Positions 1 through 64,000 of a stretch of DNA of 64,000 nt are shown here, piece by piece; position 1 is the first letter of the stretch; every line of letters begins with the position of its first letter. Source of the stretch: Parvularcula sp. LCG005 (GTDB lineage: Bacteria; Pseudomonadota; Alphaproteobacteria; Caulobacterales; Parvularculaceae); assembly GCF_032930845.1 (NCBI RefSeq), contig NZ_CP136758.1, positions 620,001 through 684,000 on the forward strand, given 5' to 3'. The notes below the pieces were generated by a model that did no database searches, was not told where the DNA came from, and was given only the letters and a program-made list of their open reading frames with translations. Made by a program: the position numbers and the translations under genes.

Positions 1-1
1 G

Positions 2-1405
2 TTCAGTGGCGGGAAGATCAATGTGACCGAGGACAGGTCTGTCCTGCACGTCGCCCTGCGTGACGATGCCGCCGACAAATACATGGTCGATGGCGAAGAC
101 GTCATGCCGAAGATCCAGACCGTGCTGGCGCAGATGGAAGCGTTCTGCTCCAAAATTCATCAGGGCACACACACTGGTTTCACGGGCAAGCCGCTGGATA
201 CTGTCGTGAATATCGGCATTGGTGGATCCGATCTTGGTCCCGTCATGGTGACAGAAGCGCTCAAACCCTACGATATCGAAGGCCGCAGGACTTATTTCGT
301 GTCCAACGTTGACGGCACACATATGGCCGAGACGCTGAAGGTGATTGATCCGGCCACCACGTTGTTTGTGGTCGCGTCCAAGACGTTCACGACGCAGGAG
401 ACAATGACGAACGCCCAGACGGCCAAGGACTGGCTGCTGTCCCAGGGCGCATCGGAAGCCGACATTGCCAAACACTTCATTGCGCTGTCGACGAACGGGC
501 CTGCTGTCTCTGAATTCGGTATTGATACGGACAATATGTTCCAGTTCTGGGACTGGGTCGGCGGCCGCTACTCTCTGTGGTCTGCGATCGGCCTGCCAAT
601 CGCCCTGCAGGTCGGTTGGGACAATTATCGCAGTCTTCTCGACGGTGCCGCGGCCATGGACCGGCATTTCGAGACCGCACCGCTGACCGAGAACCTGCCG
701 CTGATACTGGCGCTGATCGGCGTTTGGCACCGGTCCTTCCTTGGCTTCACGACCAATGCCGTGCTGCCTTATGACCAGTATCTGCACCGTCTGGCCGCCT
801 ATCTTCAGCAGGCGGACATGGAATCAAACGGCAAGAGCGTGAACCTGTCCGGCGAGCGTGTGACCTACGCCACCGGCCCGATCCTGTTCGGCGAGCCGGG
901 GACGAACGGCCAGCACGCGTTCTATCAGCTGATCCATCAGGGAACGGATGTCGTGCCCTGCGACTTCATTGCACCGGCGCGCAGCCACAATCCGCTTGGT
1001 GACCATCATGAGAAGCTGCTGGCCAACTTCCTGGCCCAACCCGAGGCTTTGATGATGGGCAAGACTCTCGATGACGTGCGCGCGGATCTGGAAAAAGACG
1101 GCATGACGGTCGGGGCGATCAGTAAACTGGCCCCGCACAAGGTCTTTACGGGCAACCGTCCGACCGTCTCTATCCTGATGGAAGAACTGACGCCGCACAC
1201 GCTGGGGGCGCTTATCGCTCTCTATGAGCACCGCATTTTCTGTCAGTCCGTGATCTGGGACATCAACGCCTTCGATCAATGGGGCGTTGAGCTGGGCAAG
1301 GTGCTGGCCAAATCGATCCTGCCGGAACTCACGGGTCCATCGACGGGGCAGCATGACGGCTCGACGGCCGGTCTGATTGAGAAGATCAAGGAGTGGCGGC
1401 ACTAG
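2..1405 (+). CDS. pgi: Glucose-6-phosphate isomerase (5' end outside window)
   Basis: Interconverts glucose-6-phosphate and fructose-6-phosphate in the cytoplasm, in glycolysis and gluconeogenesis. The frame is already open at base 2 ([16 protein letters not shown]), which is the usual internal 'INxTEDRAVLH' stretch, so the N terminus lies upstream of the window and the GTG at 23 is not the start. Visible family marks are the [12 protein letters not shown] phosphate-binding segment, the [17 protein letters not shown] signature and ESNGKSV. The last residues ([10 protein letters not shown]) look like a natural C terminus. It converges on a minus-strand gene 20 bases downstream, with a hairpin over the stop codon. 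Identity is secure; only the start is missing. Confidence 0.97.
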
Positions 1406-1414
1406 TCGCCACTC
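1391..1414. terminator. Hairpin between convergent pgi and GGDEF-like gene
   Basis: Perfect 8-bp inverted repeat GAGTGGCG / CGCCACTC with an 8-base loop, spanning the pgi stop codon and lying just past the end of the opposing gene. There is no T tract on either side, so it is terminator-like at best. Confidence 0.4.
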
Positions 1415-1425
1415 GGTCGGGGCGC

Positions 1426-1947
1426 TTAGAGGCTCTCCATCGTCAGGGCGAGGGTGATGGGCAGGCGGACGCCCTCATGCTCACACTGTGCCCCTTCGAT
1501 CTTGGCCTTCAGTCGCTGCATTTTATCGGTGGTGTCCTCCAACTGCGCGAAGGCCAGCAGGACGCCAAAGGTGCCGACGCCCATCCGGCCCACCTGATCT
1601 GTAAACCGCACATGGCCTGACAACAGCTGGGCGACATGGGTGAGGGCGGTCTCGGCCGCTTCCCCGCCATGGGTTGTCAGGATGTCGGGCAGGCTGGTCA
1701 GGGTGACACGCGCAAAACAGCCCGGACCATCGGCAACGCGCCGTTCCGTGCGGGCTTCGGTCAGGGCGCTGCGGAACGCCTGAGGACGCAGAACCGACAG
1801 GTCATTGTCCGTGCGGCTCTTGCGTTGCCAAGCGGCGAGCTCTCGCTTTGCCTCAGCCAGTTGCTGGCGAAGGTGATCAATTTCCGACAGGTATTTCTGG
1901 TTCGTGTCGCTTTTCAGCGACAGGGTCTTTCGTTCTGTGACGCTCAT
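1426..1947 (-). CDS. Degenerate GGDEF-domain protein with N-terminal coiled coil
   Basis: A 173-residue cytoplasmic protein. Residues 15-50 form a heptad-like, Glu/Lys/Arg/Gln-rich helix (YLSEIDHLRQQLAEAKRELA). Residues 55-170 resemble the diguanylate cyclase fold: 'RVTLTSLPDILTTHGGEAAETALTHVAQLL' corresponds to the I-site-proximal helix and strand, and 'GRMGVGTFGVLLAF' stands where active enzymes have RxGGDEFxxLL. The GG(D/E)EF signature is therefore lost and catalysis is not expected. It could be a c-di-GMP/GTP-binding or dimerisation module. It stands alone, convergent with pgi. The ATG has a GAGGGA ribosome site about 9 bases upstream. The fold call is inference from motif spacing. Confidence 0.6.
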   Translation of the reverse strand: MSVTERKTLSLKSDTNQKYLSEIDHLRQQLAEAKRELAAWQRKSRTDNDLSVLRPQAFRSALTEARTERRVADGPGCFARVTLTSLPDILTTHGGEAAETALTHVAQLLSGHVRFTDQVGRMGVGTFGVLLAFAQLEDTTDKMQRLKAKIEGAQCEHEGVRLPITLALTMESL

Positions 1948-2117
1948 CAGCCAAATTCCCTCTGCGGCATCCTTCTTCTCTCGGCCCTGCGAGTTTCTGC
2001 TTCATGGCCAGAGACGTTAAGAATTGAACGACCGCCGATGCCTTGGGAAAATGCCGGGCTGTATTTTTACGGCAAATACTGTAGGGGCCTCTTTTTTCCG
2101 GGTGACGAGGAGAGAAC

Positions 2118-2624
2118 ATGGCCTTGGGAACGCCGCCTGTTGCAATCATTATGGGATCCACATCTGACTGGCCGACGATGAAAGCGGCCGCTGATGTCCT
2201 TGATGCGTTGGGCGTAGAGCATGAAGATCTCATCGTGTCGGCTCACCGCACGCCGGCGCGCCTGACGGAGTTCGCCAATGGCGCCGCGGACAAGGGCTAC
2301 AAGGTCATCATTGCCGGGGCCGGCGGTGCTGCGCATCTGCCCGGCATGGTCGCCGCCATGACTCACCTCCCCGTGCTGGGGGTGCCGGTCATGAGCCGCG
2401 CCCTGTCGGGTTGGGACAGCCTTCTTTCAATTGTTCAGATGCCGGGCGGCGTGCCCGTGGGCACCCTGGCCATTGGTGAGGCCGGCGCCAAGAATGCCGG
2501 CCTGCTGGCAGCATCGATCCTGGGACTGAATGATGCCGCGCTCAGCGACAGGCTGGTGGACTGGCGGAAGAAACAGACCGACAGCGTCGTTGAGATGCCG
2601 CCGGTCCTGCCCATGGATCAGTAA
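2118..2624 (+). CDS. purE: N5-carboxyaminoimidazole ribonucleotide mutase
   Basis: Class I PurE of purine synthesis. It moves the carboxyl group of N5-CAIR, made by PurK, to C4 to give CAIR. The 168-residue protein has the class I marks: GSTSDWPTM near the N terminus, SAHRTP with the catalytic His, and the [16 protein letters not shown] and GVPVMS segments. Length is normal for the bacterial family. The start follows AGGAGAG at a good distance. Its stop codon overlaps the purK start (TAATG), so the two are translationally coupled, and the presence of purK confirms the two-step PurE-PurK route. Confidence 0.97.
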
Positions 2625-3706
2625 TGAGCCCGCTCGACCCAGGCGCGACAATCGGGATCGTCGGTACGGGCCAGCTGGGCCGGATGCTGGCCGTGGCTGC
2701 GGCGAAGCTCGGCTTTCGTGTTCACACATTCGGCCCGGAGGCTGATCCGCCCGCCGCCCGTGTCGCGGACGCCCATATCGCTGCGGCCTATGATGACGAA
2801 GCGTCGCTGAGAGCTTTCGCGGCGCAGGTTGATGCGGCGACCTACGAGTTTGAGAACATTCCCCCCGAAACCGTCCGTATCCTGCAGGATGCCGGCATTC
2901 CGGTGCGGCCCGGGGCGCGCATTCTGGCGGTCTGTCAGGACCGGATTGCGGAAAAAACCTTTCTGCGGGAGTGCGGGCTGACCACCGCACCATTTCATGC
3001 CGTCGATGATCTGGCCTCTCTGGAGGCGGCGGCCCGCAGCCTCGGTGGGCGCGGTATCCTCAAGACGCGGCGTTTCGGTTATGACGGGAAGGGGCAGGCG
3101 CGCATATCGGCGGAGACTGATCTTGCCGCCGCCTATGAGCATTGTGGCCAGTCGCCTTGTGTCCTTGAAGGGTTTGTCGATTTTGACTGTGAAGTATCAC
3201 AGGTCGCGGCCCGCGGCGTCGACGGCGACATGGCCTTCTATGACCTGCCGCGAAACGAGCATGCGGACGGCATTCTGCGCCGAAGCATCGTCCCCGCCGG
3301 TGTTGGCACTGACATTGAGGCACAGGCTCGAGATCTGACTGCGAAGGTGATGGAAGCGCTGGACTATGTCGGCGTTCTGGCGGTCGAATACTTTGTGCAC
3401 CCTGATGAGGGGCTCATCGCCAATGAAATCGCGCCGCGTGTCCACAATACCGGCCACTGGACTCACGAGGCCTGCATGGTGGGTCAGTTCGAACAGCACA
3501 TACGGGCGGTTGCCGCCTGGCCGCTCGGCAATCCGGCCCGGCACAGCAATGCCATCATGACCAACCTGATCGGCGCAGAGGCCAATGATTGGCTGCGCCT
3601 AACTGTGCAGGCGGATCTGTCGGTGACGCTGTACGGTAAGGCGGAGGCGCGGCCGGGGCGCAAGATGGGCCACACGGTTGCCTTGTCCGAACGTTCAGAC
3701 AGCTGA
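2624..3706 (+). CDS. purK: N5-carboxyaminoimidazole ribonucleotide synthase
   Basis: ATP-grasp enzyme that carboxylates AIR with ATP and bicarbonate to N5-CAIR, the substrate of PurE. The 360-residue protein opens with a nucleotide-binding GIVGTGQLGRML, has the ATP-grasp segment GGRGILKTRRFGYDGKGQ near residue 145, and ends its catalytic core with 'LIANEIAPRVHNTGHWT', typical of PurK. It overlaps purE by one base and is the last gene of the pair. The opposing gene and a strong hairpin follow immediately. Confidence 0.97.
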   Translation: MSPLDPGATIGIVGTGQLGRMLAVAAAKLGFRVHTFGPEADPPAARVADAHIAAAYDDEASLRAFAAQVDAATYEFENIPPETVRILQDAGIPVRPGARILAVCQDRIAEKTFLRECGLTTAPFHAVDDLASLEAAARSLGGRGILKTRRFGYDGKGQARISAETDLAAAYEHCGQSPCVLEGFVDFDCEVSQVAARGVDGDMAFYDLPRNEHADGILRRSIVPAGVGTDIEAQARDLTAKVMEALDYVGVLAVEYFVHPDEGLIANEIAPRVHNTGHWTHEACMVGQFEQHIRAVAAWPLGNPARHSNAIMTNLIGAEANDWLRLTVQADLSVTLYGKAEARPGRKMGHTVALSERSDS

Positions 3707-3711
3707 CGAGC

Positions 3712-3741
3712 AAAAAAAACGCCCCTCGAAGGAGGGGCGTT
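3712..3741 (-). terminator. Intrinsic terminator of the exported-protein gene, shared with convergent purK
   Basis: Perfect 10-bp stem AACGCCCCTC / GAGGGGCGTT (3718-3727 and 3732-3741) with a GAAG tetraloop. A run of eight A on its left is a U tract for minus-strand transcripts. It is therefore a canonical rho-independent terminator for the gene ending at 3762, and probably blocks purK read-through too. Confidence 0.85.
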
Positions 3742-3761
3742 CTGACAACGATGGATCTGGC

Positions 3762-4313
3762 TTAGTTGAATGCCTTTTCCATGTCCTTGAGGTGCGGGCG
3801 AACCAGAGCTTTTTCTTCTTCTGATACATTGGCCGTCGCTTCGAACAGCTTCAACGCCATTTCGATCTGCGGCTTCATCTGTGGCGGGATCATCTGCATC
3901 ATTTCCGGTGTCATCTGCGCCATTTCATCCCGGTCGGATTGGGAAATGTTCAGCGCCATGAACACCATGGAAATATCGTCAGCCTTGGTGGCGAAGCTGT
4001 CGAGGGATGAGAAGCCACTGCTTTTCACCGCGGCGGCAACGTCATTGTGGAAGGCCTGATTGCCCTTTGTCAGTTCAAGGATACGCTCAAAGACCTGGAA
4101 ATTGCCGTCCTTGTCGATCATCGTCGCCATGGCGTCTGGGCCACTGAACTGATTTTCAAGATCAAGGTCGGGATATTTGTCACCGACCGCTTCCAGCTTC
4201 TGAACAGCGTCAATGAAGTTGACGACGTCTTTCTCGGTGAAGGAGGGGGCGGCAAAAGCCATGGAACTCAGCGCAGCGAAAAGGGCTGCACAGATTGGTG
4301 TCACGAAACGCAT
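3762..4313 (-). CDS. Exported protein of unknown function
   Basis: A 183-residue protein with a clear Sec signal peptide (RFVTPICAALFAALSSMAFA, cleaved before APSFTE). The mature part is acidic and alpha-helical, with no cysteines. It contains a Met/Pro/Gln-rich stretch (MAQMTPEMMQMIPPQMKPQ) around residue 140. I do not recognise a family with certainty. The start has an AGGAGAG ribosome site. It is followed by a strong terminator and lies 80 bases downstream of the TonB-like gene on the same strand, so the envelope genes 3762-5359 may be co-expressed. Location is expected to be periplasmic. Confidence 0.75.
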   Translation of the reverse strand: MRFVTPICAALFAALSSMAFAAPSFTEKDVVNFIDAVQKLEAVGDKYPDLDLENQFSGPDAMATMIDKDGNFQVFERILELTKGNQAFHNDVAAAVKSSGFSSLDSFATKADDISMVFMALNISQSDRDEMAQMTPEMMQMIPPQMKPQIEMALKLFEATANVSEEEKALVRPHLKDMEKAFN

Positions 4314-4394
4314 TCTTTCTCTCCTGTCTGTCTGGGTGGAGCCTTGTTAGCCGCGCCGCGGACATTTCTGCAATGGCCGCGACGCGTGGGGTCG

Positions 4395-4976
4395 TTATGG
4401 ATTTTCCAGATCGTAGACGAGGGTCTGGGTAAGGTCCGACGCCTGCAGGCCCGACGTTGCGCCGGTGGACGGGCGATATTTCCAACCCTCAATCGTCTGC
4501 CGGGCGTTTCGCTCAAAACACCGGTCCGTGGCCGAGATGACCCGGACATTCGTGACCGCGCCGCCATTGGTGACGTCATACTGGACGACGACACGGCCGG
4601 ACAGGTTCCGCGCGGCGCAACTTTGCGGATAGCTGGGCGGGATGCGGATCAGCGGTTGCAGGCCGGTCAGGCTGACGGGGCCGATTTCTGTGATCGTCGT
4701 GGGGACGGCGGGCGGAGCAATGGTCGGGCCGGTCGGGTCTGTCTCCCTGGTGCGCGTCGTGGTCACGACTGGTGGCGGCGGCGGAAACTCGACAATGCGC
4801 TGAACCGGTCGTGCCGGCGGTGTGTCGACGATCTGTCGACCGATCGTCAGGACAGGCCGCTCGACGGGGTCCGCCATCTGCATTTCCTGCCTGATCAGGC
4901 CGAACATCACCAGAAACAGTACAACGGTCACGACCATCGCGATCGGTGAGCCGGCAAAAAACCTAAGCGTTCCCAT
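4395..4976 (-). CDS. TonB-like energy-transducing protein
   Basis: A 193-residue inner-membrane-anchored periplasmic protein. One N-terminal transmembrane helix (residues 10-28, SPIAMVVTVVLFLVMFGLI) is followed by a Pro/Thr-rich linker (FPPPPPVVTTTRT), then a C-terminal TonB domain with 'RIPPSYPQSCAARNLSGRVVVQYDV' and the closing 'IEGWKYRP'. Such proteins couple proton motive force to outer-membrane receptors through ExbB-ExbD. None of those partners is encoded in the window. The domain contains a Cys pair (CAAR, CFERN). AGAGGG precedes the start. The TonB fold call is good; the receptor served is unknown. Confidence 0.75.
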   Translation of the reverse strand: MGTLRFFAGSPIAMVVTVVLFLVMFGLIRQEMQMADPVERPVLTIGRQIVDTPPARPVQRIVEFPPPPPVVTTTRTRETDPTGPTIAPPAVPTTITEIGPVSLTGLQPLIRIPPSYPQSCAARNLSGRVVVQYDVTNGGAVTNVRVISATDRCFERNARQTIEGWKYRPSTGATSGLQASDLTQTLVYDLENP

Positions 4977-5062
4977 GGGTTAACCCTCTTTTCTGTTGTC
5001 AGAAAGAAAGGCTAATCCGCGTTCGTTGAGACGAGAAGAAGATTTAGCAGTTGAACTGCCTG

Positions 5063-5359
5063 CTAGAACGAGCCTTGCTCGCCAAGGTCCCCCGGGCGGG
5101 CATTGATGTCCTGTGTCCGGCCTGAACACTGGCTGAACCCGGCGCGCCAGCCGGTGCGGTAGGACGAATCATTGTCGAAAAGAGCCTCGTCGCGGTACTG
5201 TTTCTGGGAAAAGCTCGTCTGCTGTGCCTCGGCCGTCCGGCAACCGTCGGAGAAGCCCGAAGGATAATAAGGACCTTCGACATCGGCTTCAGTGGCACAG
5301 CCCGAAAGGGCGGCGGCGGCCAGAACAGACAGGGCACACAGCCCGGCAATACGCGACAT
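5063..5359 (-). CDS. Small predicted lipoprotein
   Basis: A 98-residue protein with a lipoprotein signal (RIAGLCALSVLAAAALSGC). The lipobox LSGC predicts lipidation at Cys20, and the next residue is Ala, not Asp, which favours transfer to the outer membrane. The mature chain is hydrophilic with repeated aromatic/Gly motifs (PYYPSGFSDGC, SSYRTGWRAGFSQC) and a Cys pair. The start has AAAGGA 7 bases upstream. Function is unknown. It may share a transcript with the TonB-like gene downstream. Confidence 0.75.
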   Translation of the reverse strand: MSRIAGLCALSVLAAAALSGCATEADVEGPYYPSGFSDGCRTAEAQQTSFSQKQYRDEALFDNDSSYRTGWRAGFSQCSGRTQDINARPGDLGEQGSF

Positions 5360-5456
5360 GACAGGTCCTTTGAAGGTCTTGATCTCTCCTAACGTTTCAG
5401 CGCCGGGAGGGCCAGTGGAAACGTCCCGTTAAATGTGCTGCTGTAGGGATTGCGCT

Positions 5457-6623
5457 GTGAACAGCAGCGCCGCCCATTCCTTTGATCAAGCCGACCCGGA
5501 CGCCCCGCACATCCCGGCGGGGGTCGATCCTGCGGAACTGGCCGTCACCAGCCAGCGGGCCGAGCTGGCGCGGCGTCTCCTTGATATTCTCGCTCTGCCG
5601 GCCGGGCAGGTGAACGAAAATGAGCGGGCCTTCACCGGCGACATGCTCAATGAGCTTCTGGATTTCGTGCCTGACGTGCTCAAGATCGAAGTGGCCCAAC
5701 GGCTCAGCTCTGTCCTGACGCCGCCCATCGCCCTTCTTCGCAGGTTGATCCTCGAACATATTGATGTTGCTGGATTTCTTCTGCGTGAGCTCAAGGATAT
5801 CCCGGACTGTCTGCTCGTTGAGGCCGCGCGGGTAGGCCCTGCGCATCGCGATATCATCGTGCGTCGGCTGAAAATCACCGACATGGTCGCAGAGGCCCTG
5901 TTGGAAGCGGAAGACGTGCCAATTTCCCAGATGGTCTTGGCACGCAGCGAGGTCACGCTGGCCGAAACCCGGATTGACCGCCTCCTGCAGATGTCCATCG
6001 ACTATCCTAGCCTGCGTGAGCCGCTTCTGCATCGCCTGGAACTGCAGCCCCGCCACGGCTTCACGATGTTCTGGTGGGTGAATGCTGTCGAGCGGCGCAA
6101 GATCTTCAGCCGCTTCGCCATTGATCGCGGCATTATCCAGAACTCGCTGAAGCAACTTTTTATCGAGGTCTTCCCGGACCCTGACCCTGACCTCGTGGTC
6201 AAGCGGGTGCTGACCCTGTGCGACCGGCGGCACCGGCCGCGCGGCAGCAACGGCGAAGCGGTGGCGATGGACATGGTCATCAAGATGCTGACCGCGGCCC
6301 GCGCCAATCCGACGCCAGAACGCTGTGCCGCCACGGGCCTTCTAGCCGGGGTGTCACCGGACACGGCTACGCGGGTCCTGTATGATCGGGGCGGTGAGCC
6401 TTTCGCGATCCTGTGCAAGAGCATTGGCATTTCGCGAAGCGCCTTTGCTGATGTCATGGTCAAGTCGCGCCTGATGCGGAAGGATGATGCGGCCGGGCCT
6501 GCCTTTGACGAGGAGAAGGCGGAGCACCTGATGGCCTCGTTCGATATGATCGCCCGGGACTATGCCCGCACGGTCCTGCGGTACTGGGACTGGCGCCGGG
6601 AAACCTATTCCAGCGCCCACTGA
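5457..6623 (+). CDS. DUF2336 family protein
   Basis: A 388-residue helical-repeat protein of the alphaproteobacterial DUF2336 group. It has HEAT-like repeats through residues 20-180 (e.g. ISQMVLARSEVTLAETRID) and ends in a conserved Tyr/Trp-rich helix (ARTVLRYWDWR). No catalytic motif is visible. I place the start at GTG 5457 because AGGGA lies 7 bases upstream; an in-frame ATG at 5433 would add a Cys-rich MCCCRDC leader without a ribosome site. A second DUF2336 gene lies at 28298-29272. Some members of this family occur near two-component genes, which suggests signalling, but the role is not established. Confidence 0.75.
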   Translation: MNSSAAHSFDQADPDAPHIPAGVDPAELAVTSQRAELARRLLDILALPAGQVNENERAFTGDMLNELLDFVPDVLKIEVAQRLSSVLTPPIALLRRLILEHIDVAGFLLRELKDIPDCLLVEAARVGPAHRDIIVRRLKITDMVAEALLEAEDVPISQMVLARSEVTLAETRIDRLLQMSIDYPSLREPLLHRLELQPRHGFTMFWWVNAVERRKIFSRFAIDRGIIQNSLKQLFIEVFPDPDPDLVVKRVLTLCDRRHRPRGSNGEAVAMDMVIKMLTAARANPTPERCAATGLLAGVSPDTATRVLYDRGGEPFAILCKSIGISRSAFADVMVKSRLMRKDDAAGPAFDEEKAEHLMASFDMIARDYARTVLRYWDWRRETYSSAH

Positions 6624-6838
6624 CCCGCGGCGACCGCCCCTAAACGCCTCAAATCACCGAAAAACTTATCCCCGCCTGCGGCAAAGTGCCAAGATGGTGT
6701 TGCAATCGTGCGCGAAAATGCGATTTTGCGGTCGCTGTGAAGGACTGATCCTTCTGGCTCTTTGATTGTTCGATGCGTATCGCGGCCTCCGGGCCGCTGC
6801 CCGCATCATCACGGTCTGCAAGGACAAAGGTGGGATCA

Positions 6839-7351
6839 GTGACCCGCAATTTCGGGCGACAAGTCATTCTGGCCATCGTGCTGATGGTGCTCTGGCTTCT
6901 CTTATCAGGTTATTTCGATAATCCGCTGCTCGTGGGTTTTGGCATTGCCAGCGTTCTGTTCACAGTTTGGATGTCCCAGCGCGCCGGTATTCTGGACAGC
7001 GAAGGCGTGCCGACGAACGTCTTTCCCGGCGTTCTTACCTACATGTTCTGGCTGACGGTGGAGATCGGCAAGGCCAACATCGCTGTCGCTGTTGAGGCGT
7101 TGCGGCCCACCCTGAAGCTGTCGCCCCGCATGATCCGCGTGCCTGCGATACAGGCGAGCGATCTGGGCAAGACGATTTTCGCCAATTCCGTGACCCTGAC
7201 CCCCGGTACCGTGACGGTTGATGTGGATCATCGTGGCCTTGTCATTCATGCCCTGACCGAGGCACTGGCCGACGAGGCGGCGATTGCCGAGATGGGCCAC
7301 AAGGTCGCCCGGTTCGACAGCGCCACCCCGACCCCGGGAGATGCCTCATGA
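6839..7351 (+). CDS. mrpE: Na+/H+ antiporter subunit E (MrpE/MnhE)
   Basis: First gene of the Mrp-type antiporter operon. The 170-residue membrane subunit has two N-terminal transmembrane helices (VILAIVLMVLWLLLSGYF; LLVGFGIASVLFTVWMS), a third around 'VLTYMFWLTVEIGKANIAVAV', and a cytoplasmic C-terminal half with the family motif 'FANSVTLTPGTVTVDVD'. The GTG at 6839 is preferred (AAAGG 8 bases upstream, and family homology starts here) over an ATG at 6773 that would add 22 residues. Its stop overlaps the mrpF start. Mrp complexes exchange Na+ or K+ for H+ across the inner membrane; ion specificity cannot be read here. Confidence 0.92.
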   Translation: MTRNFGRQVILAIVLMVLWLLLSGYFDNPLLVGFGIASVLFTVWMSQRAGILDSEGVPTNVFPGVLTYMFWLTVEIGKANIAVAVEALRPTLKLSPRMIRVPAIQASDLGKTIFANSVTLTPGTVTVDVDHRGLVIHALTEALADEAAIAEMGHKVARFDSATPTPGDAS

Positions 7352-7674
7352 TGTTTGCTGTTGCGACGGGCGCTATCGTGATTGCGATGGCCCTTGTGCT
7401 GTTCCGCGCCATTGTCGGTCCTACGCTTTACGATCGCGTGTTGGCGGTCAACAGCTTCGGGACCAAGACTGTCTTGCTGCTCGGGGTAATGGGCTATCTG
7501 ATGGGGCGCCCGGACTTCCTCGACATCGCGCTGCTCTACGCCCTCATCAACTTTGTGGGCACCATCGCGATCTTGAAATTCTTCCGCTACGAGGCGCTGT
7601 CGCCAGCGATGTCGGGCACCATGGTGGCGGCTCCCCAGGATTTTGAAGAAGAAGAGGACGATGCCCGTGCTTGA
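7348..7674 (+). CDS. mrpF: Na+/H+ antiporter subunit F (MrpF/MnhF)
   Basis: A 108-residue subunit with three transmembrane helices and the family core 'GPTLYDRVLAVNSFGTKTVLLLGVMGYLMGRPDFLDIALLYALINFVGT'. The start at ATG 7348 overlaps the mrpE stop and has GGGAG 7 bases upstream. The C terminus is a very acidic tail (DFEEEEDDARA), longer than in Bacillus MrpF. The mrpG start lies inside this tail, in another frame. Confidence 0.93.
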   Translation: MMFAVATGAIVIAMALVLFRAIVGPTLYDRVLAVNSFGTKTVLLLGVMGYLMGRPDFLDIALLYALINFVGTIAILKFFRYEALSPAMSGTMVAAPQDFEEEEDDARA

Positions 7675-8035
7675 GACCGTGCTCGACATCCTGTCCTGGA
7701 TCCTGTTTCTCCTTGGCGGCTTTTTCATCCTGACCGGCGCCATCGGCGTGATCCGGTTCCCTGATTTCTATACGCGTCTGCACGCTGCCGGTGTGACCGA
7801 TACGCTGGGCGCTGATCTTATTCTCCTCGCCATGGTGTTCCAGTCCGATAACTGGATCACGATCGTGAAGCTCTTCATCATCTTTGTCTTCCTGCTGCTG
7901 ACCAGTCCGGTCTCAACGCACGCCGTGGCGCATGCCGCCTGGGCCAAGGGCCTGAATCCGCGCACGGGCAAGGACCTTCACTATCCTGAAGACGACGAGG
8001 ATGTGATTCATCCGCCTAAAGAGGTGAAGCCATGA
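7661..8035 (+). CDS. mrpG: Na+/H+ antiporter subunit G (MrpG/MnhG)
   Basis: A 124-residue subunit with three transmembrane helices and the MrpG hallmark 'GAIGVIRFPDFYTRLHAAGVTDTLG'. The start at ATG 7661 (MPVLETVLDIL) is chosen because GAAGAGG precedes it; the upstream in-frame ATG at 7643 would only add MKKKRT inside mrpF. It overlaps mrpF by 14 bases. The C terminus is acidic (YPEDDEDV). In Mrp complexes E, F and G are small structural subunits packed beside the A/B/C module. Confidence 0.93.
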   Translation: MPVLETVLDILSWILFLLGGFFILTGAIGVIRFPDFYTRLHAAGVTDTLGADLILLAMVFQSDNWITIVKLFIIFVFLLLTSPVSTHAVAHAAWAKGLNPRTGKDLHYPEDDEDVIHPPKEVKP

Positions 8036-8736
8036 ACGCCGAACCGCTTGCGCTGGTGTCGACCTTTGAGACACCGCTGTCGCCGACTGTCCTTCTGGAC
8101 GTGGCCATCCTGTCTCTGCTCGTCGTCTGCGCCGTGGCCATGATTAACATGCGTCGCCTGTTCGGAGTCGCCATGCTGTCTGGCGTCTACAGTTTCCTCT
8201 CGGCCCTGTTCTTTGTGGCGATGGATGCGGTCGATGTGGCGTTCACCGAAGCGGCCGTGGGGGCAGGGGTCTCCACCGTTCTCGTCCTGTCGGGCATGGC
8301 GCTGGCCTCCCGGCGAGAGAAGCCGGTGTCCAAACAGCGCATCTATATGCCGCTCGTCATCGTCACCATTGTGGGCGCCGCGCTGATCTACGCCACAATC
8401 GACATGCCGGCGCTGGGCGACCCGAACAGCCCGGTGAATTCGCATGTGGGCATGGCCTACGTCGCCACGTCGCCGCAGGACATCACGGTCCCGAATATCG
8501 TCACCGGCGTGCTGGCCAGCTATCGCGGCTATGACACGTTTGGTGAAACGGTGGTGGTTTTCACCGCCGGGATTGCCTGTCTTCTTCTGCTGGGATGGGG
8601 ATCGATGCGCGGGGGACGGAATGTCTCCGACCCTGAAGAGCGTCAGGCGCTGGGTGCACCCACGCCGGCCGACGAAGCGATGGCGCGGGAGAACGAGGCG
8701 GCGGAAATCCGCAATCGCGAGGGGGAGCCAAGCTGA
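8032..8736 (+). CDS. MbhD/MbhE-like antiporter subunit (DUF4040; equivalent to the MrpA C-terminal part)
   Basis: A 234-residue membrane protein matching the region that in Gram-positive MrpA sits at the C-terminal end. An MbhD/DUF4040 core with three helices and the motif 'VAMDAVDVAFTEAAVGAGVSTVLVLSGMAL' (NuoJ-like) occupies residues 20-95. An MbhE-like part then has one helix around 104-124 and 'TVPNIVTGVLASYRGYDTFGETVVVFTAGIACLLLL'. The two MrpA halves are therefore on separate genes in this organism. The tail after residue 190 is charged. It overlaps mrpG and mrpB by four bases and one base. Confidence 0.88.
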   Translation: MNAEPLALVSTFETPLSPTVLLDVAILSLLVVCAVAMINMRRLFGVAMLSGVYSFLSALFFVAMDAVDVAFTEAAVGAGVSTVLVLSGMALASRREKPVSKQRIYMPLVIVTIVGAALIYATIDMPALGDPNSPVNSHVGMAYVATSPQDITVPNIVTGVLASYRGYDTFGETVVVFTAGIACLLLLGWGSMRGGRNVSDPEERQALGAPTPADEAMARENEAAEIRNREGEPS

Positions 8737-9176
8737 TGGGTCACATCATCCTGCGCGTTACGATCAAGCTTCTTTTCGCGCCTATCATCCTGTTTGCCTT
8801 CTACGTTCAGTTCCACGGGGATTACGGTCCCGGTGGTGGGTTCCAGGCAGGCGTTATTCTGGCGGTTGCCTTCGTCCTTCATGCCTTGGGGTTCGGCGTC
8901 GACGCCACCAAGAAAGTGGTGCCACCAACGATCCTGCCTGCGGTCATGGCCGTCGGCGTGCTGATATATGGCGGTACGGGCGTATGGACGCTTCTGCTGG
9001 GCGGCAATTTTCTCGACTACGATGTGATCGACCCGACGAGCCACCACAATGCCGGCCAGCATCTGGGCATCCTGCTTGTCGAAGGTGGCGTCGGACTGGC
9101 CGTGGCCTCGACCATGCTGCTCATTTTTTATGTATTCTCGAGCCGTGAGGCCGAGCCCCAGGACGACGCGTGGTAA
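8736..9176 (+). CDS. mrpB: Na+/H+ antiporter subunit B (MrpB/MnhB)
   Basis: A 146-residue subunit with four transmembrane helices and the family motif 'HGDYGPGGGFQAGVILAVAFVLHALGFG'. The C-terminal helices contain 'GILLVEGGVGLAVASTMLLIFY'. Start at the ATG overlapping the previous stop. MrpB lies between MrpA and MrpC in the complex. Four bases separate its stop from the mrpC start. Confidence 0.93.
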   Translation: MGHIILRVTIKLLFAPIILFAFYVQFHGDYGPGGGFQAGVILAVAFVLHALGFGVDATKKVVPPTILPAVMAVGVLIYGGTGVWTLLLGGNFLDYDVIDPTSHHNAGQHLGILLVEGGVGLAVASTMLLIFYVFSSREAEPQDDAW

Positions 9177-9180
9177 GACA

Positions 9181-10071
9181 ATGATCGAATTCATCCTTGC
9201 ACGGTTCAATTATTGGATTGTCATCGTCCTGATGATGACGGGCCTCTATATTGTTTTCTCACGCGGCAATCTTGTGAAGACCATTGTCGGTCTGAACCTG
9301 TTCCAGACCTCTGTGTTCATCTTCTACATCACGATGGGGAAGGTCACCGGCGGGACGGCCCCCATTCTCCTCGGCGGGCACGATGACGGCGGAGACGGCG
9401 ACGGACATGGAGACGGGCACGGTCCCGCTTTGCCTGAGGCCCCAACCGGACCTGTCGGCTCATACCCGGCTGGCATGTCAGCGGAGATGCAGCGCGCCAA
9501 TCCCGATGAGGATCTGTCCGCAGGCCCGGCCCTGCCGGAAGGTCATGATCCGGGCGTCGGTCATTCAGAAGCCCTCAACGCTGATGAGGCCGCAAGTTAT
9601 GTGACCGGCGATGCCGCCAATTCCCTCTCGGCGAACATGCCGGGCGAGGCCCATGCCGAAATGGAGAACATTGACGGTCTCCATGACGTGCCAACGGGCG
9701 CGGCCAATGGTCTTCTTGATCCGATGACCCCCGGGGAAGCGGCCCACAGCACGCCGCCCCTCGAGGCGATCGACCCTTCCCATCCGGTGGCGGAGCACGC
9801 CGCCGATGCGGCCCATCACGGGGCGGACGTCGCCGGGCATGCCATCGATGTTCTGTACTCCAACCCCTTACCCCATGTTCTCATCCTGACGGCCATCGTC
9901 GTGGGCGTCGCGACCACAGCGGTCGGCCTGGCGATCGCGATCCGCATTCGTGAGGCTTACGGCACGATCGAAGAAGACGCGCTTGAAGACATGGACAATT
10001 ACGCAGAATTCGGTCGCAGCATGTTCAGCACCTCCAACGGGACCAAGACCTCCGAGGGAGCGGCGTCGTGA
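9181..10071 (+). CDS. mrpC: Na+/H+ antiporter subunit C (MrpC/NuoK-like) with a large periplasmic His/Asp-rich insertion
   Basis: MrpC is the NuoK homologue of Mrp complexes and is normally about 110-125 residues with three helices. Here it is 296 residues. Helix 1 (9-25) and helix 2 (34-52) end at the conserved 'GGTAPI'. Helix 3 begins at the conserved 'NPLPHVLILTAIVVGVATTAVGLAIAI' near residue 228. Between them lies an insertion of about 160 residues (67-226), acidic and low in complexity, with 13 His and many Asp/Gly (GGHDDGGDGDGHGDGHG) and no Lys. Basic residues in the 1-2 loop and after helix 3 put the insertion in the periplasm. An acidic cytoplasmic tail follows. Start ATG 9181 matches the family N terminus. 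Confidence 0.9.
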   Translation: MIEFILARFNYWIVIVLMMTGLYIVFSRGNLVKTIVGLNLFQTSVFIFYITMGKVTGGTAPILLGGHDDGGDGDGHGDGHGPALPEAPTGPVGSYPAGMSAEMQRANPDEDLSAGPALPEGHDPGVGHSEALNADEAASYVTGDAANSLSANMPGEAHAEMENIDGLHDVPTGAANGLLDPMTPGEAAHSTPPLEAIDPSHPVAEHAADAAHHGADVAGHAIDVLYSNPLPHVLILTAIVVGVATTAVGLAIAIRIREAYGTIEEDALEDMDNYAEFGRSMFSTSNGTKTSEGAAS

Positions 10072-11585
10072 ATATCAGCGAACATCTCCCCATCCTTGCC
10101 GTCGTCGTGCCGCTTCTGGCGGCGCCGATCTGCATCATGCTGCCCAAGGGGACGCTGTCTTGGGCATGGGCCACGATCGTCAGCTGGGTTACCTTTGCCA
10201 TCTGTCTTGCGCTCTTCGATCAGGTCTATGCGGCCGAGGCGCTGCAATATGATCTCGGCGGCTGGTCCGCGCCCTTCGGCATTGTCTACCGCATCGATAT
10301 TCTGGGCGCGTTGATCCTCTGCCTGGTGTCGGGCATCGCCGCCTTTGTGTTCCCCTATGCGCGGGAAAGCATCCGCAAGGAGCTGGGCGACGAGCAATCC
10401 AACGGTTTCTACACGATGCTTCTGGTCTGCATGGCTGGCCTAATGGGCGTTGTGGCCACTGGTGACGCCTTCAACGTGTTCGTGTTTCTCGAGGTCAGCT
10501 CGCTGAGCACTTACGCGCTTGTCGCCATGGGCGCACGGCAGGACCGTCGCGCCTTGACCGCAGCTTTCACTTATCTCGTGCTCGGCACGATTGGCGCGAC
10601 ATTCTTTGTCATCGGCCTTGGCCTTCTTTACCAGGCCACCGGCACGCTCAACATGCTGGACCTGCATGACCGCCTCGCGGGACAGGATAACCGCGTTGTG
10701 CGCGCAGGGTTTGCCTTCATCGTGACGGGTCTGGGGCTCAAGCTGGCCATGTTCCCGCTGCACCGCTGGCTGCCCGATGCCTATACCTACTCGCCGTCCG
10801 CCGTGACCGCCTTCCTCGCATCGACCGCCACGAAGGTGGCCGTCTTTGCGATGCTGCGTTTCCTCTTCACCGTGTTCGGCTTCACCTTCGCCTTCATGGA
10901 TGTGGCGCTGTTCCTGTTCATTCTCCTTGGGTTGGCTGGCATGTTCGTCGCCTCGCTGATCGCGGTCTTCCGGGACGACGTGAAGCAGATGCTGGCATTC
11001 AGTTCTGTCGCGCAGGTCGGCTACATGCTGCTCGGCATTTCGTTTGCCACAGTCGATGGCGTCAGTGCGGCTGTCATGCACGTGTTCAACCACGCGCTGA
11101 TGAAGGCCGCCCTGTTCATGGCGGTCGGTGCCGTCTTCTACGCCACGCGCTCGCACCAGATTTCGGCCTATCGCGGTCTGGGCAAGAGGATGCCGTTTAC
11201 CGCCGCCTGCTTCATCATCGCTGGCTGCAGTCTGATCGGCTTTCCGTTCACGGCGGGCTTCATCTCCAAGGCGATGCTGCTGAATGCCGCGTTCTCGGCG
11301 ACCCTGCCAGTGCCATCGCTGCTGATCGCCATTCTGATCCTGATGTCATCGCTTCTCGCGGTCGCCTATATTGGCCGCGTGGCCTGGGCGATGTTCCTGC
11401 TCGACCCGCCGCCCAATTGTGCGCCGGTCCCGCGCATCCCCTATCTGATGCTGGTGCCCATGGCCGCTATGGTTCTCGCAAATCTTTACGTCGGCGTTGA
11501 TGCAGAAGGTCTCGCGACCATCACGCGCCGCGGTGCTGAAACCCTGATGAGCTCCGGGCTCCTCGGCACAGGAGGGGCACGCTGA
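10068..11585 (+). CDS. mrpD: Na+/H+ antiporter subunit D (MrpD/NuoN-like)
   Basis: A 505-residue polytopic proton-translocating subunit of the NuoL/M/N family, about 14 helices. It has the helix-5 glutamate context 'FNVFVFLEVSSLSTYALVAMGA', the helix-7 lysine region 'FIVTGLGLKLAMFPLHRWLPDAYTYSPSAV', and the discontinuous-helix region 'DDVKQMLAFSSVAQVGYMLLG'. It is closest in style to MrpD/MnhD, with 'HVFNHALMKAALFMAVGAV'. Four-base overlap with mrpC (GTG start in the mrpC stop region) and one-base overlap with the next gene. Confidence 0.92.
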   Translation: MNISEHLPILAVVVPLLAAPICIMLPKGTLSWAWATIVSWVTFAICLALFDQVYAAEALQYDLGGWSAPFGIVYRIDILGALILCLVSGIAAFVFPYARESIRKELGDEQSNGFYTMLLVCMAGLMGVVATGDAFNVFVFLEVSSLSTYALVAMGARQDRRALTAAFTYLVLGTIGATFFVIGLGLLYQATGTLNMLDLHDRLAGQDNRVVRAGFAFIVTGLGLKLAMFPLHRWLPDAYTYSPSAVTAFLASTATKVAVFAMLRFLFTVFGFTFAFMDVALFLFILLGLAGMFVASLIAVFRDDVKQMLAFSSVAQVGYMLLGISFATVDGVSAAVMHVFNHALMKAALFMAVGAVFYATRSHQISAYRGLGKRMPFTAACFIIAGCSLIGFPFTAGFISKAMLLNAAFSATLPVPSLLIAILILMSSLLAVAYIGRVAWAMFLLDPPPNCAPVPRIPYLMLVPMAAMVLANLYVGVDAEGLATITRRGAETLMSSGLLGTGGAR

Positions 11586-13078
11586 TGTTGCCGACGCTTC
11601 CCCTGGCGGCAGAAGACGCCATCCTCTTTGCGCTGTTCATTCCGCTGATCGGCTTCTTTGGCCTGATGTTCACGTCAAAGTCGCCGAATCTGCGCGAAGG
11701 GGTCACGCTGACCTTTGCGGTCCTGACCTTCCTCATGGTGCTGACCATCCTCGCGGATGTCATCGCCGGCGGTCGTCCCTCAGTCACCCTGTTCGAAATG
11801 CTGCCCGGCCTGTCGATCTCTTTCACGGTCGAGCCGCTGGGGGCGATGTTCGCCACAATCGCCTCGGGCCTGTTCATCGTGAACAGCTGCTATTCCATCG
11901 GCTATATGCGTGGAAACAATGAGAAGCATCAGACCCGCTTCTATATGTGTTTCGCCATTGCCATCGCGGCCGCGCTGGGCATTGCCTTTGCGGGCAATCT
12001 GCTCACCTTCTTTGCGTTCTACGAGCTTCTCACGATCAGCACGTTCCCGCTCGTCACGCATAAGCGCGATGAGAAGGCGCGGGCGGGGGGCCGGGTCTAT
12101 CTTGGCATCCTTGTGGGCACGTCGATCGGTCTGCTGCTGCCCGCCGTCATCTGGACCTATGTCATGACGGGCACGACGGATTTCACGCTTGGCGGGATAT
12201 TGAGCGATGCTCCGGACATGCGCGGCTGGGTACCGGTGGTGCTGCTCGGCCTGTTCCTGTGGGGCGTGGGCAAGGCGGCGCTGATGCCGTTCCATCCCTG
12301 GTTGCCGAATGCCATGGTCGCACCGACGCCAGTCTCGGCTTTCCTGCACGCCGTCGCGGTGGTGAAGGCCGGCGTGTTCGGTGTGCTGAAAATCGCGGTC
12401 TACGTTTTTGGCGTGGACTATCTGTCGGGTTCCAGCGCCACAGACTTCTTCCTGTGGGTGGCAGGGCTGTCGATCCTGCTTGCCTCGGCCATTGCGATGA
12501 CTCAGGACAATCTGAAATCACGGCTTGCCTATTCCACGATTTCGCAGCTGTCCTATGTGACCCTCGGCGCGCTGATCGCGAACCAGATGGGCGTTCTTGG
12601 TGGCGCGACACAGATCGCCGCCCACGCGCTGGGCAAGATGACCCTCTTCATGTGCGCAGGGGCGATCTACACCTCGCTTCACAAATCCAACATCTCCGAG
12701 ATGCGCGGCACCGGTCGCCAGATGCCATGGACATGGGCGGCCTATATTATCGGCGCCTGCTCGATCATCGGCCTGCCGCCCATGGCGGGGTCCTGGCCGA
12801 AATTCTATCTCATGCTTGGCGCTGTCGATCGCGGCACACTGATGCTGATCATTGTGCTGATCGTCTCAAGCCTGATGAACATCGTCTATCTGCTGGCGCC
12901 TGCGGCCCGGGCCTTCATGGATCCGCGCCCCGACGGCTCTACGGGTGCAATCCGAATGCAGGAAGCACCGCTCTTCTGCCTGATCCCTGCTTATGTCACC
13001 GCCATTGGCACGATCATCCTGTTCTTCTTTATGGACTCGCTCGTCGGGTTTCTTGAGCCGATTTTGGGAGCGTCATGA
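11585..13078 (+). CDS. NuoL/MrpA-N-like proton-translocating subunit
   Basis: A 497-residue polytopic NuoL/M/N-family protein, the second of three in the operon. Features are 'LTFFAFYELLTISTFPLVTHKRDEKA' with the helix-5 Glu, 'WGVGKAALMPFHPWLPNAMVAPTPVSAFLHAVAVVKAGVFGVLKI' with the helix-7/8 Lys and His pattern typical of MrpA/NuoL, and 'DNLKSRLAYSTISQLSYVTLGAL'. It lacks the MbhD/MbhE C-terminal part of MrpA, which is encoded at 8032-8736. I therefore read it as the N-terminal half of a split MrpA, although a second MrpD-type subunit is possible. Confidence 0.85.
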   Translation: MLPTLPLAAEDAILFALFIPLIGFFGLMFTSKSPNLREGVTLTFAVLTFLMVLTILADVIAGGRPSVTLFEMLPGLSISFTVEPLGAMFATIASGLFIVNSCYSIGYMRGNNEKHQTRFYMCFAIAIAAALGIAFAGNLLTFFAFYELLTISTFPLVTHKRDEKARAGGRVYLGILVGTSIGLLLPAVIWTYVMTGTTDFTLGGILSDAPDMRGWVPVVLLGLFLWGVGKAALMPFHPWLPNAMVAPTPVSAFLHAVAVVKAGVFGVLKIAVYVFGVDYLSGSSATDFFLWVAGLSILLASAIAMTQDNLKSRLAYSTISQLSYVTLGALIANQMGVLGGATQIAAHALGKMTLFMCAGAIYTSLHKSNISEMRGTGRQMPWTWAAYIIGACSIIGLPPMAGSWPKFYLMLGAVDRGTLMLIIVLIVSSLMNIVYLLAPAARAFMDPRPDGSTGAIRMQEAPLFCLIPAYVTAIGTIILFFFMDSLVGFLEPILGAS

Positions 13079-13446
13079 TGGACCAGCCGCACGAAATCCT
13101 GCCCGAAGAAAAGTCCGTCTGGGAAAAGCCCGGTACAATGCGCATCATCTGGATCGTGCTGATCGGCGGGTCCGTTGTGTCGGCCATTGGGGGCTTCGTC
13201 CTCGCGTCGATGCACAAGCTGGGGCACTATCCGCATTTCGAGGGCAAGACCGGGCTGGCTGGTGTCATCGGCGGCATGGCGGATCATTTTCCGGCCTTCT
13301 ACGCCTTGGTCGGGTTTGTCAGCTTCGCGTTCATCGTTCTGGCGGGCCAGCATCTGCGCAAGATCCTCATGCGGTCCGAAGACTACTACGATGACGATGC
13401 GCCCCAGCCGAAAGCAGCGCCGCATGAAGACGGGACCGCATCATGA
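13075..13446 (+). CDS. Unknown two-helix membrane protein in the antiporter operon
   Basis: A 123-residue protein with two transmembrane helices (about 23-45, MRIIWIVLIGGSVVSAIGGFVL; and 73-95, FPAFYALVGFVSFAFIVLAG). A periplasmic loop carries Asp/His/Gly between them, and the C terminus is acidic, His/Pro-bearing and cytoplasmic (YYDDDAPQ). I do not recognise it as any canonical Mrp subunit. It overlaps both neighbours by four bases (ATGA), so it is translated with the antiporter and is probably an accessory subunit. Confidence 0.8.
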   Translation: MMDQPHEILPEEKSVWEKPGTMRIIWIVLIGGSVVSAIGGFVLASMHKLGHYPHFEGKTGLAGVIGGMADHFPAFYALVGFVSFAFIVLAGQHLRKILMRSEDYYDDDAPQPKAAPHEDGTAS

Positions 13447-14225
13447 GCGCGATCCCGGTGTCCACGACTCCGCGCTTTGGCGATCAGGCCGCGCTTTATG
13501 ATCAATATCGCCCGTATTATCCTACTGCCCTTTTCGACCACATCCTCGGAAAAGTGACCGGACGGCGTTTGGCGGTTGATCTGGGGTCTGGTACAGGCCG
13601 GACACTCCGCCCGCTGACCACAATCTTTGATACGGTCATCGCCATCGAACCGGACGCCGACATGGCTGCGCATATCGCGCCGTCGCCGGGCTTGCGTGTG
13701 CAGACCAATACGGCCGAGACAGCGACTCTGCCAGCCGGGATCGACCTTGTCTGTTGCGGTACGTCCTTTCACTGGATGGACGGTGACGCCGTCCTGTCCC
13801 GACTTGCCCCCCTGATGGCACCCGGCGGCGCGTTGGCCATTCTGACCTATTATCGCCCCGATCCGGGCCCCGCCGCGAAAGGCGTGGTCGAGCAGGAATT
13901 CGCCGAGCGCTGGAACGCGCACAAGAATGACGGACAGCATCGTCATTCCGCGCCCCAGCGCACGGTTGGTGATCACCCGGACTGGCAAACGCCAGAGCGG
14001 GTGATGATCCCCGCAACGTACGAGCTGTCGGCTGACGCCTATGCCGGTTTCTTTGCGACTACGTCCTATGGCGCGGCGTATCTGAAGACCCTGGACGACC
14101 CCGCCGATTATCTTTGCGATCTGGCCGGACGCCTGGCCGCGGCCGCAGGTGCCGATCCGATGCCTGTTTCGCTTCCCGTTGAACTCGTTCTCTCGCGCCC
14201 CGTTCGCGCAGGAGCCTCCGCATGA
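13443..14225 (+). CDS. Class I SAM-dependent methyltransferase embedded in the antiporter operon
   Basis: A 260-residue soluble protein with a Rossmann-type methyltransferase core. Motif I is 'LAVDLGSGTGRTLRPL' (residues 43-58), the acidic loop after strand 2 is 'AIEPDADM', and 'FHWMDGDAVLSRLAPLMAPGGALAILTYY' is the post-II/III region seen in the UbiE/Methyltransf_11 class. The N terminus 'YDQYRPYYPTALFDHIL' is typical of this group. The substrate is unknown. It overlaps the genes on both sides by four bases, inside an operon otherwise made only of membrane antiporter subunits. Confidence 0.88.
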   Translation: MSAIPVSTTPRFGDQAALYDQYRPYYPTALFDHILGKVTGRRLAVDLGSGTGRTLRPLTTIFDTVIAIEPDADMAAHIAPSPGLRVQTNTAETATLPAGIDLVCCGTSFHWMDGDAVLSRLAPLMAPGGALAILTYYRPDPGPAAKGVVEQEFAERWNAHKNDGQHRHSAPQRTVGDHPDWQTPERVMIPATYELSADAYAGFFATTSYGAAYLKTLDDPADYLCDLAGRLAAAAGADPMPVSLPVELVLSRPVRAGASA

Positions 14226-15991
14226 CACAGATCCTTCCCGCCGCTTTCAGTCCCGCCCTGATCCTTATTATCGGGGGCCTGCTGGCAGGCTTTTTGCCGC
14301 GAGCCCTCCGTAATCTCGTTGGACTGGCCACGGTCGTGATCAGTATCGTTCATCTCCTGGCCTATGGTTTCCCAGGGTTTGGCGAACAGCTTCTGTTCGG
14401 CGAGCGAACATTGTCCGGTCTCGATATCACGATGATCCGGGTCGACCGCCTGTCGATGATCTTCTCAATCGCCTTCCATATCGCGGCGATGCTGAACGTG
14501 ATTTATGGCTGGCGTCACGCCACGCGGCTCGAGTTCTCCATGGGCCTGATCTATGCCGGGGCGGCCATTGGCGGCACACTGGCCGGGGATCTCCTGACTC
14601 TGTTCATCTACTGGGAACTGGCCGCGCTTTCCTCCGTGTTCATCGTCTGGGCCGGGGGCGGGCATTCTGCGTTCAAGGCTGGGATGCGCTATTTCGTGTT
14701 TCAGGTGGTCTCGGGTCTCTGCCTGCTTGCCGGTCTGGTCATGCACTATGCGTCGACGGGCAGTGTGGCGTTCAACTCCTTCATCACCGGCTCCGGTGCC
14801 CTTGCGGACCTGTCGCCAGCCGCCGTGCTGATCCTCGTCGCCTTCGCCATCAAGGCAGCGTTCCCCCTCGTGCATACCTGGCTTCAGGACAGCTATCCGA
14901 AGGCCAGCGCGGTCGGCACCGTCCTTCTGTCAGCGTTCACCACCAAGATGGCCATCTACACCCTGGCGCGCGGCTTTGCCGGTCTCGATGCCCTGATCGT
15001 CATCGGCTGCATCATGACCGCATTCCCGGTGTTCTTCGCGCTGATTGAAAACGATCTGCGCAAGGTGCTGGCATACTCCCTGAACAACCAGCTCGGGTTC
15101 ATGGTCTGCGCCATTGGTATCGGCACCCCGCTGGCGCTGAATGGCGCAGCGTCCCACGCATTCGTGCACATCATCTACAAGGCGCTCCTGTTCATGAGCA
15201 TGGGCGCGGTTCTCGTCCGGACCGGTACGACCAAGGCCAGCGAGCTTGGCGGCCTACACAAATCGATGCCGTGGACGACCGTATTCTGTATCATCGGGGC
15301 GATGTCGATTTCGGCGTTTCCGCTTTTCTCCGGCTTTGTCGCCAAGTCGATGATCACGCTTGCCGCGTCAGAGGCGCATCTTGTCTTTGCCTATCTGGTT
15401 CTGCTGTTCGCCAGCGCTGGTGTGCTTGAGCACTCGGGCATCAAGATCCCGTTCTTCGCGTTCTTCGCCCATGATCAGTACGCGCCGTCCATCACCGGCA
15501 AACCGCGTCCTGCCGAAGCGCCAGCACCCATGATCATCGCCATGGGTCTGGCAGCGTTTCTCTGCATTTTCATCGGTGTACAGCCACAATTCCTGATGGC
15601 GCTTCAGCCATTTGAGGCGGAGTACCAGGCCTATACCCAGGCCCATGTGGTGACGCAGATGCAGCTTCTGCTCTTCGCGATCCTCGCTTTTGCGCTGCTT
15701 GTGAAGTTCAAGCTCTATCCGCCGGAGCTGCCGTCGGTGAACCTCGACGTCGACTGGCTGTGGCGTGTACCGGGCCGCATTGCCCTGATGGGGGCAGTGC
15801 GCGGGACGGCTGCTGTCTGGCACAAGGTCTGGTGGGGCATCCGCGCCGTCGTCGGTAAATCCATCAATGGTCTTTACACGACCCATGGACCTGAAGGCGG
15901 CATGGCGCGCAGCTGGACAGTTGGTTACACCGCACTGACAACCGCGGGCGTGCTTGGGGTAGTGTTGTTGGCTGTATTCTTCCTGAATTAG
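14222..15991 (+). CDS. Third NuoL/M/N-type antiporter subunit
   Basis: A 589-residue polytopic protein, the largest of the three proton-translocating homologues. It contains 'LLTLFIYWELAALSSVFIVWAGGG' (helix-5 Glu), 'LILVAFAIKAAFPLVHTWLQDSYPKASAVGTVLLSAFTTKMAIY' (helix-7 Lys) and 'ENDLRKVLAYSLNNQLGFMVCAIG'. A C-terminal extension past residue 480 includes an amphipathic and a last transmembrane helix (ALTTAGVLGVVLLAVFFL), as in MrpD/NuoL-like members of alphaproteobacterial operons. It is the last gene of the operon; a hairpin follows 10 bases after the stop. Confidence 0.9.
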   Translation: MTQILPAAFSPALILIIGGLLAGFLPRALRNLVGLATVVISIVHLLAYGFPGFGEQLLFGERTLSGLDITMIRVDRLSMIFSIAFHIAAMLNVIYGWRHATRLEFSMGLIYAGAAIGGTLAGDLLTLFIYWELAALSSVFIVWAGGGHSAFKAGMRYFVFQVVSGLCLLAGLVMHYASTGSVAFNSFITGSGALADLSPAAVLILVAFAIKAAFPLVHTWLQDSYPKASAVGTVLLSAFTTKMAIYTLARGFAGLDALIVIGCIMTAFPVFFALIENDLRKVLAYSLNNQLGFMVCAIGIGTPLALNGAASHAFVHIIYKALLFMSMGAVLVRTGTTKASELGGLHKSMPWTTVFCIIGAMSISAFPLFSGFVAKSMITLAASEAHLVFAYLVLLFASAGVLEHSGIKIPFFAFFAHDQYAPSITGKPRPAEAPAPMIIAMGLAAFLCIFIGVQPQFLMALQPFEAEYQAYTQAHVVTQMQLLLFAILAFALLVKFKLYPPELPSVNLDVDWLWRVPGRIALMGAVRGTAAVWHKVWWGIRAVVGKSINGLYTTHGPEGGMARSWTVGYTALTTAGVLGVVLLAVFFLN

Positions 15992-16001
15992 AATATTAAC
16001 G

Positions 16002-16025
16002 GGTCGTCAATCAATATTGACGGCC
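16002..16025 (+). terminator. Probable terminator of the antiporter operon
   Basis: A 10-bp stem GGTCGTCAAT / ATTGACGGCC with one G-T wobble and a CAAT loop, beginning 10 bases after the operon's last stop codon. The following stretch is T-rich (TGTTACCGCTTCTGTT) but has no pure U tract, so termination may be partial. Confidence 0.6.
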
Positions 16026-16085
16026 TGTTACCGCTTCTGTTCAACTTTGTATAAAAAGAAACGGGAAACTTATCCTCGCTATAGT

Positions 16086-16106
16086 TGTATCCATTACACT
16101 GATACA
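16086..16106 (+). promoter_or_regulatory. Operator-like inverted repeat upstream of the DnaA-domain gene
   Basis: Inverted repeat TGTATC-N9-GATACA located 46 bases before the gene start, just downstream of an AACTTATCCTC element (16067-16077). A weak -35/-10 pair (TTACCG at 16028, TATAAA at 16050, 16-base gap) lies upstream. These were found by eye, and the repeat could be chance. Confidence 0.35.
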
Positions 16107-16151
16107 GCCGGAAGGGAGTCCGGCGTAACATTTTGTAGAGGGTCACGCGAG

Positions 16152-16547
16152 ATGATGCACGAAGATGCGGGTAATATCGCCCAGGACTGGCACGCTTTCA
16201 CCGCTCGCCGGTTGGTCGCCAATGAATTCCGGATCGCCGAAAGCGCGTTATTGGGACAGACACGGTCGACGGCTGATATTGCTCAGGCGCGACAGGTCGC
16301 GATGTACCTTGCCCATGTGGTGTATCAGCTGAGCTACAACGACGTAGCTGCCGCCTTCGGACGGGAGCGGAGTACCGTCTCCCACGCCTGCGCCCTCGTC
16401 GAAGACCTCCGCGATGACCCCGCCTTCGACAGTCGCCTCGACAAGCTTGAAGAACGTCTGCAGCAGCTTGACCGCCTGCGTCGTGGTGACCGCGTCGAGC
16501 GTAAGAGCCTGCCTGATATCTGTACGCTGATCGCAGCGCGTGCCTGA
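16152..16547 (+). CDS. Stand-alone DnaA domain IV-like DNA-binding protein
   Basis: About 131 residues. The segment 'ADIAQARQVAMYLAHVVYQLSYNDVAAAFGRERSTVSHACALVED' aligns with DnaA domain IV (Bac_DnaA_C): the ARQVAMYLA helix, the LS..(D/E)I..AFG turn and the RSTVSHAC recognition helix. The AAA+ ATPase domain is absent, so this is a small DNA-binding protein and not the initiator. The ATG at 16152 (or 16155) is preferred; the frame is open further upstream but that part lacks DnaA similarity and a ribosome site. A highly charged helix (LDKLEERLQQLDRLRRGDR) follows the domain. It is a single-gene unit converging on gluQ. Confidence 0.8.
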   Translation: MMHEDAGNIAQDWHAFTARRLVANEFRIAESALLGQTRSTADIAQARQVAMYLAHVVYQLSYNDVAAAFGRERSTVSHACALVEDLRDDPAFDSRLDKLEERLQQLDRLRRGDRVERKSLPDICTLIAARA

Positions 16548-16550
16548 ACG

Positions 16551-17396
16551 TCAATCGAGCCCGACCAGACGCCTGATATCGGCGGGCGTGGCACCATCGT
16601 CTCGCAATGTGCGCAGGGCCTTGGCATCGTTGCGCTTGGCAAGCCGCTCGCCCTGATCATCATTGATTAGACGATGATGCTGGTAAAGCGGCGGTGACGC
16701 GCCGAACAGGCGATAGAGCAGCACGTGCAGGTCGGCCGACTGTCGCAGGTCCTCACCGCGAACAATGTGCGTGATGCCCTGCAGGATATCATCATGGACG
16801 GAGGCAAGGTGATAGCTGGTCCCGATATCCTTCCGCCCAAGGATGACATCACCGAAAACCGAAGGGTCAGCTTTGTGTGACACAACGCCGTTTGCGGTCA
16901 CTTCGGACCAGAAGAGCTCAGAAAACTCAGTGCCGAGCCTGTCCTGGCAGGCGGACATCGACAATCGCCATGAATAGGCCGCGCCGGCGGCAAGACGGTC
17001 TTCTTCCTCCTCTTGGGGTAGGGGGCCGCTGGTGAAGCGGGGCGGCAGATCCCCATGGGGGGCGCCCGCAATCTCGTTCACCTCGCGCCGGGTCAGAAAG
17101 CAGCGATAGACAAGACCCGTAGCCGCCAGCGCCGACAGTCGCGCCTCGTACTCGGCGAAATGGTCGGACTGGCGCCGGACGGGCGACTGCCAGTCCAGGC
17201 CCAGCCAGCGCAGGTCTTCGTAAATGGCGTCCTCGAAGACAGGCCGCGCGCGGGTCTGGTCGATGTCTTCGATACGAAGAAGCATCGTGCCGCCCGGCTC
17301 GCTCATGGCCGCTTGCTGAACGCAGAGCGCCGAATAGGCATGGCCCAGATGCAGGTAACCAGTGGGTGAGGGGGCAAAACGGGTAATGAGAGCCAT
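16551..17396 (-). CDS. gluQ: Glutamyl-Q tRNA(Asp) synthetase
   Basis: GluRS paralogue lacking the anticodon-binding half. It charges glutamate onto queuosine in tRNA-Asp. The 281-residue chain has the class I HIGH-like site 'APSPTGYLHLGHAYSA', the substrate segment 'LRIEDIDQTRARPVFEDAI' and the KMSKS-like 'GERLAKRNDAKALR'. Only one Cys remains in the region where the E. coli enzyme binds zinc (YRCFLTR), so the zinc site appears absent, as in many alphaproteobacterial members. ATG 17396 is chosen because GGAAG lies 6-7 bases upstream; ATG 17406 would add four residues. It ends 3 bases from the convergent DnaA-domain gene. Confidence 0.9.
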   Translation of the reverse strand: MALITRFAPSPTGYLHLGHAYSALCVQQAAMSEPGGTMLLRIEDIDQTRARPVFEDAIYEDLRWLGLDWQSPVRRQSDHFAEYEARLSALAATGLVYRCFLTRREVNEIAGAPHGDLPPRFTSGPLPQEEEEDRLAAGAAYSWRLSMSACQDRLGTEFSELFWSEVTANGVVSHKADPSVFGDVILGRKDIGTSYHLASVHDDILQGITHIVRGEDLRQSADLHVLLYRLFGASPPLYQHHRLINDDQGERLAKRNDAKALRTLRDDGATPADIRRLVGLD

Positions 17397-17522
17397 GATG
17401 TCTTCCATGCCGTGTGAACGCAGTGATGAAAAGGTTCGGCCTTGGCCATACGGCCTTTTAGGAATTTTCGGTTACGCCTGTGTCGCGACCCGGTGGACCG
17501 GGCCTTCAGTGAGTTGCGTTTA

Positions 17523-17981
17523 ATGTTCGAGAAGACCGAAATCCGTCGTTCGAAGAAGAAACTGATGGTCCGCCTGACGCTGGCCAATGGCGACATTGTC
17601 GACGGCGACATCTTTGTTGCACGCGATGAGCGCCTGACCGACCTCCTGAACGATGATCGCGCCTTCATTCCGGTCGAAATGACGGAAGGACGGGTCATGG
17701 CGCTGGCCAAGAGCACCATTACGTCGGCTGCGATCGTTGCCGAGCAGGCCCCCCTGTCCGATGAGCCCCACAAGATCCTTCGCGTTGAGCCTGCGGCGAG
17801 CGATGCCGAGGTTCGTCAGGCCTGGATGGCACGGCTGAAAGCCTGTCACCCTGATCGTCTTGCGGCGCTGGGGCTCGATGACGAGATCGTGGTCACCGCC
17901 CGCCGCGTCGCCCAGGAAATCAATGCTGCGTATGATGACATCATGTCGGAGCGGCGTGCTCGGGCAAAATCGGCCGCGTGA
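17523..17981 (+). CDS. J-domain protein with an N-terminal beta-rich domain
   Basis: A 152-residue protein. Residues 1-75 form a predicted beta-rich module (VRLTLANGDIVDGDIFVARDERLTDLLNDDRAFIPVE) recalling the small alphaproteobacterial DUF6812-type domain. Residues 85-150 are a C-terminal J domain with 'HKILRVEPAASDAEVRQAWMARLKACHPDRL' containing the HPD tripeptide needed to stimulate DnaK ATPase, and helix III/IV 'VAQEINAAYDDIM'. It is probably a specialised DnaK co-chaperone whose N-terminal module picks the client. It is divergent from gluQ. The ATG at 17523 has only a weak GTGAG upstream; the frame is open further upstream. Confidence 0.75.
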   Translation: MFEKTEIRRSKKKLMVRLTLANGDIVDGDIFVARDERLTDLLNDDRAFIPVEMTEGRVMALAKSTITSAAIVAEQAPLSDEPHKILRVEPAASDAEVRQAWMARLKACHPDRLAALGLDDEIVVTARRVAQEINAAYDDIMSERRARAKSAA

Positions 17982-18060
17982 TCATTTCCGCCCTCTACAG
18001 ATGAAGGGGCTGACGTTCCCGATGAATTGATGTTAACCTTTCCCATCAGGTGGGGACGGC

Positions 18061-18855
18061 ATGACATTCAAATTTGCAAAAATGATCGGTGTGGCCGCCT
18101 GCGCGGCACTTGGCCTCGCCGCCGTTCCGGCCTGGGCGCAGCTCTCTGTTGCGGATCAGGACCGCTTTGACCGGGTGCGCGCGATGCCGCCGTCGGTCGA
18201 AACCTTTGCCATCTCGCTGCAGGCCCGGGGTAAAAAGTCGGACAGCCGGATGACGTCGGTGGGCCGGGTCAGCCTGTCCCAGGCAGGGGGCAGCGCCAAT
18301 CTTCCCGGCACGCATTGCCGCGCAGACTTCCGGGTCGATGGGCAGGGGGACCAGCAACTCCTTTTTGACACCGACTACGACAGCGCTGCCATTGTCGACT
18401 ATTACGATTTCAAGGCGATGATCTGGGTGGCGCGGTCGGGACAGGACGGACCGTCATTCTCCCAAAACGGACAGGGCGCGGACGGGCACTGCGTTTATCA
18501 GATCTCGATCCTGCCTGAAGCGATGTACCAATATGCGCCAGTCGGCGTGATGGCGTTTGACTCAGGCCAGTGCCGCGGCGGCTCGCTGATAACACAGGCG
18601 CGGGCATTCGATGGCGCCGTCGTCGGTCGCTGGCGTCGCCAGGTTGCGAATGACCAGTGGTTTGCGATGGATTTTCTGCCCGCCGATGGCGGCGGGGCCA
18701 ACAATCTCTTTGCGCGCCCCAGTGGCGACCGGACCAAGCCGGTGGAATTTATTGAGACCGCGGGCTGGTCTTATGCTGTTGAAAAGCTGCAGTTGGAAAC
18801 CGAACGCGGCCAGTCGTGCCGCGTCCGCTATGCTGTTTATCGACGCCAGAAATAG
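18061..18855 (+). CDS. Exported protein of unknown function
   Basis: A 264-residue protein with a Sec signal peptide (MIGVAACAALGLAAVPAWA, cleaved before QLSVADQ). The mature part looks beta-rich, with four Cys spaced in pairs (GTHCRADF, DGHCVYQI, SGQCRGG, GQSCRVRY), compatible with two disulfides in the periplasm. No family recognised. AGGTGGGG precedes the start. It is convergent with tldD, six bases apart. Confidence 0.7.
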   Translation: MTFKFAKMIGVAACAALGLAAVPAWAQLSVADQDRFDRVRAMPPSVETFAISLQARGKKSDSRMTSVGRVSLSQAGGSANLPGTHCRADFRVDGQGDQQLLFDTDYDSAAIVDYYDFKAMIWVARSGQDGPSFSQNGQGADGHCVYQISILPEAMYQYAPVGVMAFDSGQCRGGSLITQARAFDGAVVGRWRRQVANDQWFAMDFLPADGGGANNLFARPSGDRTKPVEFIETAGWSYAVEKLQLETERGQSCRVRYAVYRRQK

Positions 18856-18861
18856 GCGGGA

Positions 18862-20277
18862 TCAGGCGCCAGCGCCGCCGACGGTGAGGCGATCGATTTT
18901 CAGACTTGGCTGACCCACCCCGACAGGCACACCTTGGCCGGCCTTGCCGCAGACACCGATACCGGGATCCAGTGAGAAATCGTTGCCGACCATCGAGACG
19001 CGTTTGAGGACGGTCGGGCCGTCGCCAATGAGGGCGCAGTTTTTGAGCGGACGTCCGAGCTTGCCGCCTTTGATCTCGTAAGCCTCGGTGCAGTTGAACA
19101 CGAACTTGCCGGAGGTGATGTCGACCTGACCGCCGGAGAAATTGACGGCGAAGACGCCGTCCTTGACGCTCTCGATCAACTCCGCCTGGCTGTGCTTGCC
19201 GCCTTCCATATAGGTATTGGTCATCCGCGGCATGGGCGAGTGCTCATAGCTTTCGCGACGGCCATTGCCGGTGGGCTCCACACCCATCAGCCGCGCATTC
19301 AGCCGGTCCTGCATGAAGCCTTTCAGGACCCCATCCTCGATCAGCACATTACGCGATGTCGGCGTGCCCTCATCATCGATGGTGAGAGAGCCGCGACGAC
19401 CTTCGATCGTACCATCGTCGATAACGGTCACGCCATCCGCAGCGACTTTCTCATTGAGAAGCCCGGCGAAGGCCGACGTCTTCTTGCGATTGAAGTCACC
19501 TTCAAGCCCGTGGCCGACAGCTTCGTGCAGCAGGACACCGGTCCAGCCCGAGCCGAGCACGACTTCGGTTTCGCCAGCCGGGGCAGGGACAGCTTCAAGA
19601 TTGACCAGCGCCATGCGCAGGGCTTCATCCACCTGCGACTGCCAGAAATCGGGCTGCATATAATCTGTGTAGAGGCGACGACCGCCGGCACCGGTGGAGC
19701 CGCCTTCCTGCCGGTCGCCTTCGCCAGCCGTGACCGAGACATTGAGTCGCACAAGCGGGCGAATGTCGCGAACGATCAAACCACCCGGACGCATGATCTC
19801 AACAATCTCCCACGTGCCCGACAGGCTGGCCGAGACCTGACGAACCCGGGAATCCTTGTCGCGGGCATAAGCGTTGATCTGCTCAAGCAGTTTGACCTTG
19901 TCGGCAAACGGTACGGCATCGAGGGGATTGTCATCTGTATAGAGGTGACGATTGGTGCCGCGAGGGCCCGCCGCCAGTGTGCCATCATGCCCCGTCTTCA
20001 CCGCCTGGACTGACTGAGCGGCCCGTTTGATGGCCGCTTCGTTCAGTTCCGAAGAGTGTGCGTAGGCGCTTGTCTCGCCCAGGACCGCCCGCAGGCCAAA
20101 GCCCTGGCTGACGTCATAACTGGCGGATTTCAGGCGGCCATCATCGAAAACGAAGGCCTCGGACTGGGAATATTGGAGATAGAGCTCGCCGTCATCGCAA
20201 CCGTTCAGGGCATTGTCGACAATGCGTTGGGTGGCTGCGGCGTTGAGGTCAGTGCGGTCAAAAAAGCTGGCTGTCAT
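18862..20277 (-). CDS. tldD: Metalloprotease TldD
   Basis: A 471-residue TldD of the TldD/TldE (PmbA) protease pair, which in E. coli is involved in microcin B17 maturation and CcdA turnover. The zinc-binding motif 'LLHEAVGHGLEGD' (HExxxH) is intact near residue 254. 'SGGQVDITSGKFVFNCTEAYEIKGGKLGRPLKNC' is the conserved C-terminal region. No tldE is in the window. The position divergent from ctaC is the usual alphaproteobacterial arrangement. Confidence 0.95.
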   Translation of the reverse strand: MTASFFDRTDLNAAATQRIVDNALNGCDDGELYLQYSQSEAFVFDDGRLKSASYDVSQGFGLRAVLGETSAYAHSSELNEAAIKRAAQSVQAVKTGHDGTLAAGPRGTNRHLYTDDNPLDAVPFADKVKLLEQINAYARDKDSRVRQVSASLSGTWEIVEIMRPGGLIVRDIRPLVRLNVSVTAGEGDRQEGGSTGAGGRRLYTDYMQPDFWQSQVDEALRMALVNLEAVPAPAGETEVVLGSGWTGVLLHEAVGHGLEGDFNRKKTSAFAGLLNEKVAADGVTVIDDGTIEGRRGSLTIDDEGTPTSRNVLIEDGVLKGFMQDRLNARLMGVEPTGNGRRESYEHSPMPRMTNTYMEGGKHSQAELIESVKDGVFAVNFSGGQVDITSGKFVFNCTEAYEIKGGKLGRPLKNCALIGDGPTVLKRVSMVGNDFSLDPGIGVCGKAGQGVPVGVGQPSLKIDRLTVGGAGA

Positions 20278-20445
20278 GGGTATCTACCTAAGCATATGAG
20301 GGCGCCACGCCTAGGCCTGATCGCTATTCCTTCAAATTAGGTAACGCTTAATTCAACATGCGGCGCTTCAACCTGTTGATGCCCAGGATGATCCGGCGCA
20401 TAAGCGCGTCCAAATATTGATTCACCGCAACGAAGCGACCCTCTG

Positions 20446-24338
<3,893 letters not shown>

Positions 24339-24346
<8 letters not shown>

Positions 24347-24545
24347 ACACGATAAAGACGATCACTACCAAGTCCCGGGCGAGGGTGTGCCGACAGGCGA
24401 GAGCTATGAGATGACGCCCGAGGAAAAAAAGGCCCGTGCCCGGCGTAATATCGCGATCGCGGTCGGTGTCCTTGCCTTTGTGGTGATTGTCTACTCGACG
24501 ACCTTGCTTCGCATGACACAGAATATGGGAGGAGCCGCTGGCTGA
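24339..24545 (+). CDS. CoxF-like small membrane protein of the oxidase cluster
   Basis: A 68-residue protein with a hydrophilic acidic N terminus (MAEHDKDDHYQVPGEG), a charged stretch (MTPEEKKARARRN) and one C-terminal transmembrane helix (IAIAVGVLAFVVIVYSTTLL). A small protein of this design sits between ctaB and ctaG in many alphaproteobacterial oxidase clusters and is annotated CoxF; its role is presumed to be assembly. It overlaps ctaB by 8 bases and ctaG by one base. Confidence 0.75.
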
Positions 24546-25123
24546 TGGGTGATCGGAATTCCAGAACTGCACTTGTGATTGTCGGCGTTGTCGCCTGCAT
24601 GGTTGGACTGTCCTATGCGGCCGTGCCGCTCTACAAGACATTCTGCCAGATCACCGGCTGGGGCGGCACGACACAGCGGGCCGTCGCCGTGTCGGAAGAC
24701 GTTCTGGAGCGCAAGATCACCGTCCGCTTTGACGGCTCAATCTCGAACAACATACCGTGGACGTTCAAGCCGTCGCAGGTCTCCCAGACCATGCATGTGG
24801 GCGAGACCGGGCTTGCTTTTTATACGGCCGCCAACAACGCCGACTATCCGGTGATCGGGACGGCAAGTTTCAACGTGCAGCCCGCCAAAGCCGGTGAGTA
24901 TTTCATGAAGGTGGAATGCTTCTGCTTCACCGAACAATTGCTTGAGCCCGGCGAGAGTGTTCAGATGCCTGTGACCTATTTCATCGATCCTGCGATGGAC
25001 AAGGACAAGCAGATGGATGACGTGCGCGAAATTACCCTCAGCTACACGTTCTATCGCAATGAAGTGGCTGAAAAGAAGATGGCCGCCCAAGCCGCGGCAA
25101 AAGTCGAAACCGTCGCCAACTGA
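24545..25123 (+). CDS. ctaG: Cytochrome c oxidase assembly protein CtaG/Cox11
   Basis: Membrane-anchored copper chaperone that delivers copper to CuB of subunit I. The 192-residue protein has one N-terminal helix (ALVIVGVVACMVGLSYAAVPLY), the conserved 'FCQITGWGGTTQ', and the periplasmic Ig-like domain with the copper motif 'VECFCFTEQLLEPGE' (CFC) and 'MPVTYFIDP'. Its stop codon lies in a hairpin shared with the convergent sufE. The ctaE (subunit III) gene that usually follows is not here. Confidence 0.96.
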   Translation: MGDRNSRTALVIVGVVACMVGLSYAAVPLYKTFCQITGWGGTTQRAVAVSEDVLERKITVRFDGSISNNIPWTFKPSQVSQTMHVGETGLAFYTAANNADYPVIGTASFNVQPAKAGEYFMKVECFCFTEQLLEPGESVQMPVTYFIDPAMDKDKQMDDVREITLSYTFYRNEVAEKKMAAQAAAKVETVAN

Positions 25124-25135
25124 CGATCAGTTGGC
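25115..25135. terminator. Bidirectional hairpin containing both ctaG and sufE stop codons
   Basis: Perfect 9-bp stem GCCAACTGA / TCAGTTGGC with a CGA loop. The ctaG TGA and the opposing sufE TGA form the top of the two arms. No T tract on either side. The spacing leaves no other room for a terminator. Confidence 0.5.
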
Positions 25136-25540
25136 AATGGCTTCGGCCGTGTCCCGAATTTTTGCAATCATGCTGACCACGCCATTGGCCCGCTGCGGCG
25201 TAATGTGATCGTTGAGATCCAGCGCCTTGAGCTTGGCCTCCGCATCAATGCCGAGGATTTCGCCGGGCGTCTTACCGGAATAGAGCGACAGGATCAGCCC
25301 CACCAGCCCCTTCACAATAGCCGCATCGCTGTCCCCGCGCAGCACCAGCGCATCTCCGTCACGCTCGATGACCAGCCACACCTGACTGGCGCAGCCGCGT
25401 ACGCGATTGGTTTCATTGCGTTCTGTGTCGCTGAGGGGTGCCAATTGCCCGCCCAGATCGATGAGGTAGCGATACCGCTCGTCCCAGTCATCGATGAAGG
25501 CGAAATCGGCGGCAATGTCGTCAAAGGCTGGCTGTGTCAT
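25127..25540 (-). CDS. sufE: SufE family Fe-S cluster sulfur acceptor
   Basis: Accepts persulfide sulfur from the cysteine desulfurase SufS for Fe-S cluster assembly. From ATG 25540 the protein is 137 residues, the normal SufE length. It has the active-site segment 'NRVRGCASQVWLV' (catalytic Cys) and 'RGDSDAAIVKGLVGLILSLYSGKTPGEIL'. The C terminus 'LTPQR'-like region is 'HITPQRANGVVSMIAKIR'. An upstream extension of the frame lies over a terminator and is not coding. No suf operon is nearby, which is common for this gene. Confidence 0.93.
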   Translation of the reverse strand: MTQPAFDDIAADFAFIDDWDERYRYLIDLGGQLAPLSDTERNETNRVRGCASQVWLVIERDGDALVLRGDSDAAIVKGLVGLILSLYSGKTPGEILGIDAEAKLKALDLNDHITPQRANGVVSMIAKIRDTAEAIAN

Positions 25541-25557
25541 ACCCCTGACATAGAGAA

Positions 25558-25583
25558 GGGGCGCCTTCGATAAAAGACGCCCC
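25558..25583 (-). terminator. Terminator-like hairpin after the 25608 gene
   Basis: On the minus strand GGGGCGTCTTT pairs with an opposing GAAGGCGCCCC arm (11 bp with two G-T wobbles, 4-base loop), followed by CTTCTCT. It lies 24 bases after the stop of the upstream minus-strand gene and 18 bases before the sufE start. Confidence 0.55.
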
Positions 25584-25607
25584 CACCGTAATTTATACGC
25601 CCGATGA

Positions 25608-26567
25608 TCAGCCGCCAGACCCGGCGCCGGCGGGCCAGCCCACGCATTGGGAAATGTCCTGAAGACCATGGGTGCCGATGCAGAACGCTTCCTCATAGGG
25701 GGTCCGCGTGGCGGCAATGCACTGGTCAAGGTTCAGCTTGGCGTTCACGAAACACTTCGACTGGGTCTTGGAAATGGCATAGCCGTTCAGCTGCCCTTCG
25801 GTCAGATCACCGACCGCATATCGCGCGCCGAGCAGGAGGGCGCGGGTCATTGTCGCACCGGAATGCTCGTCGGGCACCGCAACGGCGTCGAGATTGGACC
25901 AGACATCGGACCAGGTCGGGTCGGACACCAGATTGGGCCGGGTCGTACCGGATTTCGACAGGATCACGGGGCGGGGCGGCAGCAGGGGCCAGGCGCGACT
26001 ATCAGCCCAGGTCACAGCACCGCGCACCCGGCTCATGCCGTCCTGCGCCAGCTTCTTGCGGGCCCAGGCCTGTTCCTGCAGCACATACGCTTCCTGGATA
26101 TAGAGCTCTCCCAGCGCGCCGATTCGCGTTGCATCGCGGGCGGTCATGGCCATGATCGCGTTGATCGCCTCATCGGCGCCTTCAAGGTCGCGTACCGTCG
26201 CGGGATTGTCGCGCAGCTGGATCAGAAACTCTTCGCGGTTCTTGTCCCGGCGTGTCTTCGATTCGATCGCGGCGGCAAAGGTCGGAGAGTCAGCGGCAAC
26301 GAGGGCGGCATAAGCGATATAGGCGCGGCCCATTTCCTCAGGTTCGTACGAAGCAAGCCTGTTATGCGCGTCCCGAATCGCCTTCTCATTCTTTACGGCA
26401 GCAGTCTCGATCGCATCGATATCGCGCCGGAGCAGGACATAGGGAGCTGCAGCGTTGTCCAACAGGGTATTTTCAGCAACGGCCGGTACCGTCTCATCAT
26501 CCCCGGCCCACGCCATGGCGGCAAACAAGCCCATTGCCCCGGCAACCAGCGTTGCGCGTCGTTTCAT
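25608..26567 (-). CDS. Exported protein of unknown function
   Basis: A 319-residue protein with a signal peptide (MKRRATLVAGAMGLFAAMAWA, cleavage before GDDE). The mature chain is alpha-helical and Ala/Arg-rich in its first half (e.g. AIRDAHNRLASYEPEEMGRAYIAYAALVAADS). The C-terminal part has three Cys (SKCFVNAKLNLDQCIAATR..EEAFCIGTHGLQDISQCVGW gives four in all) likely forming disulfides. I do not recognise the family; similar Cys-ended exported proteins are common in Caulobacterales-like genomes. The second of two close ATGs (26567) is chosen: GGAGG is 6 bases upstream of it but directly abuts the first. Confidence 0.7.
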   Translation of the reverse strand: MKRRATLVAGAMGLFAAMAWAGDDETVPAVAENTLLDNAAAPYVLLRRDIDAIETAAVKNEKAIRDAHNRLASYEPEEMGRAYIAYAALVAADSPTFAAAIESKTRRDKNREEFLIQLRDNPATVRDLEGADEAINAIMAMTARDATRIGALGELYIQEAYVLQEQAWARKKLAQDGMSRVRGAVTWADSRAWPLLPPRPVILSKSGTTRPNLVSDPTWSDVWSNLDAVAVPDEHSGATMTRALLLGARYAVGDLTEGQLNGYAISKTQSKCFVNAKLNLDQCIAATRTPYEEAFCIGTHGLQDISQCVGWPAGAGSGG

Positions 26568-26778
26568 TACCATCCTCCGATACCCTGCCCATGGCCTCAG
26601 ATCAGCCAGAAACGATCTTGTACCATTCGTAACCGAAGAGTTCGAGTTCGCAGGCTCAATCCGTTCAAAATTTAACCCATTGACCAACATGTTGGCTGGA
26701 AAAGCGCCGCCCCGTCCACAGCTTCCACAGCACCCATTCAGGAAGCGTTAAGAATCTTGGCGGTATTATTAACGTATT

Positions 26779-27966
26779 ATGTTCCAGGCGCTTAAAACTT
26801 GCGTTTCCGGGAGCCGTGAGCTCGACGGGATCTGGAGCGGTCCAGGCGATGATGTCATCGCCCTCCACGGGCCAGACGGGCGATTCGTCAAAATTTCCGA
26901 AGCCGCACAGCAGATCTTCGGTGTGCCCGAGGACACGCTTATCGGCATGCGGCTGATGGACGTGTTTGCGCCGGCACATCAGGACCGCCTTTTGGCAGCG
27001 CTGGCCGATGTGGGTCGACCCAATGGCGACGGCACGGGCCGGTTTGAGGCGCGTATCCGGATCAGTGATCGGCTGGGCCCGGCGGTCGAGGTCACGCTGG
27101 CGCGTCTGAAAAACGGCCGGCTCCGCAGTGTCACCCGGAACATCGAGCAGCGTCTTGCGCGCGAAGAAACGATTCGCAAGGAAGGGCGAGAGGCCGTCAG
27201 TCTTGCCGCCCGCCGCAGCGAACAGCTCGCCAATGTCAGCCACGAAATCAGAACGCCGCTTAACGCTGTCATTGGCTTTGCCGATGCACTGTATGCAGAA
27301 CGGTTTGGCCCGCTGGGCAATGACAAATACCGAGACTATGCGCGCGTGATCCAGGAAAGCGGGCAGCACCTTCTGTCGCTCATCACCGACTGGCTCGATC
27401 TGTCCAAGGCCGAGGCCAATGAGACGACGCTGGAAATGGCGCCTGAAGACCCTGGTGCTCTCGTCAATCTGTGTGCGGAGATTATGCGGCTGCGGGCCTC
27501 CGATGCCGGGCTTTACATTGCAACCGAGATTGAACCGGGCCTTGGGCCCGTCATGCTGGATGCCAAGGTCATTCGCCAGATCGTGCTGAACCTTCTGTCC
27601 AATGCCCTGAAATTCACCGAGACCGGCGGCATCACTGCCACTGTTCGGCGCGAGGGCGCGGTGCTGGCGATCAGTGTGATCGATACGGGCGTTGGCATGT
27701 CGCCGGACGACCTGTCCATCGTGGGGCAGCGGTTCAAGCAGGCCCGATCCGAGGGCGTCCGGGGCGCCCGGGGGACCGGCATCGGCCTCTCCCTGTCGAA
27801 AGCGCTGGCCCGCCTCCACGGGGGTGAGCTGAAACTGATGAGCTCGGTTGGGGAGGGGACGACCGCGCTTCTCCGCCTGCCGTTTGAGGCCGCACCGCGT
27901 CAGACCAATCCCTTTCTCGACAACGCACCCAACGTAACGTCCATCGCCAACGCCAAACGCGCGTGA
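26779..27966 (+). CDS. Cytoplasmic PAS-domain sensor histidine kinase
   Basis: A 395-residue soluble kinase. A PAS domain covers about residues 18-120 (DDVIALHGPDGRFVKISEAAQQIFGVPEDTLIGM). A HisKA domain has the phosphoacceptor in 'LANVSHEIRTPLNAVIGFADAL'. The HATPase_c domain has the N box 'NLLSNALKFTETG', G1 'DTGVGMSPDDL' and G2 'RGTGIGLSLSKALA'. No transmembrane helix is visible. It belongs to the PleC/DivJ-type HisKA kinases abundant in alphaproteobacteria. There is no adjacent response regulator, so the partner is elsewhere. The TGA overlaps the start of the DUF1491 gene. The region upstream is AT-richer (TATTATTAACGTATTATG). Confidence 0.88.
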   Translation: MFQALKTCVSGSRELDGIWSGPGDDVIALHGPDGRFVKISEAAQQIFGVPEDTLIGMRLMDVFAPAHQDRLLAALADVGRPNGDGTGRFEARIRISDRLGPAVEVTLARLKNGRLRSVTRNIEQRLAREETIRKEGREAVSLAARRSEQLANVSHEIRTPLNAVIGFADALYAERFGPLGNDKYRDYARVIQESGQHLLSLITDWLDLSKAEANETTLEMAPEDPGALVNLCAEIMRLRASDAGLYIATEIEPGLGPVMLDAKVIRQIVLNLLSNALKFTETGGITATVRREGAVLAISVIDTGVGMSPDDLSIVGQRFKQARSEGVRGARGTGIGLSLSKALARLHGGELKLMSSVGEGTTALLRLPFEAAPRQTNPFLDNAPNVTSIANAKRA

Positions 27967-28301
27967 CCGGACGGCTGCGCAGTGATGTGCTGGTCGGCGC
28001 GATCGTCAGGACAACTCAGTCCAAATTCGCCTTCGCCTATGTCCGCCATCGCGGCCACGATGCGGGCGGCGTCATCCATCTGATCATCGAGGAAGATGGC
28101 GGCTACGCGCACTATGCCGAAACCCAGACGGCCGATGGCGCGCTGGCATGGCGGTGCCAAAAGCGACAGGCGGACATCCGCGATATCGATGCCCGGCTGG
28201 AAAAAGAGAAATCGTTCGATCGCGATCTGTGGATCATCGAGCTTGAGGGCGGTGTTACGCTATCGGACCTGCCTGGCGTGCTGCTGGACGACGGGCGTTA
28301 A
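27963..28301 (+). CDS. DUF1491 family protein
   Basis: A 112-residue protein matching the alphaproteobacterial DUF1491 pattern: an N-terminal 'VLVGAIVRTTQSKFAFAYVRHRGHDAGGVIHLIIEE', a middle aromatic strand, and the C-terminal 'FDRDLWIIELEGG'. Function is unknown; members are often next to PAS kinases or cell-cycle genes. It is translationally coupled to the kinase (four-base overlap). Its stop codon shares the TTAA palindrome with the stop of the opposing DUF2336 gene. Confidence 0.82.
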   Translation: MTGRLRSDVLVGAIVRTTQSKFAFAYVRHRGHDAGGVIHLIIEEDGGYAHYAETQTADGALAWRCQKRQADIRDIDARLEKEKSFDRDLWIIELEGGVTLSDLPGVLLDDGR

Positions 28302-29272
28302 CTGGCCATTGCCGCTGGTGCTTCGGTTGGTTTCATGTCGGCCACTCGGATCCGCCAGAACCGCATGGCCCGTTCCGCGGCCTCCGGCGTCACTCGATCA
28401 TAAAGGCGAAGAATCCGGTCACGGCTGCCTTCGTCGGTCTTGCGGTTCGTGAAGCCGGCCAATGTCTTGGCAAAGACAGAGCGGCGAACGTCGTGAGCTT
28501 TGAAGACAATGGCCAGGCTTTCGAATGTGGTGTCGTTCAGTGTGCGAATGGTCGTTGCAGCGTCGAGATTGAAACGTGCCATCAGCGCGAAGATGAATTC
28601 CGTCATCGCGCGCGACTCAAGCAAATCAGCGAGGACATCGTCCGTCACCGCATCGCGCCGCGCCCACTCGCGAACGGTGCGGCGGGCGATGACGATTTCC
28701 TCACGGGCAGACTCAGAGGATTCAGTGACCATGTTCGTCCGCAGACGTTCGATGGCACGGGCCAGAACCCGCGTGCGGTCGTCGCCAATCCGCGGGCTGA
28801 GGGCCGTCAGATAGCTCGATACCTGAAAGGCATAAAGCCACATGAGGAAAAGGGAAGGCAGGGTCATGCTGTTGGCATCACTGAAGGTATCATCGCCCTC
28901 AATGTCGGCCATCGGCGTGTTTTCCTGCAGAAAGCGGAAAAGGTCTGCGCGGGTCTGAACCACGCTGCGGCGCAGAAAATTGATGTTGCAGCTTGGCAGG
29001 CCCGTCAGCGCCAGACGAACCACTTCATCGCCGGCGCCTGTGCGGACAAGCGCCATGGCCAGAAGTCGGCGCACTCGCTGGTCCATCGCCTGGGCGACCC
29101 GTGACAGAAGGATGTCGAACAGCTCCATCTCGCGGCTGCCATAACGATCAGGCGCCACCATGAAGGGGTCTGTCACTTCACGCAGAACGGCGCGACGCTC
29201 GTCGCTAGGTTCTCTCCCTGTCAGGGCGATCAGTTTTTCAAGAGGCGTCTGGGCCACGTTGTTCTCTTTCAC
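28298..29272 (-). CDS. DUF2336 family protein (second copy)
   Basis: A 324-residue helical protein of the same family as the 5457-6623 gene. HEAT-like helices occupy residues 40-290 (e.g. REEIVIARRTVREWARRDAVTDDVLADLLESRAMTEFIFALM), and the C terminus has the 'AAERAMRFWRIR' helix equivalent to 'ARTVLRYWDWR' in the paralogue. No catalytic motif. Start at GTG 29272, where AAAGGTGG precedes; a GTG 15 bases on (VAQTPLEK) is an alternative. It is convergent with the kinase/DUF1491 pair. Confidence 0.72.
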   Translation of the reverse strand: MKENNVAQTPLEKLIALTGREPSDERRAVLREVTDPFMVAPDRYGSREMELFDILLSRVAQAMDQRVRRLLAMALVRTGAGDEVVRLALTGLPSCNINFLRRSVVQTRADLFRFLQENTPMADIEGDDTFSDANSMTLPSLFLMWLYAFQVSSYLTALSPRIGDDRTRVLARAIERLRTNMVTESSESAREEIVIARRTVREWARRDAVTDDVLADLLESRAMTEFIFALMARFNLDAATTIRTLNDTTFESLAIVFKAHDVRRSVFAKTLAGFTNRKTDEGSRDRILRLYDRVTPEAAERAMRFWRIRVADMKPTEAPAAMAS

Positions 29273-29371
29273 CCCACCTTTGGCATGGGCAAAAGCTAGC
29301 CGTAGAGGTTTGAGAAACGCTCAAGCCCATTCTTCAACTTTGAGACAATCGGGTTCCGCGCGAGGCGAAAT

Positions 29372-31555
29372 TTACTCCGATGAAGGCTGAACGCCGGGGG
29401 CAGCGCGCCCCTGAACGGAAGGGCGAGACAAATCTCCCCGCTGCCGTCGCGGTGGCTCGCGCTCGTCATTGCCATTCAGATAGTCATCCCAACTCGAGAT
29501 ATTGGTCGTGGGATAGCTGATATCGAACAGATCGGCGCGAAGGCCCTCATAATAGGCGCTCAGTCGGGAGGTGTCGGCTGACGCGGCGATGGCGCCGTCG
29601 AACAGCGGGCGGGGCGGCAGGCCCTCATGGGCGCTGATCATGAAGTCGCGCCAGATATCCAGCGGAATGGACCCGCCTGTGACCTTGTTCATGGGCTTGG
29701 CGTCGTCATTGCCGACCCATACACCAGCGGTCAGGTCCGCCGTGAAGCCGATAAACCAGGCATCCCGCCAGTTATTCGTGGTGCCCGTTTTGCCAGCGGT
29801 CTGCCGCTCGCCCAGATTGGCACCGGCGCCGGTGCCGGACTGGGTCACCTGCATCAGCATTTCCGTGACCTCGCGGGCGTCTTCGGTGTCGATGACGTAA
29901 AAACCGTCGATCGGTTTGAAATCGTACAGGACCGTGCCCGTCCGGCTCGTGACCTTGGCAATGCCATGGGGCGGCACTTCGGCACCTTCATGGGCGAAGG
30001 GCAGATAGGCAGCCGTCAGCTCATCCAGGGTCAGCTCCATCGCCCCCAGCGCCAATGAGGCATGGGGCGCCAATGGGGAGGTGATGCCGGCCCGCCGGGC
30101 GGCATCGATCACGCGATCGCGACCGATGGCTTCTGTCACCTGCACGGCAACCGTGTTGATCGAGCGCGCCACGGCACTCGACAGGCGCATCGGCCCCAGA
30201 TGACGGTCGGTATAGTTACTCGGCTCCCAGTCGCCGACGCTGATTGCTTGGTCAACGACGATGGAATCGGCGCTCATCCCGGCTTCCATGGCGGCGAGGA
30301 AAACGAACGGCTTGAAGGCAGAGCCTGGCTGTCGGCGCGCCTGGACCGCGCGGTTATACGGACTTTCCGTGTAGTCGCGGCCGCCGACCATGGCGACGAT
30401 CCCGCCCTGCGCATCATAGGCGATGAGGGCCGCCTGTTCTGCTCCGCGGACCAGCGCCTCGTTTGTCATGGCATTGTTGACGGCCGCGACCGCCGCGGCC
30501 TGAAGCCGGCTGTCGAGCGTTGAGGTGACGATCATGTCCTGCCCAATGGTACCGCCGAAGCGGGCTTTCAGCTCCTCATACACATAGTCGAGGAAATATC
30601 CTTCCCGATTGCTCTGTAGACGGAGGTTCAGATCGGGCGGGTTCAGCTTGGCGACCGACGCCGTCACATAGTCGATGCGGTTTACCTCCAGCAGATTGTC
30701 GATCACCGTGTGGGACCGCGCGATGGCACCCTGCATATTGATGGTCGGGCTGAGCTCGGAAGGGGCTTTAGGGAGACCGGCGAGGATGGCGGCCTCGGCA
30801 ACGGTCAGGTCGCGGGCGGATTTCGAGAAGAACAGATTGGCTGCCGGCTCAATGCCGTAAGCCCCGCCGCCCAGATAGATCCGGTTGAGGTAAAGCTCGA
30901 GAATTTCCGTCTTGCTCAACCGCGCTTCCAGCCAGAACGCGATCTGGATCTCGCGCAATTTGCGGATCAGCGTGCGGTCATATTCCAGGAACAGATTCTT
31001 GGCGAGCTGCTGGGTGATCGTGCTGCCCCCTTCAACCACGCCGCCGGCCTGCATGTTGACGACAACCGCCCGGGCAAGGCCACGCAGGTCAAAGCCGTGG
31101 TGATCGAAGAAGCGCCGGTCCTCCGTGGCGATGAACGCATCGATGACGTAAGGCGGCAGGTCCTCAAGCGGCACCGGATCAGAGAACGTGCTGCCGCGTG
31201 AGCCGATCAACTCGCCGTCGCGATCATAGACCGTGATGCTCGCGGGCCTGTTGACGGACCACAAATCAACGTTGGCCTCGGGGAGGACCGCTGCCGCGAA
31301 ACGGATATTGGTGGCCAGTCCTGCCATCAGAAGCCACACGGTGGCCGAGCCGAGTAAGGCGGCGCCATTGATGCCCAGTTTTTTCAGGCGGCGCCGGGTC
31401 GGCAGTCGGCTGATGGCCCCCCGGAGCCCCCCGGCAAAAATGTGGCCTGCGGCGCGGGTCAGGCGCCACGATTGCGTCGACACCTCGGTCACGCCCGCCT
31501 TCAGGTCTGCGACCGCATTGGAAAGCACAGATTTGAATTTACCGATCATGCGCAT
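29372..31555 (-). CDS. Class A penicillin-binding protein (PBP1a type)
   Basis: Bifunctional peptidoglycan glycosyltransferase/transpeptidase, 727 residues. A basic cytoplasmic N terminus of about 65 residues precedes one transmembrane helix (NGAALLGSATVWLLMAGLATN). The GT51 domain has 'FIATEDRRFFDHHGFDLRGLARA', 'GGSTITQQLAKNLFL' and 'KTEILELYLNRIYLGGGAYGIE'. The transpeptidase has SxxK in 'PGSAFKPFVFLAAM', SxN in 'ARSINTVAVQV' and KTG in 'AGKTGTTNNW'. The C-terminal tail is Arg/Pro/Gly-rich. The cytoplasmic extension is long for the class. Two close ATGs could serve as start (31555, 31549). The gene is monocistronic, divergent from ycgN. Confidence 0.93.
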   Translation of the reverse strand: MRMIGKFKSVLSNAVADLKAGVTEVSTQSWRLTRAAGHIFAGGLRGAISRLPTRRRLKKLGINGAALLGSATVWLLMAGLATNIRFAAAVLPEANVDLWSVNRPASITVYDRDGELIGSRGSTFSDPVPLEDLPPYVIDAFIATEDRRFFDHHGFDLRGLARAVVVNMQAGGVVEGGSTITQQLAKNLFLEYDRTLIRKLREIQIAFWLEARLSKTEILELYLNRIYLGGGAYGIEPAANLFFSKSARDLTVAEAAILAGLPKAPSELSPTINMQGAIARSHTVIDNLLEVNRIDYVTASVAKLNPPDLNLRLQSNREGYFLDYVYEELKARFGGTIGQDMIVTSTLDSRLQAAAVAAVNNAMTNEALVRGAEQAALIAYDAQGGIVAMVGGRDYTESPYNRAVQARRQPGSAFKPFVFLAAMEAGMSADSIVVDQAISVGDWEPSNYTDRHLGPMRLSSAVARSINTVAVQVTEAIGRDRVIDAARRAGITSPLAPHASLALGAMELTLDELTAAYLPFAHEGAEVPPHGIAKVTSRTGTVLYDFKPIDGFYVIDTEDAREVTEMLMQVTQSGTGAGANLGERQTAGKTGTTNNWRDAWFIGFTADLTAGVWVGNDDAKPMNKVTGGSIPLDIWRDFMISAHEGLPPRPLFDGAIAASADTSRLSAYYEGLRADLFDISYPTTNISSWDDYLNGNDEREPPRRQRGDLSRPSVQGRAAPGVQPSSE

Positions 31556-31661
31556 CCGTTGATGACGATTATGAACAACTGGGCGCCCTTAGCGCGCAGC
31601 CATAAAATTCGCCACGATTACTGTCGTCAAACCACCCTGTAAGGCCGTATGATGGCCAAAC

Positions 31662-32138
31662 ATGGACAATAGCCCCCCAGCCGCTCCCGAAAAGCCATTC
31701 TGGCAAGCGAAAACGCTCGCCGAGATGACCGAGGCGGAGTGGGAATCGTTATGCGATGGATGCGGGAAATGCTGTCTGCTTCTGCTGGAAGAGGACACGA
31801 TGGAAGGCGAGGCAGTGCTGGAAACCAGCCTGTGCTGTCGCCTGTTCGACGGCGCCACCCGCACCTGTCGCCAATATGCGGATCGGCATTCCATTGTGCC
31901 GGGCTGTGTGCAGGTGACGCCCGCAAATGCCGGTACGCTCGAATGGATGCCGGAAAGTTGCGCCTATCGCCGTCTGGCAGAGGGGCGTTCGCTCGCTGAC
32001 TGGCACCCATTGGTGTCCGGTCGCCGCGAGAGCGTGGTCGAGGCCGGCATCGCCGTCCCCGACAATCTCAAAAGCGAGAAAAAAGTGCGCGCTCGGCACT
32101 ATCACCGTTATGTCACCGGTGTGCGCAGCACCCGCTAA
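31662..32138 (+). CDS. YcgN/UPF0260 family Cys-cluster protein
   Basis: A 158-residue cytoplasmic protein with the YkgJ/UPF0260 cysteine pattern: 'WESLCDGCGKCCLLLLEE' near residue 28, 'TSLCCRLFDGATRTCRQYADR', 'PGCVQVTP' and 'MPESCAYRRLAEGR'. The clustered cysteines suggest a metal or Fe-S site; the molecular function is not established. The length matches E. coli YcgN. It lies just upstream of the GTA cluster but is a conserved core gene and probably not part of it. Confidence 0.88.
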   Translation: MDNSPPAAPEKPFWQAKTLAEMTEAEWESLCDGCGKCCLLLLEEDTMEGEAVLETSLCCRLFDGATRTCRQYADRHSIVPGCVQVTPANAGTLEWMPESCAYRRLAEGRSLADWHPLVSGRRESVVEAGIAVPDNLKSEKKVRARHYHRYVTGVRSTR

Positions 32139-32144
32139 CTCAAC

Positions 32145-32172
32145 TTATCCTCACTCTTCTGTCATCGGATAA
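32145..32172 (+). promoter_or_regulatory. Candidate GTA promoter/operator: TTATCC-N16-GGATAA inverted repeat
   Basis: A 6-bp inverted repeat TTATCC (32145-32150) and GGATAA (32167-32172) lies 28 bases before the first GTA-cluster ORF. GATAAT at 32168 could be a -10 box, with TTATCC 17 bases upstream in the -35 position. The left arm is part of AACTTATCCTC, which recurs before the DnaA-domain gene. Found by eye. Confidence 0.4.
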
Positions 32173-32199
32173 TGTGCCTGTCATCAAGACGGGAACACC

Positions 32200-32583
32200 A
32201 TGGTCGCAGATCAACTGAAAGACGCCTTGGTCGGTAGTGTCATTCGAATGACCACCGAGCTGTGCACTGAAGTGACGCGGACCTGCTGGTCCGATCCGGA
32301 CGATGTTTCCCTCGCTGATCGCAAGATGCGTATTCTATACGCCTACGAACGAAATGTAGAGAAATGTCTGGTCATGACCGAAAAATATCAATCCGGTTCG
32401 CTGAAAAGCCCTGCCGATGATGACGAAAAGCGCAAGCTCTTCGATCAACTGGTTCGCTATGCAAATCGCCTTGGGCAGGATGAGCTCGCTCGACGACTTC
32501 GAGAAGATCGCCCCCGGGAACGCGATATACGACTGGACCCTGTGGGCCCGGGACGATCAGCTGCCGGATCCGCAGAAGACTGA
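32200..32583 (+). CDS. GTA g1-like protein (candidate small terminase)
   Basis: A 127-residue, charged, helical protein at the position of RcGTA g1, which acts as the small terminase subunit. Helices such as 'VSLADRKMRILYAYERNVEKCLVMTEKY' and 'EKRKLFDQLVRYANRLGQDELARRLRE' could oligomerise. The last 34 residues are read out of frame over the terminase N terminus (104-base overlap) and are probably of little structural importance. The assignment rests on position and helical character, not on a recognised motif. The start has GGGAAC upstream. Confidence 0.5.
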   Translation: MVADQLKDALVGSVIRMTTELCTEVTRTCWSDPDDVSLADRKMRILYAYERNVEKCLVMTEKYQSGSLKSPADDDEKRKLFDQLVRYANRLGQDELARRLREDRPRERDIRLDPVGPGRSAAGSAED

Positions 32584-33739
32584 CTGGACCACGTGGCTGC
32601 TGATGGGCGGTCGCGGCGCGGGAAAGACGCGTGCCGGGGCCGAATGGCTGGCCGCGCAGGTCAGGGGCGGGGCGGCGCGTGTCGCGCTTGTCGGGGAAAC
32701 CTATGAGGATGCCAGAGAGGTGATGATCGATGGACCGTCGGGCCTCTGCGCGATCGGCAATCCTGCCGAGCGCCCGGTCTATGAGGCGTCACGTCACCGG
32801 CTGTCCTGGCCAAGCGGGGCGATCGGCCATGTGTTTTCCGCCGAAGACCCGGAGGGGCTGCGCGGCTTTCAGTTCGAAGCAGCGTGGGCGGATGAATTAT
32901 GCAAGTGGCGGCAGGCCGAGCAGGTCTGGAGCAATCTGCAGCTGGGCCTGCGTCTTGGTGACCGTCCACGGCAGGTGGTCACGACGACGCCAAGATCCAT
33001 GCCGCTGATGAAGCGCCTCCTGGCCGACAGACGCACTCTCGTTTCCCGGGCCACGTCGTTCGACAACAAGGCGCATCTGGCGGAAGCGTTCTTCACGGAG
33101 ATTGCGTCCACCTATGAGGGGACGGCCCTGGGTCGTCAGGAGCTATATGGTGAGATGGTGGAAGATCGCGCAGGCGCTCTTTGGTCGTGGCAGATGATCG
33201 AGGCAGCGCGAATTGCAAACGCCCCGCCACTGGATCGCATTGTCGTCGCCATCGACCCGCCCGTCACCAGTGGGCCGGATGCGGATGAATGTGGCATCAT
33301 CGTCGCCGGCGTCGCAGGGGAGGGCGCAGCGCGGACCGCGTATGTGCTCGCCGATGGAACGGTGCACGCGACCAGCGCGGCAATGTGGGCCGAGCGGGCA
33401 GTGGCGCTCTATCACGCGCACGGTGCCGATCGCATGATTGCAGAGGTCAATCAGGGCGGCGATCTGGTTGAAGAGATGATCCGACTGGCAGATCCCGCCG
33501 TGCCCATCCGTCAGGTCCGCGCGACCCGAAACAAGATGGTTCGCGCAGAGCCGGTATCGGCTCTCTATGAAAAAGGCCGTGTGCGCCATGTGGGTGAGTT
33601 TGCTGCGCTGGAAAGCCAGTTGACGGCCTTTACCGGCACGGGTCGCGAGAAAAGTCCCGATCGTCTCGACGCCCTTGTCTGGGCCCTGACTGATCTGATG
33701 CTTGGTCATCAGCAACAGCCTGCCATTCGCGTCCTTTGA
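32480..33739 (+). CDS. GTA terminase large subunit (g2)
   Basis: DNA-packaging motor, about 419 residues. The N-terminal ATPase has Walker A 'LMGGRGAGKTRAG', Walker B 'AAWADELCKW' and the coupling motif 'VVTTTPRSMPLMKRLL'. The C-terminal RNase H-like nuclease has 'VVAIDPPVTSGPDADECGIIVAG' and the closing acidic 'SPDRLDALVWALTDLM'. ATG 32480 (MSSLDDFEKIAP) is preferred because family similarity begins at 'YDWTLWARDDQLPD'. AGG directly abuts it, so coupling to g1 translation is likely. All catalytic acids are present. Confidence 0.93.
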   Translation: MSSLDDFEKIAPGNAIYDWTLWARDDQLPDPQKTDWTTWLLMGGRGAGKTRAGAEWLAAQVRGGAARVALVGETYEDAREVMIDGPSGLCAIGNPAERPVYEASRHRLSWPSGAIGHVFSAEDPEGLRGFQFEAAWADELCKWRQAEQVWSNLQLGLRLGDRPRQVVTTTPRSMPLMKRLLADRRTLVSRATSFDNKAHLAEAFFTEIASTYEGTALGRQELYGEMVEDRAGALWSWQMIEAARIANAPPLDRIVVAIDPPVTSGPDADECGIIVAGVAGEGAARTAYVLADGTVHATSAAMWAERAVALYHAHGADRMIAEVNQGGDLVEEMIRLADPAVPIRQVRATRNKMVRAEPVSALYEKGRVRHVGEFAALESQLTAFTGTGREKSPDRLDALVWALTDLMLGHQQQPAIRVL

Positions 33740-33750
33740 AGGAGAGAAAA

Positions 33751-34926
33751 ATGTTTGGATTGACCACCCGAAAGGGTGACAGCAGCCGTGCGCCCGAAGC
33801 TAAAGGAACCGTTCTGTCGGACTTGATCGCTCTTCATGGGATGGGCCAGCCCAGCTGGACCGGACGCGACAGTGCCAGCCTGACAACCAACGGGTTCGGT
33901 CGGAACGTCATCGCCTACAGGTGTGTACAGATGATTGCCGATGCCGCATCGGCGGTGCCGCTGATCCTGTGCCAGGCCGGTGAGCGTCAGTATGATCATC
34001 CACTTTGCCGGCTTTTGCGCAGTCCCAATCCGGACCAGACGGGTCAGGCACTGCTGGAGGAAGTGTATGGACATCTTCAAATCCACGGCAACGCCTATCT
34101 TGAAATCATCGACGGGGACCAAGGCGCGGCTGCCCTTTATTGCCTGCGGCCGGACAGGGTTCAGGTCCAGACCGGTCGTGATGGCTGGCCGTCAGCCTAT
34201 ACCTACGGCGCAGGCACGCACAAGCGGGTCATTTCTCGCCGCCCTGACGGCTCCATGCCTCTCATCCACCTGCGGCTGTTTAATCCGGGTGATGACCGAT
34301 ATGGCCAGGCCCCAATGCAGGTGGCGGGCAACGCGATCGACCTGCACAACACGGCTATGGCGTGGAACAAGTCGCTGCTCGACAATGCGGCCCGCCCCTC
34401 TGGCGCGCTGGTTTATCGAGGTGAAGCCGGGGCAGGACACCTCACTGGCGACCAGTTCGACCGCCTGAAGGCCGAGTTGAGCGAAACATTCCAAGGCGCG
34501 CGCCATGCGGGCCGACCGATGCTGCTCGACGGCGGGCTCGACTGGAAGCCCATGAGCTTGAGCCCGGCCGAGATGGATTTCATCGACCTGAAGAACAGCG
34601 CGTCGCGGGATATTGCGCTGGCCTTCGGTGTGCCGCCCATGCTGCTGGGGATTCCCGGTGACAACACCTATTCAAACTATCAGCAGGCGGTACTTGCGTT
34701 CTGGCGCCACACGATCCTGCCGCTGATCGGCAAGGTGGTCGCGGGCCTCAATCACGGGCTTGGTCTGTCAGACGTGGAGATCGGATTTGACGAGGAGCGT
34801 ATTGACGCCCTGGCAGATGGCCGCCTTGCCCGTCTTGACCTTCTTCTTTCCAGTGATGTTCTGACGTCAGAGGAAAAGAGGCTGGCACTTGGCTATCCGG
34901 CTCTGCCAGAAGGCGGCACTCAATGA
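33751..34926 (+). CDS. GTA portal protein (g3, HK97 family)
   Basis: A 391-residue HK97-type portal. It forms the dodecameric ring through which DNA enters the head. It has 'NVIAYRCVQMIADAASAVPLIL', 'HGNAYLEIIDGD', and the family-diagnostic 'SASRDIALAFGVPPMLLGIPGDNTYSNYQQAVLAFWRHTILPL'. Start at ATG 33751 with AAGGAGAG 6-7 bases upstream; the track of the longer frame begins inside the terminase stop. It overlaps g3.5 by four bases. Confidence 0.93.
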   Translation: MFGLTTRKGDSSRAPEAKGTVLSDLIALHGMGQPSWTGRDSASLTTNGFGRNVIAYRCVQMIADAASAVPLILCQAGERQYDHPLCRLLRSPNPDQTGQALLEEVYGHLQIHGNAYLEIIDGDQGAAALYCLRPDRVQVQTGRDGWPSAYTYGAGTHKRVISRRPDGSMPLIHLRLFNPGDDRYGQAPMQVAGNAIDLHNTAMAWNKSLLDNAARPSGALVYRGEAGAGHLTGDQFDRLKAELSETFQGARHAGRPMLLDGGLDWKPMSLSPAEMDFIDLKNSASRDIALAFGVPPMLLGIPGDNTYSNYQQAVLAFWRHTILPLIGKVVAGLNHGLGLSDVEIGFDEERIDALADGRLARLDLLLSSDVLTSEEKRLALGYPALPEGGTQ

Positions 34927-35168
34927 GCGCCAGCTGGGACGGCAGGCTGTCTGTCGCGATCAGTGGCGCGATGTTGGCCCAGACCGTGGCCGCGCTGCTC
35001 TGGGCTGGCGCTGCGGCCGAGCGGCTGGACCAGTTGCAGGTCCGTATCGCTCGCTCCGAAGATATCGCTGAGCGGGTCGCAAGACTGGAAGAGCAGGGGG
35101 ACCATATTCAATCCACCCTCATCCGTATTGAACGCAAGCTTGATGACAATTCAGGAGGGCTGCGGTGA
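34923..35168 (+). CDS. GTA g3.5-like small protein
   Basis: An 81-residue protein with an N-terminal hydrophobic helix (VAISGAMLAQTVAALLWAGAAA) followed by a coiled-coil region (ERLDQLQVRIARSEDIAERVARLEEQGDHIQSTLIRIERKL). It occupies the slot between portal and protease where RcGTA has orf g3.5. Function is not known. Overlaps g3 by four bases and g4 by one to four bases. Confidence 0.75.
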   Translation: MSASWDGRLSVAISGAMLAQTVAALLWAGAAAERLDQLQVRIARSEDIAERVARLEEQGDHIQSTLIRIERKLDDNSGGLR

Positions 35169-35683
35169 TGGGACTTGCTGATCCATCTCCCGTGTCGGAG
35201 CCCGATGCGAGCCTTGTAGAAATCGAGGGCTATGCTGCGATCTTTGGCAGTGTCGACCTGTCCGGGGATATCGTCATGCCGGGTGCCTTCAGCTCAGTCA
35301 CCAGGCTGTCGAAGAATCTTATCCCCGATCCCGCGTCCCGTGTCATGATGCTTTATCAGCATGCGGTAGATCAGCCGATTGGCCGCTGGACCGAGATGAG
35401 GGAGGATCATCATGGACTGTTCGTTCGCGGACACTTGTTCGCTGACACAGCGCGCGGCGGTGATCTTTACCACCTGCTCAGGCGCGGCGCGATCGACGGT
35501 TTGTCGATTGGCTTCAAACCGGAACGGGTACGACGCAACAGGGCCGGGCAACGGGAGTTGCACAAGGTCGCGCTATGGGAAGTATCGATCGTGACGTTTC
35601 CCATGGCCCCCCAGGCGAGGATCACCCGTGTCAGCGCGCCGGGTGAACGACTTCCCCGCAATCTTCTTTCCACCACCCTATGA
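35168..35683 (+). CDS. GTA prohead protease (g4, HK97 family)
   Basis: Serine protease that matures the capsid by cleaving the N-terminal scaffold (delta) region. From ATG 35168 it has 171 residues. It shows 'IEGYAAIFGSVDLSGDIVMPGAF', 'VMMLYQHAVDQPIGRWTEM' with the catalytic His, and 'GAIDGLSIGFKP' with the catalytic Ser. 'ELHKVALWEVSIVTFPM' follows and carries the conserved Glu. Length and motif spacing are normal for HK97-type proteases. Confidence 0.92.
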   Translation: MGLADPSPVSEPDASLVEIEGYAAIFGSVDLSGDIVMPGAFSSVTRLSKNLIPDPASRVMMLYQHAVDQPIGRWTEMREDHHGLFVRGHLFADTARGGDLYHLLRRGAIDGLSIGFKPERVRRNRAGQRELHKVALWEVSIVTFPMAPQARITRVSAPGERLPRNLLSTTL

Positions 35684-35691
35684 GGAAAAAC

Positions 35692-36891
35692 ATGAGTTTG
35701 GAAACCAAGGCCCAGTCCGACGCCCCGATGAAATCGGCAATGCACGACCTTCTTTATACCTTCGAGCAGTTCAAGGATGCCAATGACCAGCGTCTGGCAG
35801 AAATTGAAAAGCGCGGCCACGAAGATGGTCTGCTGACGGAGAAAGTCGATCGGCTGAACAGCGTCGTGGCCGAACAGAAGGCGGCGATTGAGCGGATGTC
35901 CGTTCTGAATGCTCGCCCGGCGCGTGAGGGGACCGCTTTGGTCGCTCCAACTGAAGCCAAACAGGCCTTTGATGGCTATATGCGCTCCGGCCTGATGGCG
36001 GCTCCTTCGATCAAGTCGATTGCCGCAAGCGATACGGATGGCGCCGTTATCGCCCCGGTGGAAACGGCACAGATGATCGACAGTGGGCTGATGGCCATTT
36101 CTCCCATCCGCCAGATTGCGACCGTCCGCCAGATCAGTGGCCACACCTATCGCAAGCCGTACCAGCCAGGCCAGTTCGCGGCTGGTTGGGCCGGTGAGAC
36201 AGCCTCACGCCCGGAAACAGCCACCCCGTCGCTGCAGGCGCTCGATTTTCCGGCCATGGAGCTCTATGCCATGCCTGCCACGACGCAGGCCCTGCTTGAG
36301 GACAGCATCGTTGACGTCAGTCAGTGGATTGCTGACGAGGTGCAGGTCGCTTTCGCAGAACAGGAAACCACAGCCTTCATCACCGGCAACGGGACCAGCC
36401 GCCCGCGCGGCTTCCTTGACTACACCACGGCCGATGACAGTGTCCGTGACAGTGATGAGCTGGGGACCGTCTCCAGCAGTGGCGCGTCGATCAGTGGCGA
36501 TGACCTGATCAACCTCATCTACACGCTGCCCCAGGCCTATCGTGCCAATGGCCGGTTCGTCATGAACCGCGGTACGGCCGCCGCCGTCCGTAAGCTGAAA
36601 GATGCCGACGGGAATTATCTCTGGTCTCCGGGCATCAGCGCTGGTCAGCCATCGACCCTGCTCGGCTATGCGGTGACGGAGGCGGAGGACATGTCCGATG
36701 TTGCCAATGCTGCGACACCGATCGCCTTTGGTGACTTCGCCCGCGGGTATCTGATTGTGGACCGGGCCGGCATTCAGGTGCTGCGTGATCCGTTCTCGGC
36801 CAAACCTTACGTCCTGTTCTGCACGACCAAGCGTGTCGGCGGCGGCGTTCAGGACTTCTCCGCCATCAAGTTCCTGAAAATGAGCGCCTGA
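35692..36891 (+). CDS. GTA major capsid protein (g5, HK97 fold)
   Basis: A 399-residue HK97-fold major head protein. The first about 100 residues form a charged coiled coil (FEQFKDANDQRLAEIEKRGHEDGLLTEKVDRL), the delta domain removed by the g4 protease. The mature shell protein includes 'YRKPYQPGQFAAGWAGETASRPETATPSL', 'MPATTQALLEDSIVDVSQWIADEV' and 'AFITGNGTSRPRGFLDY'. The ATG at 35692 follows TGAGGAAA. A strong intrinsic terminator lies 11 bases after the stop, unlike the other GTA gene junctions. Confidence 0.95.
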   Translation: MSLETKAQSDAPMKSAMHDLLYTFEQFKDANDQRLAEIEKRGHEDGLLTEKVDRLNSVVAEQKAAIERMSVLNARPAREGTALVAPTEAKQAFDGYMRSGLMAAPSIKSIAASDTDGAVIAPVETAQMIDSGLMAISPIRQIATVRQISGHTYRKPYQPGQFAAGWAGETASRPETATPSLQALDFPAMELYAMPATTQALLEDSIVDVSQWIADEVQVAFAEQETTAFITGNGTSRPRGFLDYTTADDSVRDSDELGTVSSSGASISGDDLINLIYTLPQAYRANGRFVMNRGTAAAVRKLKDADGNYLWSPGISAGQPSTLLGYAVTEAEDMSDVANAATPIAFGDFARGYLIVDRAGIQVLRDPFSAKPYVLFCTTKRVGGGVQDFSAIKFLKMSA

Positions 36892-36901
36892 TTTCAGGCA
36901 C

Positions 36902-36933
36902 AGGTGCCCGGATATTTCGGGCACCTCCTTTTT
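36902..36933 (+). terminator. Intrinsic terminator between capsid gene g5 and connector gene g6
   Basis: Perfect 9-bp stem AGGTGCCCG / CGGGCACCT (36902-36910, 36918-36926) with a 7-base loop, followed by CC and a run of five T. This is a canonical rho-independent terminator placed inside an otherwise continuous GTA operon, 11 bases after the capsid stop and 22 bases before the g6 start. Confidence 0.85.
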
Positions 36934-36954
36934 CCCCAAAAGAAGAGTGCTGTC

Positions 36955-37512
36955 ATGTTCACACAGGTGACGCCACCGGCGACCTTGCCCATTCCGCTGG
37001 ACGCGTTGAAAGCGGCCCTGCGCATTGATCGCGATGATGAAGACGCGCTGCTCGATCATGTTCAGCGAACAGCCGTGACGGTCATTGAGCGTCGTCTGGA
37101 TCGAGCGCTGTTGCGCCAGAGTTGGTCCCTGAGCGTGCAGGCGCTGCCCCAGGGGCCGCTCGCCCTGCGCCCCGGCCAGGTCGTCAGCATTGACAGTGTT
37201 GAGGCGACCTATGGCGCGGCGACGCCGTTCACGCTTCGCGAAGACGCGATCAAAAAACGACTTGGCGATGACGCCTGGGTCTGCGTTGAGCTGCCCTACA
37301 CCCAAGGCACAGATACATTTTCCAGCCTGACCATTTCCTTCAGCGCAGGTGCTGAGGATGCAGGCGCGTTGCCGGCCGACCTTCTCCACGCGGTCTATTT
37401 GCTGTCCGCTCACTATTACGAAGAACGCGAGCTGTTCCGGCGCGACCGTTATGTCCCTGTTCCCTTATCCGTAGACGCATTGATTGCGCCCTACAGGCTG
37501 GTGCGACTATGA
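36955..37512 (+). CDS. GTA head-tail connector (g6)
   Basis: A 185-residue adaptor of the HK97 gp6/SPP1 gp15 type: an N-terminal helical DALKAALRIDRDDEDALLDHVQRTAVTVIERRLDRAL, a beta-rich middle, then 'LLHAVYLLSAHYYEERELFRRD', all standard for phage connector/'phiE125 gp8' family proteins. ATG 36955 with AGAAGAG upstream is the start; the longer frame begins inside the terminator. It attaches under the portal. Confidence 0.85.
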   Translation: MFTQVTPPATLPIPLDALKAALRIDRDDEDALLDHVQRTAVTVIERRLDRALLRQSWSLSVQALPQGPLALRPGQVVSIDSVEATYGAATPFTLREDAIKKRLGDDAWVCVELPYTQGTDTFSSLTISFSAGAEDAGALPADLLHAVYLLSAHYYEERELFRRDRYVPVPLSVDALIAPYRLVRL

Positions 37513-37823
37513 TCGGTGATCTGAGGGCGCAGGTGACGGTGCTGATGCCAGCGCCGATTACCGATGCCGGGGGCGGGTTCGAGCCCTCCTATGATGCTGG
37601 CACAAACGTCGATGCAAACGTGGAAAGCCTTTCCAGTCGGCGAACATCTGTCGCTGGACGTGACCGGTTCCGTCGCCGCTATCGCCTAACCATGCGGTAT
37701 CAGGAGGCGATCGGGTTTTCGGCACGTATTGTCTATCGCGGAGTCGTTCACCGGATCACGGACATTCGTGCGGGTGGTGACCGTCAGCGTACGCACACCC
37801 TGACGATGGAGGAGATCGTATGA
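37509..37823 (+). CDS. GTA head closure/stopper protein (g7)
   Basis: A 104-residue beta-rich protein of the phage head-tail adaptor (SPP1 gp16-like) family: 'AQVTVLMPAPITDAGGGFEPSYDAG' followed by strands 'RRRYRLTMRYQEAIGFSARIVYRGVVHRITDIRAGGDRQRTHTLTMEEI'. It sits between connector and tail terminator as expected. Overlaps g6 and g8 by four bases each. Confidence 0.82.
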   Translation: MIGDLRAQVTVLMPAPITDAGGGFEPSYDAGTNVDANVESLSSRRTSVAGRDRFRRRYRLTMRYQEAIGFSARIVYRGVVHRITDIRAGGDRQRTHTLTMEEIV

Positions 37824-38242
37824 CGCTGCCAGCTTCATGGGCGGTTCAGGTGGCCCTATATGACCTGCTACGAAACGATGCGGAATTGCAGGCTGTGGCG
37901 TCAACGGGCGTCCAGATCCACGACAGCGTGCCTGACGAGCCGACCTATCCCTTCATCACGGTCGGGGAGGCGAAAATATCCGACTATCCCGGACTGGATG
38001 GTGCACGTGAGCACGACATCAGACTGCACATCTATTCAAAATGGGGCGGCCGACAGGAAGTGCGCACCATCACCGATCTGTTGCAGGCGCGCCTCCACGA
38101 CGCGGTCCTGCCGCTTGACGGTCATCGTCTATCGCAGTGCCGCTTTGCCTTCGCCGATATCTTCCGGCCGGTGGAGGCCGAAACGTTTCACGGGGTGGCG
38201 CGCTTCCGCCTCGTCACCGAACCATTGACCCAGACAGTCTAA
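37820..38242 (+). CDS. GTA tail terminator (g8, DUF3168)
   Basis: A 140-residue DUF3168 protein. It shows 'QVALYDLLRNDAELQAVASTGVQIHDSVPDEPTYPFITVGEAKISDY' and 'HDIRLHIYSKWGGRQEVRTITDLLQARLHD', the signature of the family, which caps the tail tube at the head end. Overlaps g7 by four bases; 12 bases before g9. Confidence 0.88.
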   Translation: MTLPASWAVQVALYDLLRNDAELQAVASTGVQIHDSVPDEPTYPFITVGEAKISDYPGLDGAREHDIRLHIYSKWGGRQEVRTITDLLQARLHDAVLPLDGHRLSQCRFAFADIFRPVEAETFHGVARFRLVTEPLTQTV

Positions 38243-38254
38243 GGAGGCGGGCAC

Positions 38255-38671
38255 ATGGCCATACTTCGCGGCAAGGACCTGCTGCTCACACTAAGAATGG
38301 AAACCGGTGAATTCGTGCCGGTCGGGGGCTTGCGGACGAAAACGTTCTCCTTGAGCGCCGGTCTCGTCGATATCACCCACGCCGACAGCGGTCTGTGGCG
38401 AACACTCCTGCCATCAGGTGGCCTGCGCCAGGCCAATGTGGCGGGCAGTGGGGTCTTCATCGACGATGCTGCCGCCATTCGTGCGCGAACGCTGTTTTTC
38501 AGTGGTGAGGCGGCTGAGTGGCAGCTCGTCATGCCGGGCAGCGGCACGCTGACCGGGCCATTTCAGATCACCAATCTCGACCTGTCCGGCGATTACCGCG
38601 GCGAAGCCGGCTTTTCCCTTTCGCTGTCATCCGCGGGCGAAATTCTGTTCGAAGCTGAGGATCTGACATGA
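38255..38671 (+). CDS. GTA major tail tube protein (g9)
   Basis: A 138-residue phage major tail protein (TIGR02126-like): 'MAILRGKDLLLTLRMETGEFVPVGGLRTKTFSL', 'VDITHADSGLWRTLLPSGGLRQANVAGSGVFIDD', and the C-terminal 'GEAGFSLSLSSAGEILFEA'. It polymerises into the tail tube. Strong AGGAGG ribosome site 7 bases before the ATG, the best in the cluster, in keeping with high copy number. Overlaps g10 by four bases. Confidence 0.9.
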   Translation: MAILRGKDLLLTLRMETGEFVPVGGLRTKTFSLSAGLVDITHADSGLWRTLLPSGGLRQANVAGSGVFIDDAAAIRARTLFFSGEAAEWQLVMPGSGTLTGPFQITNLDLSGDYRGEAGFSLSLSSAGEILFEAEDLT

Positions 38672-39009
38672 CCAGTCTGCGCAGTGAAGCTCATATCGAT
38701 GTTGACGGCGTCAAACTGCCGTTGAAACTGACACTGGGGGCGCTTTCCGAAATCGAGGAAGCGCTGGGTATCGATACCCTGACCGATCTTGCGTTTCGCC
38801 TTGGTAATCCGTCTGCGGCGGAACTGATCCGCATTCTGGGTATCCTGGCAAAGGCGGCGGGAGATGAGGATAGTGATCGGCGTGTGCGGAACGGGACGAT
38901 CAATCTCCGAGAGGCACTTGGCGCGATTGCCATGCTCTTCCGCGAAATCCTGACCGGGGAGGCGCCGGGAAAGCCGATCCTCGGTCCGACCGCTGGCGCG
39001 GCTGGCTGA
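38668..39009 (+). CDS. GTA tail assembly chaperone g10
   Basis: A 113-residue 'gene transfer agent family' protein: 'VKLPLKLTLGALSEIEEALGIDTLTDLAFRLGNPSAAELIRILGILAKAAG' (gpG-like chaperone fold). The last 15 residues are Gly/Ala/Pro-rich and end at TGA 39009. Codons GGA-AAG at 38968-38973 form a -1 slippery site with the preceding G, so a fraction of ribosomes probably continue into the g10.1 frame. It works on the tape measure protein g11 during tail assembly. Confidence 0.88.
   Translation: MTSLRSEAHIDVDGVKLPLKLTLGALSEIEEALGIDTLTDLAFRLGNPSAAELIRILGILAKAAGDEDSDRRVRNGTINLREALGAIAMLFREILTGEAPGKPILGPTAGAAG
38967..38973 (+). other. Predicted -1 programmed frameshift site GGGAAAG
   Basis: Heptamer G GGA AAG in the g10 zero frame (X XXY YYZ form). 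It is identical to the slippery heptamer of the bacteriophage lambda G-T tail gene. After a -1 slip reading resumes at 38973 (Ala codon GCC) in the frame of g10.1, which is open to 39179. Confidence 0.75.
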
Positions 39010-39179
39010 CGCTCGGTCTGCGTTCACTGGCATTGAAAGTGGATGAGTTCTGGGCGCTGGGCGCTGCTGAATGGTCATTGCTCGTTGGCGAAGTCGTACG
39101 CCCGCGTGATCCCGACATGACCCGCGCCGATCTGCTGCAACTGTTAAACGGCGTGTCCCGTGGAGATGAACCTAAATGA
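38973..39179 (+). CDS. GTA g10.1 (tail assembly chaperone T-like part), probably made by -1 frameshift from g10
   Basis: A frame of 68 codons with the g10.1/DUF2376 pattern: 'WRGWLTLGLRSLALKVDEFWALGAAEW' (Trp/Gly-Leu then DxFWxLxxxE) and 'DMTRADLLQLLNGV'. No ATG or GTG precedes the conserved Trp-Leu-Leu part in this frame between about 38907 and 39036; only CTG codons and a TTG at 39033 occur, and the first GTG is 39039, inside the domain. Translation therefore most likely enters by the slip at GGGAAAG, giving a g10-g10.1 fusion of about 170 residues. The stop overlaps the g11 ATG. The reading was done by hand. Confidence 0.75.
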   Translation, partial: ADPRSDRWRGWLTLGLRSLALKVDEFWALGAAEWSLLVGEVVRPRDPDMTRADLLQLLNGVSRGDEPK

Positions 39180-39706
39180 GTGAAACCATACGTGTGGAAA
39201 TCGACCGAGATCTCTTCCGCGGTGACCTGCAGGGGTTGCGCGAAGACCTGCAGGCAACAATCGATGAAGACCTCGTCCCCTTGGCGGAAAATGTCCAAGG
39301 CCTGTTCCAGGACATCGGGCAGTCGCTGGTCAGCGAACTGACCCGTGCGGCGGAGAAGGGACGTCTGTCGGTTGACAGCATTGTCGACGCCATCCTGAAG
39401 GATGTCGCGGCGCTGGCAGTCGATCAGGTGGTCCGCCAACCGATCAATGGCGTGTTAAACCAGATATTCGGCGGCACCCGTGCGGGGGGCGGCGCGGTCC
39501 TGCCGGGGCAGTCCTATCTCGTCGGTGAACAGGGGCCCGAGATCTTTCGGCCAGCGACCGCTGGGCAGGTGACAAGCCGGGTCCAACCGACGGCTGTCAC
39601 CGTGACGATATCTGGCGGCTCGGGGCGCGACAGCCTTGGACGGTCGGACAGCCAGATTGCCAGCCATGTCGCGCGAAAATTGGGAAAGGCTCATCGCAAT
39701 GCCTGA
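39176..39706 (+). CDS. GTA short tape measure protein (g11)
   Basis: A 176-residue protein. The helical N-terminal half (LQGLREDLQATIDEDLVPLAENVQGLFQDIGQSLVSELTRAAEKG) and the phage tape-measure C-terminal motif 'NQIFGGTRAGGGAVLPGQSYLVGEQGPEIFRPATAGQV' identify it. RcGTA g11 is also short (about 220 residues), so this is the GTA type and not a truncated phage tape measure; tail length should be correspondingly short. Overlaps g10.1 by four bases and g12 by 8 bases. Confidence 0.88.
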   Translation: MSETIRVEIDRDLFRGDLQGLREDLQATIDEDLVPLAENVQGLFQDIGQSLVSELTRAAEKGRLSVDSIVDAILKDVAALAVDQVVRQPINGVLNQIFGGTRAGGGAVLPGQSYLVGEQGPEIFRPATAGQVTSRVQPTAVTVTISGGSGRDSLGRSDSQIASHVARKLGKAHRNA

Positions 39707-40334
39707 AGGTTTTCATGATGTTCAGTTCCCGGTCGATATTGCTCTTGGATCACGCGGTGGACCGGTTCGCCGGACCGATGTGGTCAGTCTGGCCTCGGGT
39801 GCCGAGCGACGCACCGCGCGGTGGTCCGCCTCGCGTCGCCGCTTCAATGCGGGCTATGGTGTCAGGAGCATGGCCGACATGCACCGTCTACTGGCGTTTT
39901 TTGAGGCGCGAGAGGGTCGCCGGTTTGCCTTTCGCTGGCGCGATCCTTTCGATCATAGATCAGGCGGTGCGACTGAGGAGGTGACGGCGCTCGATCAGCC
40001 GCTTGGCGTGGGTGACGGTTCAACCAGCCTGTTCCAGCTGACGCGCCGCTATCAGAGCGGCGTTCAGACCACGCAGCGGATGATTGCCCTGCCGTGCAGC
40101 GGTACGGTACGGATTGCCCAGGACGGCTTTGAGCTGTCGGAGGGGCAGGACTTCACTGTCAATACTCTGACGGGCGTCGTCCAGATCACCACACCCCCGG
40201 CCAGCGGAGCTGTTCTGACAGCCGGATTTCTGTTCGACATCCCCGCCCGTTTTGACACGGACGAATTGATCCTGTCGCTCGAGCCGGGCGGGGCGGACAT
40301 TCCCGATATTCCGATCGTTGAGGTGCGTTTCTGA
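39699..40334 (+). CDS. GTA distal tail protein (g12, DUF2460/TIGR02217)
   Basis: A 211-residue protein of the TIGR02217 family: 'FHDVQFPVDIALGSRGGPVRRTDVVSLASGAERRTARWSASRRRFNAGYGVRSMADMHRLLAFFEAREGRRFAFRWRDPFDHRS' at the N terminus and the C-terminal 'SLEPGGADIPDIPIVEVRF'. It forms the hexameric distal tail ring. ATG 39699 is chosen by homology. Overlaps g13 by one base. Confidence 0.92.
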   Translation: MPEGFHDVQFPVDIALGSRGGPVRRTDVVSLASGAERRTARWSASRRRFNAGYGVRSMADMHRLLAFFEAREGRRFAFRWRDPFDHRSGGATEEVTALDQPLGVGDGSTSLFQLTRRYQSGVQTTQRMIALPCSGTVRIAQDGFELSEGQDFTVNTLTGVVQITTPPASGAVLTAGFLFDIPARFDTDELILSLEPGGADIPDIPIVEVRF

Positions 40335-41218
40335 TGCTGCCCGTTGATGCCCATACGGAACAGGCGCTCAGCGCCGCTGCCGCCTCGTTATGTACATGTT
40401 GGCGGATCACGCGGACCGATGGCGTCGAGATCGGTGTCACTGACCATGATCGAGACATTGAATTTACTGGCACTGTCTTCCGCTCGGGCGACGGGGCGGA
40501 TGGAACCGCGCTCGCCAGTGGAGCTGACCTTGCGCCGGACAATGCGGATCTCATGGGCATTTTGTCCAGCGACGTGCTGGGTGATGATGATATCGACCAG
40601 GGCCGGTATGACGAGGCACGCATCGACATCTGGCGGGTCGACTGGACGGATCCAGAGGCACGCCTTCTCGTCAAATCCGGCACTATCGGGCGGATTGAGC
40701 GGTCAGGGGCGGGTTACCGGGCTGAGTTTCGCAGCCTGAAGCACTATCTCGACCAGGTGGTTGGCCGCGTTTACGGCCGCCAGTGCGATGCCCGTCTTGG
40801 CGACCGGCGCTGTGGCGTCGATCTGACGGATGGTGCGTACACGGCGCAGGCACAAATCGTGTCCGAGAGCGCGCGCGACCTGTCCATCAATCAAGACCCT
40901 GACCATCCCGCAGGCTGGTTCACGGGCGGCACGGTGGAGGTTCTGGACGGCCCCCTCGCGGGGACACGAGCGACCATCAGGGAACATGCCGTGGCCGGGA
41001 ACATAGCCATCCTGTCCCTATGGGACAGCCTGGCGGCGCCGGTCGCGGCAACAACGCTACTGCGGGTAACAGCGGGCTGCGACAAGCGTCTGTCGACCTG
41101 TCAGTCTAAATTTGCCAATGCCGTCAATTTTCGCGGCTTCCCACATATTCCTGGCAGTGACATCCTGACCCGCTATCCCGGACCGGGGGGCGATCGGGAA
41201 GATCGCGAGACAGCATGA
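40334..41218 (+). CDS. GTA baseplate hub protein (g13, DUF2163)
   Basis: A 294-residue DUF2163/BR0599-family protein: 'CTCWRITRTDGVEIGVTDHDRDIEFTGTVFRSGDG', 'DDIDQGRYDEARIDIWRVDWTDPEARLLVKSGTIG', and the Cys-containing 'RVYGRQCDARLGDRRCGVDL' and 'TAGCDKRLSTCQSKFANAVNFRGFPHIPG'. RcGTA g13 is reported to bind an Fe-S cluster in the baseplate; the four Cys (QCDAR, RRCG, GCDK, TCQSK) are present here. Overlaps g14 by four bases. Confidence 0.92.
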   Translation: MLPVDAHTEQALSAAAASLCTCWRITRTDGVEIGVTDHDRDIEFTGTVFRSGDGADGTALASGADLAPDNADLMGILSSDVLGDDDIDQGRYDEARIDIWRVDWTDPEARLLVKSGTIGRIERSGAGYRAEFRSLKHYLDQVVGRVYGRQCDARLGDRRCGVDLTDGAYTAQAQIVSESARDLSINQDPDHPAGWFTGGTVEVLDGPLAGTRATIREHAVAGNIAILSLWDSLAAPVAATTLLRVTAGCDKRLSTCQSKFANAVNFRGFPHIPGSDILTRYPGPGGDREDRETA

Positions 41219-41667
41219 CGCGGGACGATCTTGATCGCGTGATCGTGTCTGAAGCCCTCAGCTGGTTAGGCACACCCTATCGCCATCAGGCGTCGGCGAG
41301 AGGTCAGGGAACGGACTGCCTTGGCCTCGTCCGCGGTGTATGGCGGTATCTGCATGGGGCTGAACCCCAACCCGTTCCGCCCTATCTGCCGCATTGGGAC
41401 CGGGGCGAGGGGGACGAATTGCTGCTGGACGCCGCGCATCGTTATCTCATCCCCTGTGATGCCGACCGCGTTCGCGCCGGTGAGGTGGTGGTGTTCCGCA
41501 TGGTGCCGGGCGCCCCGGCCAAACATTGCGGCATAATGATCAGCGAGAGCGCCTTTGTTCACGCCTATGCGGGGCGGCAGGTTGTCCGGTCCCGTTGGAC
41601 CCCGTTCTGGTCATCCCGCCTGGCCGCGCGTTTTTGTTTTCCGTTGACTGAAGGAGAGGCGTCATGA
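41215..41667 (+). CDS. GTA cell-wall peptidase (g14, NlpC/P60)
   Basis: A 150-residue NlpC/P60 peptidase: 'WLGTPYRHQASARGQGTDCLGLVRGVWRYL' carries the catalytic Cys, and 'APAKHCGIMISESAFVHAYAGRQVV' carries the His and adjacent polar residue. It sits in the tail tip and opens the recipient's peptidoglycan during DNA entry. Overlaps g13 and g15 by four bases each. Confidence 0.93.
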   Translation: MTRDDLDRVIVSEALSWLGTPYRHQASARGQGTDCLGLVRGVWRYLHGAEPQPVPPYLPHWDRGEGDELLLDAAHRYLIPCDADRVRAGEVVVFRMVPGAPAKHCGIMISESAFVHAYAGRQVVRSRWTPFWSSRLAARFCFPLTEGEAS

Positions 41668-44600
41668 GCCAGCAACTGGTACAGACCGGTCAGGTTGTCG
41701 TCAGCTCAGCCGAGTCGTTGGGATCTCAACTGAGCGCTGCGCTGACCTCAAGCGTGACGAATTCCGCGGTCGCCATGGCCCAGAATGCGTTGTTCGGGCC
41801 CGTCAAGCGACGCTCACAGGGCCCCCGACGGGAAGAAATCCGTCTGCTGACAGCGGCCGAGGGCGTGCCTGTCCGGCGGGTTTTCGGGTTGAACCGCGTT
41901 GCCGGTCAGATCATCTGGATCACGCCCTTCAAGGAAACCACTGAGGTGACACGGTCATCGAGCGGCAGCAAGGGCGTTCGCCGAATCGTCGAGGAGGAGC
42001 ATACGGCCTATCGGTACTCCGTTTCGATGGCGATCGCGCTGGGCGAAGGGGTAATACAGCGTATCGGCCGGGTCTGGGCTGATGGTCAGCCGCTATCGCT
42101 GGCGGATCTCAATGTGCGCTTCTATCGCGGCACGGAGGATCAACTGACTGACCCCCTCATTGAGGTGGTTGAGGCTGACCCGCCTGCCTACCGGGGTATC
42201 AGCTACATTGTGTTCGAAGACCTTGATCTTGGCCCATTCGGCAATCGGGTGCCCCAGGTCAATTTTGAGGTCGAGCGTCCGATACCCTCCAGCGACGACC
42301 GCTCACTGGAACTGCAGGCGCGAGCCATCACACTCATCCCCGGATCGGGCGAGGCCGTGTATCATACCGAACCGGTACTGACGGAACGGGTCGAGGGTGT
42401 GACCCGCGCCGAGAATGTCCACGGCAATATGGGCGGTACGGATTTCAGCGCAGCCGTCAGTCACATGACGGCGACTCTGCCCAATATTCAGGCGGTAGAA
42501 TTGATCGTCTCGTGGTTCGGCACGGATTTGCGCGCGGGGGAATGTCGCATCGAACCGCGGGTCGAAACCAACGACAAAATACAACTGCCAGACGCTTGGA
42601 GCGTGGCCGATTGGACGCGCGGCACCGCCAACGAGGTGTCGCGGCTTGGCGATGGCAATCTTGCCTATGGCGGTACGCCTTCTGATGAAGGTGTCCGGCA
42701 ATCCATCCGCGACCTACAACAGCGTGGCCTCGACGTTGTCTTCTATCCCTTCGTGCTGATGGATATTCCGGCGGACAACAATCTGCCCGATCCGATCGGC
42801 GGCGCGGTGCAGCCGGCCTACCCCTGGCGGGGGCGGATCACCGTGGCTGACCGGAACAGCACTGACCAAACGCCTGCGGCTCGCGCGCAAATCGAGGCCT
42901 TTGCGGCCCGGTACCGCGTCATGATTTTGCACTATGCCACCCTTTGCGCAGAAATAGGGGGCGTTCACGCCTTTCTGATCGGATCAGAACTCCGTTCTTT
43001 GAGCAATGTGCGTGATGAGACGGGCGCCTTCATCTTTGTGGACTTCCTGGTCAGTCTGGCGGCGGAGGTGCGCACCATTCTCGGACCGGACGTGCTGATT
43101 TCCTACGCAGCGGACTGGTCCGAGTATAGCAATTACCGCCCAGCCGATGGAACCGGTGATGTGCTGTTTCATCTGGATTCTCTGTGGGCATCGCCGAATA
43201 TCGATTTTATCGGCATCGACAACTACATGCCGCTGGCCGACTGGCGGGCAGGTGCAGATCATCTGGATGCGGCGGAGGGGTACAGATCAACGTATGACGA
43301 TGAGTACCTCGCCGGCAATATCCGCGGCGGCGAAGGATATGACTGGTACTATGCCAGTGACGAAGACCGACTGGTACAGATCCGCACGCCCATCGCCGAT
43401 ACTGCCCACGGGGAAGACTGGGTTTTTCGGTACAAGGACCTGTGGTCATGGTGGTCACAGGTCCACCATGACCGGCCCCGCGGCACGCGCCGTGTGACGC
43501 CGACGGCATGGGTACCTGAGAGCAAGCCCATCTGGATGACCGAGCTTGGCTGCTCCGCCACAGATAAGGGCGCGAACCAGCCCAATCTGTTCTTTGATCC
43601 CAAATCGTCTGAAAGCGGACGACCCTATTTCTCGACCGGTGAACGCGACGATATGATCCAGCGCCGCTTCATCGAGGCGCATCTGAATTTCTGGACCGAT
43701 GATGAGAACAATCCGGTGTCCGCCGTCTACGGCGGACCGATGGTCGCGAGCGATCGCATCTTCCTCTACACTTGGGACGCGCGGCCGTTCCCTGATTTCC
43801 CACTCAGGCGCGACATCTGGGGCGATGCGGATAACTGGACCTATGGGCACTGGCTCAATGGTCGGGCGGGGCGGGTACCGCTGGGCGAGCTCATCACCCA
43901 TCTGGCGCGTGAGGCGGGTGTGCCGGCGGTGGATGCCACGGCCTGTCAGAGCCTCGTGCTTGGTTATCAGTTGGCGGGACCAATGGCTGCGCGGGACGCC
44001 ATTGAGCCGTTGATCGACGTCTATCAGCTTGATGCCGTAGAGCGGGCGGGTGTGCTGATCGTTCGGCCGCGCACGGGTTATCCCGATCACCACATTACGA
44101 CTGACGGCTTCGTCGACGATGGCGGACCCATCGTAACCCGCACACGCGCCCAGGAAGCGGACCTGCCGGCGCGGTTGTCCTTCGCGTATACGGATGGGTT
44201 ATCGGACTATCGCGGCGGTGTGGCGGAAGTGACGGAGTCCGTCGCCCGGAACAGTCGCGCGATGTTTGTCGATACGGCACTCGTGCTGGAATCCGGCGAG
44301 GCGGAGGGGCGAGCCGCGGCCCTGTTGGCCGAAGCGCGGGCAATGCGGAACACCGTGAGTTTTGGTCTGGGCCCGGATCAGTTCCGGGTTGAGGCGGCGG
44401 ATGTCCTGTCTGTGACGGGCGATGAGCTGTCAGGCACCTTCCGGGTGACTGAACTGACCGACGGCCTGTGGCGCCAGATCGAAGGCGTACAGACCGACCC
44501 TGGCCTCTACCAGCCGCGCTTTACGGGTCTGTCGGGCACGATCGCGGCTGCGCCGCGCGTTGCCGGGCCGCCAGTGGTGGCCTTTCTTGATATTCCCGTC

Positions 44601-45464
44601 CTGCCTGAGGGAGAGGAGAGGGGTGTGCTGCACGTCGCGGCCTATGCCTCGCCCTGGCCGGGAGCGGTGGCCATTCACGATGGCGATGATGGGCTGGGTG
44701 AGCGGTTGGGTCTTGTATCCGCGCCAAGCGTGATGGGTCGGCTGGAAGCGGCGCTGCCGCCGGGGCCGACCTCTCGCTGGGACCACGGCACAGAGATCGC
44801 GCTCCGGCTCTTTGACGGCGGGCTGGCGGCGTTGGACAATCTTGCTGTTCTGCGCGGCGCCGGTCGCATTGCGGTCGAGGGGACGGACGGCGACTGGGAA
44901 ATTCTTGGCTACAGGGACGCGACTTTAAGGGAAGATGGGGTGTGGCAGCTCTCCAGCCTGTTACGGGGTCTGCGCGGCACGGAAGCTGAGGCAGCAACAG
45001 GCGCCCCGGCGGGCAGCCGATTGGTCGTCCTCTCCGACGCACAGACGGTGCAATCCCTGCCGCCGGACCTGTTCGGGACGGAGGTGCGATGGCAGGCCGG
45101 GCCTGTCGGTACGGCGCCGGGGGCCTTTCCCTACCGCACCTTCGATATCAGCCTGACCGGTGCCAGCGCACGGCCCTTCGCGCCAGCGCATTTGCGGGCG
45201 ACCACGTCGGATGACGGCGTCGCCCTGCGCTGGATACGCCGGACGCGCATCGGCGGCGATAATTGGCAGATCGAAGAGGTGCCGCTGGGCGAAACGGCCG
45301 AGCAATACCGCGTCCGCGCCTATGATATCGCAGGTATTTTGGTTGAGGAGCAGGTCGTCGCCGTCCCTGAAGCGCTTCTCACGGCTGACACGATCCACTC
45401 GGTCAGCGTCGCGCAAGGGTCCAGTCTCTATGGATATGGTCGCGAAACCCGCATTTTCTTGTAA
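41664..45464 (+). CDS. GTA megatron/host-specificity protein (g15)
   Basis: A 1266-residue tail-tip protein of the RcGTA g15 type. The N-terminal hub part contains 'VPVRRVFGLNRVAGQIIWITPFKETTEVTR'. A GTA TIM-barrel-like domain follows from about residue 420 to 720 ('YRVMILHYATLCAEIGGVHAFLIGSELRSL', 'YAADWSEYSNYRPADGTGDVLFHLDSLWASPNIDFIGIDNYMPLADW', 'PIWMTELGCSATDKGANQPNLF'). A phage-tail-3 type domain comes next, and beta-rich fibronectin-like C-terminal domains end near 'VDDGGPIVTRTRAQEADLPARL...'. It penetrates or contacts the recipient surface. Last gene of the cluster; 93 bases before the next gene. Confidence 0.93.
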   Translation: MSQQLVQTGQVVVSSAESLGSQLSAALTSSVTNSAVAMAQNALFGPVKRRSQGPRREEIRLLTAAEGVPVRRVFGLNRVAGQIIWITPFKETTEVTRSSSGSKGVRRIVEEEHTAYRYSVSMAIALGEGVIQRIGRVWADGQPLSLADLNVRFYRGTEDQLTDPLIEVVEADPPAYRGISYIVFEDLDLGPFGNRVPQVNFEVERPIPSSDDRSLELQARAITLIPGSGEAVYHTEPVLTERVEGVTRAENVHGNMGGTDFSAAVSHMTATLPNIQAVELIVSWFGTDLRAGECRIEPRVETNDKIQLPDAWSVADWTRGTANEVSRLGDGNLAYGGTPSDEGVRQSIRDLQQRGLDVVFYPFVLMDIPADNNLPDPIGGAVQPAYPWRGRITVADRNSTDQTPAARAQIEAFAARYRVMILHYATLCAEIGGVHAFLIGSELRSLSNVRDETGAFIFVDFLVSLAAEVRTILGPDVLISYAADWSEYSNYRPADGTGDVLFHLDSLWASPNIDFIGIDNYMPLADWRAGADHLDAAEGYRSTYDDEYLAGNIRGGEGYDWYYASDEDRLVQIRTPIADTAHGEDWVFRYKDLWSWWSQVHHDRPRGTRRVTPTAWVPESKPIWMTELGCSATDKGANQPNLFFDPKSSESGRPYFSTGERDDMIQRRFIEAHLNFWTDDENNPVSAVYGGPMVASDRIFLYTWDARPFPDFPLRRDIWGDADNWTYGHWLNGRAGRVPLGELITHLAREAGVPAVDATACQSLVLGYQLAGPMAARDAIEPLIDVYQLDAVERAGVLIVRPRTGYPDHHITTDGFVDDGGPIVTRTRAQEADLPARLSFAYTDGLSDYRGGVAEVTESVARNSRAMFVDTALVLESGEAEGRAAALLAEARAMRNTVSFGLGPDQFRVEAADVLSVTGDELSGTFRVTELTDGLWRQIEGVQTDPGLYQPRFTGLSGTIAAAPRVAGPPVVAFLDIPVLPEGEERGVLHVAAYASPWPGAVAIHDGDDGLGERLGLVSAPSVMGRLEAALPPGPTSRWDHGTEIALRLFDGGLAALDNLAVLRGAGRIAVEGTDGDWEILGYRDATLREDGVWQLSSLLRGLRGTEAEAATGAPAGSRLVVLSDAQTVQSLPPDLFGTEVRWQAGPVGTAPGAFPYRTFDISLTGASARPFAPAHLRATTSDDGVALRWIRRTRIGGDNWQIEEVPLGETAEQYRVRAYDIAGILVEEQVVAVPEALLTADTIHSVSVAQGSSLYGYGRETRIFL

Positions 45465-45557
45465 ATCTCGTCGTCGGGGCCGGATGGTTACTTGAAATAA
45501 GGACCCATTCGCTAAGATATAGACAGACTTTTGTTTATACCCCCGGAGACGGCGTCC

Positions 45558-46490
45558 TTGGCTCAAGATCCCTATTCAGTGCTCGGTGTTGGTCGGCAGA
45601 CCTCGGCGGAAGACATCCGCAAGGCCTATCGCAAGCTGGCGAAACAGTACCATCCCGACCGCAATCCCGGCGACAAGGCCGCAGAAGATCGCTTCAAGCA
45701 GATCTCTGCCGCCTTCGACATTGTCGGGGATGAGGACAAACGGGCCCGGTTTGATCGCGGCGAACTGGATGCTGACGGCAATGAGCGCTCGCCATTCGCG
45801 GGCGGTGCCGGCGCGGGCGGCGCACGCTGGCAGCAGCGTGGTCCAGGTCCCGGTACAGGGCCAGGCGGCTTTGAAGACCTGTCAGATATTTTCGGCGATT
45901 TCTTTGGCCAACGCGCTTCGGGGGCACGGCGCGGTCCTATCCCCCAGAAGGGCAGCGATATCCGCTATCGCCTGTCGGTCGATTTCCTTGATGCGGCACG
46001 GGGCGCCACCAAGCGCGTGGCGCTGCCGCCTGATGGGCGGGAGATCAATGTGGGCATCCCCGAAGGCTTGCGTGACGGCCAGACCCTGCGCCTGCGCGGC
46101 AAGGGCTCCCCAGGCATCAATGGCGGCGCAGCTGGCGATGTGCTGGTCGAAGTGACTGTAAAACCGCATTCAGTGTTCCAGCTGAAAGGCGACGACCTGA
46201 CGGTTGATGTGCCGATCACGCTGAAAGAAGCCATTCTTGGCGCCAAGATTGAAATCCCGACCCTCAAAGGCCCCGTTGCCATTCGCGTGCCGCCGAACAC
46301 CAGTTCGAGCGTCTCTTTCCGGCTGCGCGGCAAGGGGCTCAAAGACCCGAAAACCGGCATTTACGGTGACCTTTTCGCGCGCACCAAGATTGTCCTGCCG
46401 GATCAGCCGGACAACGAGCTCGAAGCCTTCGCCAAATCCTGGTCACCGTCTGAAACGGACCCTCGGGCAAAGCTCAAACAGGCGGCCTGA
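45558..46490 (+). CDS. DnaJ class B co-chaperone (CbpA type, no zinc finger)
   Basis: A 310-residue J protein. J domain 'DPYSVLGVGRQTSAEDIRKAYRKLAKQYHPDRNPGD' with HPD, then a Gly-rich linker (GGAGAGGARWQQRGPGPGTGPGGF), then two C-terminal substrate domains (DVLVEVTVKPHSVFQLKGDDLTVDVPITLKEAILGAKIEIPTL..., RLRGKGLKDPKTGIYGDLFARTKIVLP). There is no CxxCxGxG zinc region, so it is CbpA-like. I choose TTG 45558 (SD CCGGAG 9 bases upstream) over TTG 45531. It is the first host gene after the GTA cluster. Confidence 0.88.
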   Translation: MAQDPYSVLGVGRQTSAEDIRKAYRKLAKQYHPDRNPGDKAAEDRFKQISAAFDIVGDEDKRARFDRGELDADGNERSPFAGGAGAGGARWQQRGPGPGTGPGGFEDLSDIFGDFFGQRASGARRGPIPQKGSDIRYRLSVDFLDAARGATKRVALPPDGREINVGIPEGLRDGQTLRLRGKGSPGINGGAAGDVLVEVTVKPHSVFQLKGDDLTVDVPITLKEAILGAKIEIPTLKGPVAIRVPPNTSSSVSFRLRGKGLKDPKTGIYGDLFARTKIVLPDQPDNELEAFAKSWSPSETDPRAKLKQAA

Positions 46491-46660
46491 CGACGTCTGC
46501 ACGCTCCAGCGGGGTTACGTTTTTGACAGACCCGCTGAAACCAGCCCGAATCCAGCTTGCTGTTACACAAGTTTAAGCGCGTGGTCATAGGCCGGTTAGC
46601 TGATCCACATTAGGTTTCACGACGCCAGAGACAGATTATTACTCGGAGCTCAGTCAGATT

Positions 46661-48190
46661 ATGCAAAACAAGTCATTCTTTCGTCGGTCACTTCTCGTTG
46701 GTGCAGGGGCCTTTGCCCTCGGGGCAGCATCGGTGGGCGTCGTGGGCAGCGCGATTGGCGCGCAGGACACGACAGCGCCGCAGGAGGCGCGACCGAAGAT
46801 GATGGCGCCGAACGCCAATTTGATTCAGCAACTCTCCTTTGCGGATCTGGTGGAAGAGGTCAGCCCGGCTGTTGTGAGCATCCGAACCGAGACCTCGGTG
46901 CCCCTGCGCAAGCGCATGGGCCTTCCCCCGGAATTTGAACGTATGCTGCCGCCCGAATTCCGCGGCGGCGGTGATGAGGAGGAAGAAGGCACGGCGCGCG
47001 CCGAAGGCTCGGGCTTCTTCATCGATGACCAGGGCCATATCGTCACCAACAACCACGTGGTGGAGGGTGCCGATTCGATCAGCGTAGTACTAAGCTCCGG
47101 TGAAGAGCTGGAGGCCACACTCGTCGGTACCGATCCGTCAACGGACCTTGCGGTCCTGCGCGTGCAGCCGTCAAGCAAACAGAAATTCGTGCGCTTCTCC
47201 ACCGACGCCGACCTGCGCGTTGGTGACTATGTCCTCGCCGTTGGTAACCCGTTCGGCCTTGGCGGTTCGGTGACCTCAGGCATCGTCTCGGCCATCGGTC
47301 GGGAGAACCGGGGCGCAACACCGTATGCGGACTTTATCCAGATCGATGCCTCCATCAATCGCGGGAACTCCGGCGGACCGACATTTGACCTCAAGGGCAA
47401 TGTCGTCGGTGTGAACACGGCGATCATTTCGCCGACCGGCGGCAATGTCGGCATTGGCCTCGCCGTACCGGCAGACGTGGCGTCCGATATCGTCGGTCAG
47501 CTGATTGCTGATGGATCCGTTACGCGCGGCTGGCTCGGCGTCACGATCGGTGACCTTGATGAGCGTCTGGCTGGGGCTGTCGGCCTTGAAGAAGCCAAGG
47601 GCGCACTTGTCGCTGCGGTGTCTGAAGGCTCACCGGCTGAGAAGGCGGGCTTCAAGGAAGGGGACGTGGTCCTCGAATTCGACCGCAAGCCGATTGAATC
47701 TTCGGCGGGTCTGACCCGCGCTGTTGGCGCACTGCCGCCCGGCAAACAGGTCAAGGCCAAGGTGCTGCGCGATGGCAAGACCCAGAGCCTGAACGTGACG
47801 CTGGCCAAGCGTGATCCGATGGAAGCGCGTGAAGCAGGTGAATCGGTCACGCCAAAGGGCCACGACATGAAGGATCTGGGGGTGACGTTCTCGTCGCTCA
47901 GCCCGCAGACGCGCGAACAGATGGGTTTTGAAGACGATGTGACCGGTGTGCTGGTGACAGATGTCGAGAAAAAATCCGAAGCGGCCGAGGCCGGTATCCG
48001 GTCCGGCATGCTGATCACCCGCGCTGACAACAAGAACGTGTCATCGCCTCAAGACATTGAAAAGGCTGTGGAAGCTGCAAAGGCACGCGGCAAGGAAGCA
48101 GTTCTGATCCGTGTGCAGACACCACAACGCGGGGCCTATTTCCTCGCCCTGCCTGTGTCTGGCGGTGGTGAAGACGACGATCGCGGTTGA
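46661..48190 (+). CDS. DegP/HtrA family periplasmic serine protease
   Basis: A 509-residue Do-type protease. The N terminus 'KSFFRRSLLVGAGAFALGAASVGVV' is a signal with a paired Arg (possible Tat route). The trypsin-like domain has His in 'IVTNNHVVEGAD', Asp in 'DPSTDLAVLRV' and Ser in 'NRGNSGGPTFDLKGNVVGVNTAI'. Two PDZ domains follow (around 'VSEGSPAEKAGFKEGDVVLEFD' and 'VEKKSEAAEAGIRSGMLITRADNKNV'). It degrades misfolded envelope proteins. It lies upstream of a response regulator/kinase pair, an arrangement common for alphaproteobacterial degP. A long inverted repeat separates them. Confidence 0.93.
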   Translation: MQNKSFFRRSLLVGAGAFALGAASVGVVGSAIGAQDTTAPQEARPKMMAPNANLIQQLSFADLVEEVSPAVVSIRTETSVPLRKRMGLPPEFERMLPPEFRGGGDEEEEGTARAEGSGFFIDDQGHIVTNNHVVEGADSISVVLSSGEELEATLVGTDPSTDLAVLRVQPSSKQKFVRFSTDADLRVGDYVLAVGNPFGLGGSVTSGIVSAIGRENRGATPYADFIQIDASINRGNSGGPTFDLKGNVVGVNTAIISPTGGNVGIGLAVPADVASDIVGQLIADGSVTRGWLGVTIGDLDERLAGAVGLEEAKGALVAAVSEGSPAEKAGFKEGDVVLEFDRKPIESSAGLTRAVGALPPGKQVKAKVLRDGKTQSLNVTLAKRDPMEAREAGESVTPKGHDMKDLGVTFSSLSPQTREQMGFEDDVTGVLVTDVEKKSEAAEAGIRSGMLITRADNKNVSSPQDIEKAVEAAKARGKEAVLIRVQTPQRGAYFLALPVSGGGEDDDRG

Positions 48191-48212
48191 TCAGGCCTCG
48201 CAGCAGTGAATA

Positions 48213-48254
48213 GCAGCCTCCGGCCACAGGTATTTGCCTTTGGCCGGAGGCTGC
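48213..48254. terminator. 13-bp inverted repeat between degP-like gene and response regulator
   Basis: Perfect arms GCAGCCTCCGGCC (48213-48225) and GGCCGGAGGCTGC (48242-48254) around a 16-base loop that can itself pair AGG/CCT. Starts 23 bases after the protease stop. No U tract follows; ACACATATTATAAG downstream could be a -10 region for the regulator gene. It may act as terminator, RNA-stability element or both. Confidence 0.6.
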
Positions 48255-48321
48255 ACACATATTATAAGAATGCAGATTGCCCTGAAGGGCAGGCCATGTG
48301 GGGCAACCCACGGAGGATATG

Positions 48322-49002
48322 ATGAGAATTCTGGTTGTTGAGGATGACGCCGACGCCGCAACCTTCCTTGTGAAGGGCCTGCGCGAGGCGGGACATGCAG
48401 TCGATCATGCGCTGGACGGTCTGACCGGCAAAAACATGGCCGAATCGGGCGGATACGACGCCTATGTGATTGACCGTATGCTGCCCGGCATGGACGGCGT
48501 GACAATGCTGGAAAACCGCCGCGGCGATGGTGATGAAACACCCGCCCTGTTCCTTTCCGCGCTGGGGGAAGTGGATGACCGCGTCGCCGGCCTGAAGGCA
48601 GGCGGCGATGACTATCTGGTCAAGCCCTATGCGTTTTCTGAACTGATCGCTCGTGTCGAGGCGCTGGGCCGCCGGCGCGGTCCCCAGAATATTCAGACCC
48701 GGTTCAAGGTCGGTGATCTGGAAATGGATATCCTCACCCGGACGGTTCGCCGCGCGGGCAAGAAAATTGATCTGCAGCCCCGTGAATTCCGTCTGCTGGA
48801 ATATTTGATCCGCCATTCAGGTCAGGTTGTGACCCGCACCATGCTGTTGGAGAATGTGTGGGAGTATCATTTTGATCCGCAGACCAACGTGATTGATGTT
48901 CACATCTCACGCCTGCGCTCCAAAATCGACAAGGAATTTGACAAACCGCTCCTGCGGACGGTTCGCGGTGCGGGCTATACGCTGACGGATGAAGACGAAT
49001 AA
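48322..49002 (+). CDS. OmpR/PhoB family response regulator
   Basis: A 226-residue two-component regulator. The receiver domain has acidic pocket 'LVVEDDADA', phosphoacceptor Asp in 'YVIDRMLPGMDGV' and the switch Lys in 'GGDDYLVKPYAF'. The C-terminal winged-helix DNA-binding domain has 'LQPREFRLLEYLIRHSGQVVTRTMLLENVW' and 'NVIDVHISRLRSKID...LLRTVRGAGYTL'. The second ATG (48322) has GGAGG 5 bases upstream and is the likely start. The kinase gene follows after a terminator. Target genes are unknown; the neighbouring protease suggests an envelope role. Confidence 0.93.
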   Translation: MRILVVEDDADAATFLVKGLREAGHAVDHALDGLTGKNMAESGGYDAYVIDRMLPGMDGVTMLENRRGDGDETPALFLSALGEVDDRVAGLKAGGDDYLVKPYAFSELIARVEALGRRRGPQNIQTRFKVGDLEMDILTRTVRRAGKKIDLQPREFRLLEYLIRHSGQVVTRTMLLENVWEYHFDPQTNVIDVHISRLRSKIDKEFDKPLLRTVRGAGYTLTDEDE

Positions 49003-49012
49003 GTCAGGAAGG

Positions 49013-49035
49013 GGCGGCCCCGGCCGCCTTTTTTT
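49013..49035 (+). terminator. Intrinsic terminator between response regulator and kinase genes
   Basis: Stem GGCGGC / GCCGCC with a CCCG loop, followed directly by seven T (49029-49035). Canonical rho-independent form. It lies between the regulator stop and the kinase start in what would otherwise be a two-gene operon, so it probably lowers kinase expression relative to the regulator. Confidence 0.8.
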
Positions 49036-49064
49036 ACGCTTCATGCAATGGGAAAGCGCCTGAC

Positions 49065-50666
49065 ATGCCAACCGCTGACGATACGCCGCTGACACAGCGC
49101 CGGTTTCTGCCGCGCCTGTTCCGCACGTCTGCGTTTCGGTACACCATCGCCTTTTTCATCCTGTTTGTGCTGTCGATCGGCGGTATCGGCTATTTCGTTT
49201 TTGCCTCCACCCTTGGCGCCACCATGCAACGGCTCGATGACGAACTTGTCAGTGAGCTGAACTGGTTGGCACAGGTCAATGCCCGGCGTGGGTCGGACGG
49301 CACCGCGGGCCTTAACGATGTGGTGAATGAGGTCGCACGACTGAAGGTCGTACAGAAAGACGCGATCTACATGATCCTCGTCGCGTTTGAGAACAAACCG
49401 TTCCTCGAACTGACTTCGGATCTTGAATCGCTGCCGCCCCAGGCGCTGACGGCGGAGGGAATGTTCGAGTTCGAATATGAAGCCCGTGTGCTGAACAGTG
49501 AGACCGGGCGGCGGGAACTGGCCAAGCATCCAGCGGTCGGCCGGGTCGGCAATTTCCTGTATAGCGGCGTGGACGGCACGAAGGTGCGCGCTGTCATCCT
49601 GACGGCAAGGGATATCAGCGAAGTCACGGAAATTCGCGACGCAGCGCAGCAGACGGTTGTGCGGGTCGGTATCTTCTCTCTCTTCCTCGCGCTGGCGCTT
49701 GGCGCGTTTTACAGCGGCACATTCCTGCGGCGGGTTGACCAGATCGGGCAGACCGTCAAGGCCATCCGCGATGGTGACCTGACCAAGCGGATTGCCCTGT
49801 CGGGCGCACAGGACGAATTCGATACGCTGTCTGACAATATCAACGGCATGCTTGATCAGATCGAGCGGCTGATGACCGGCATGCGGCAGGTCTCGGACAA
49901 CATTGCCCATGACCTTCGCTCGCCCCTGACACGGATCAAGGCGCGGCTGGACTCCGCGCTCAATGATCCGGCCGCCGATCAGGCGGCGGTGATCGAGCGG
50001 ACCCAGTCAGACGTCGAGCGGTTGCTGGCCACTTTCAATGCGCTCCTGTCCATTACACGTATCGAATCCGGGGAGGGCGGCGGCACAAAGGTACCGGTCG
50101 ACGTCTCTGCGGTCGCGGAGGAGATGCTTGAGCTCTACGAGCCCGCAGCGGACGATGACGGCTTTGTGCTGGTCGGCAATATCCAGACCGCGCCAACGGT
50201 GATGGGCTCAAGGGAACTGATCAGCCAGGCGATCGCCAACCTTCTCGACAACGCCCTGAAATATGCCCGGCGAAACCCTGAGGATCCAGGCGACGTTCAG
50301 CCTACGATTGAACTGACCGTCGCACCGCGTCCCGACGGTGGTATCCTGCTGTCGGTGATGGACAATGGCCCTGGCGTCTCTGAAGGCGACTATGACCGCA
50401 TCCTGCAGCGTTTTGTGCGGCTGGAGCGGAGCCGGTCGACCCAGGGCAATGGCCTCGGGCTGTCTCTCGTGGCCGCGATCGCGAGGCGCCACGGCGCGCA
50501 ATTGTCGATCGGCCGTGGGTTGCCGCACAGTACTGATACCCGCGCACTGCACCGGCCCGATGCCTACGGTCTGGGTGTGCGAATCAGTTTCCCGCCAGCG
50601 GCGAAGCCCGTCAAACGCGCTCTGGCCCCCACGGCCGACCGGCCTGGCGCACCGCCATCGAGCTAA
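49065..50666 (+). CDS. Membrane sensor histidine kinase (HAMP type), partner of the upstream regulator
   Basis: A 533-residue inner-membrane kinase. Transmembrane helix 1 at about 26-48 (YTIAFFILFVLSIGGIGYFVFA). A periplasmic sensor of about 150 residues. Helix 2 at about 203-222 (VGIFSLFLALALGAFYSG). A HAMP linker (TVKAIRDGDLTKRIALSGAQDEFDTLSDNINGMLDQIERL). HisKA with 'DNIAHDLRSPLTRIKARL'. HATPase_c with 'NLLDNALKYARR', 'DNGPGVSEGDY' and 'GNGLGLSLVAAIA'. The last 30 residues are Pro/Ala-rich. It presumably phosphorylates the OmpR-type regulator encoded 62 bases upstream. Confidence 0.92.
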   Translation: MPTADDTPLTQRRFLPRLFRTSAFRYTIAFFILFVLSIGGIGYFVFASTLGATMQRLDDELVSELNWLAQVNARRGSDGTAGLNDVVNEVARLKVVQKDAIYMILVAFENKPFLELTSDLESLPPQALTAEGMFEFEYEARVLNSETGRRELAKHPAVGRVGNFLYSGVDGTKVRAVILTARDISEVTEIRDAAQQTVVRVGIFSLFLALALGAFYSGTFLRRVDQIGQTVKAIRDGDLTKRIALSGAQDEFDTLSDNINGMLDQIERLMTGMRQVSDNIAHDLRSPLTRIKARLDSALNDPAADQAAVIERTQSDVERLLATFNALLSITRIESGEGGGTKVPVDVSAVAEEMLELYEPAADDDGFVLVGNIQTAPTVMGSRELISQAIANLLDNALKYARRNPEDPGDVQPTIELTVAPRPDGGILLSVMDNGPGVSEGDYDRILQRFVRLERSRSTQGNGLGLSLVAAIARRHGAQLSIGRGLPHSTDTRALHRPDAYGLGVRISFPPAAKPVKRALAPTADRPGAPPSS

Positions 50667-50781
50667 AGGCCAGCGAAAATAAGGGGTATTTGCAACTTCC
50701 CCCTTGCAAGGCAGGAAAAATCACCGCTCTAATCAACTTCTCAACAGGCTTGAGCCCGGTAGGAGGCTTTGGAGAACACCC

Positions 50782-51072
50782 ATGAGTAAGGCAGAATTCA
50801 TCAGCAACGTCGCCGCCGCCGGTGACATGACCAACGCAGAGGCAAAGCGCATGGTCGAGCTCGTCTTTGGCGAAATTGAAAAAGGTCTGAAAAAGGCCAA
50901 GAAGGAAGGGAAGTACACGATCGGTACGTTCGGCACCTTCACGATTACCAAGCGCCCGGCACGCAAGGGCCGCAATCCTCGCACCGGTGAAGAGATCAAG
51001 ATCAAGGCATCGAAATCCCTTCGGTTCCGTCCTTCGTCGAACCTTAAAGAAGCAGCTGGCATCGCCAAGTAA
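50782..51072 (+). CDS. HU family DNA-binding protein
   Basis: A 96-residue histone-like protein: 'MSKAEFISNVAAAGDMTNAEAKRMVELVFGEIEKGLKKAKKEGKYTIGTFGTFTITKRPARKGRNPRTGEEIKIKASKSLRFRPS', with the GTFGTF turn and the RKGRNPRTGEEI arm tip that inserts a Pro into the minor groove. Basic, homodimer-forming in the HU class; it is not clearly IHF. ATG 50782 is chosen by family length and the AGGAGG/GGAG stretch upstream; the open frame before it is non-homologous. Followed by glnE 24 bases downstream. Confidence 0.93.
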   Translation: MSKAEFISNVAAAGDMTNAEAKRMVELVFGEIEKGLKKAKKEGKYTIGTFGTFTITKRPARKGRNPRTGEEIKIKASKSLRFRPSSNLKEAAGIAK

Positions 51073-51096
51073 GGCGCACCCTGCTGGGTGATTTCA

Positions 51097-53940
51097 ATGA
51101 TCCCCACGCTACAGGCGAAACTGGAGGCTGCGCTCGAACAGGGCGCGGCCTCTTCTATTTTGGCGGCGGGCGCAGCGGATGATGCTGCGCCCGAGCACGC
51201 GCTTGACCGTTTCTTGAAGGGCGTAGAAGCTCTGTCACCCTTTCTGGGTCGCCTCTGTCACCATACGGAAGATCGACTGGCGCGGGTGCTGGCCGCCCCG
51301 GCTGAACGCGGTCTCGCATCTCTGATGCCTGAGGTCATGGACGGCGAGGACGGTGCATCGGCCAAGAGCCGGTTGCGCCACGCCAAGGCGGATTTCGCGC
51401 TGGCCTTGGGGCTTGCCGATCTGGCGGGTGTTTTCGACCTTGAAGATGTCATCCAGACCCTCAGTGATTTCGCGGATGTCTGTACGCAGATCGCCCTCAA
51501 CGCCGCGTGGGTGGATGTGCTTGCCTTGCGCGGTCTGCAATTCACAAAGGATGCCCCTTCAAAGCCGGACGGCATTGCGATCATTGCCATGGGTAAACAT
51601 GGCGGTCGCGAGCTGAATTACTCCAGCGATATCGATCTCGTCGCTGTCTATGACCCGGACGACATCCCGGTGGCGGAGGATAGCCGCCTCGATGTGAAGG
51701 CAGTCGCGGTCAAGGCCGTGCAGTTCATGGTTGATATCCTCAGCCAACAGACGGCCGAGGGTTATGTATTCCGTACGGACCTTCGGCTGCGCCCCAATCC
51801 GGGGGCGACGTCCGTGGCTGTCAGCCTCACGGCAGCGGAGCATTATTACGAGGTTTACGGCCAGAACTGGGAACGTGCCGCCTATATCAAGGCGCGCTTT
51901 TGTGCGGGCGATGAGCAGGTGGGCCGGCGCTTTCTCGAGGATATGCAGCCATTCATCTGGCGCCGGAACCTCGACTATGGTGCGGTCGCCGATATCCACG
52001 CCATCAAGCAGCAGATCCACGCCGAAAAGGGCAATCCGAGCCTGAAAGTGGCCGGGGCCAATATCAAGCTGGGGCAGGGCGGGATCCGCGAGATCGAGTT
52101 TTTCGCACAGACCCAGCAACTCCTTCTTGGCGGCCGCGACCTGAAACTGCGATCCTCCCGCACGGTTGAGGCGTTGCGCGCCTTGCACGACACCGGACAG
52201 ATCGAAGCTGATCTGCTCGAGCAACTGACGGCCGCCTACGTGTTCCACCGCAATCTGGAGCACCGGCTCCAGATGCGTGAAGACACGCAGACGCAGGACA
52301 TTCCTGAAGACCCGGAACAATTGGCCATTCTGGCGCGCATGATGGGGTTTGAGCACATGGATGAGTTCTGTGCCCAGACGCTGGCGCATATGAACCTCGT
52401 GCATGACAGCTATGCGGACCTCTTCGGTGCACCTGCGCCGGCTGAACCTGTGCCTGGCAGTCTCGTCTTCACCGGTGTTGAGGATGATCCGCGCACCCTT
52501 GAAACCCTGCGTAAGCTGAATTTTTCTGCGCCGGAGCTGGTGACCAGCCGTATCCGCCGCTGGCACCAGGGCGGACTTCGGGCGACGCGATCCGTCCGCG
52601 CCCGTGAGCTGCTGACGGATCTCGTACCGCGCATTCTCACCCGGCTGGGGCAGCTCGACGATCCCGATGCCGCGTTTGCCGCGCTCGATGGGTTTTTCAG
52701 TTCACTGTCCGGCGGACTGCAGGTGTTTGCGCTGTTCACGGCGCAGCCGGAAATCCTTGATGATGTGCTGGTTCTTTGCCAGTCATCGCCGGAACTGGCC
52801 CGCAAGATGGGACAGCGCCCAGCCCTCGTCGAAGGGTTGCTGGAAGGGTTCGACATCCATGCCGAACCGCTGCCGCCCGCCATGGACGGCGATATTCTCG
52901 AAGATCGCCTCGATGAGGCGCGCCGGCTGGTCAACGAACATCGTACGCGCAGCTCGGCAGGGCTGGTCCTGGGGCGGACGGATCCCTTTGCCGTGGGACA
53001 GGCACTGTCGGATATGGCGGATGTGGCCATCGCCGATCTGATGGCCGCGGTGCGGGCCGACATGACGCCGCCGGGCCAGGCCCCGGCTGGCGAGGTGGTG
53101 GTCCTCGGCTTTGGGCGACTGGGGGCGCAGGCGCTGTCGCCTCATTCGGATCTCGATCTCGTCTTCGTCTACCGATCGGCCAATGAAGACGAAACAGAGG
53201 TTTTCTTCACCCGCCTTATCCGCCGGATTGTCAGTGCACTGTCCGTGCCGACAGCGGAAGGGGAGCTGTATGAGATTGACATGAAGCTCCGTCCCTCAGG
53301 CGGCGCCGGGCCCACGGCTGTCTCGCTCTCCGCCTTCGACCACTATTATCAGGAGAAGGCCTGGGTGTGGGAGGTCATGGCCCTGACCAAGGCGCGCGTG
53401 GTCGCGGGGGACTCAGCTCTTGTGGACGATGTCCGGGCCGTGATGGAACGCACCCTGACAACCGAGCGGCCTGCTTCCGATGTCCTGCCGGCGGTTCTTG
53501 AAATGCGCCGACGTCTGTTGTCGGAAAAGCCGGCCGAGACGCCTTTCCACGTCAAACGCCGCAAGGGCGGGCTGACCGATATCGACTTCATCGTCCAATC
53601 ATTGGCGCTGATCCACGGCCAGACGCTCGGGCGCATCCCGCAAGGCAACGAGGCTGCCATTGCCATCATTGCGGAGCATGGCCTGATGAAGATCGAGGAT
53701 GCAAAAATGCTGATCGAGGCGCGGCGTGCGATGGAAAGCCTGGCGCAATATGGTCGCGCCGTGTTCGGTGCAAAGGCACCGCCCGGCTTCTCGGCGCGGC
53801 AGGAGGCCCGCCTGCGAGGGTTGTGGGACGGCTGGACCGAGGAACCGATCGCCGATCAGTTGGAGCTTCACGCTGCCAGGGTGGCTGACGTCTTTGAACG
53901 TTTGGTCGGTCCGTACGAAGAGGACCCTAGTTCAGCATAG
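51097..53940 (+). CDS. glnE: Bifunctional glutamine synthetase adenylyltransferase/removase
   Basis: Controls glutamine synthetase by adding AMP (C-terminal domain) and removing it (N-terminal domain) under PII control. The 947-residue chain has two nucleotidyltransferase sites of the DxD type: 'MGKHGGRELNYSSDIDLVAVYDP' near residue 175 and 'GFGRLGAQALSPHSDLDLVFVYRS' near residue 680, each followed by the helical PII/GlnD-type region ('GQGGIREIEFFAQTQQLLLGG', 'KGGLTDIDFIVQSLALIHG'). Start at ATG 51097 with GGTGA 5 bases upstream; a GTG at 51088 is an alternative. The C terminus overlaps the opposing kinase gene by 14 bases. Confidence 0.95.
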   Translation: MIPTLQAKLEAALEQGAASSILAAGAADDAAPEHALDRFLKGVEALSPFLGRLCHHTEDRLARVLAAPAERGLASLMPEVMDGEDGASAKSRLRHAKADFALALGLADLAGVFDLEDVIQTLSDFADVCTQIALNAAWVDVLALRGLQFTKDAPSKPDGIAIIAMGKHGGRELNYSSDIDLVAVYDPDDIPVAEDSRLDVKAVAVKAVQFMVDILSQQTAEGYVFRTDLRLRPNPGATSVAVSLTAAEHYYEVYGQNWERAAYIKARFCAGDEQVGRRFLEDMQPFIWRRNLDYGAVADIHAIKQQIHAEKGNPSLKVAGANIKLGQGGIREIEFFAQTQQLLLGGRDLKLRSSRTVEALRALHDTGQIEADLLEQLTAAYVFHRNLEHRLQMREDTQTQDIPEDPEQLAILARMMGFEHMDEFCAQTLAHMNLVHDSYADLFGAPAPAEPVPGSLVFTGVEDDPRTLETLRKLNFSAPELVTSRIRRWHQGGLRATRSVRARELLTDLVPRILTRLGQLDDPDAAFAALDGFFSSLSGGLQVFALFTAQPEILDDVLVLCQSSPELARKMGQRPALVEGLLEGFDIHAEPLPPAMDGDILEDRLDEARRLVNEHRTRSSAGLVLGRTDPFAVGQALSDMADVAIADLMAAVRADMTPPGQAPAGEVVVLGFGRLGAQALSPHSDLDLVFVYRSANEDETEVFFTRLIRRIVSALSVPTAEGELYEIDMKLRPSGGAGPTAVSLSAFDHYYQEKAWVWEVMALTKARVVAGDSALVDDVRAVMERTLTTERPASDVLPAVLEMRRRLLSEKPAETPFHVKRRKGGLTDIDFIVQSLALIHGQTLGRIPQGNEAAIAIIAEHGLMKIEDAKMLIEARRAMESLAQYGRAVFGAKAPPGFSARQEARLRGLWDGWTEEPIADQLELHAARVADVFERLVGPYEEDPSSA

Positions 53941-56188
53941 CCGACCGCGGCATCGGCTCTTCGCCATGCATGGGCACCAGCTTTTCCAAATCTGGCGTTG
54001 TCAGGACGCGGGCGCGTTCCTTCAGCATGGACGGCAGCGTCGCCACCACGCCCGGACGGCGGGGAAGGGTGAAGGCAGCGACTGTGCCGCGGCTGACTTC
54101 GCTCGCTACGGCCAGGATGCCATCCTGCGCCTCGACCAGAGACTTGGACAGGGCAAGACCGAGCCCGGAGCCGCGCCGGGTGCGGCTGAAATGATCTTCG
54201 ACCAGCTCGAACGGCGCGCCCAGGCGGGTGAGGTGATCCTCGTGAATCCCGATGCCGGTGTCGGCAATGAGGATCGTGACACTGGACAGATCGACCAGCG
54301 TCGTAACCGTGACGGAGCCGCCGCGCGGGGTAAACTTCTCCGCGTTCGACAGAAGGTTGATGAAAATCTGCTTGATCGCGCGTGGGTCGCCCCAGACCGA
54401 TGGCACCTGATCGATCATGGCACGCAGGGTGACATCGCTCTCGCGCATCTGGGTTTCGATAAAGCGAAGGCCCTCACGCAGCACCCGTTCAAGATCTGTC
54501 TGCTGAGGTTTGAGTTCCAGCTTGCCGGCTTCGATCTTGGACAGATCGAGAATGTCGTCGATCAGGGCCAGCAGATGGCTGCCGCTGGCGTGGATGTCGC
54601 GAATATACTCGCCGTATTTTTCGTGACCGAGCGGACCGTAAAGCTCTTCCTTCATCAGCTCGGAGAAGCCATTGATCGCGTTGAGCGGCGTGCGCAGCTC
54701 ATGGCTCATATTGGCGAGGAATTCGGATTTGGCACGGTTGGCATCTTCTGACCGCTGACGTTCCAGCTCATAGCTACGGATCGCTTCGCGCAGGTCGCCG
54801 CGTGATTTCTCGAGAATATCGACGGTCATCTGCAGCTCACGCTCATTGCGCGCGCGCATATCGCCTTCGGCCTTGGCGTCTGTGATGTCCGTCCCGATGC
54901 AGACCCAGCCGTCACCGATAGTCTGACGGCGGATGATCCGCATGAACCGGTCGCCGGGGAACAGCGCCTCGGCCTCGGTTGTCCCCTCCACCGGCGGGGT
55001 GAAGTGATCATAGAGCAGCTGCGTGTGCTCGGGGTTGATGGAGCGGGCGAGGTCCCTGACCGTAATTCCCTCCGCCAGGGCTTCGCTGTCCGCGCCGAAC
55101 AGGCCGCAGAATGCATCGTTCCACGCCACGAGACGTCCGCTGGCATCCCAAAGGAGAAACGCCTGCGGAATGGCCTCCAGCGTTTCGCGCAACCGGTCCG
55201 TCAGGTCGTCGGCGCGGCCATCGTCCAGCGCATCGTCGCTGACCGGCACGGCAATGCCTTCGCGTGGCTCGTTGAGCTGTGATACGCGAATATAGACCGC
55301 CTGCCATTCTTCCTGCGCATTCTTGATCCGTATGCTGCCGTCTTCATACTGAGCATTGCCAAGGAAGACGCCCAGCGCACGGGGCAGGTCGTCATTGTGG
55401 ATAAACCCGCGCAGCCCGGCATAGGTCACCATGTGGTCTTCGCGCTCATAGCCAAGGGAAGACAGAAGCGCGGCGGGCAGGACCACGCCTTCATCGTCCG
55501 CCTGCCACATGCCGCAGCCTGCCTGCTCCGGTCCCAAAAGACGCATAAGAAGGAGGCGGCGGTCGGCATCCGTCTGGGCCAGGGAGAGCCGCAGCCGTCC
55601 GGCAACGGACAGAAACGATGCGGCAAGGCCCAGCAGGGCGATGCTGGCGATCAGATAGGGCGTGAAGATGCGCCAGCCCGCGGCCCCGCTGGGGGCAATC
55701 GCGATGACATGCTGTCCACCGGGGAGGGGACGTACCACGGCGTTCATGGTCCGGCCGTCACTGAGGTCTAGGCGGTTGATATTGCCGCGCCGTCCCATGG
55801 TCGAGAAATCTTCCGGAGAGAATGTCAGCGACGCATCGTGACTGCCGCAGATGAAGCTGCGGCCAGAGACGTTCATCAGGCACGCGGCCCCGCCAGTGGG
55901 GGCCAGGAGGCGCAGGGTGCCTTTCGCCTGCGTGGTTTTCGAATCGCCCGGTGCGAAGGTCATCGGCAAAAGGCGGCTCATCGAATCGGCACTGCGAACG
56001 GCGGCCACGGTCAGGTGCTCTTTCTCCGCAGTCTGAACACGCTTCGCCTCTTCCATGGCGGTATAGCCAAGCGCACCAAGGCAGGAACCGGTAAGCAGGA
56101 GGGTGAGCGCCGTCAGGCGGCCGAGATTAGGCGCGGCGCGGTCGGAGCGCGCGGTGGTTTTTGTTTTTTTTGTCCGCCCGGGTCGCAT
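53927..56188 (-). CDS. Membrane-bound PAS sensor histidine kinase (PleC/DivJ-like)
   Basis: A 753-residue kinase. A Lys/Arg-rich N terminus precedes helix 1 (about 25-44). A periplasmic domain of about 125 residues follows, then helix 2 (about 172-192, IFTPYLIASIALLGLAASFLSVA). Two PAS regions come next: one degenerate around residues 215-300, one around 340-450 ('ETLEAIPQAFLLWDASGRLVAWNDAFCGLFGAD'). HisKA has 'EFLANMSHELRTPLNAINGFSELM', and HATPase_c has 'NLLSNAEKFTPRG', 'DTGIGIHEDHL' and 'GSGLGLALSKSLVE'. The catalytic half is very like Caulobacter PleC/DivJ, and pleC lies near glnE in Caulobacter, which supports but does not prove that identity. Confidence 0.88.
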   Translation of the reverse strand: MRPGRTKKTKTTARSDRAAPNLGRLTALTLLLTGSCLGALGYTAMEEAKRVQTAEKEHLTVAAVRSADSMSRLLPMTFAPGDSKTTQAKGTLRLLAPTGGAACLMNVSGRSFICGSHDASLTFSPEDFSTMGRRGNINRLDLSDGRTMNAVVRPLPGGQHVIAIAPSGAAGWRIFTPYLIASIALLGLAASFLSVAGRLRLSLAQTDADRRLLLMRLLGPEQAGCGMWQADDEGVVLPAALLSSLGYEREDHMVTYAGLRGFIHNDDLPRALGVFLGNAQYEDGSIRIKNAQEEWQAVYIRVSQLNEPREGIAVPVSDDALDDGRADDLTDRLRETLEAIPQAFLLWDASGRLVAWNDAFCGLFGADSEALAEGITVRDLARSINPEHTQLLYDHFTPPVEGTTEAEALFPGDRFMRIIRRQTIGDGWVCIGTDITDAKAEGDMRARNERELQMTVDILEKSRGDLREAIRSYELERQRSEDANRAKSEFLANMSHELRTPLNAINGFSELMKEELYGPLGHEKYGEYIRDIHASGSHLLALIDDILDLSKIEAGKLELKPQQTDLERVLREGLRFIETQMRESDVTLRAMIDQVPSVWGDPRAIKQIFINLLSNAEKFTPRGGSVTVTTLVDLSSVTILIADTGIGIHEDHLTRLGAPFELVEDHFSRTRRGSGLGLALSKSLVEAQDGILAVASEVSRGTVAAFTLPRRPGVVATLPSMLKERARVLTTPDLEKLVPMHGEEPMPRSAMLN

Positions 56189-56346
56189 TCTAGGCCGTCT
56201 GCCGATCTTGTTCAGTCTTCATTAAGATTCATACGGGCGTTCCGAGTCCGGTGTCACGCCCTGTTGGCAGGATTTTTTTAACCAAATAGGGGCGCACGCG
56301 CCAGCAGGGCAATTTCCCGCTGAACAGGGGCATCGGTGAGTCGACC

Positions 56347-58074
56347 TCAGGTGGAGTAGAGATATCGCTCCTTGACGCCCAGGCCTTTGGGCGCGGCAAA
56401 TTTTACTGTGCCATCCTGTTTGCGCAGATCGAAGCTGGCGGTGACCGAGGCATCGTAGGACGTGTCTGTCACCGTACTGACCGCCACGAAATCCGCTTTC
56501 CCCTTGGTCTTTGACAAACTGAGAAGCACATAGCCGCGGTAAAGGGGTTCGTGATACCGGACGTGCTTGTTCTTGCGGCGGATCAGTAGGGAGTAGTCGA
56601 AGGCCTTGTCGCCGAGATAGAGACTCGGTCCGGGCGATGTCACGCCGGTGGCGCCCAATTCCACACCGACCTGCTCTCCGCCCTCGGTGAAGAGGTCGTT
56701 GGCCCATCCCTCATGCGTATCACCGGTGAGGACCACGAGGTCGCTGGCACCAACACTTCGGGCCATGGCATAGACCCGCTCACGATCGGCCGGAAAGCCG
56801 TCCCAGGCATCAAGATTGATGGGCAGGCCGAGGGCAGAGAATTCGACGAATGCCCTGGCCTGATCCCACTGTTTCTCCAGCTCCTGGATTGTCTCTTCGT
56901 CGGCATAGGGAATGAGATTGGGGGCAATCACGCTCGCAAACATGACCTGGTTGGCCAATAGCCGCCACGGCTCTTTCCGATCGACGGAGCCCTTCAAGGT
57001 GGTGCGCAGAAAATCCATTTGCGCGTCGCTGATCAGTCGGCGGGACGGGTCACCGATCACGTCACGCTGAAAGGCGTCAATGTCTTCCTGTGTCTGCAGC
57101 GTCGGGACGAACTCGGTGTAGACGAGGGGGGCGCTGCGCGCCGTCAGTCGGGTCTCTAGTGTCGCGATGGTCAGAAGGCCGGGCCAGGTGAAACTGCGGA
57201 ACAGGGCCTCGCGCGGGCGACCGGGGACCGGGTCACGGACGGGCATCCACTCATAATAGGCCTGCAGCGCGGCCGCCTTGCGGACCTCCCAGTCCCCTTC
57301 GGTGGCGGGCTGGTGATTTTCGGCGCCGTGCTGCCAGGCGTCGTTGGCGGTTTCGTGATCGTCCCACACGGCGATCAGCGGATGGGCCGCATGCATGCTC
57401 TGGGTCGATGGATCGCCCTTGTACTGGGCGTGACGCTGTCGATAGTCGGCCAGGGTCAGGATCTCGCGGGGCGGCTCGTGGTTGCGGCCCAACGCGGCGC
57501 CTGATTTCCCGCCATAACCTGAGGGACCAAATTCATAGAGGTAGTCGCCAAGGTGGATGACCGCATCAATGTCCGGCTGGCGGGCAATGTGGTCATAAAC
57601 GTTGAAAAAGCCGAACGGGAAGTTTGAGCACGATACCACAGCGAATCGGGCCTCTTCGGCCTGCTGCGACAGGGTCCGGGTGGTGCCCTCGGGCGAAAGC
57701 TCGCTGTCGACCTCAAAGCGGTAGGTGTAGCGCGTGCCCGGTTTCAGCCCGGTGGCCAGCACTTTTACCGTATGGTCGCGCGCTGCATCCGTCGAGAAGG
57801 GAATCGTCCTCGGTTTGCGTGGGACCGCAGAAAAGGCATCGTCCTCGGTCAGTCTGACGGTGCCGGTGATGCGGCCGGTCACATTGCTGATGCGTGTCCA
57901 CAACACGACACTGTCGGCGGCCGGGTCACCACTGGCCACGCCATGCCTGAACATGTCGGCCGATGACTGTGTCGGCTGGGCGCTGTCGAATCGCTGGGCT
58001 GCGGGGAGGGATGCACAGCCCGACACGCCGCCGGCAAGGGATGAGAGCAGGGCCTGTCGCCGGGTGATCTTCAT
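56347..58074 (-). CDS. phoD: PhoD-type alkaline phosphatase/phosphodiesterase (Tat lipoprotein)
   Basis: Exported phosphodiesterase/phosphomonoesterase, 575 residues from ATG 58074. The N terminus 'KITRRQALLSSLAGGVSGCAS' combines a twin-arginine motif with a lipobox (VSGC), so a Tat-exported lipoprotein is predicted. The catalytic domain shows 'HGVASGDPAADSVVLWTRI', metal ligands in 'VVSCSNFPFGFFN', 'IHLGDYLYE', 'VWDDHETANDAW', and 'LVVLTGDTHEGWANDL'. GGAGG 5 bases before the ATG supports the start; an upstream extension of 16 residues is unlikely. Usually metal-dependent (Ca/Fe). No Pho box was identified. Confidence 0.9.
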   Translation of the reverse strand: MKITRRQALLSSLAGGVSGCASLPAAQRFDSAQPTQSSADMFRHGVASGDPAADSVVLWTRISNVTGRITGTVRLTEDDAFSAVPRKPRTIPFSTDAARDHTVKVLATGLKPGTRYTYRFEVDSELSPEGTTRTLSQQAEEARFAVVSCSNFPFGFFNVYDHIARQPDIDAVIHLGDYLYEFGPSGYGGKSGAALGRNHEPPREILTLADYRQRHAQYKGDPSTQSMHAAHPLIAVWDDHETANDAWQHGAENHQPATEGDWEVRKAAALQAYYEWMPVRDPVPGRPREALFRSFTWPGLLTIATLETRLTARSAPLVYTEFVPTLQTQEDIDAFQRDVIGDPSRRLISDAQMDFLRTTLKGSVDRKEPWRLLANQVMFASVIAPNLIPYADEETIQELEKQWDQARAFVEFSALGLPINLDAWDGFPADRERVYAMARSVGASDLVVLTGDTHEGWANDLFTEGGEQVGVELGATGVTSPGPSLYLGDKAFDYSLLIRRKNKHVRYHEPLYRGYVLLSLSKTKGKADFVAVSTVTDTSYDASVTASFDLRKQDGTVKFAAPKGLGVKERYLYST

Positions 58075-58469
58075 GAGCGCCTCCACATCTTGTTCTGGTG
58101 CATGGGGCGGCCCCAAACGCACCGTTCAAGCCTTTTGGCCTGGTCCTTTGCACAGGATGAACCGGATGTCTTGCCCCTTGGACGGCTGGTATCGCGCTCA
58201 GCGGGAAGCTGCGCATTGCCAAATGGAAATCTTGTCCCAACCCCAGTTCGCATCACATGTTGAGGCGAGGCCGTAGGGACGAAACAGAATTTGTAAGATC
58301 GTTGAGAAATTCCCTTTACATGGATATTCGCGATCATTAAATCGCTCTTTCTGCCGCGACCCGATAAACGCCCAGAGACGGGCGCCCCTCAGGGGGACGG
58401 CACTTTTGTTGAATGGTGGTCAGGGTGCATTCCGCACAGTAGTCACCGTCCAAGAGGAGGCCCCATGAG
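58075..58469. other. 395-bp intergenic region between phoD and the decarboxylase gene
   Basis: Divergent promoter region. The right third holds a CGCCC-AGAGA-CGGGCG type hairpin near 58368-58385 and the structured leader described separately. The left two thirds contain no convincing gene or strong repeat. No Pho box or known riboswitch could be confirmed by eye. Confidence 0.5.
58395..58451 (+). promoter_or_regulatory. Possible structured mRNA leader of the decarboxylase gene
   Basis: GGACGG (58395-58400) can pair with CCGTCC (58446-58451), closing a 57-base domain that contains a GTGC-ATTCC-GCAC hairpin (58425-58437). The closing helix ends 3 bases before the AGGAGG ribosome site, a position suited to controlling translation. 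Alphaproteobacterial ornithine decarboxylase genes are known to carry a conserved leader (the speF motif); I could not confirm that this is one. Confidence 0.35.
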
Positions 58470-58500
58470 GTGGACCAATTCATATCTTCCGAACACATAG
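58465..58500 (+). CDS. Possible 11-codon leader peptide overlapping the decarboxylase start
   Basis: ATG at 58465, 4 bases after AGGAGG, opens MRWTNSYLPNT and stops at TAG 58498-58500. It overlaps the first ten codons of the decarboxylase in another frame and uses the same ribosome site. It may be a chance frame; its only support is the strong ribosome site. Confidence 0.25.
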   Translation: MRWTNSYLPNT

Positions 58501-59648
58501 CGTCGCTCTGCGCGCCCGTTCAGCCTGTCATCATCCAGCGTCCGCATGCAGCTACGCGTGCGGCGAAGTGGTTTACTGACCATTTCCCTGGCAAAGCGTT
58601 CTATGCGGTGAAGGCGAATGCCGACCCCATGGTGCTTGAAGCCATTGGCAAGGGCGGGATCAACCATTTCGACGTGGCCAGCATCGCCGAAGTGCGTCTT
58701 ATCCGGGGCATGTTCCCCGAAGCGACGCTCGCTTTCATGCATCCCATCAAGCCAGCGGAAGCCATTCGCGAGGCCTATTTCGACCATGGCGTGCGGATCT
58801 TCTCGCTCGATTGCGATGCGGAGCTGCACAAGATCCTGAAAGCCACAGAAGGCGCTCGGGACCTGACGCTCTGCGTTCGTCTGGCCGTGACCAACGACGC
58901 AGCGAAGATGTCACTTGTGGACAAATTCGGGGCGAAGGGTGACGCGGCGATCAGCCTGCTTCGTCAGACGCGCCTTGTGGCACAGCGCCTCGGCGTCTGC
59001 TTCCATCCGGGCAGTCAGACCATGAACCCGGCAGCCTATGCCAGCGCCATGGATCAGGCCGACGAGATTATCCGCGCCTGCGGTGTCGTCGTCGAGGTCG
59101 TGGATGTGGGCGGTGGTTTCCCTGTCGCGTATCCGGGCATGGAGCCTCCCTCCATGCACGCCTTCGTGGACCAGATCGCTGCGCGGTTCGAAACCTTCCT
59201 GTCGACGGAGAACTCCGAGCTGTGGTGTGAGCCCGGCCGGGCGCTCTGTGCGGAGGCCCAAAGCCTTCTCGTCCGCATTGACGGCCGACGGGATCAGGAT
59301 CTGTACCTCAATGACGGTGTGTACGGTGCCCTCTCGGATGCCGGCCACTTCGCCTGGCGGTATCCAGTGCGCAGCTTTGGTACGCCGAAGTCACGTCAGG
59401 TGCTGCCATACCGTTTCTACGGTCCGACCTGTGACAGCGCCGACATGATGCCTGGCCCGTTCTATCTGCCAGCAGACATGGACGTTGGCGATTATATCGA
59501 AGTGGGCATGATCGGTGCCTATGGCCGTGCGTTGGCCAGTAATTTCAACGGCTTCGGCGTCTATGACGAAGTCATCTGCGAAGACGATCCTTTTGGTTCC
59601 GTTTTCCTGCCTCTGCCGTTCATTCATCAGGCGCAGAACGACCGCTAG
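58470..59648 (+). CDS. Ornithine/lysine decarboxylase, fold-type III PLP enzyme
   Basis: Makes putrescine (or cadaverine) from ornithine (or lysine). The 392-residue protein is an alanine-racemase-fold decarboxylase: PLP Lys in 'FYAVKANADPMVLEAIGKGGINHFDVAS', phosphate-binding 'VDVGGGFPVAYPG', 'CEPGRALCAEAQSLLVRIDGRR', and the C-terminal 'FYGPTCDSADMM' with the essential Cys-Asp pair at the dimer active site. 'CFHPGSQTMNPAAY' is at the position of HVGSQ. Alphaproteobacterial members often act on both substrates, so I give no firm symbol. GTG 58470 is the start; the ribosome site AGGAGG is 9 bases upstream. A hairpin follows the gene. Confidence 0.9.
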   Translation: MDQFISSEHIASLCAPVQPVIIQRPHAATRAAKWFTDHFPGKAFYAVKANADPMVLEAIGKGGINHFDVASIAEVRLIRGMFPEATLAFMHPIKPAEAIREAYFDHGVRIFSLDCDAELHKILKATEGARDLTLCVRLAVTNDAAKMSLVDKFGAKGDAAISLLRQTRLVAQRLGVCFHPGSQTMNPAAYASAMDQADEIIRACGVVVEVVDVGGGFPVAYPGMEPPSMHAFVDQIAARFETFLSTENSELWCEPGRALCAEAQSLLVRIDGRRDQDLYLNDGVYGALSDAGHFAWRYPVRSFGTPKSRQVLPYRFYGPTCDSADMMPGPFYLPADMDVGDYIEVGMIGAYGRALASNFNGFGVYDEVICEDDPFGSVFLPLPFIHQAQNDR

Positions 59649-59657
59649 GACAGGTTC

Positions 59658-59683
59658 GGGGCAAGTCGAGACCGACTTGCCCC
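59658..59683 (+). terminator. Hairpin terminator after the decarboxylase gene
   Basis: Perfect 11-bp stem GGGGCAAGTCG / CGACTTGCCCC with an AGAC loop, 9 bases after the stop codon. The tail (ACCTTACGC) has few T, so it is stable but not an ideal rho-independent terminator. Confidence 0.7.
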
Positions 59684-59889
59684 ACCTTACGCATTGAATT
59701 TCAACGAAACTTCATCGCCTTAACAAATTCTCATGCACTTGTTGCCGTTAGAATCGGATCACTGAATCAAGCAGTTGCATGTGATATGACGGAAAAAAGG
59801 CGATGGTGGTTGAAAAGCCACTATTACAGTCTTGAAACCCGGGGCAGGTGCGACAACGTGTTCGTGCATCAATGCGATGGGGATTTATA

Positions 59890-60306
59890 ATGGCTGATGA
59901 GCAAAACCGGGAGAAATCGGATGTGGGGCGTCGCGTGCGCCGCAAGCTGACGATTTTGGGCCCGATTGTAACAGCGTTCAGTTTGATTGTGGCGGCAGCG
60001 GCCGTCATCGCCTACCGGTTCGGTGAAGGCGTCATTTACATCAATGACCGGACGATTAGTGAGCTTAATGCGCTCGAACTGACGAGCGGTGCGGCGGTTG
60101 GAATTGTCGGGGCCTTTATCGGCGTTGGCGCTGCCGCTGTCGGGGCTCTTGTGACTCTCGTGGCGGGCGTTCTGTCCGTGGGTTTCGGTGCCTTTGGTAT
60201 CGTGGTCGGCATGATTGTCGCGCTCGGTGTCGTCACCGGCCCGATACTGCTGATTGGTCTGATCGGAATTCTGATCAAGCGCCGGTACTGGCCTGACGTG
60301 ATCTGA
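59890..60306 (+). CDS. Gly-rich polytopic membrane protein of unknown function
   Basis: A 138-residue protein with about four hydrophobic segments: residues 24-44 (ILGPIVTAFSLIVAAAAVIAY), then a nearly continuous Gly/Ala/Val-rich region from about 63 to 130 with repeated GxxxG-type spacing (AAVGIVGAFIGVGAAAVGALVTL, GVLSVGFGAFGIVVGMIVALGVVTGPILLIGLIGI). No conserved family recognised. ATG 59890 with GGGGA 7 bases upstream is the start; a longer frame from 59848 adds a basic leader. Single gene unit. Confidence 0.65.
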   Translation: MADEQNREKSDVGRRVRRKLTILGPIVTAFSLIVAAAAVIAYRFGEGVIYINDRTISELNALELTSGAAVGIVGAFIGVGAAAVGALVTLVAGVLSVGFGAFGIVVGMIVALGVVTGPILLIGLIGILIKRRYWPDVI

Positions 60307-60409
60307 TTGCTCTCAGCGCTGACCGTGCCCTGGCCAGTGATCTGATGCGCAGCAAATGACCGTTGTGGGTGTCCGTCAATTGGCCGGACACCGCAGCGGT
60401 CTCTTTGTT

Positions 60410-60940
60410 TCAGACGTTGTCGTTGCGGGTCCACCGCATGATCGTGGCGTCGTGATCATTGCGGTCATCGGCGCTGATTGTCGCCAGATTTTCGATTGTC
60501 CAACCTTCCTTTGGCGGCAGGGCGAAGGTCTTGTCTCCCTCCACATCCGCATCCACCAGCGTCACATAAAGATGCGTGACCAGATCCATCGCCTGCGCAT
60601 AGATATCCGCGCCGCCAATGATGCAGATCTCTGCTGCGTCGGTCTGGGCCGCAAAACTGTCCGCCATGGTCAGCCCTGTTTCGAGGCTTGCCGCGACCGA
60701 CGTGCCTTGCGGTGGCGCAAAGGAGGCCTGCCGCGTCAGAATGATGTTCTCGCGACCGGGCAGGGGCTGGCCAATGCTTTCATAGGTCGTCCGGCCCATG
60801 ATGATCGGTTTCCCCATGGTCGCTTTCCGGAACCATTTCAGGTCATCGCGGAGCGTCCAGGGCAGCTCACCATTTCGGCCGATAACCCCGTTCCGTGCGA
60901 CCGCGACAACGATGGCGATGGGTCGTTGCGCGGTCATCAT
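60410..60940 (-). CDS. folA: Dihydrofolate reductase
   Basis: Regenerates tetrahydrofolate with NADPH after the thymidylate synthase reaction. The 176-residue protein has '[50 protein letters not shown]' (Met20-loop region, catalytic Asp and NADPH-binding parts) and '[14 protein letters not shown]'. It overlaps thyA by four bases (ATGA), so the two are translated together. GAGGTG precedes the start. Confidence 0.97.
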
Positions 60941-61731
60941 ACTGACACCTCGCCCTTGATGGCGGGATGCGGGTCGTAATCCTCGATCCGGATGTCATCG
61001 AAGGTGAAGGCAAACAGATCGGTGACCTCAGGGTTCAGGACGAGCTTTGGCAGGGAGCGCGGGGTTCGCGACATCTGCAGCTCCGCCTGCTCAAGATGGT
61101 TCAGGTACAGATGGGCGTCACCGAAAGTGTGGACGAAATCGCCGGGCTCGAGGCCTGTGACATGCGCCATCATGTGCGTCAGCAGCGCGTAGGACGCGAT
61201 GTTGAAGGGCACGCCGAGGAAGATATCGGCCGACCGCTGATAGAGCTGGCAGGACAATTTGCCGTCCGCCACGTAGAACTGAAACAGGCAATGGCACGGC
61301 GCCAGCGCCATCCGATCAATCTGCCCCGGGTTCCAGGCGCTGACGACCATCCGTCGTGAATTCGGGTTTGTCTTGATCTCGTTGAGCACCCAGGAGATCT
61401 GGTCCACGGTCTCACCATCGGGCGCTGGCCAGGAGCGCCACTGCGCGCCATAGACCGGGCCCAGATTGCCGTCTGCGTCGGCCCATTCATCCCAGATGCG
61501 GACCTTGTGCTCTTTCAGATAGGCGATATTGGTGTCGCCTGCGAGAAACCACAGCAATTCATGGATGATGGAGCGCAGGTGCAGCTTCTTGGTGGTGACC
61601 AGGGGAAACCCCTCGGACAGGTCAAAGCGCATCTGGTGGCCAAAGACGCCGCGCGTGCCGGTGCCGGTGCGGTCGTCCCGTTCGGTGCCGTGGTGATAGG
61701 CTCTCGCCATGAGATCAAGATAGGCTTGCAT
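60937..61731 (-). CDS. thyA: Thymidylate synthase
   Basis: Converts dUMP to dTMP with methylene-THF. The 264-residue enzyme matches the E. coli length: '[33 protein letters not shown]', catalytic Cys in '[47 protein letters not shown]', and the C-terminal '[13 protein letters not shown]'. ATG 61731 matches the family N terminus (MQAYLDLM); a TTG at 61749 would add six residues. It is first in the thyA-folA operon. No clear ribosome site is seen. Confidence 0.97.
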
Positions 61732-61783
61732 GGCGATGCTTGTGCCCAACGACCCTCAGAGGTTCAAGCGCTTTGACGCCGGA

Positions 61784-62257
61784 TCAGGAAGGTCGCTCGG
61801 TCAAGAGGCCCACAGCGTCAGCCCCTTTGCGGCCGCACTCTTCGTCGAACTCACTGGGCGCACCGGATACACCGACCCCGCCGATCATGATGCCATCACT
61901 GTCAAACAGTGGCAGGCCGCCCTGAAAGGTGGCGATGTAGGGCGCCGTCGGGCCGTTCCATTCCGCGGTCTGCGCTGTCGAGAAGCCGTAGGTCGAGGAC
62001 GACTTGCCCTTCCACTTGGCAATCTCCGCAGCGGCGGTGGAGGCCGCATCCATCTTGGCAAAGCTGATCAACTCACCGGAATGGTCGTATACAGCAATTG
62101 CGATGGCCTGGCCGGACTTCCGCGCATGGCTCAGACAGCTCTCCTGAATCGTCGCGGCAGTCGACAGGTCCAGAACCGGCCGCATCCGCTGCGCGTGGGC
62201 CATCGTGGCGACGGCAGCGACGGCGCAGGCTGTCGTGATGATATATCGAATAACCAT
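61784..62257 (-). CDS. Exported GlcG/HbpS-like (DUF336) protein
   Basis: A 157-residue protein with a signal peptide (MVIRYIITTACAVAAVATMAHA, cleaved before QRMRP) and a DUF336/GlcG/HbpS domain: 'SGQAIAIAVYDHSGELISFAKMDAASTAAAEIAKWKGKSSSTYGFST' and 'GGLPLFDSDGIMIGGVGVSGAPSEFDEECGRKGADAV'. Some HbpS members bind haem; function here is unproven. ATG 62257 follows GGGAGG 8 bases upstream; the frame upstream of it is not signal-like. Confidence 0.85.
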   Translation of the reverse strand: MVIRYIITTACAVAAVATMAHAQRMRPVLDLSTAATIQESCLSHARKSGQAIAIAVYDHSGELISFAKMDAASTAAAEIAKWKGKSSSTYGFSTAQTAEWNGPTAPYIATFQGGLPLFDSDGIMIGGVGVSGAPSEFDEECGRKGADAVGLLTERPS

Positions 62258-62411
62258 GCCCGTATCCTCCCAAGGATATTGTCGTTTTGTCCGATCCTGA
62301 CACTTCTTGCCGGTAGCAGACAAGGCGTGATCGTTGCTGCGCTGCAGCGGGATTGCTTGACGGGAGCGGTAAAATCGCCGTGACTGGATGCTTGTCCTTC
62401 TGGAGAAGATG

Positions 62412-63719
62412 ATGCGTCCTCTTATTTCTGCCTGCCTCGCCGCGATGGTCCTGTCTGGCCAGGCTGTTGCCGACCCGATTCGCGATGCCGTGACGGCGGA
62501 CCAGTCCTATCTCCTTTCGCTGTACAAGCATTTGCACGCCAATCCGGAGCTGTCAGGGCAGGAGGTCGAAACTGCAAAACGTCTTGCCAAGGAACTGCGG
62601 TCACAGGGCTTTGATGTGACCGAAGGCGTGGGCGGGACGGGCGTTGTCGCTGTCATGAAAAACGGTGATGGGCCGGTGGTTATGGTCCGTGCCGACATGG
62701 ACGGCCTGCCCGTGACCGAGCAGACCGGCAAACCCTATGCGAGCAAGAAAAAAGTGCAGCGGCCGGGCGGGGAGGTCGGTGTCATGCATGCCTGTGGCCA
62801 TGACATCCACATCACCAGTCTGGTCGGCACGGCCCGCTATCTGTCATCAAACAAGGATGAATGGTCCGGCACGCTGATCATGATTGGTCAGCCGGCAGAG
62901 GAAACCGGTGAGGGGGCTCGTGCCATGCTGGAGGACGGCTTGTATACGCGCTTTCCTGTGCCGGATCATGCCATCGCCCTGCATGACAGCGCAGGGGCCA
63001 AGGCCGGCACGATCGGGCTGAGGTCCGGATACGCGATGGCCAATGTCGACATGGTCGATATCATCGTCCACGGCGAAGGCGGCCACGGGGCCTATCCGCA
63101 TACCACCAAGGACCCAATTGTGGTGGGCGCGCGCATCGTTGATGCGCTGCAGACGCTGGTGTCGCGGGAAATCGATCCGCAGGCGGCGGCCGTGGTGACC
63201 GTCGGCGCGTTCCATGCGGGTTCCAAACACAACATCATCTCCGACGAGGCCCATCTGCAGCTGACAGTCCGGTCCTATACGGATGAAGTTCGCAATCATC
63301 TGCTGTCCGGTATTCAGCGCATTGCCAAGGCGCAGGCGCAATCAGCCGGGATCGCCGAGGATCGCCTGCCAGAAGTGACGTGGGATGAGCATTACACGCC
63401 TGCGCTATTCAATACCGAGGCGCAGACAGAGACACTGGCGGCGATGTTCATCGAACGATTTGGCGCTGACCGCGTGCTGGAGCCGGCGCCGGTCATGGGC
63501 GGTGAGGATTTCGCGCGCTATCACCGCGCCAATCGCGACACAGAATCAACGCTGTTCTGGGTGGGGGCGGTTCCGGCAGCGGATTGGGAGCGCACAGGCG
63601 GGGACCCGACCAAACTGCCCTCGCTGCACTCCCCGTTCTTTGCGCCGGATCCTGAACCCACGATTGCGGCAGGGACAGAGGCGATGATCGCTGCAGCCCT
63701 GACGCTGTTTCAGGAGTAA
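62412..63719 (+). CDS. Exported M20 family amidohydrolase/peptidase
   Basis: A 435-residue zinc hydrolase of the hippurate hydrolase/aminoacylase type, with a signal peptide (MRPLISACLAAMVLSGQAVA) and so periplasmic. Metal ligands and catalytic residues are 'MVRADMDGLPV', 'MHACGHDIHITSLVG', 'GQPAEETGEGARAML' (catalytic Glu) and 'PVMGGEDFARYHRAN'. The dimerisation insert begins near 'VDIIVHGEGGHGAYPHTTKDPIVVG'. ATG 62412 is preferred (GGAG 6 bases upstream). The substrate is probably an N-acyl amino acid or dipeptide; it cannot be read from sequence. Confidence 0.9.
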   Translation: MRPLISACLAAMVLSGQAVADPIRDAVTADQSYLLSLYKHLHANPELSGQEVETAKRLAKELRSQGFDVTEGVGGTGVVAVMKNGDGPVVMVRADMDGLPVTEQTGKPYASKKKVQRPGGEVGVMHACGHDIHITSLVGTARYLSSNKDEWSGTLIMIGQPAEETGEGARAMLEDGLYTRFPVPDHAIALHDSAGAKAGTIGLRSGYAMANVDMVDIIVHGEGGHGAYPHTTKDPIVVGARIVDALQTLVSREIDPQAAAVVTVGAFHAGSKHNIISDEAHLQLTVRSYTDEVRNHLLSGIQRIAKAQAQSAGIAEDRLPEVTWDEHYTPALFNTEAQTETLAAMFIERFGADRVLEPAPVMGGEDFARYHRANRDTESTLFWVGAVPAADWERTGGDPTKLPSLHSPFFAPDPEPTIAAGTEAMIAAALTLFQE

Positions 63720-63721
63720 TC

Positions 63722-64000
63722 TCAGCCCTCCTGGGCTTCGTCCCACTCACCGCGCGCGGCAAGATAATTCATCCGTGCCCGGTGGGTGAATGCCTTCTGT
63801 GCGGCCGGCACATTTTCGGGCTTGCCGCCCCAGGCTGCCAGCGCAGACGCCTGCAGCGCGCGGCCATAGGAGAATGACAGCTTCCACGGCATCTCACCTG
63901 CATACATCCGGTTCATGGTGTTGAGGTTGCGTGTTGCCTCTAACTCCGACTGCCCGCCTGACAGGAACACTATACCCGGCACGGCGGCAGGGACGGTCTG
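63722..64000 (-). CDS. Class I fructose-bisphosphate aldolase (C-terminal end; rest outside window)
   Basis: The last 92 codons of a gene that continues past base 64000. '[25 protein letters not shown]' is the conserved class I aldolase C-terminal segment (phosphate-binding SGGQSExxAT.NLN), followed by '[50 protein letters not shown]'. The Schiff-base Lys is outside the window. It converges on the M20 peptidase, two bases apart. Confidence 0.92.

Follow-up and report, generated by a model that had tools for sequence, protein, structure and literature searches.

The g10-g10.1 junction of a gene transfer agent (GTA) cluster is predicted, with high confidence, to operate as a -1 programmed frameshift of the lambda G/GT type. 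This prediction draws on directly observed features: the sequence and frame relation of the junction, its missing start codons, the protein families involved, synteny, conservation at the level of individual codons, and an alternation with separate genes. The window, by which we mean the whole stretch of 64,000 nucleotides that was analysed, contains the following features.

32417-45464, plus strand: RcGTA-type head-tail gene cluster g2-g15, with a g1 candidate from 32200 (NCBIfam matches)
38255-38671, plus strand: g9, major tail (tube) protein, directly upstream of g10 (PF06199, E 5e-35; TIGR02126)
38668-39009, plus strand: g10, tail assembly chaperone 1 (gpG-like part), 113 amino acids (PF11836 GTA-gp10, E 3.1e-10)
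38877-39179, plus strand: -1 open frame (previous stop at 38874, own stop at 39177-39179)
38967-38973, plus strand: slippery heptamer G GGA AAG, in which GGA (38968-38970) and AAG (38971-38973) are g10-frame codons preceded by G
38973-39179, plus strand: putative g10.1 extension that follows the slip, with 68 codons ahead of the stop (both fusion and length predicted)
38991-39146, plus strand: PF09550 Phage_TAC_6 domain, chaperone 2 (gpT-like part)
39176-39706, plus strand: g11, tape-measure-like protein (PF09718, E 7.9e-5, just over the cut-off; PHROG tape measure families)

To judge by its sequence, this is a gene transfer agent of the RcGTA type, and the cluster occupies one chromosomal place in Parvularculaceae. 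Its genes were numbered by order and family. Among the scanned genes of the g3-g15 range, NCBIfam matches identified portal, protease, HK97 capsid, connector and an Rcc01695-family distal tail protein, followed by TIGR02217, TIGR02218 (GTA hub), TIGR02219 and NF048004 (GTA_megatron) at the tail end, as well as an NlpC peptidase; for g2, no NCBIfam family matched at E 1e-5. Such a head-tail cluster with GTA-type tail end genes is what characterises the RcGTA type. The cluster genes detected by tblastn in 11 segments from other Parvularculaceae genomes are collinear with those of the window, and in eight of these segments the window's upstream and/or downstream host genes, named by eye as YcgN or penicillin-binding protein before the cluster and DnaJ or DegP after it, lie close by. 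Collinear genes and shared host flanks in 8/11 segments point to a GTA-type cluster that has been kept vertically. No host genes of the window were found near the cluster in L154, L156 and L158, two of which are contigs of 8,963 and 14,738 bases. The accessible part of PMC11409702 already places RcGTA-like clusters in the Parvularculales. IMG/VR lists many g10 loci of the GTA type under viral contigs (L239-L318), and several of these are identical at the junction to loci from bacterial genomes, for example L243 to L094 and L251 to L193. A tblastn search of annotated phages with g10 and the g10.1 fragment as queries gave no match, and neither did a comparison of the g10 fold (a model of the L019 homologue, mean pLDDT 82) with the PDB at E <= 0.001.

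The junction lies between the genes for the major tail protein and the tape-measure-like protein, which is the location of G/GT-type frameshifts, and the ATG of g11 overlaps the g10.1 stop by four bases (ATGA). An X XXY YYZ heptamer near the 3' end of the upstream frame is a further feature of this type, and the earlier note's placement of GGGAAAG in the g10 frame, as a G followed by GGA-AAG at 38968-38973, proved exact to the base. It had also stated that a -1 slip enters the g10.1 frame and that this frame is open to 39179; both points were confirmed, and the -1 reading that begins GKADPRSDRW matches PF09550 with an E value of 1.7e-7. The downstream reading frame therefore overlaps g10 in the -1 relation, and it does so with no start of its own. 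As the same note had observed, neither ATG nor GTG stands ahead of the g10.1 domain. Over the longer list of ATG, GTG, TTG, CTG, ATT, ATC and ATA, not one occurs in the -1 frame between the upstream stop and 39006, where a CTG, already within the domain, is the earliest; TTG at 39033 and GTG at 39039 follow downstream of it. This absence weighs against a rival explanation, that g10.1 is a separate gene reached by a non-standard start or by translational coupling and that the heptamer is coincidental, a reading that we regard as very unlikely.

Two further in-frame GGGAAAG heptamers occur in the window, one in g2 (32620) and one near the end of g11 (39682), and coordinate arithmetic shows that the -1 frame of the latter is not the frame of g12. 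Both look like chance occurrences. Their presence makes the motif alone weak proof, and it cautions against calling frameshifts from a motif only.

The PF09550 model was searched in genomes of the window's genus, family, order and class, and was found in 2/10, 35/62, 185/299 and 45/385 of them, respectively. A scan of genome contigs with the window's g10 as a single protein yielded no confirmed relative; the same scan with A1, a g10 alignment profile built from 24 frameshift-type loci, which may for that reason favour loci of this kind, yielded 241 relatives, of which the best 80 were kept. With A1, a g10 match was obtained in 36 of the 62 Parvularculaceae genomes, and 29 of these 36 have an in-frame GGGAAAG with an open -1 frame beyond it, in agreement with the earlier note, which had called for such a comparison of junctions. 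GGGAAAG is missing from the other seven (G014, G016, G017, G025, G026, G040, G056). Among the 34 fetched Parvularculaceae loci with g10, GGGAAAG stands at the junction in 26 and GGGAAAA in one more, against a background outside the junction, in the same 34 loci, of three in-frame GGGAAAG in 28,259 codon positions. In L026, which belongs to the 29, a GTG overlapping the stop of g10 is present as well. Another Parvularculaceae locus, L018, has an unusually long stretch after the slip, of 137 codons, with a C-terminal extension.

Conservation at the slip site extends to the choice of codon. We aligned 26 Parvularculaceae g10 genes, comprising 25 of the 26 fetched GGGAAAG loci (a truncated one was left out) and that of genome G001, and the codons CCG-GGA-AAG are identical in all 26. 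GGA is a rare glycine codon in these loci (~11% of Gly codons), and among 33 conserved columns other than Met and Trp only one further column, a GGC for Gly, is uniform. Mean amino-acid identity across the alignment is 0.53 and mean identity at four-fold third bases 0.57, so that the signal is kept better than neighbouring synonymous sites (26/26 vs 0.57), as expected of a G/GT-type site. In L028, where the codon ahead of the Gly is one for Arg, the heptamer is retained. Among relatives, the linker that leads to the g10.1 domain differs in length. In the model of the L019 homologue, the tail that bears the site is predicted to be disordered. A GGA codon fixed in 26/26 genes is hard to reconcile with a coincidental heptamer in front of a separate g10.1 gene. 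The same data bear on transcriptional rather than ribosomal slippage as the source of the fusion, from which a mixed product would likewise be expected. The heptamer is conserved in codon phase, and its runs of GGG and AAA are, from general knowledge, short for polymerase slippage; we consider this origin scarcely credible.

It could also be argued that g10.1 is a decaying, out-of-frame remnant of a GTA that no longer works. The window's match to PF09550, at 31.1 bits, is weaker than that of most Parvularculaceae loci, and seven of the ten genomes in its genus are without a g10 match, which would suit such decay. However, the -1 frame is open all the way to its stop in the overlap with g11, and the cluster retains its genes and its place. 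The PF09550 match in 26/26 family loci lends no independent support on this point, since those loci were found with the PF09550 model; G001, G059 and G060, by contrast, are among the 29 genomes, were found via g10 alone and were missed by the Pfam model at E 0.001. Their -1 frames after the heptamer still match a g10.1 profile built from other loci, with E values of 9e-9, 6e-7 and 9e-9 when these three sequences were searched. Taken with these matches, decay appears highly improbable. As an observation on the genus itself, only three of the ten genomes gave a g10 match, though completeness is 90% or more, with little contamination, in eight of the ten; repeated loss of the GTA in this genus, or divergence beyond the reach of the profile, may account for this.

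The relation between heptamer and start codon was followed over 246 loci, where a locus was called start-less if no ATG, GTG or TTG lay within the 60 bases that lead up to the g10.1 domain. Of 61 start-less loci, 55 have an in-phase GGGAAA or CCCTTT and six have neither, whereas 185 loci with a start divide into eight with one of these motifs and 177 without (Fisher p 5e-39, a value uncorrected for kinship; the loci are related, so the counts are not independent). Heptamers were scored only where g10.1 stands in the -1 relation to g10, which applies to 61/61 start-less loci and to 148 of the 185 with a start, the others being +1 (35 loci) or in the same frame (two). When any X XXY YYZ within the -1-related loci is admitted, the counts are 56/61 start-less loci vs 13/148 with a start. 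Judged from these sequences, heptamer and start codon appear largely to exclude each other. A g10 tree of 245 rows, based on the 97 model columns that precede the slip, has many weak branches and is poorly resolved; it shows 15 state changes, where 200 shuffles average 61, and only three independent pairs are supported, with the heptamer going with the missing start in 1.5 of them on average and against it in 0.

The six start-less loci with neither motif (L011, L061, L073, L074, L247, L305) are all in the -1 relation; L074 has AAACCCT, and the other five have no X XXY YYZ at all. L093 has GGGAAAA with no g9, g11 or g12 match around it, and is probably another element. The expected setting, g9 upstream and g11 or g12 downstream, is present in 28 of the 31 start-less GGGAAA loci. 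A separate g10.1 gene with a non-standard start would find some room in the 21 of 55 start-less heptamer loci that have an ATC, ATT or CTG somewhere in the last 60 nt, but the other 34 lack even near-cognate starts over that distance. The distance from the opening of the -1 frame to the heptamer is just 6 to 12 bases in seven of the 31 GGGAAA loci and only 3, 6 or 9 bases in three of the 24 CCCTTTN loci, which leaves hardly any room in that frame for a start further upstream.

The second motif, CCCTTTN, is found in 24 start-less loci at the very start of the g10.1 domain, where it encodes the Pro-Phe just before Trp. Twelve of these loci come from genomes of other families or from unclassified proteobacterial records (L062, L063, L066-L068, L075, L078, L085, L197, L203, L206, L233) and twelve from IMG/VR (e.g. 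L244, L270, L271, L279). CCC TTT is used for this Pro-Phe in 24/25 start-less loci vs 3/15 with a start, and the seventh base, over all 26 CCCTTT loci (two of them with a start), is C in 12, G in eight, T in five and A in one. The flanking genes again fit, with g9 upstream and g11 or g12 downstream in 23/24 loci. From its sequence and position, CCCTTTN is a candidate -1 shift site of GTA-like clusters that would form a second class beside GGGAAAG. Shift sites of the CCCTTTN kind for tail genes were absent from the literature matches listed.

Where g10.1 has a start, the arrangement looks like that of two separate genes. All 84 g10 loci fetched from sister families f2 (19), f3 (23), f4 (11) and f5 (31) have a start codon for g10.1, which overlaps the g10 stop by four bases in 53 of them; this speaks for a separate gene at the window's junction too. 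Named records in which g10.1 has a start come from Caulobacteraceae, Hyphomonadaceae, Maricaulaceae and Robiginitomaculaceae, among others. The earlier note had named homologues with a good start and without a heptamer as evidence against a frameshift. Such homologues do exist, in other families and in a few Parvularculaceae. Within the latter, L006, L007 and L021 form a clade of one genus (SH-aLRT 98) in which the PGK tail is missing, g10 ends at the would-be slip, and a g10.1 ATG overlaps the g10 stop (ATGA); because these loci are without the slippery tail itself, they fit the frameshift idea. Five other loci (L088, L190, L212, L213, L217) have GGGAAAG or GGGAAAC, then a g10 stop within a few bases and an overlapping TTG, GTG or ATG, and their sequences make them possible intermediates, in either direction, between the frameshift and the separate genes. 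Taken together, the conservation within the family and the alternation of heptamer with start support what the earlier note had proposed, namely a g10-g10.1 fusion parallel to gpG/gpGT.

We found no accompanying stimulator for the predicted frameshift. A stimulatory RNA structure is an optional feature of the G/GT type and is not known to be defining for lambda. The stem that the earlier note had suggested looking for after 38973 was not seen: three stretches of the window were folded and gave z-scores of -0.45, -0.26 and -0.92, all above -1. The mean fold z was -0.82 over the 31 start-less GGGAAA loci and -0.41 over the 24 CCCTTT loci, with two loci below -2 in each set, and an alignment of 15 Parvularculaceae junctions contained no consensus base pair. 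With window folds, locus z-scores and junction alignment all negative, a conserved stimulatory stem was rejected. GGAG-type words occur no more than 30 nt upstream of the motif in 28/31 GGGAAA and 21/24 CCCTTT loci, at a spacing of 2 to 23 nt among the GGGAAA matches listed. In ten of the 31 GGGAAA loci, the window among them, a GGAGG ends exactly 4 nt before the heptamer, a spacing shorter than is usual for -1 stimulators. As the positions of these words vary, a conserved Shine-Dalgarno-like stimulator was not accepted.

The closest known system is the G-T pair of phage lambda, whose slippery heptamer is GGGAAAG, the same as in the window. The two junctions also share the -1 direction, the location between major tail and tape measure genes, and a start-less second frame, although lambda is a replicating phage and the window holds a chromosomal GTA-type cluster. 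The window's proteins belong to PF11836 and PF09550, and the likeness to gpG and gpT is drawn from heptamer, direction and gene order. According to the part of PMC5009743 available to us, G_GGA_AAG is highly shift-prone in E. coli, and in the lambda model the tape measure is bound by short chaperones in large numbers and by few long ones, whose extension recruits the tail tube subunit. RcGTA has the same g10 Pfam family and the same neighbouring GTA families as the window. However, g10.1 is listed there as a gene of its own in the accessible section of PMC9765227, whereas in the window it is start-less and joined by a predicted -1 shift; the excerpt of PMC11409702 names g10 as tail chaperone 1 of RcGTA and g10.5 as tail chaperone 2. 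Frameshifting has been measured in an HK97-type tail chaperone cluster, where two fs-genes gave 6% and 7% (PMC3711429, partial text), while that at the window's junction is predicted from sequence.

Other mentions in the literature are more distant. The available portion of PMC8601537 mentions a tail chaperone frameshift of R. capsulatus phages, and that of PMC10299305 a proposed +1 shift in the hydrolase of a Wolbachia GTA-like element. The terms 'frameshift', 'chaperone' and 'g10' do not appear in the RcGTA structure paper PMC7296036, nor do 'frameshift' and 'chaperone' in the accessible text of the Caulobacter GTA paper PMC9632790. A search of the open-licence literature found no report of a g10-g10.1 frameshift, although one may exist in print beyond it. 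The mechanism itself is known; what appears to be new is the GTA setting, together with the family-wide conservation, the second heptamer and the way in which frameshift and separate genes alternate. We know of no frameshifting measurement for any GTA junction.

The arrangement in the window enables us to propose a model in which we infer slippage, its rate and the roles of both products. Most ribosomes on g10 would stop at 39007-39009 and release the 113-amino-acid chaperone 1. At G GGA AAG (38967), a minority would have their P- and A-site tRNAs re-pair one base back, on GGG AAA, after which translation in the -1 frame would run to 39179 and generate a g10-g10.1 fusion of 102 + 68 = 170 amino acids. 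The short form, like gpG, would cover the tape measure protein (g11), and the g10.1 domain of the long form, which would be rare, would bring in the tail tube protein (g9), as with gpGT; these roles for g10, g11 and g9 are suggested by gene order and family names.

A wider scenario, which we offer tentatively and would place somewhat short of an even chance, is that the chaperone dosage of alphaproteobacterial GTAs has been switched between a GGGAAAG slip, a CCCTTTN slip and separate overlapping genes. The frameshift would then be the phage-like, ancestral state, the separate genes of RcGTA and the Caulobacteraceae would be conversions that followed domestication, and conservation of the slip signal would be a fingerprint of GTAs under selection for tail assembly.

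If the predicted frameshift is borne out, it would mean that a hallmark of tail assembly in siphophages is shared by a particle domesticated by its host. Gene calls that require a start will miss g10.1 here, and in G001, G059 and G060 it is the -1 frame after the heptamer that supplies it. The slip signal could serve as a sequence marker for GTAs that are still selected for tail assembly, and the natural series of loci with frameshift, both or separate genes would make the need for a chaperone ratio testable.
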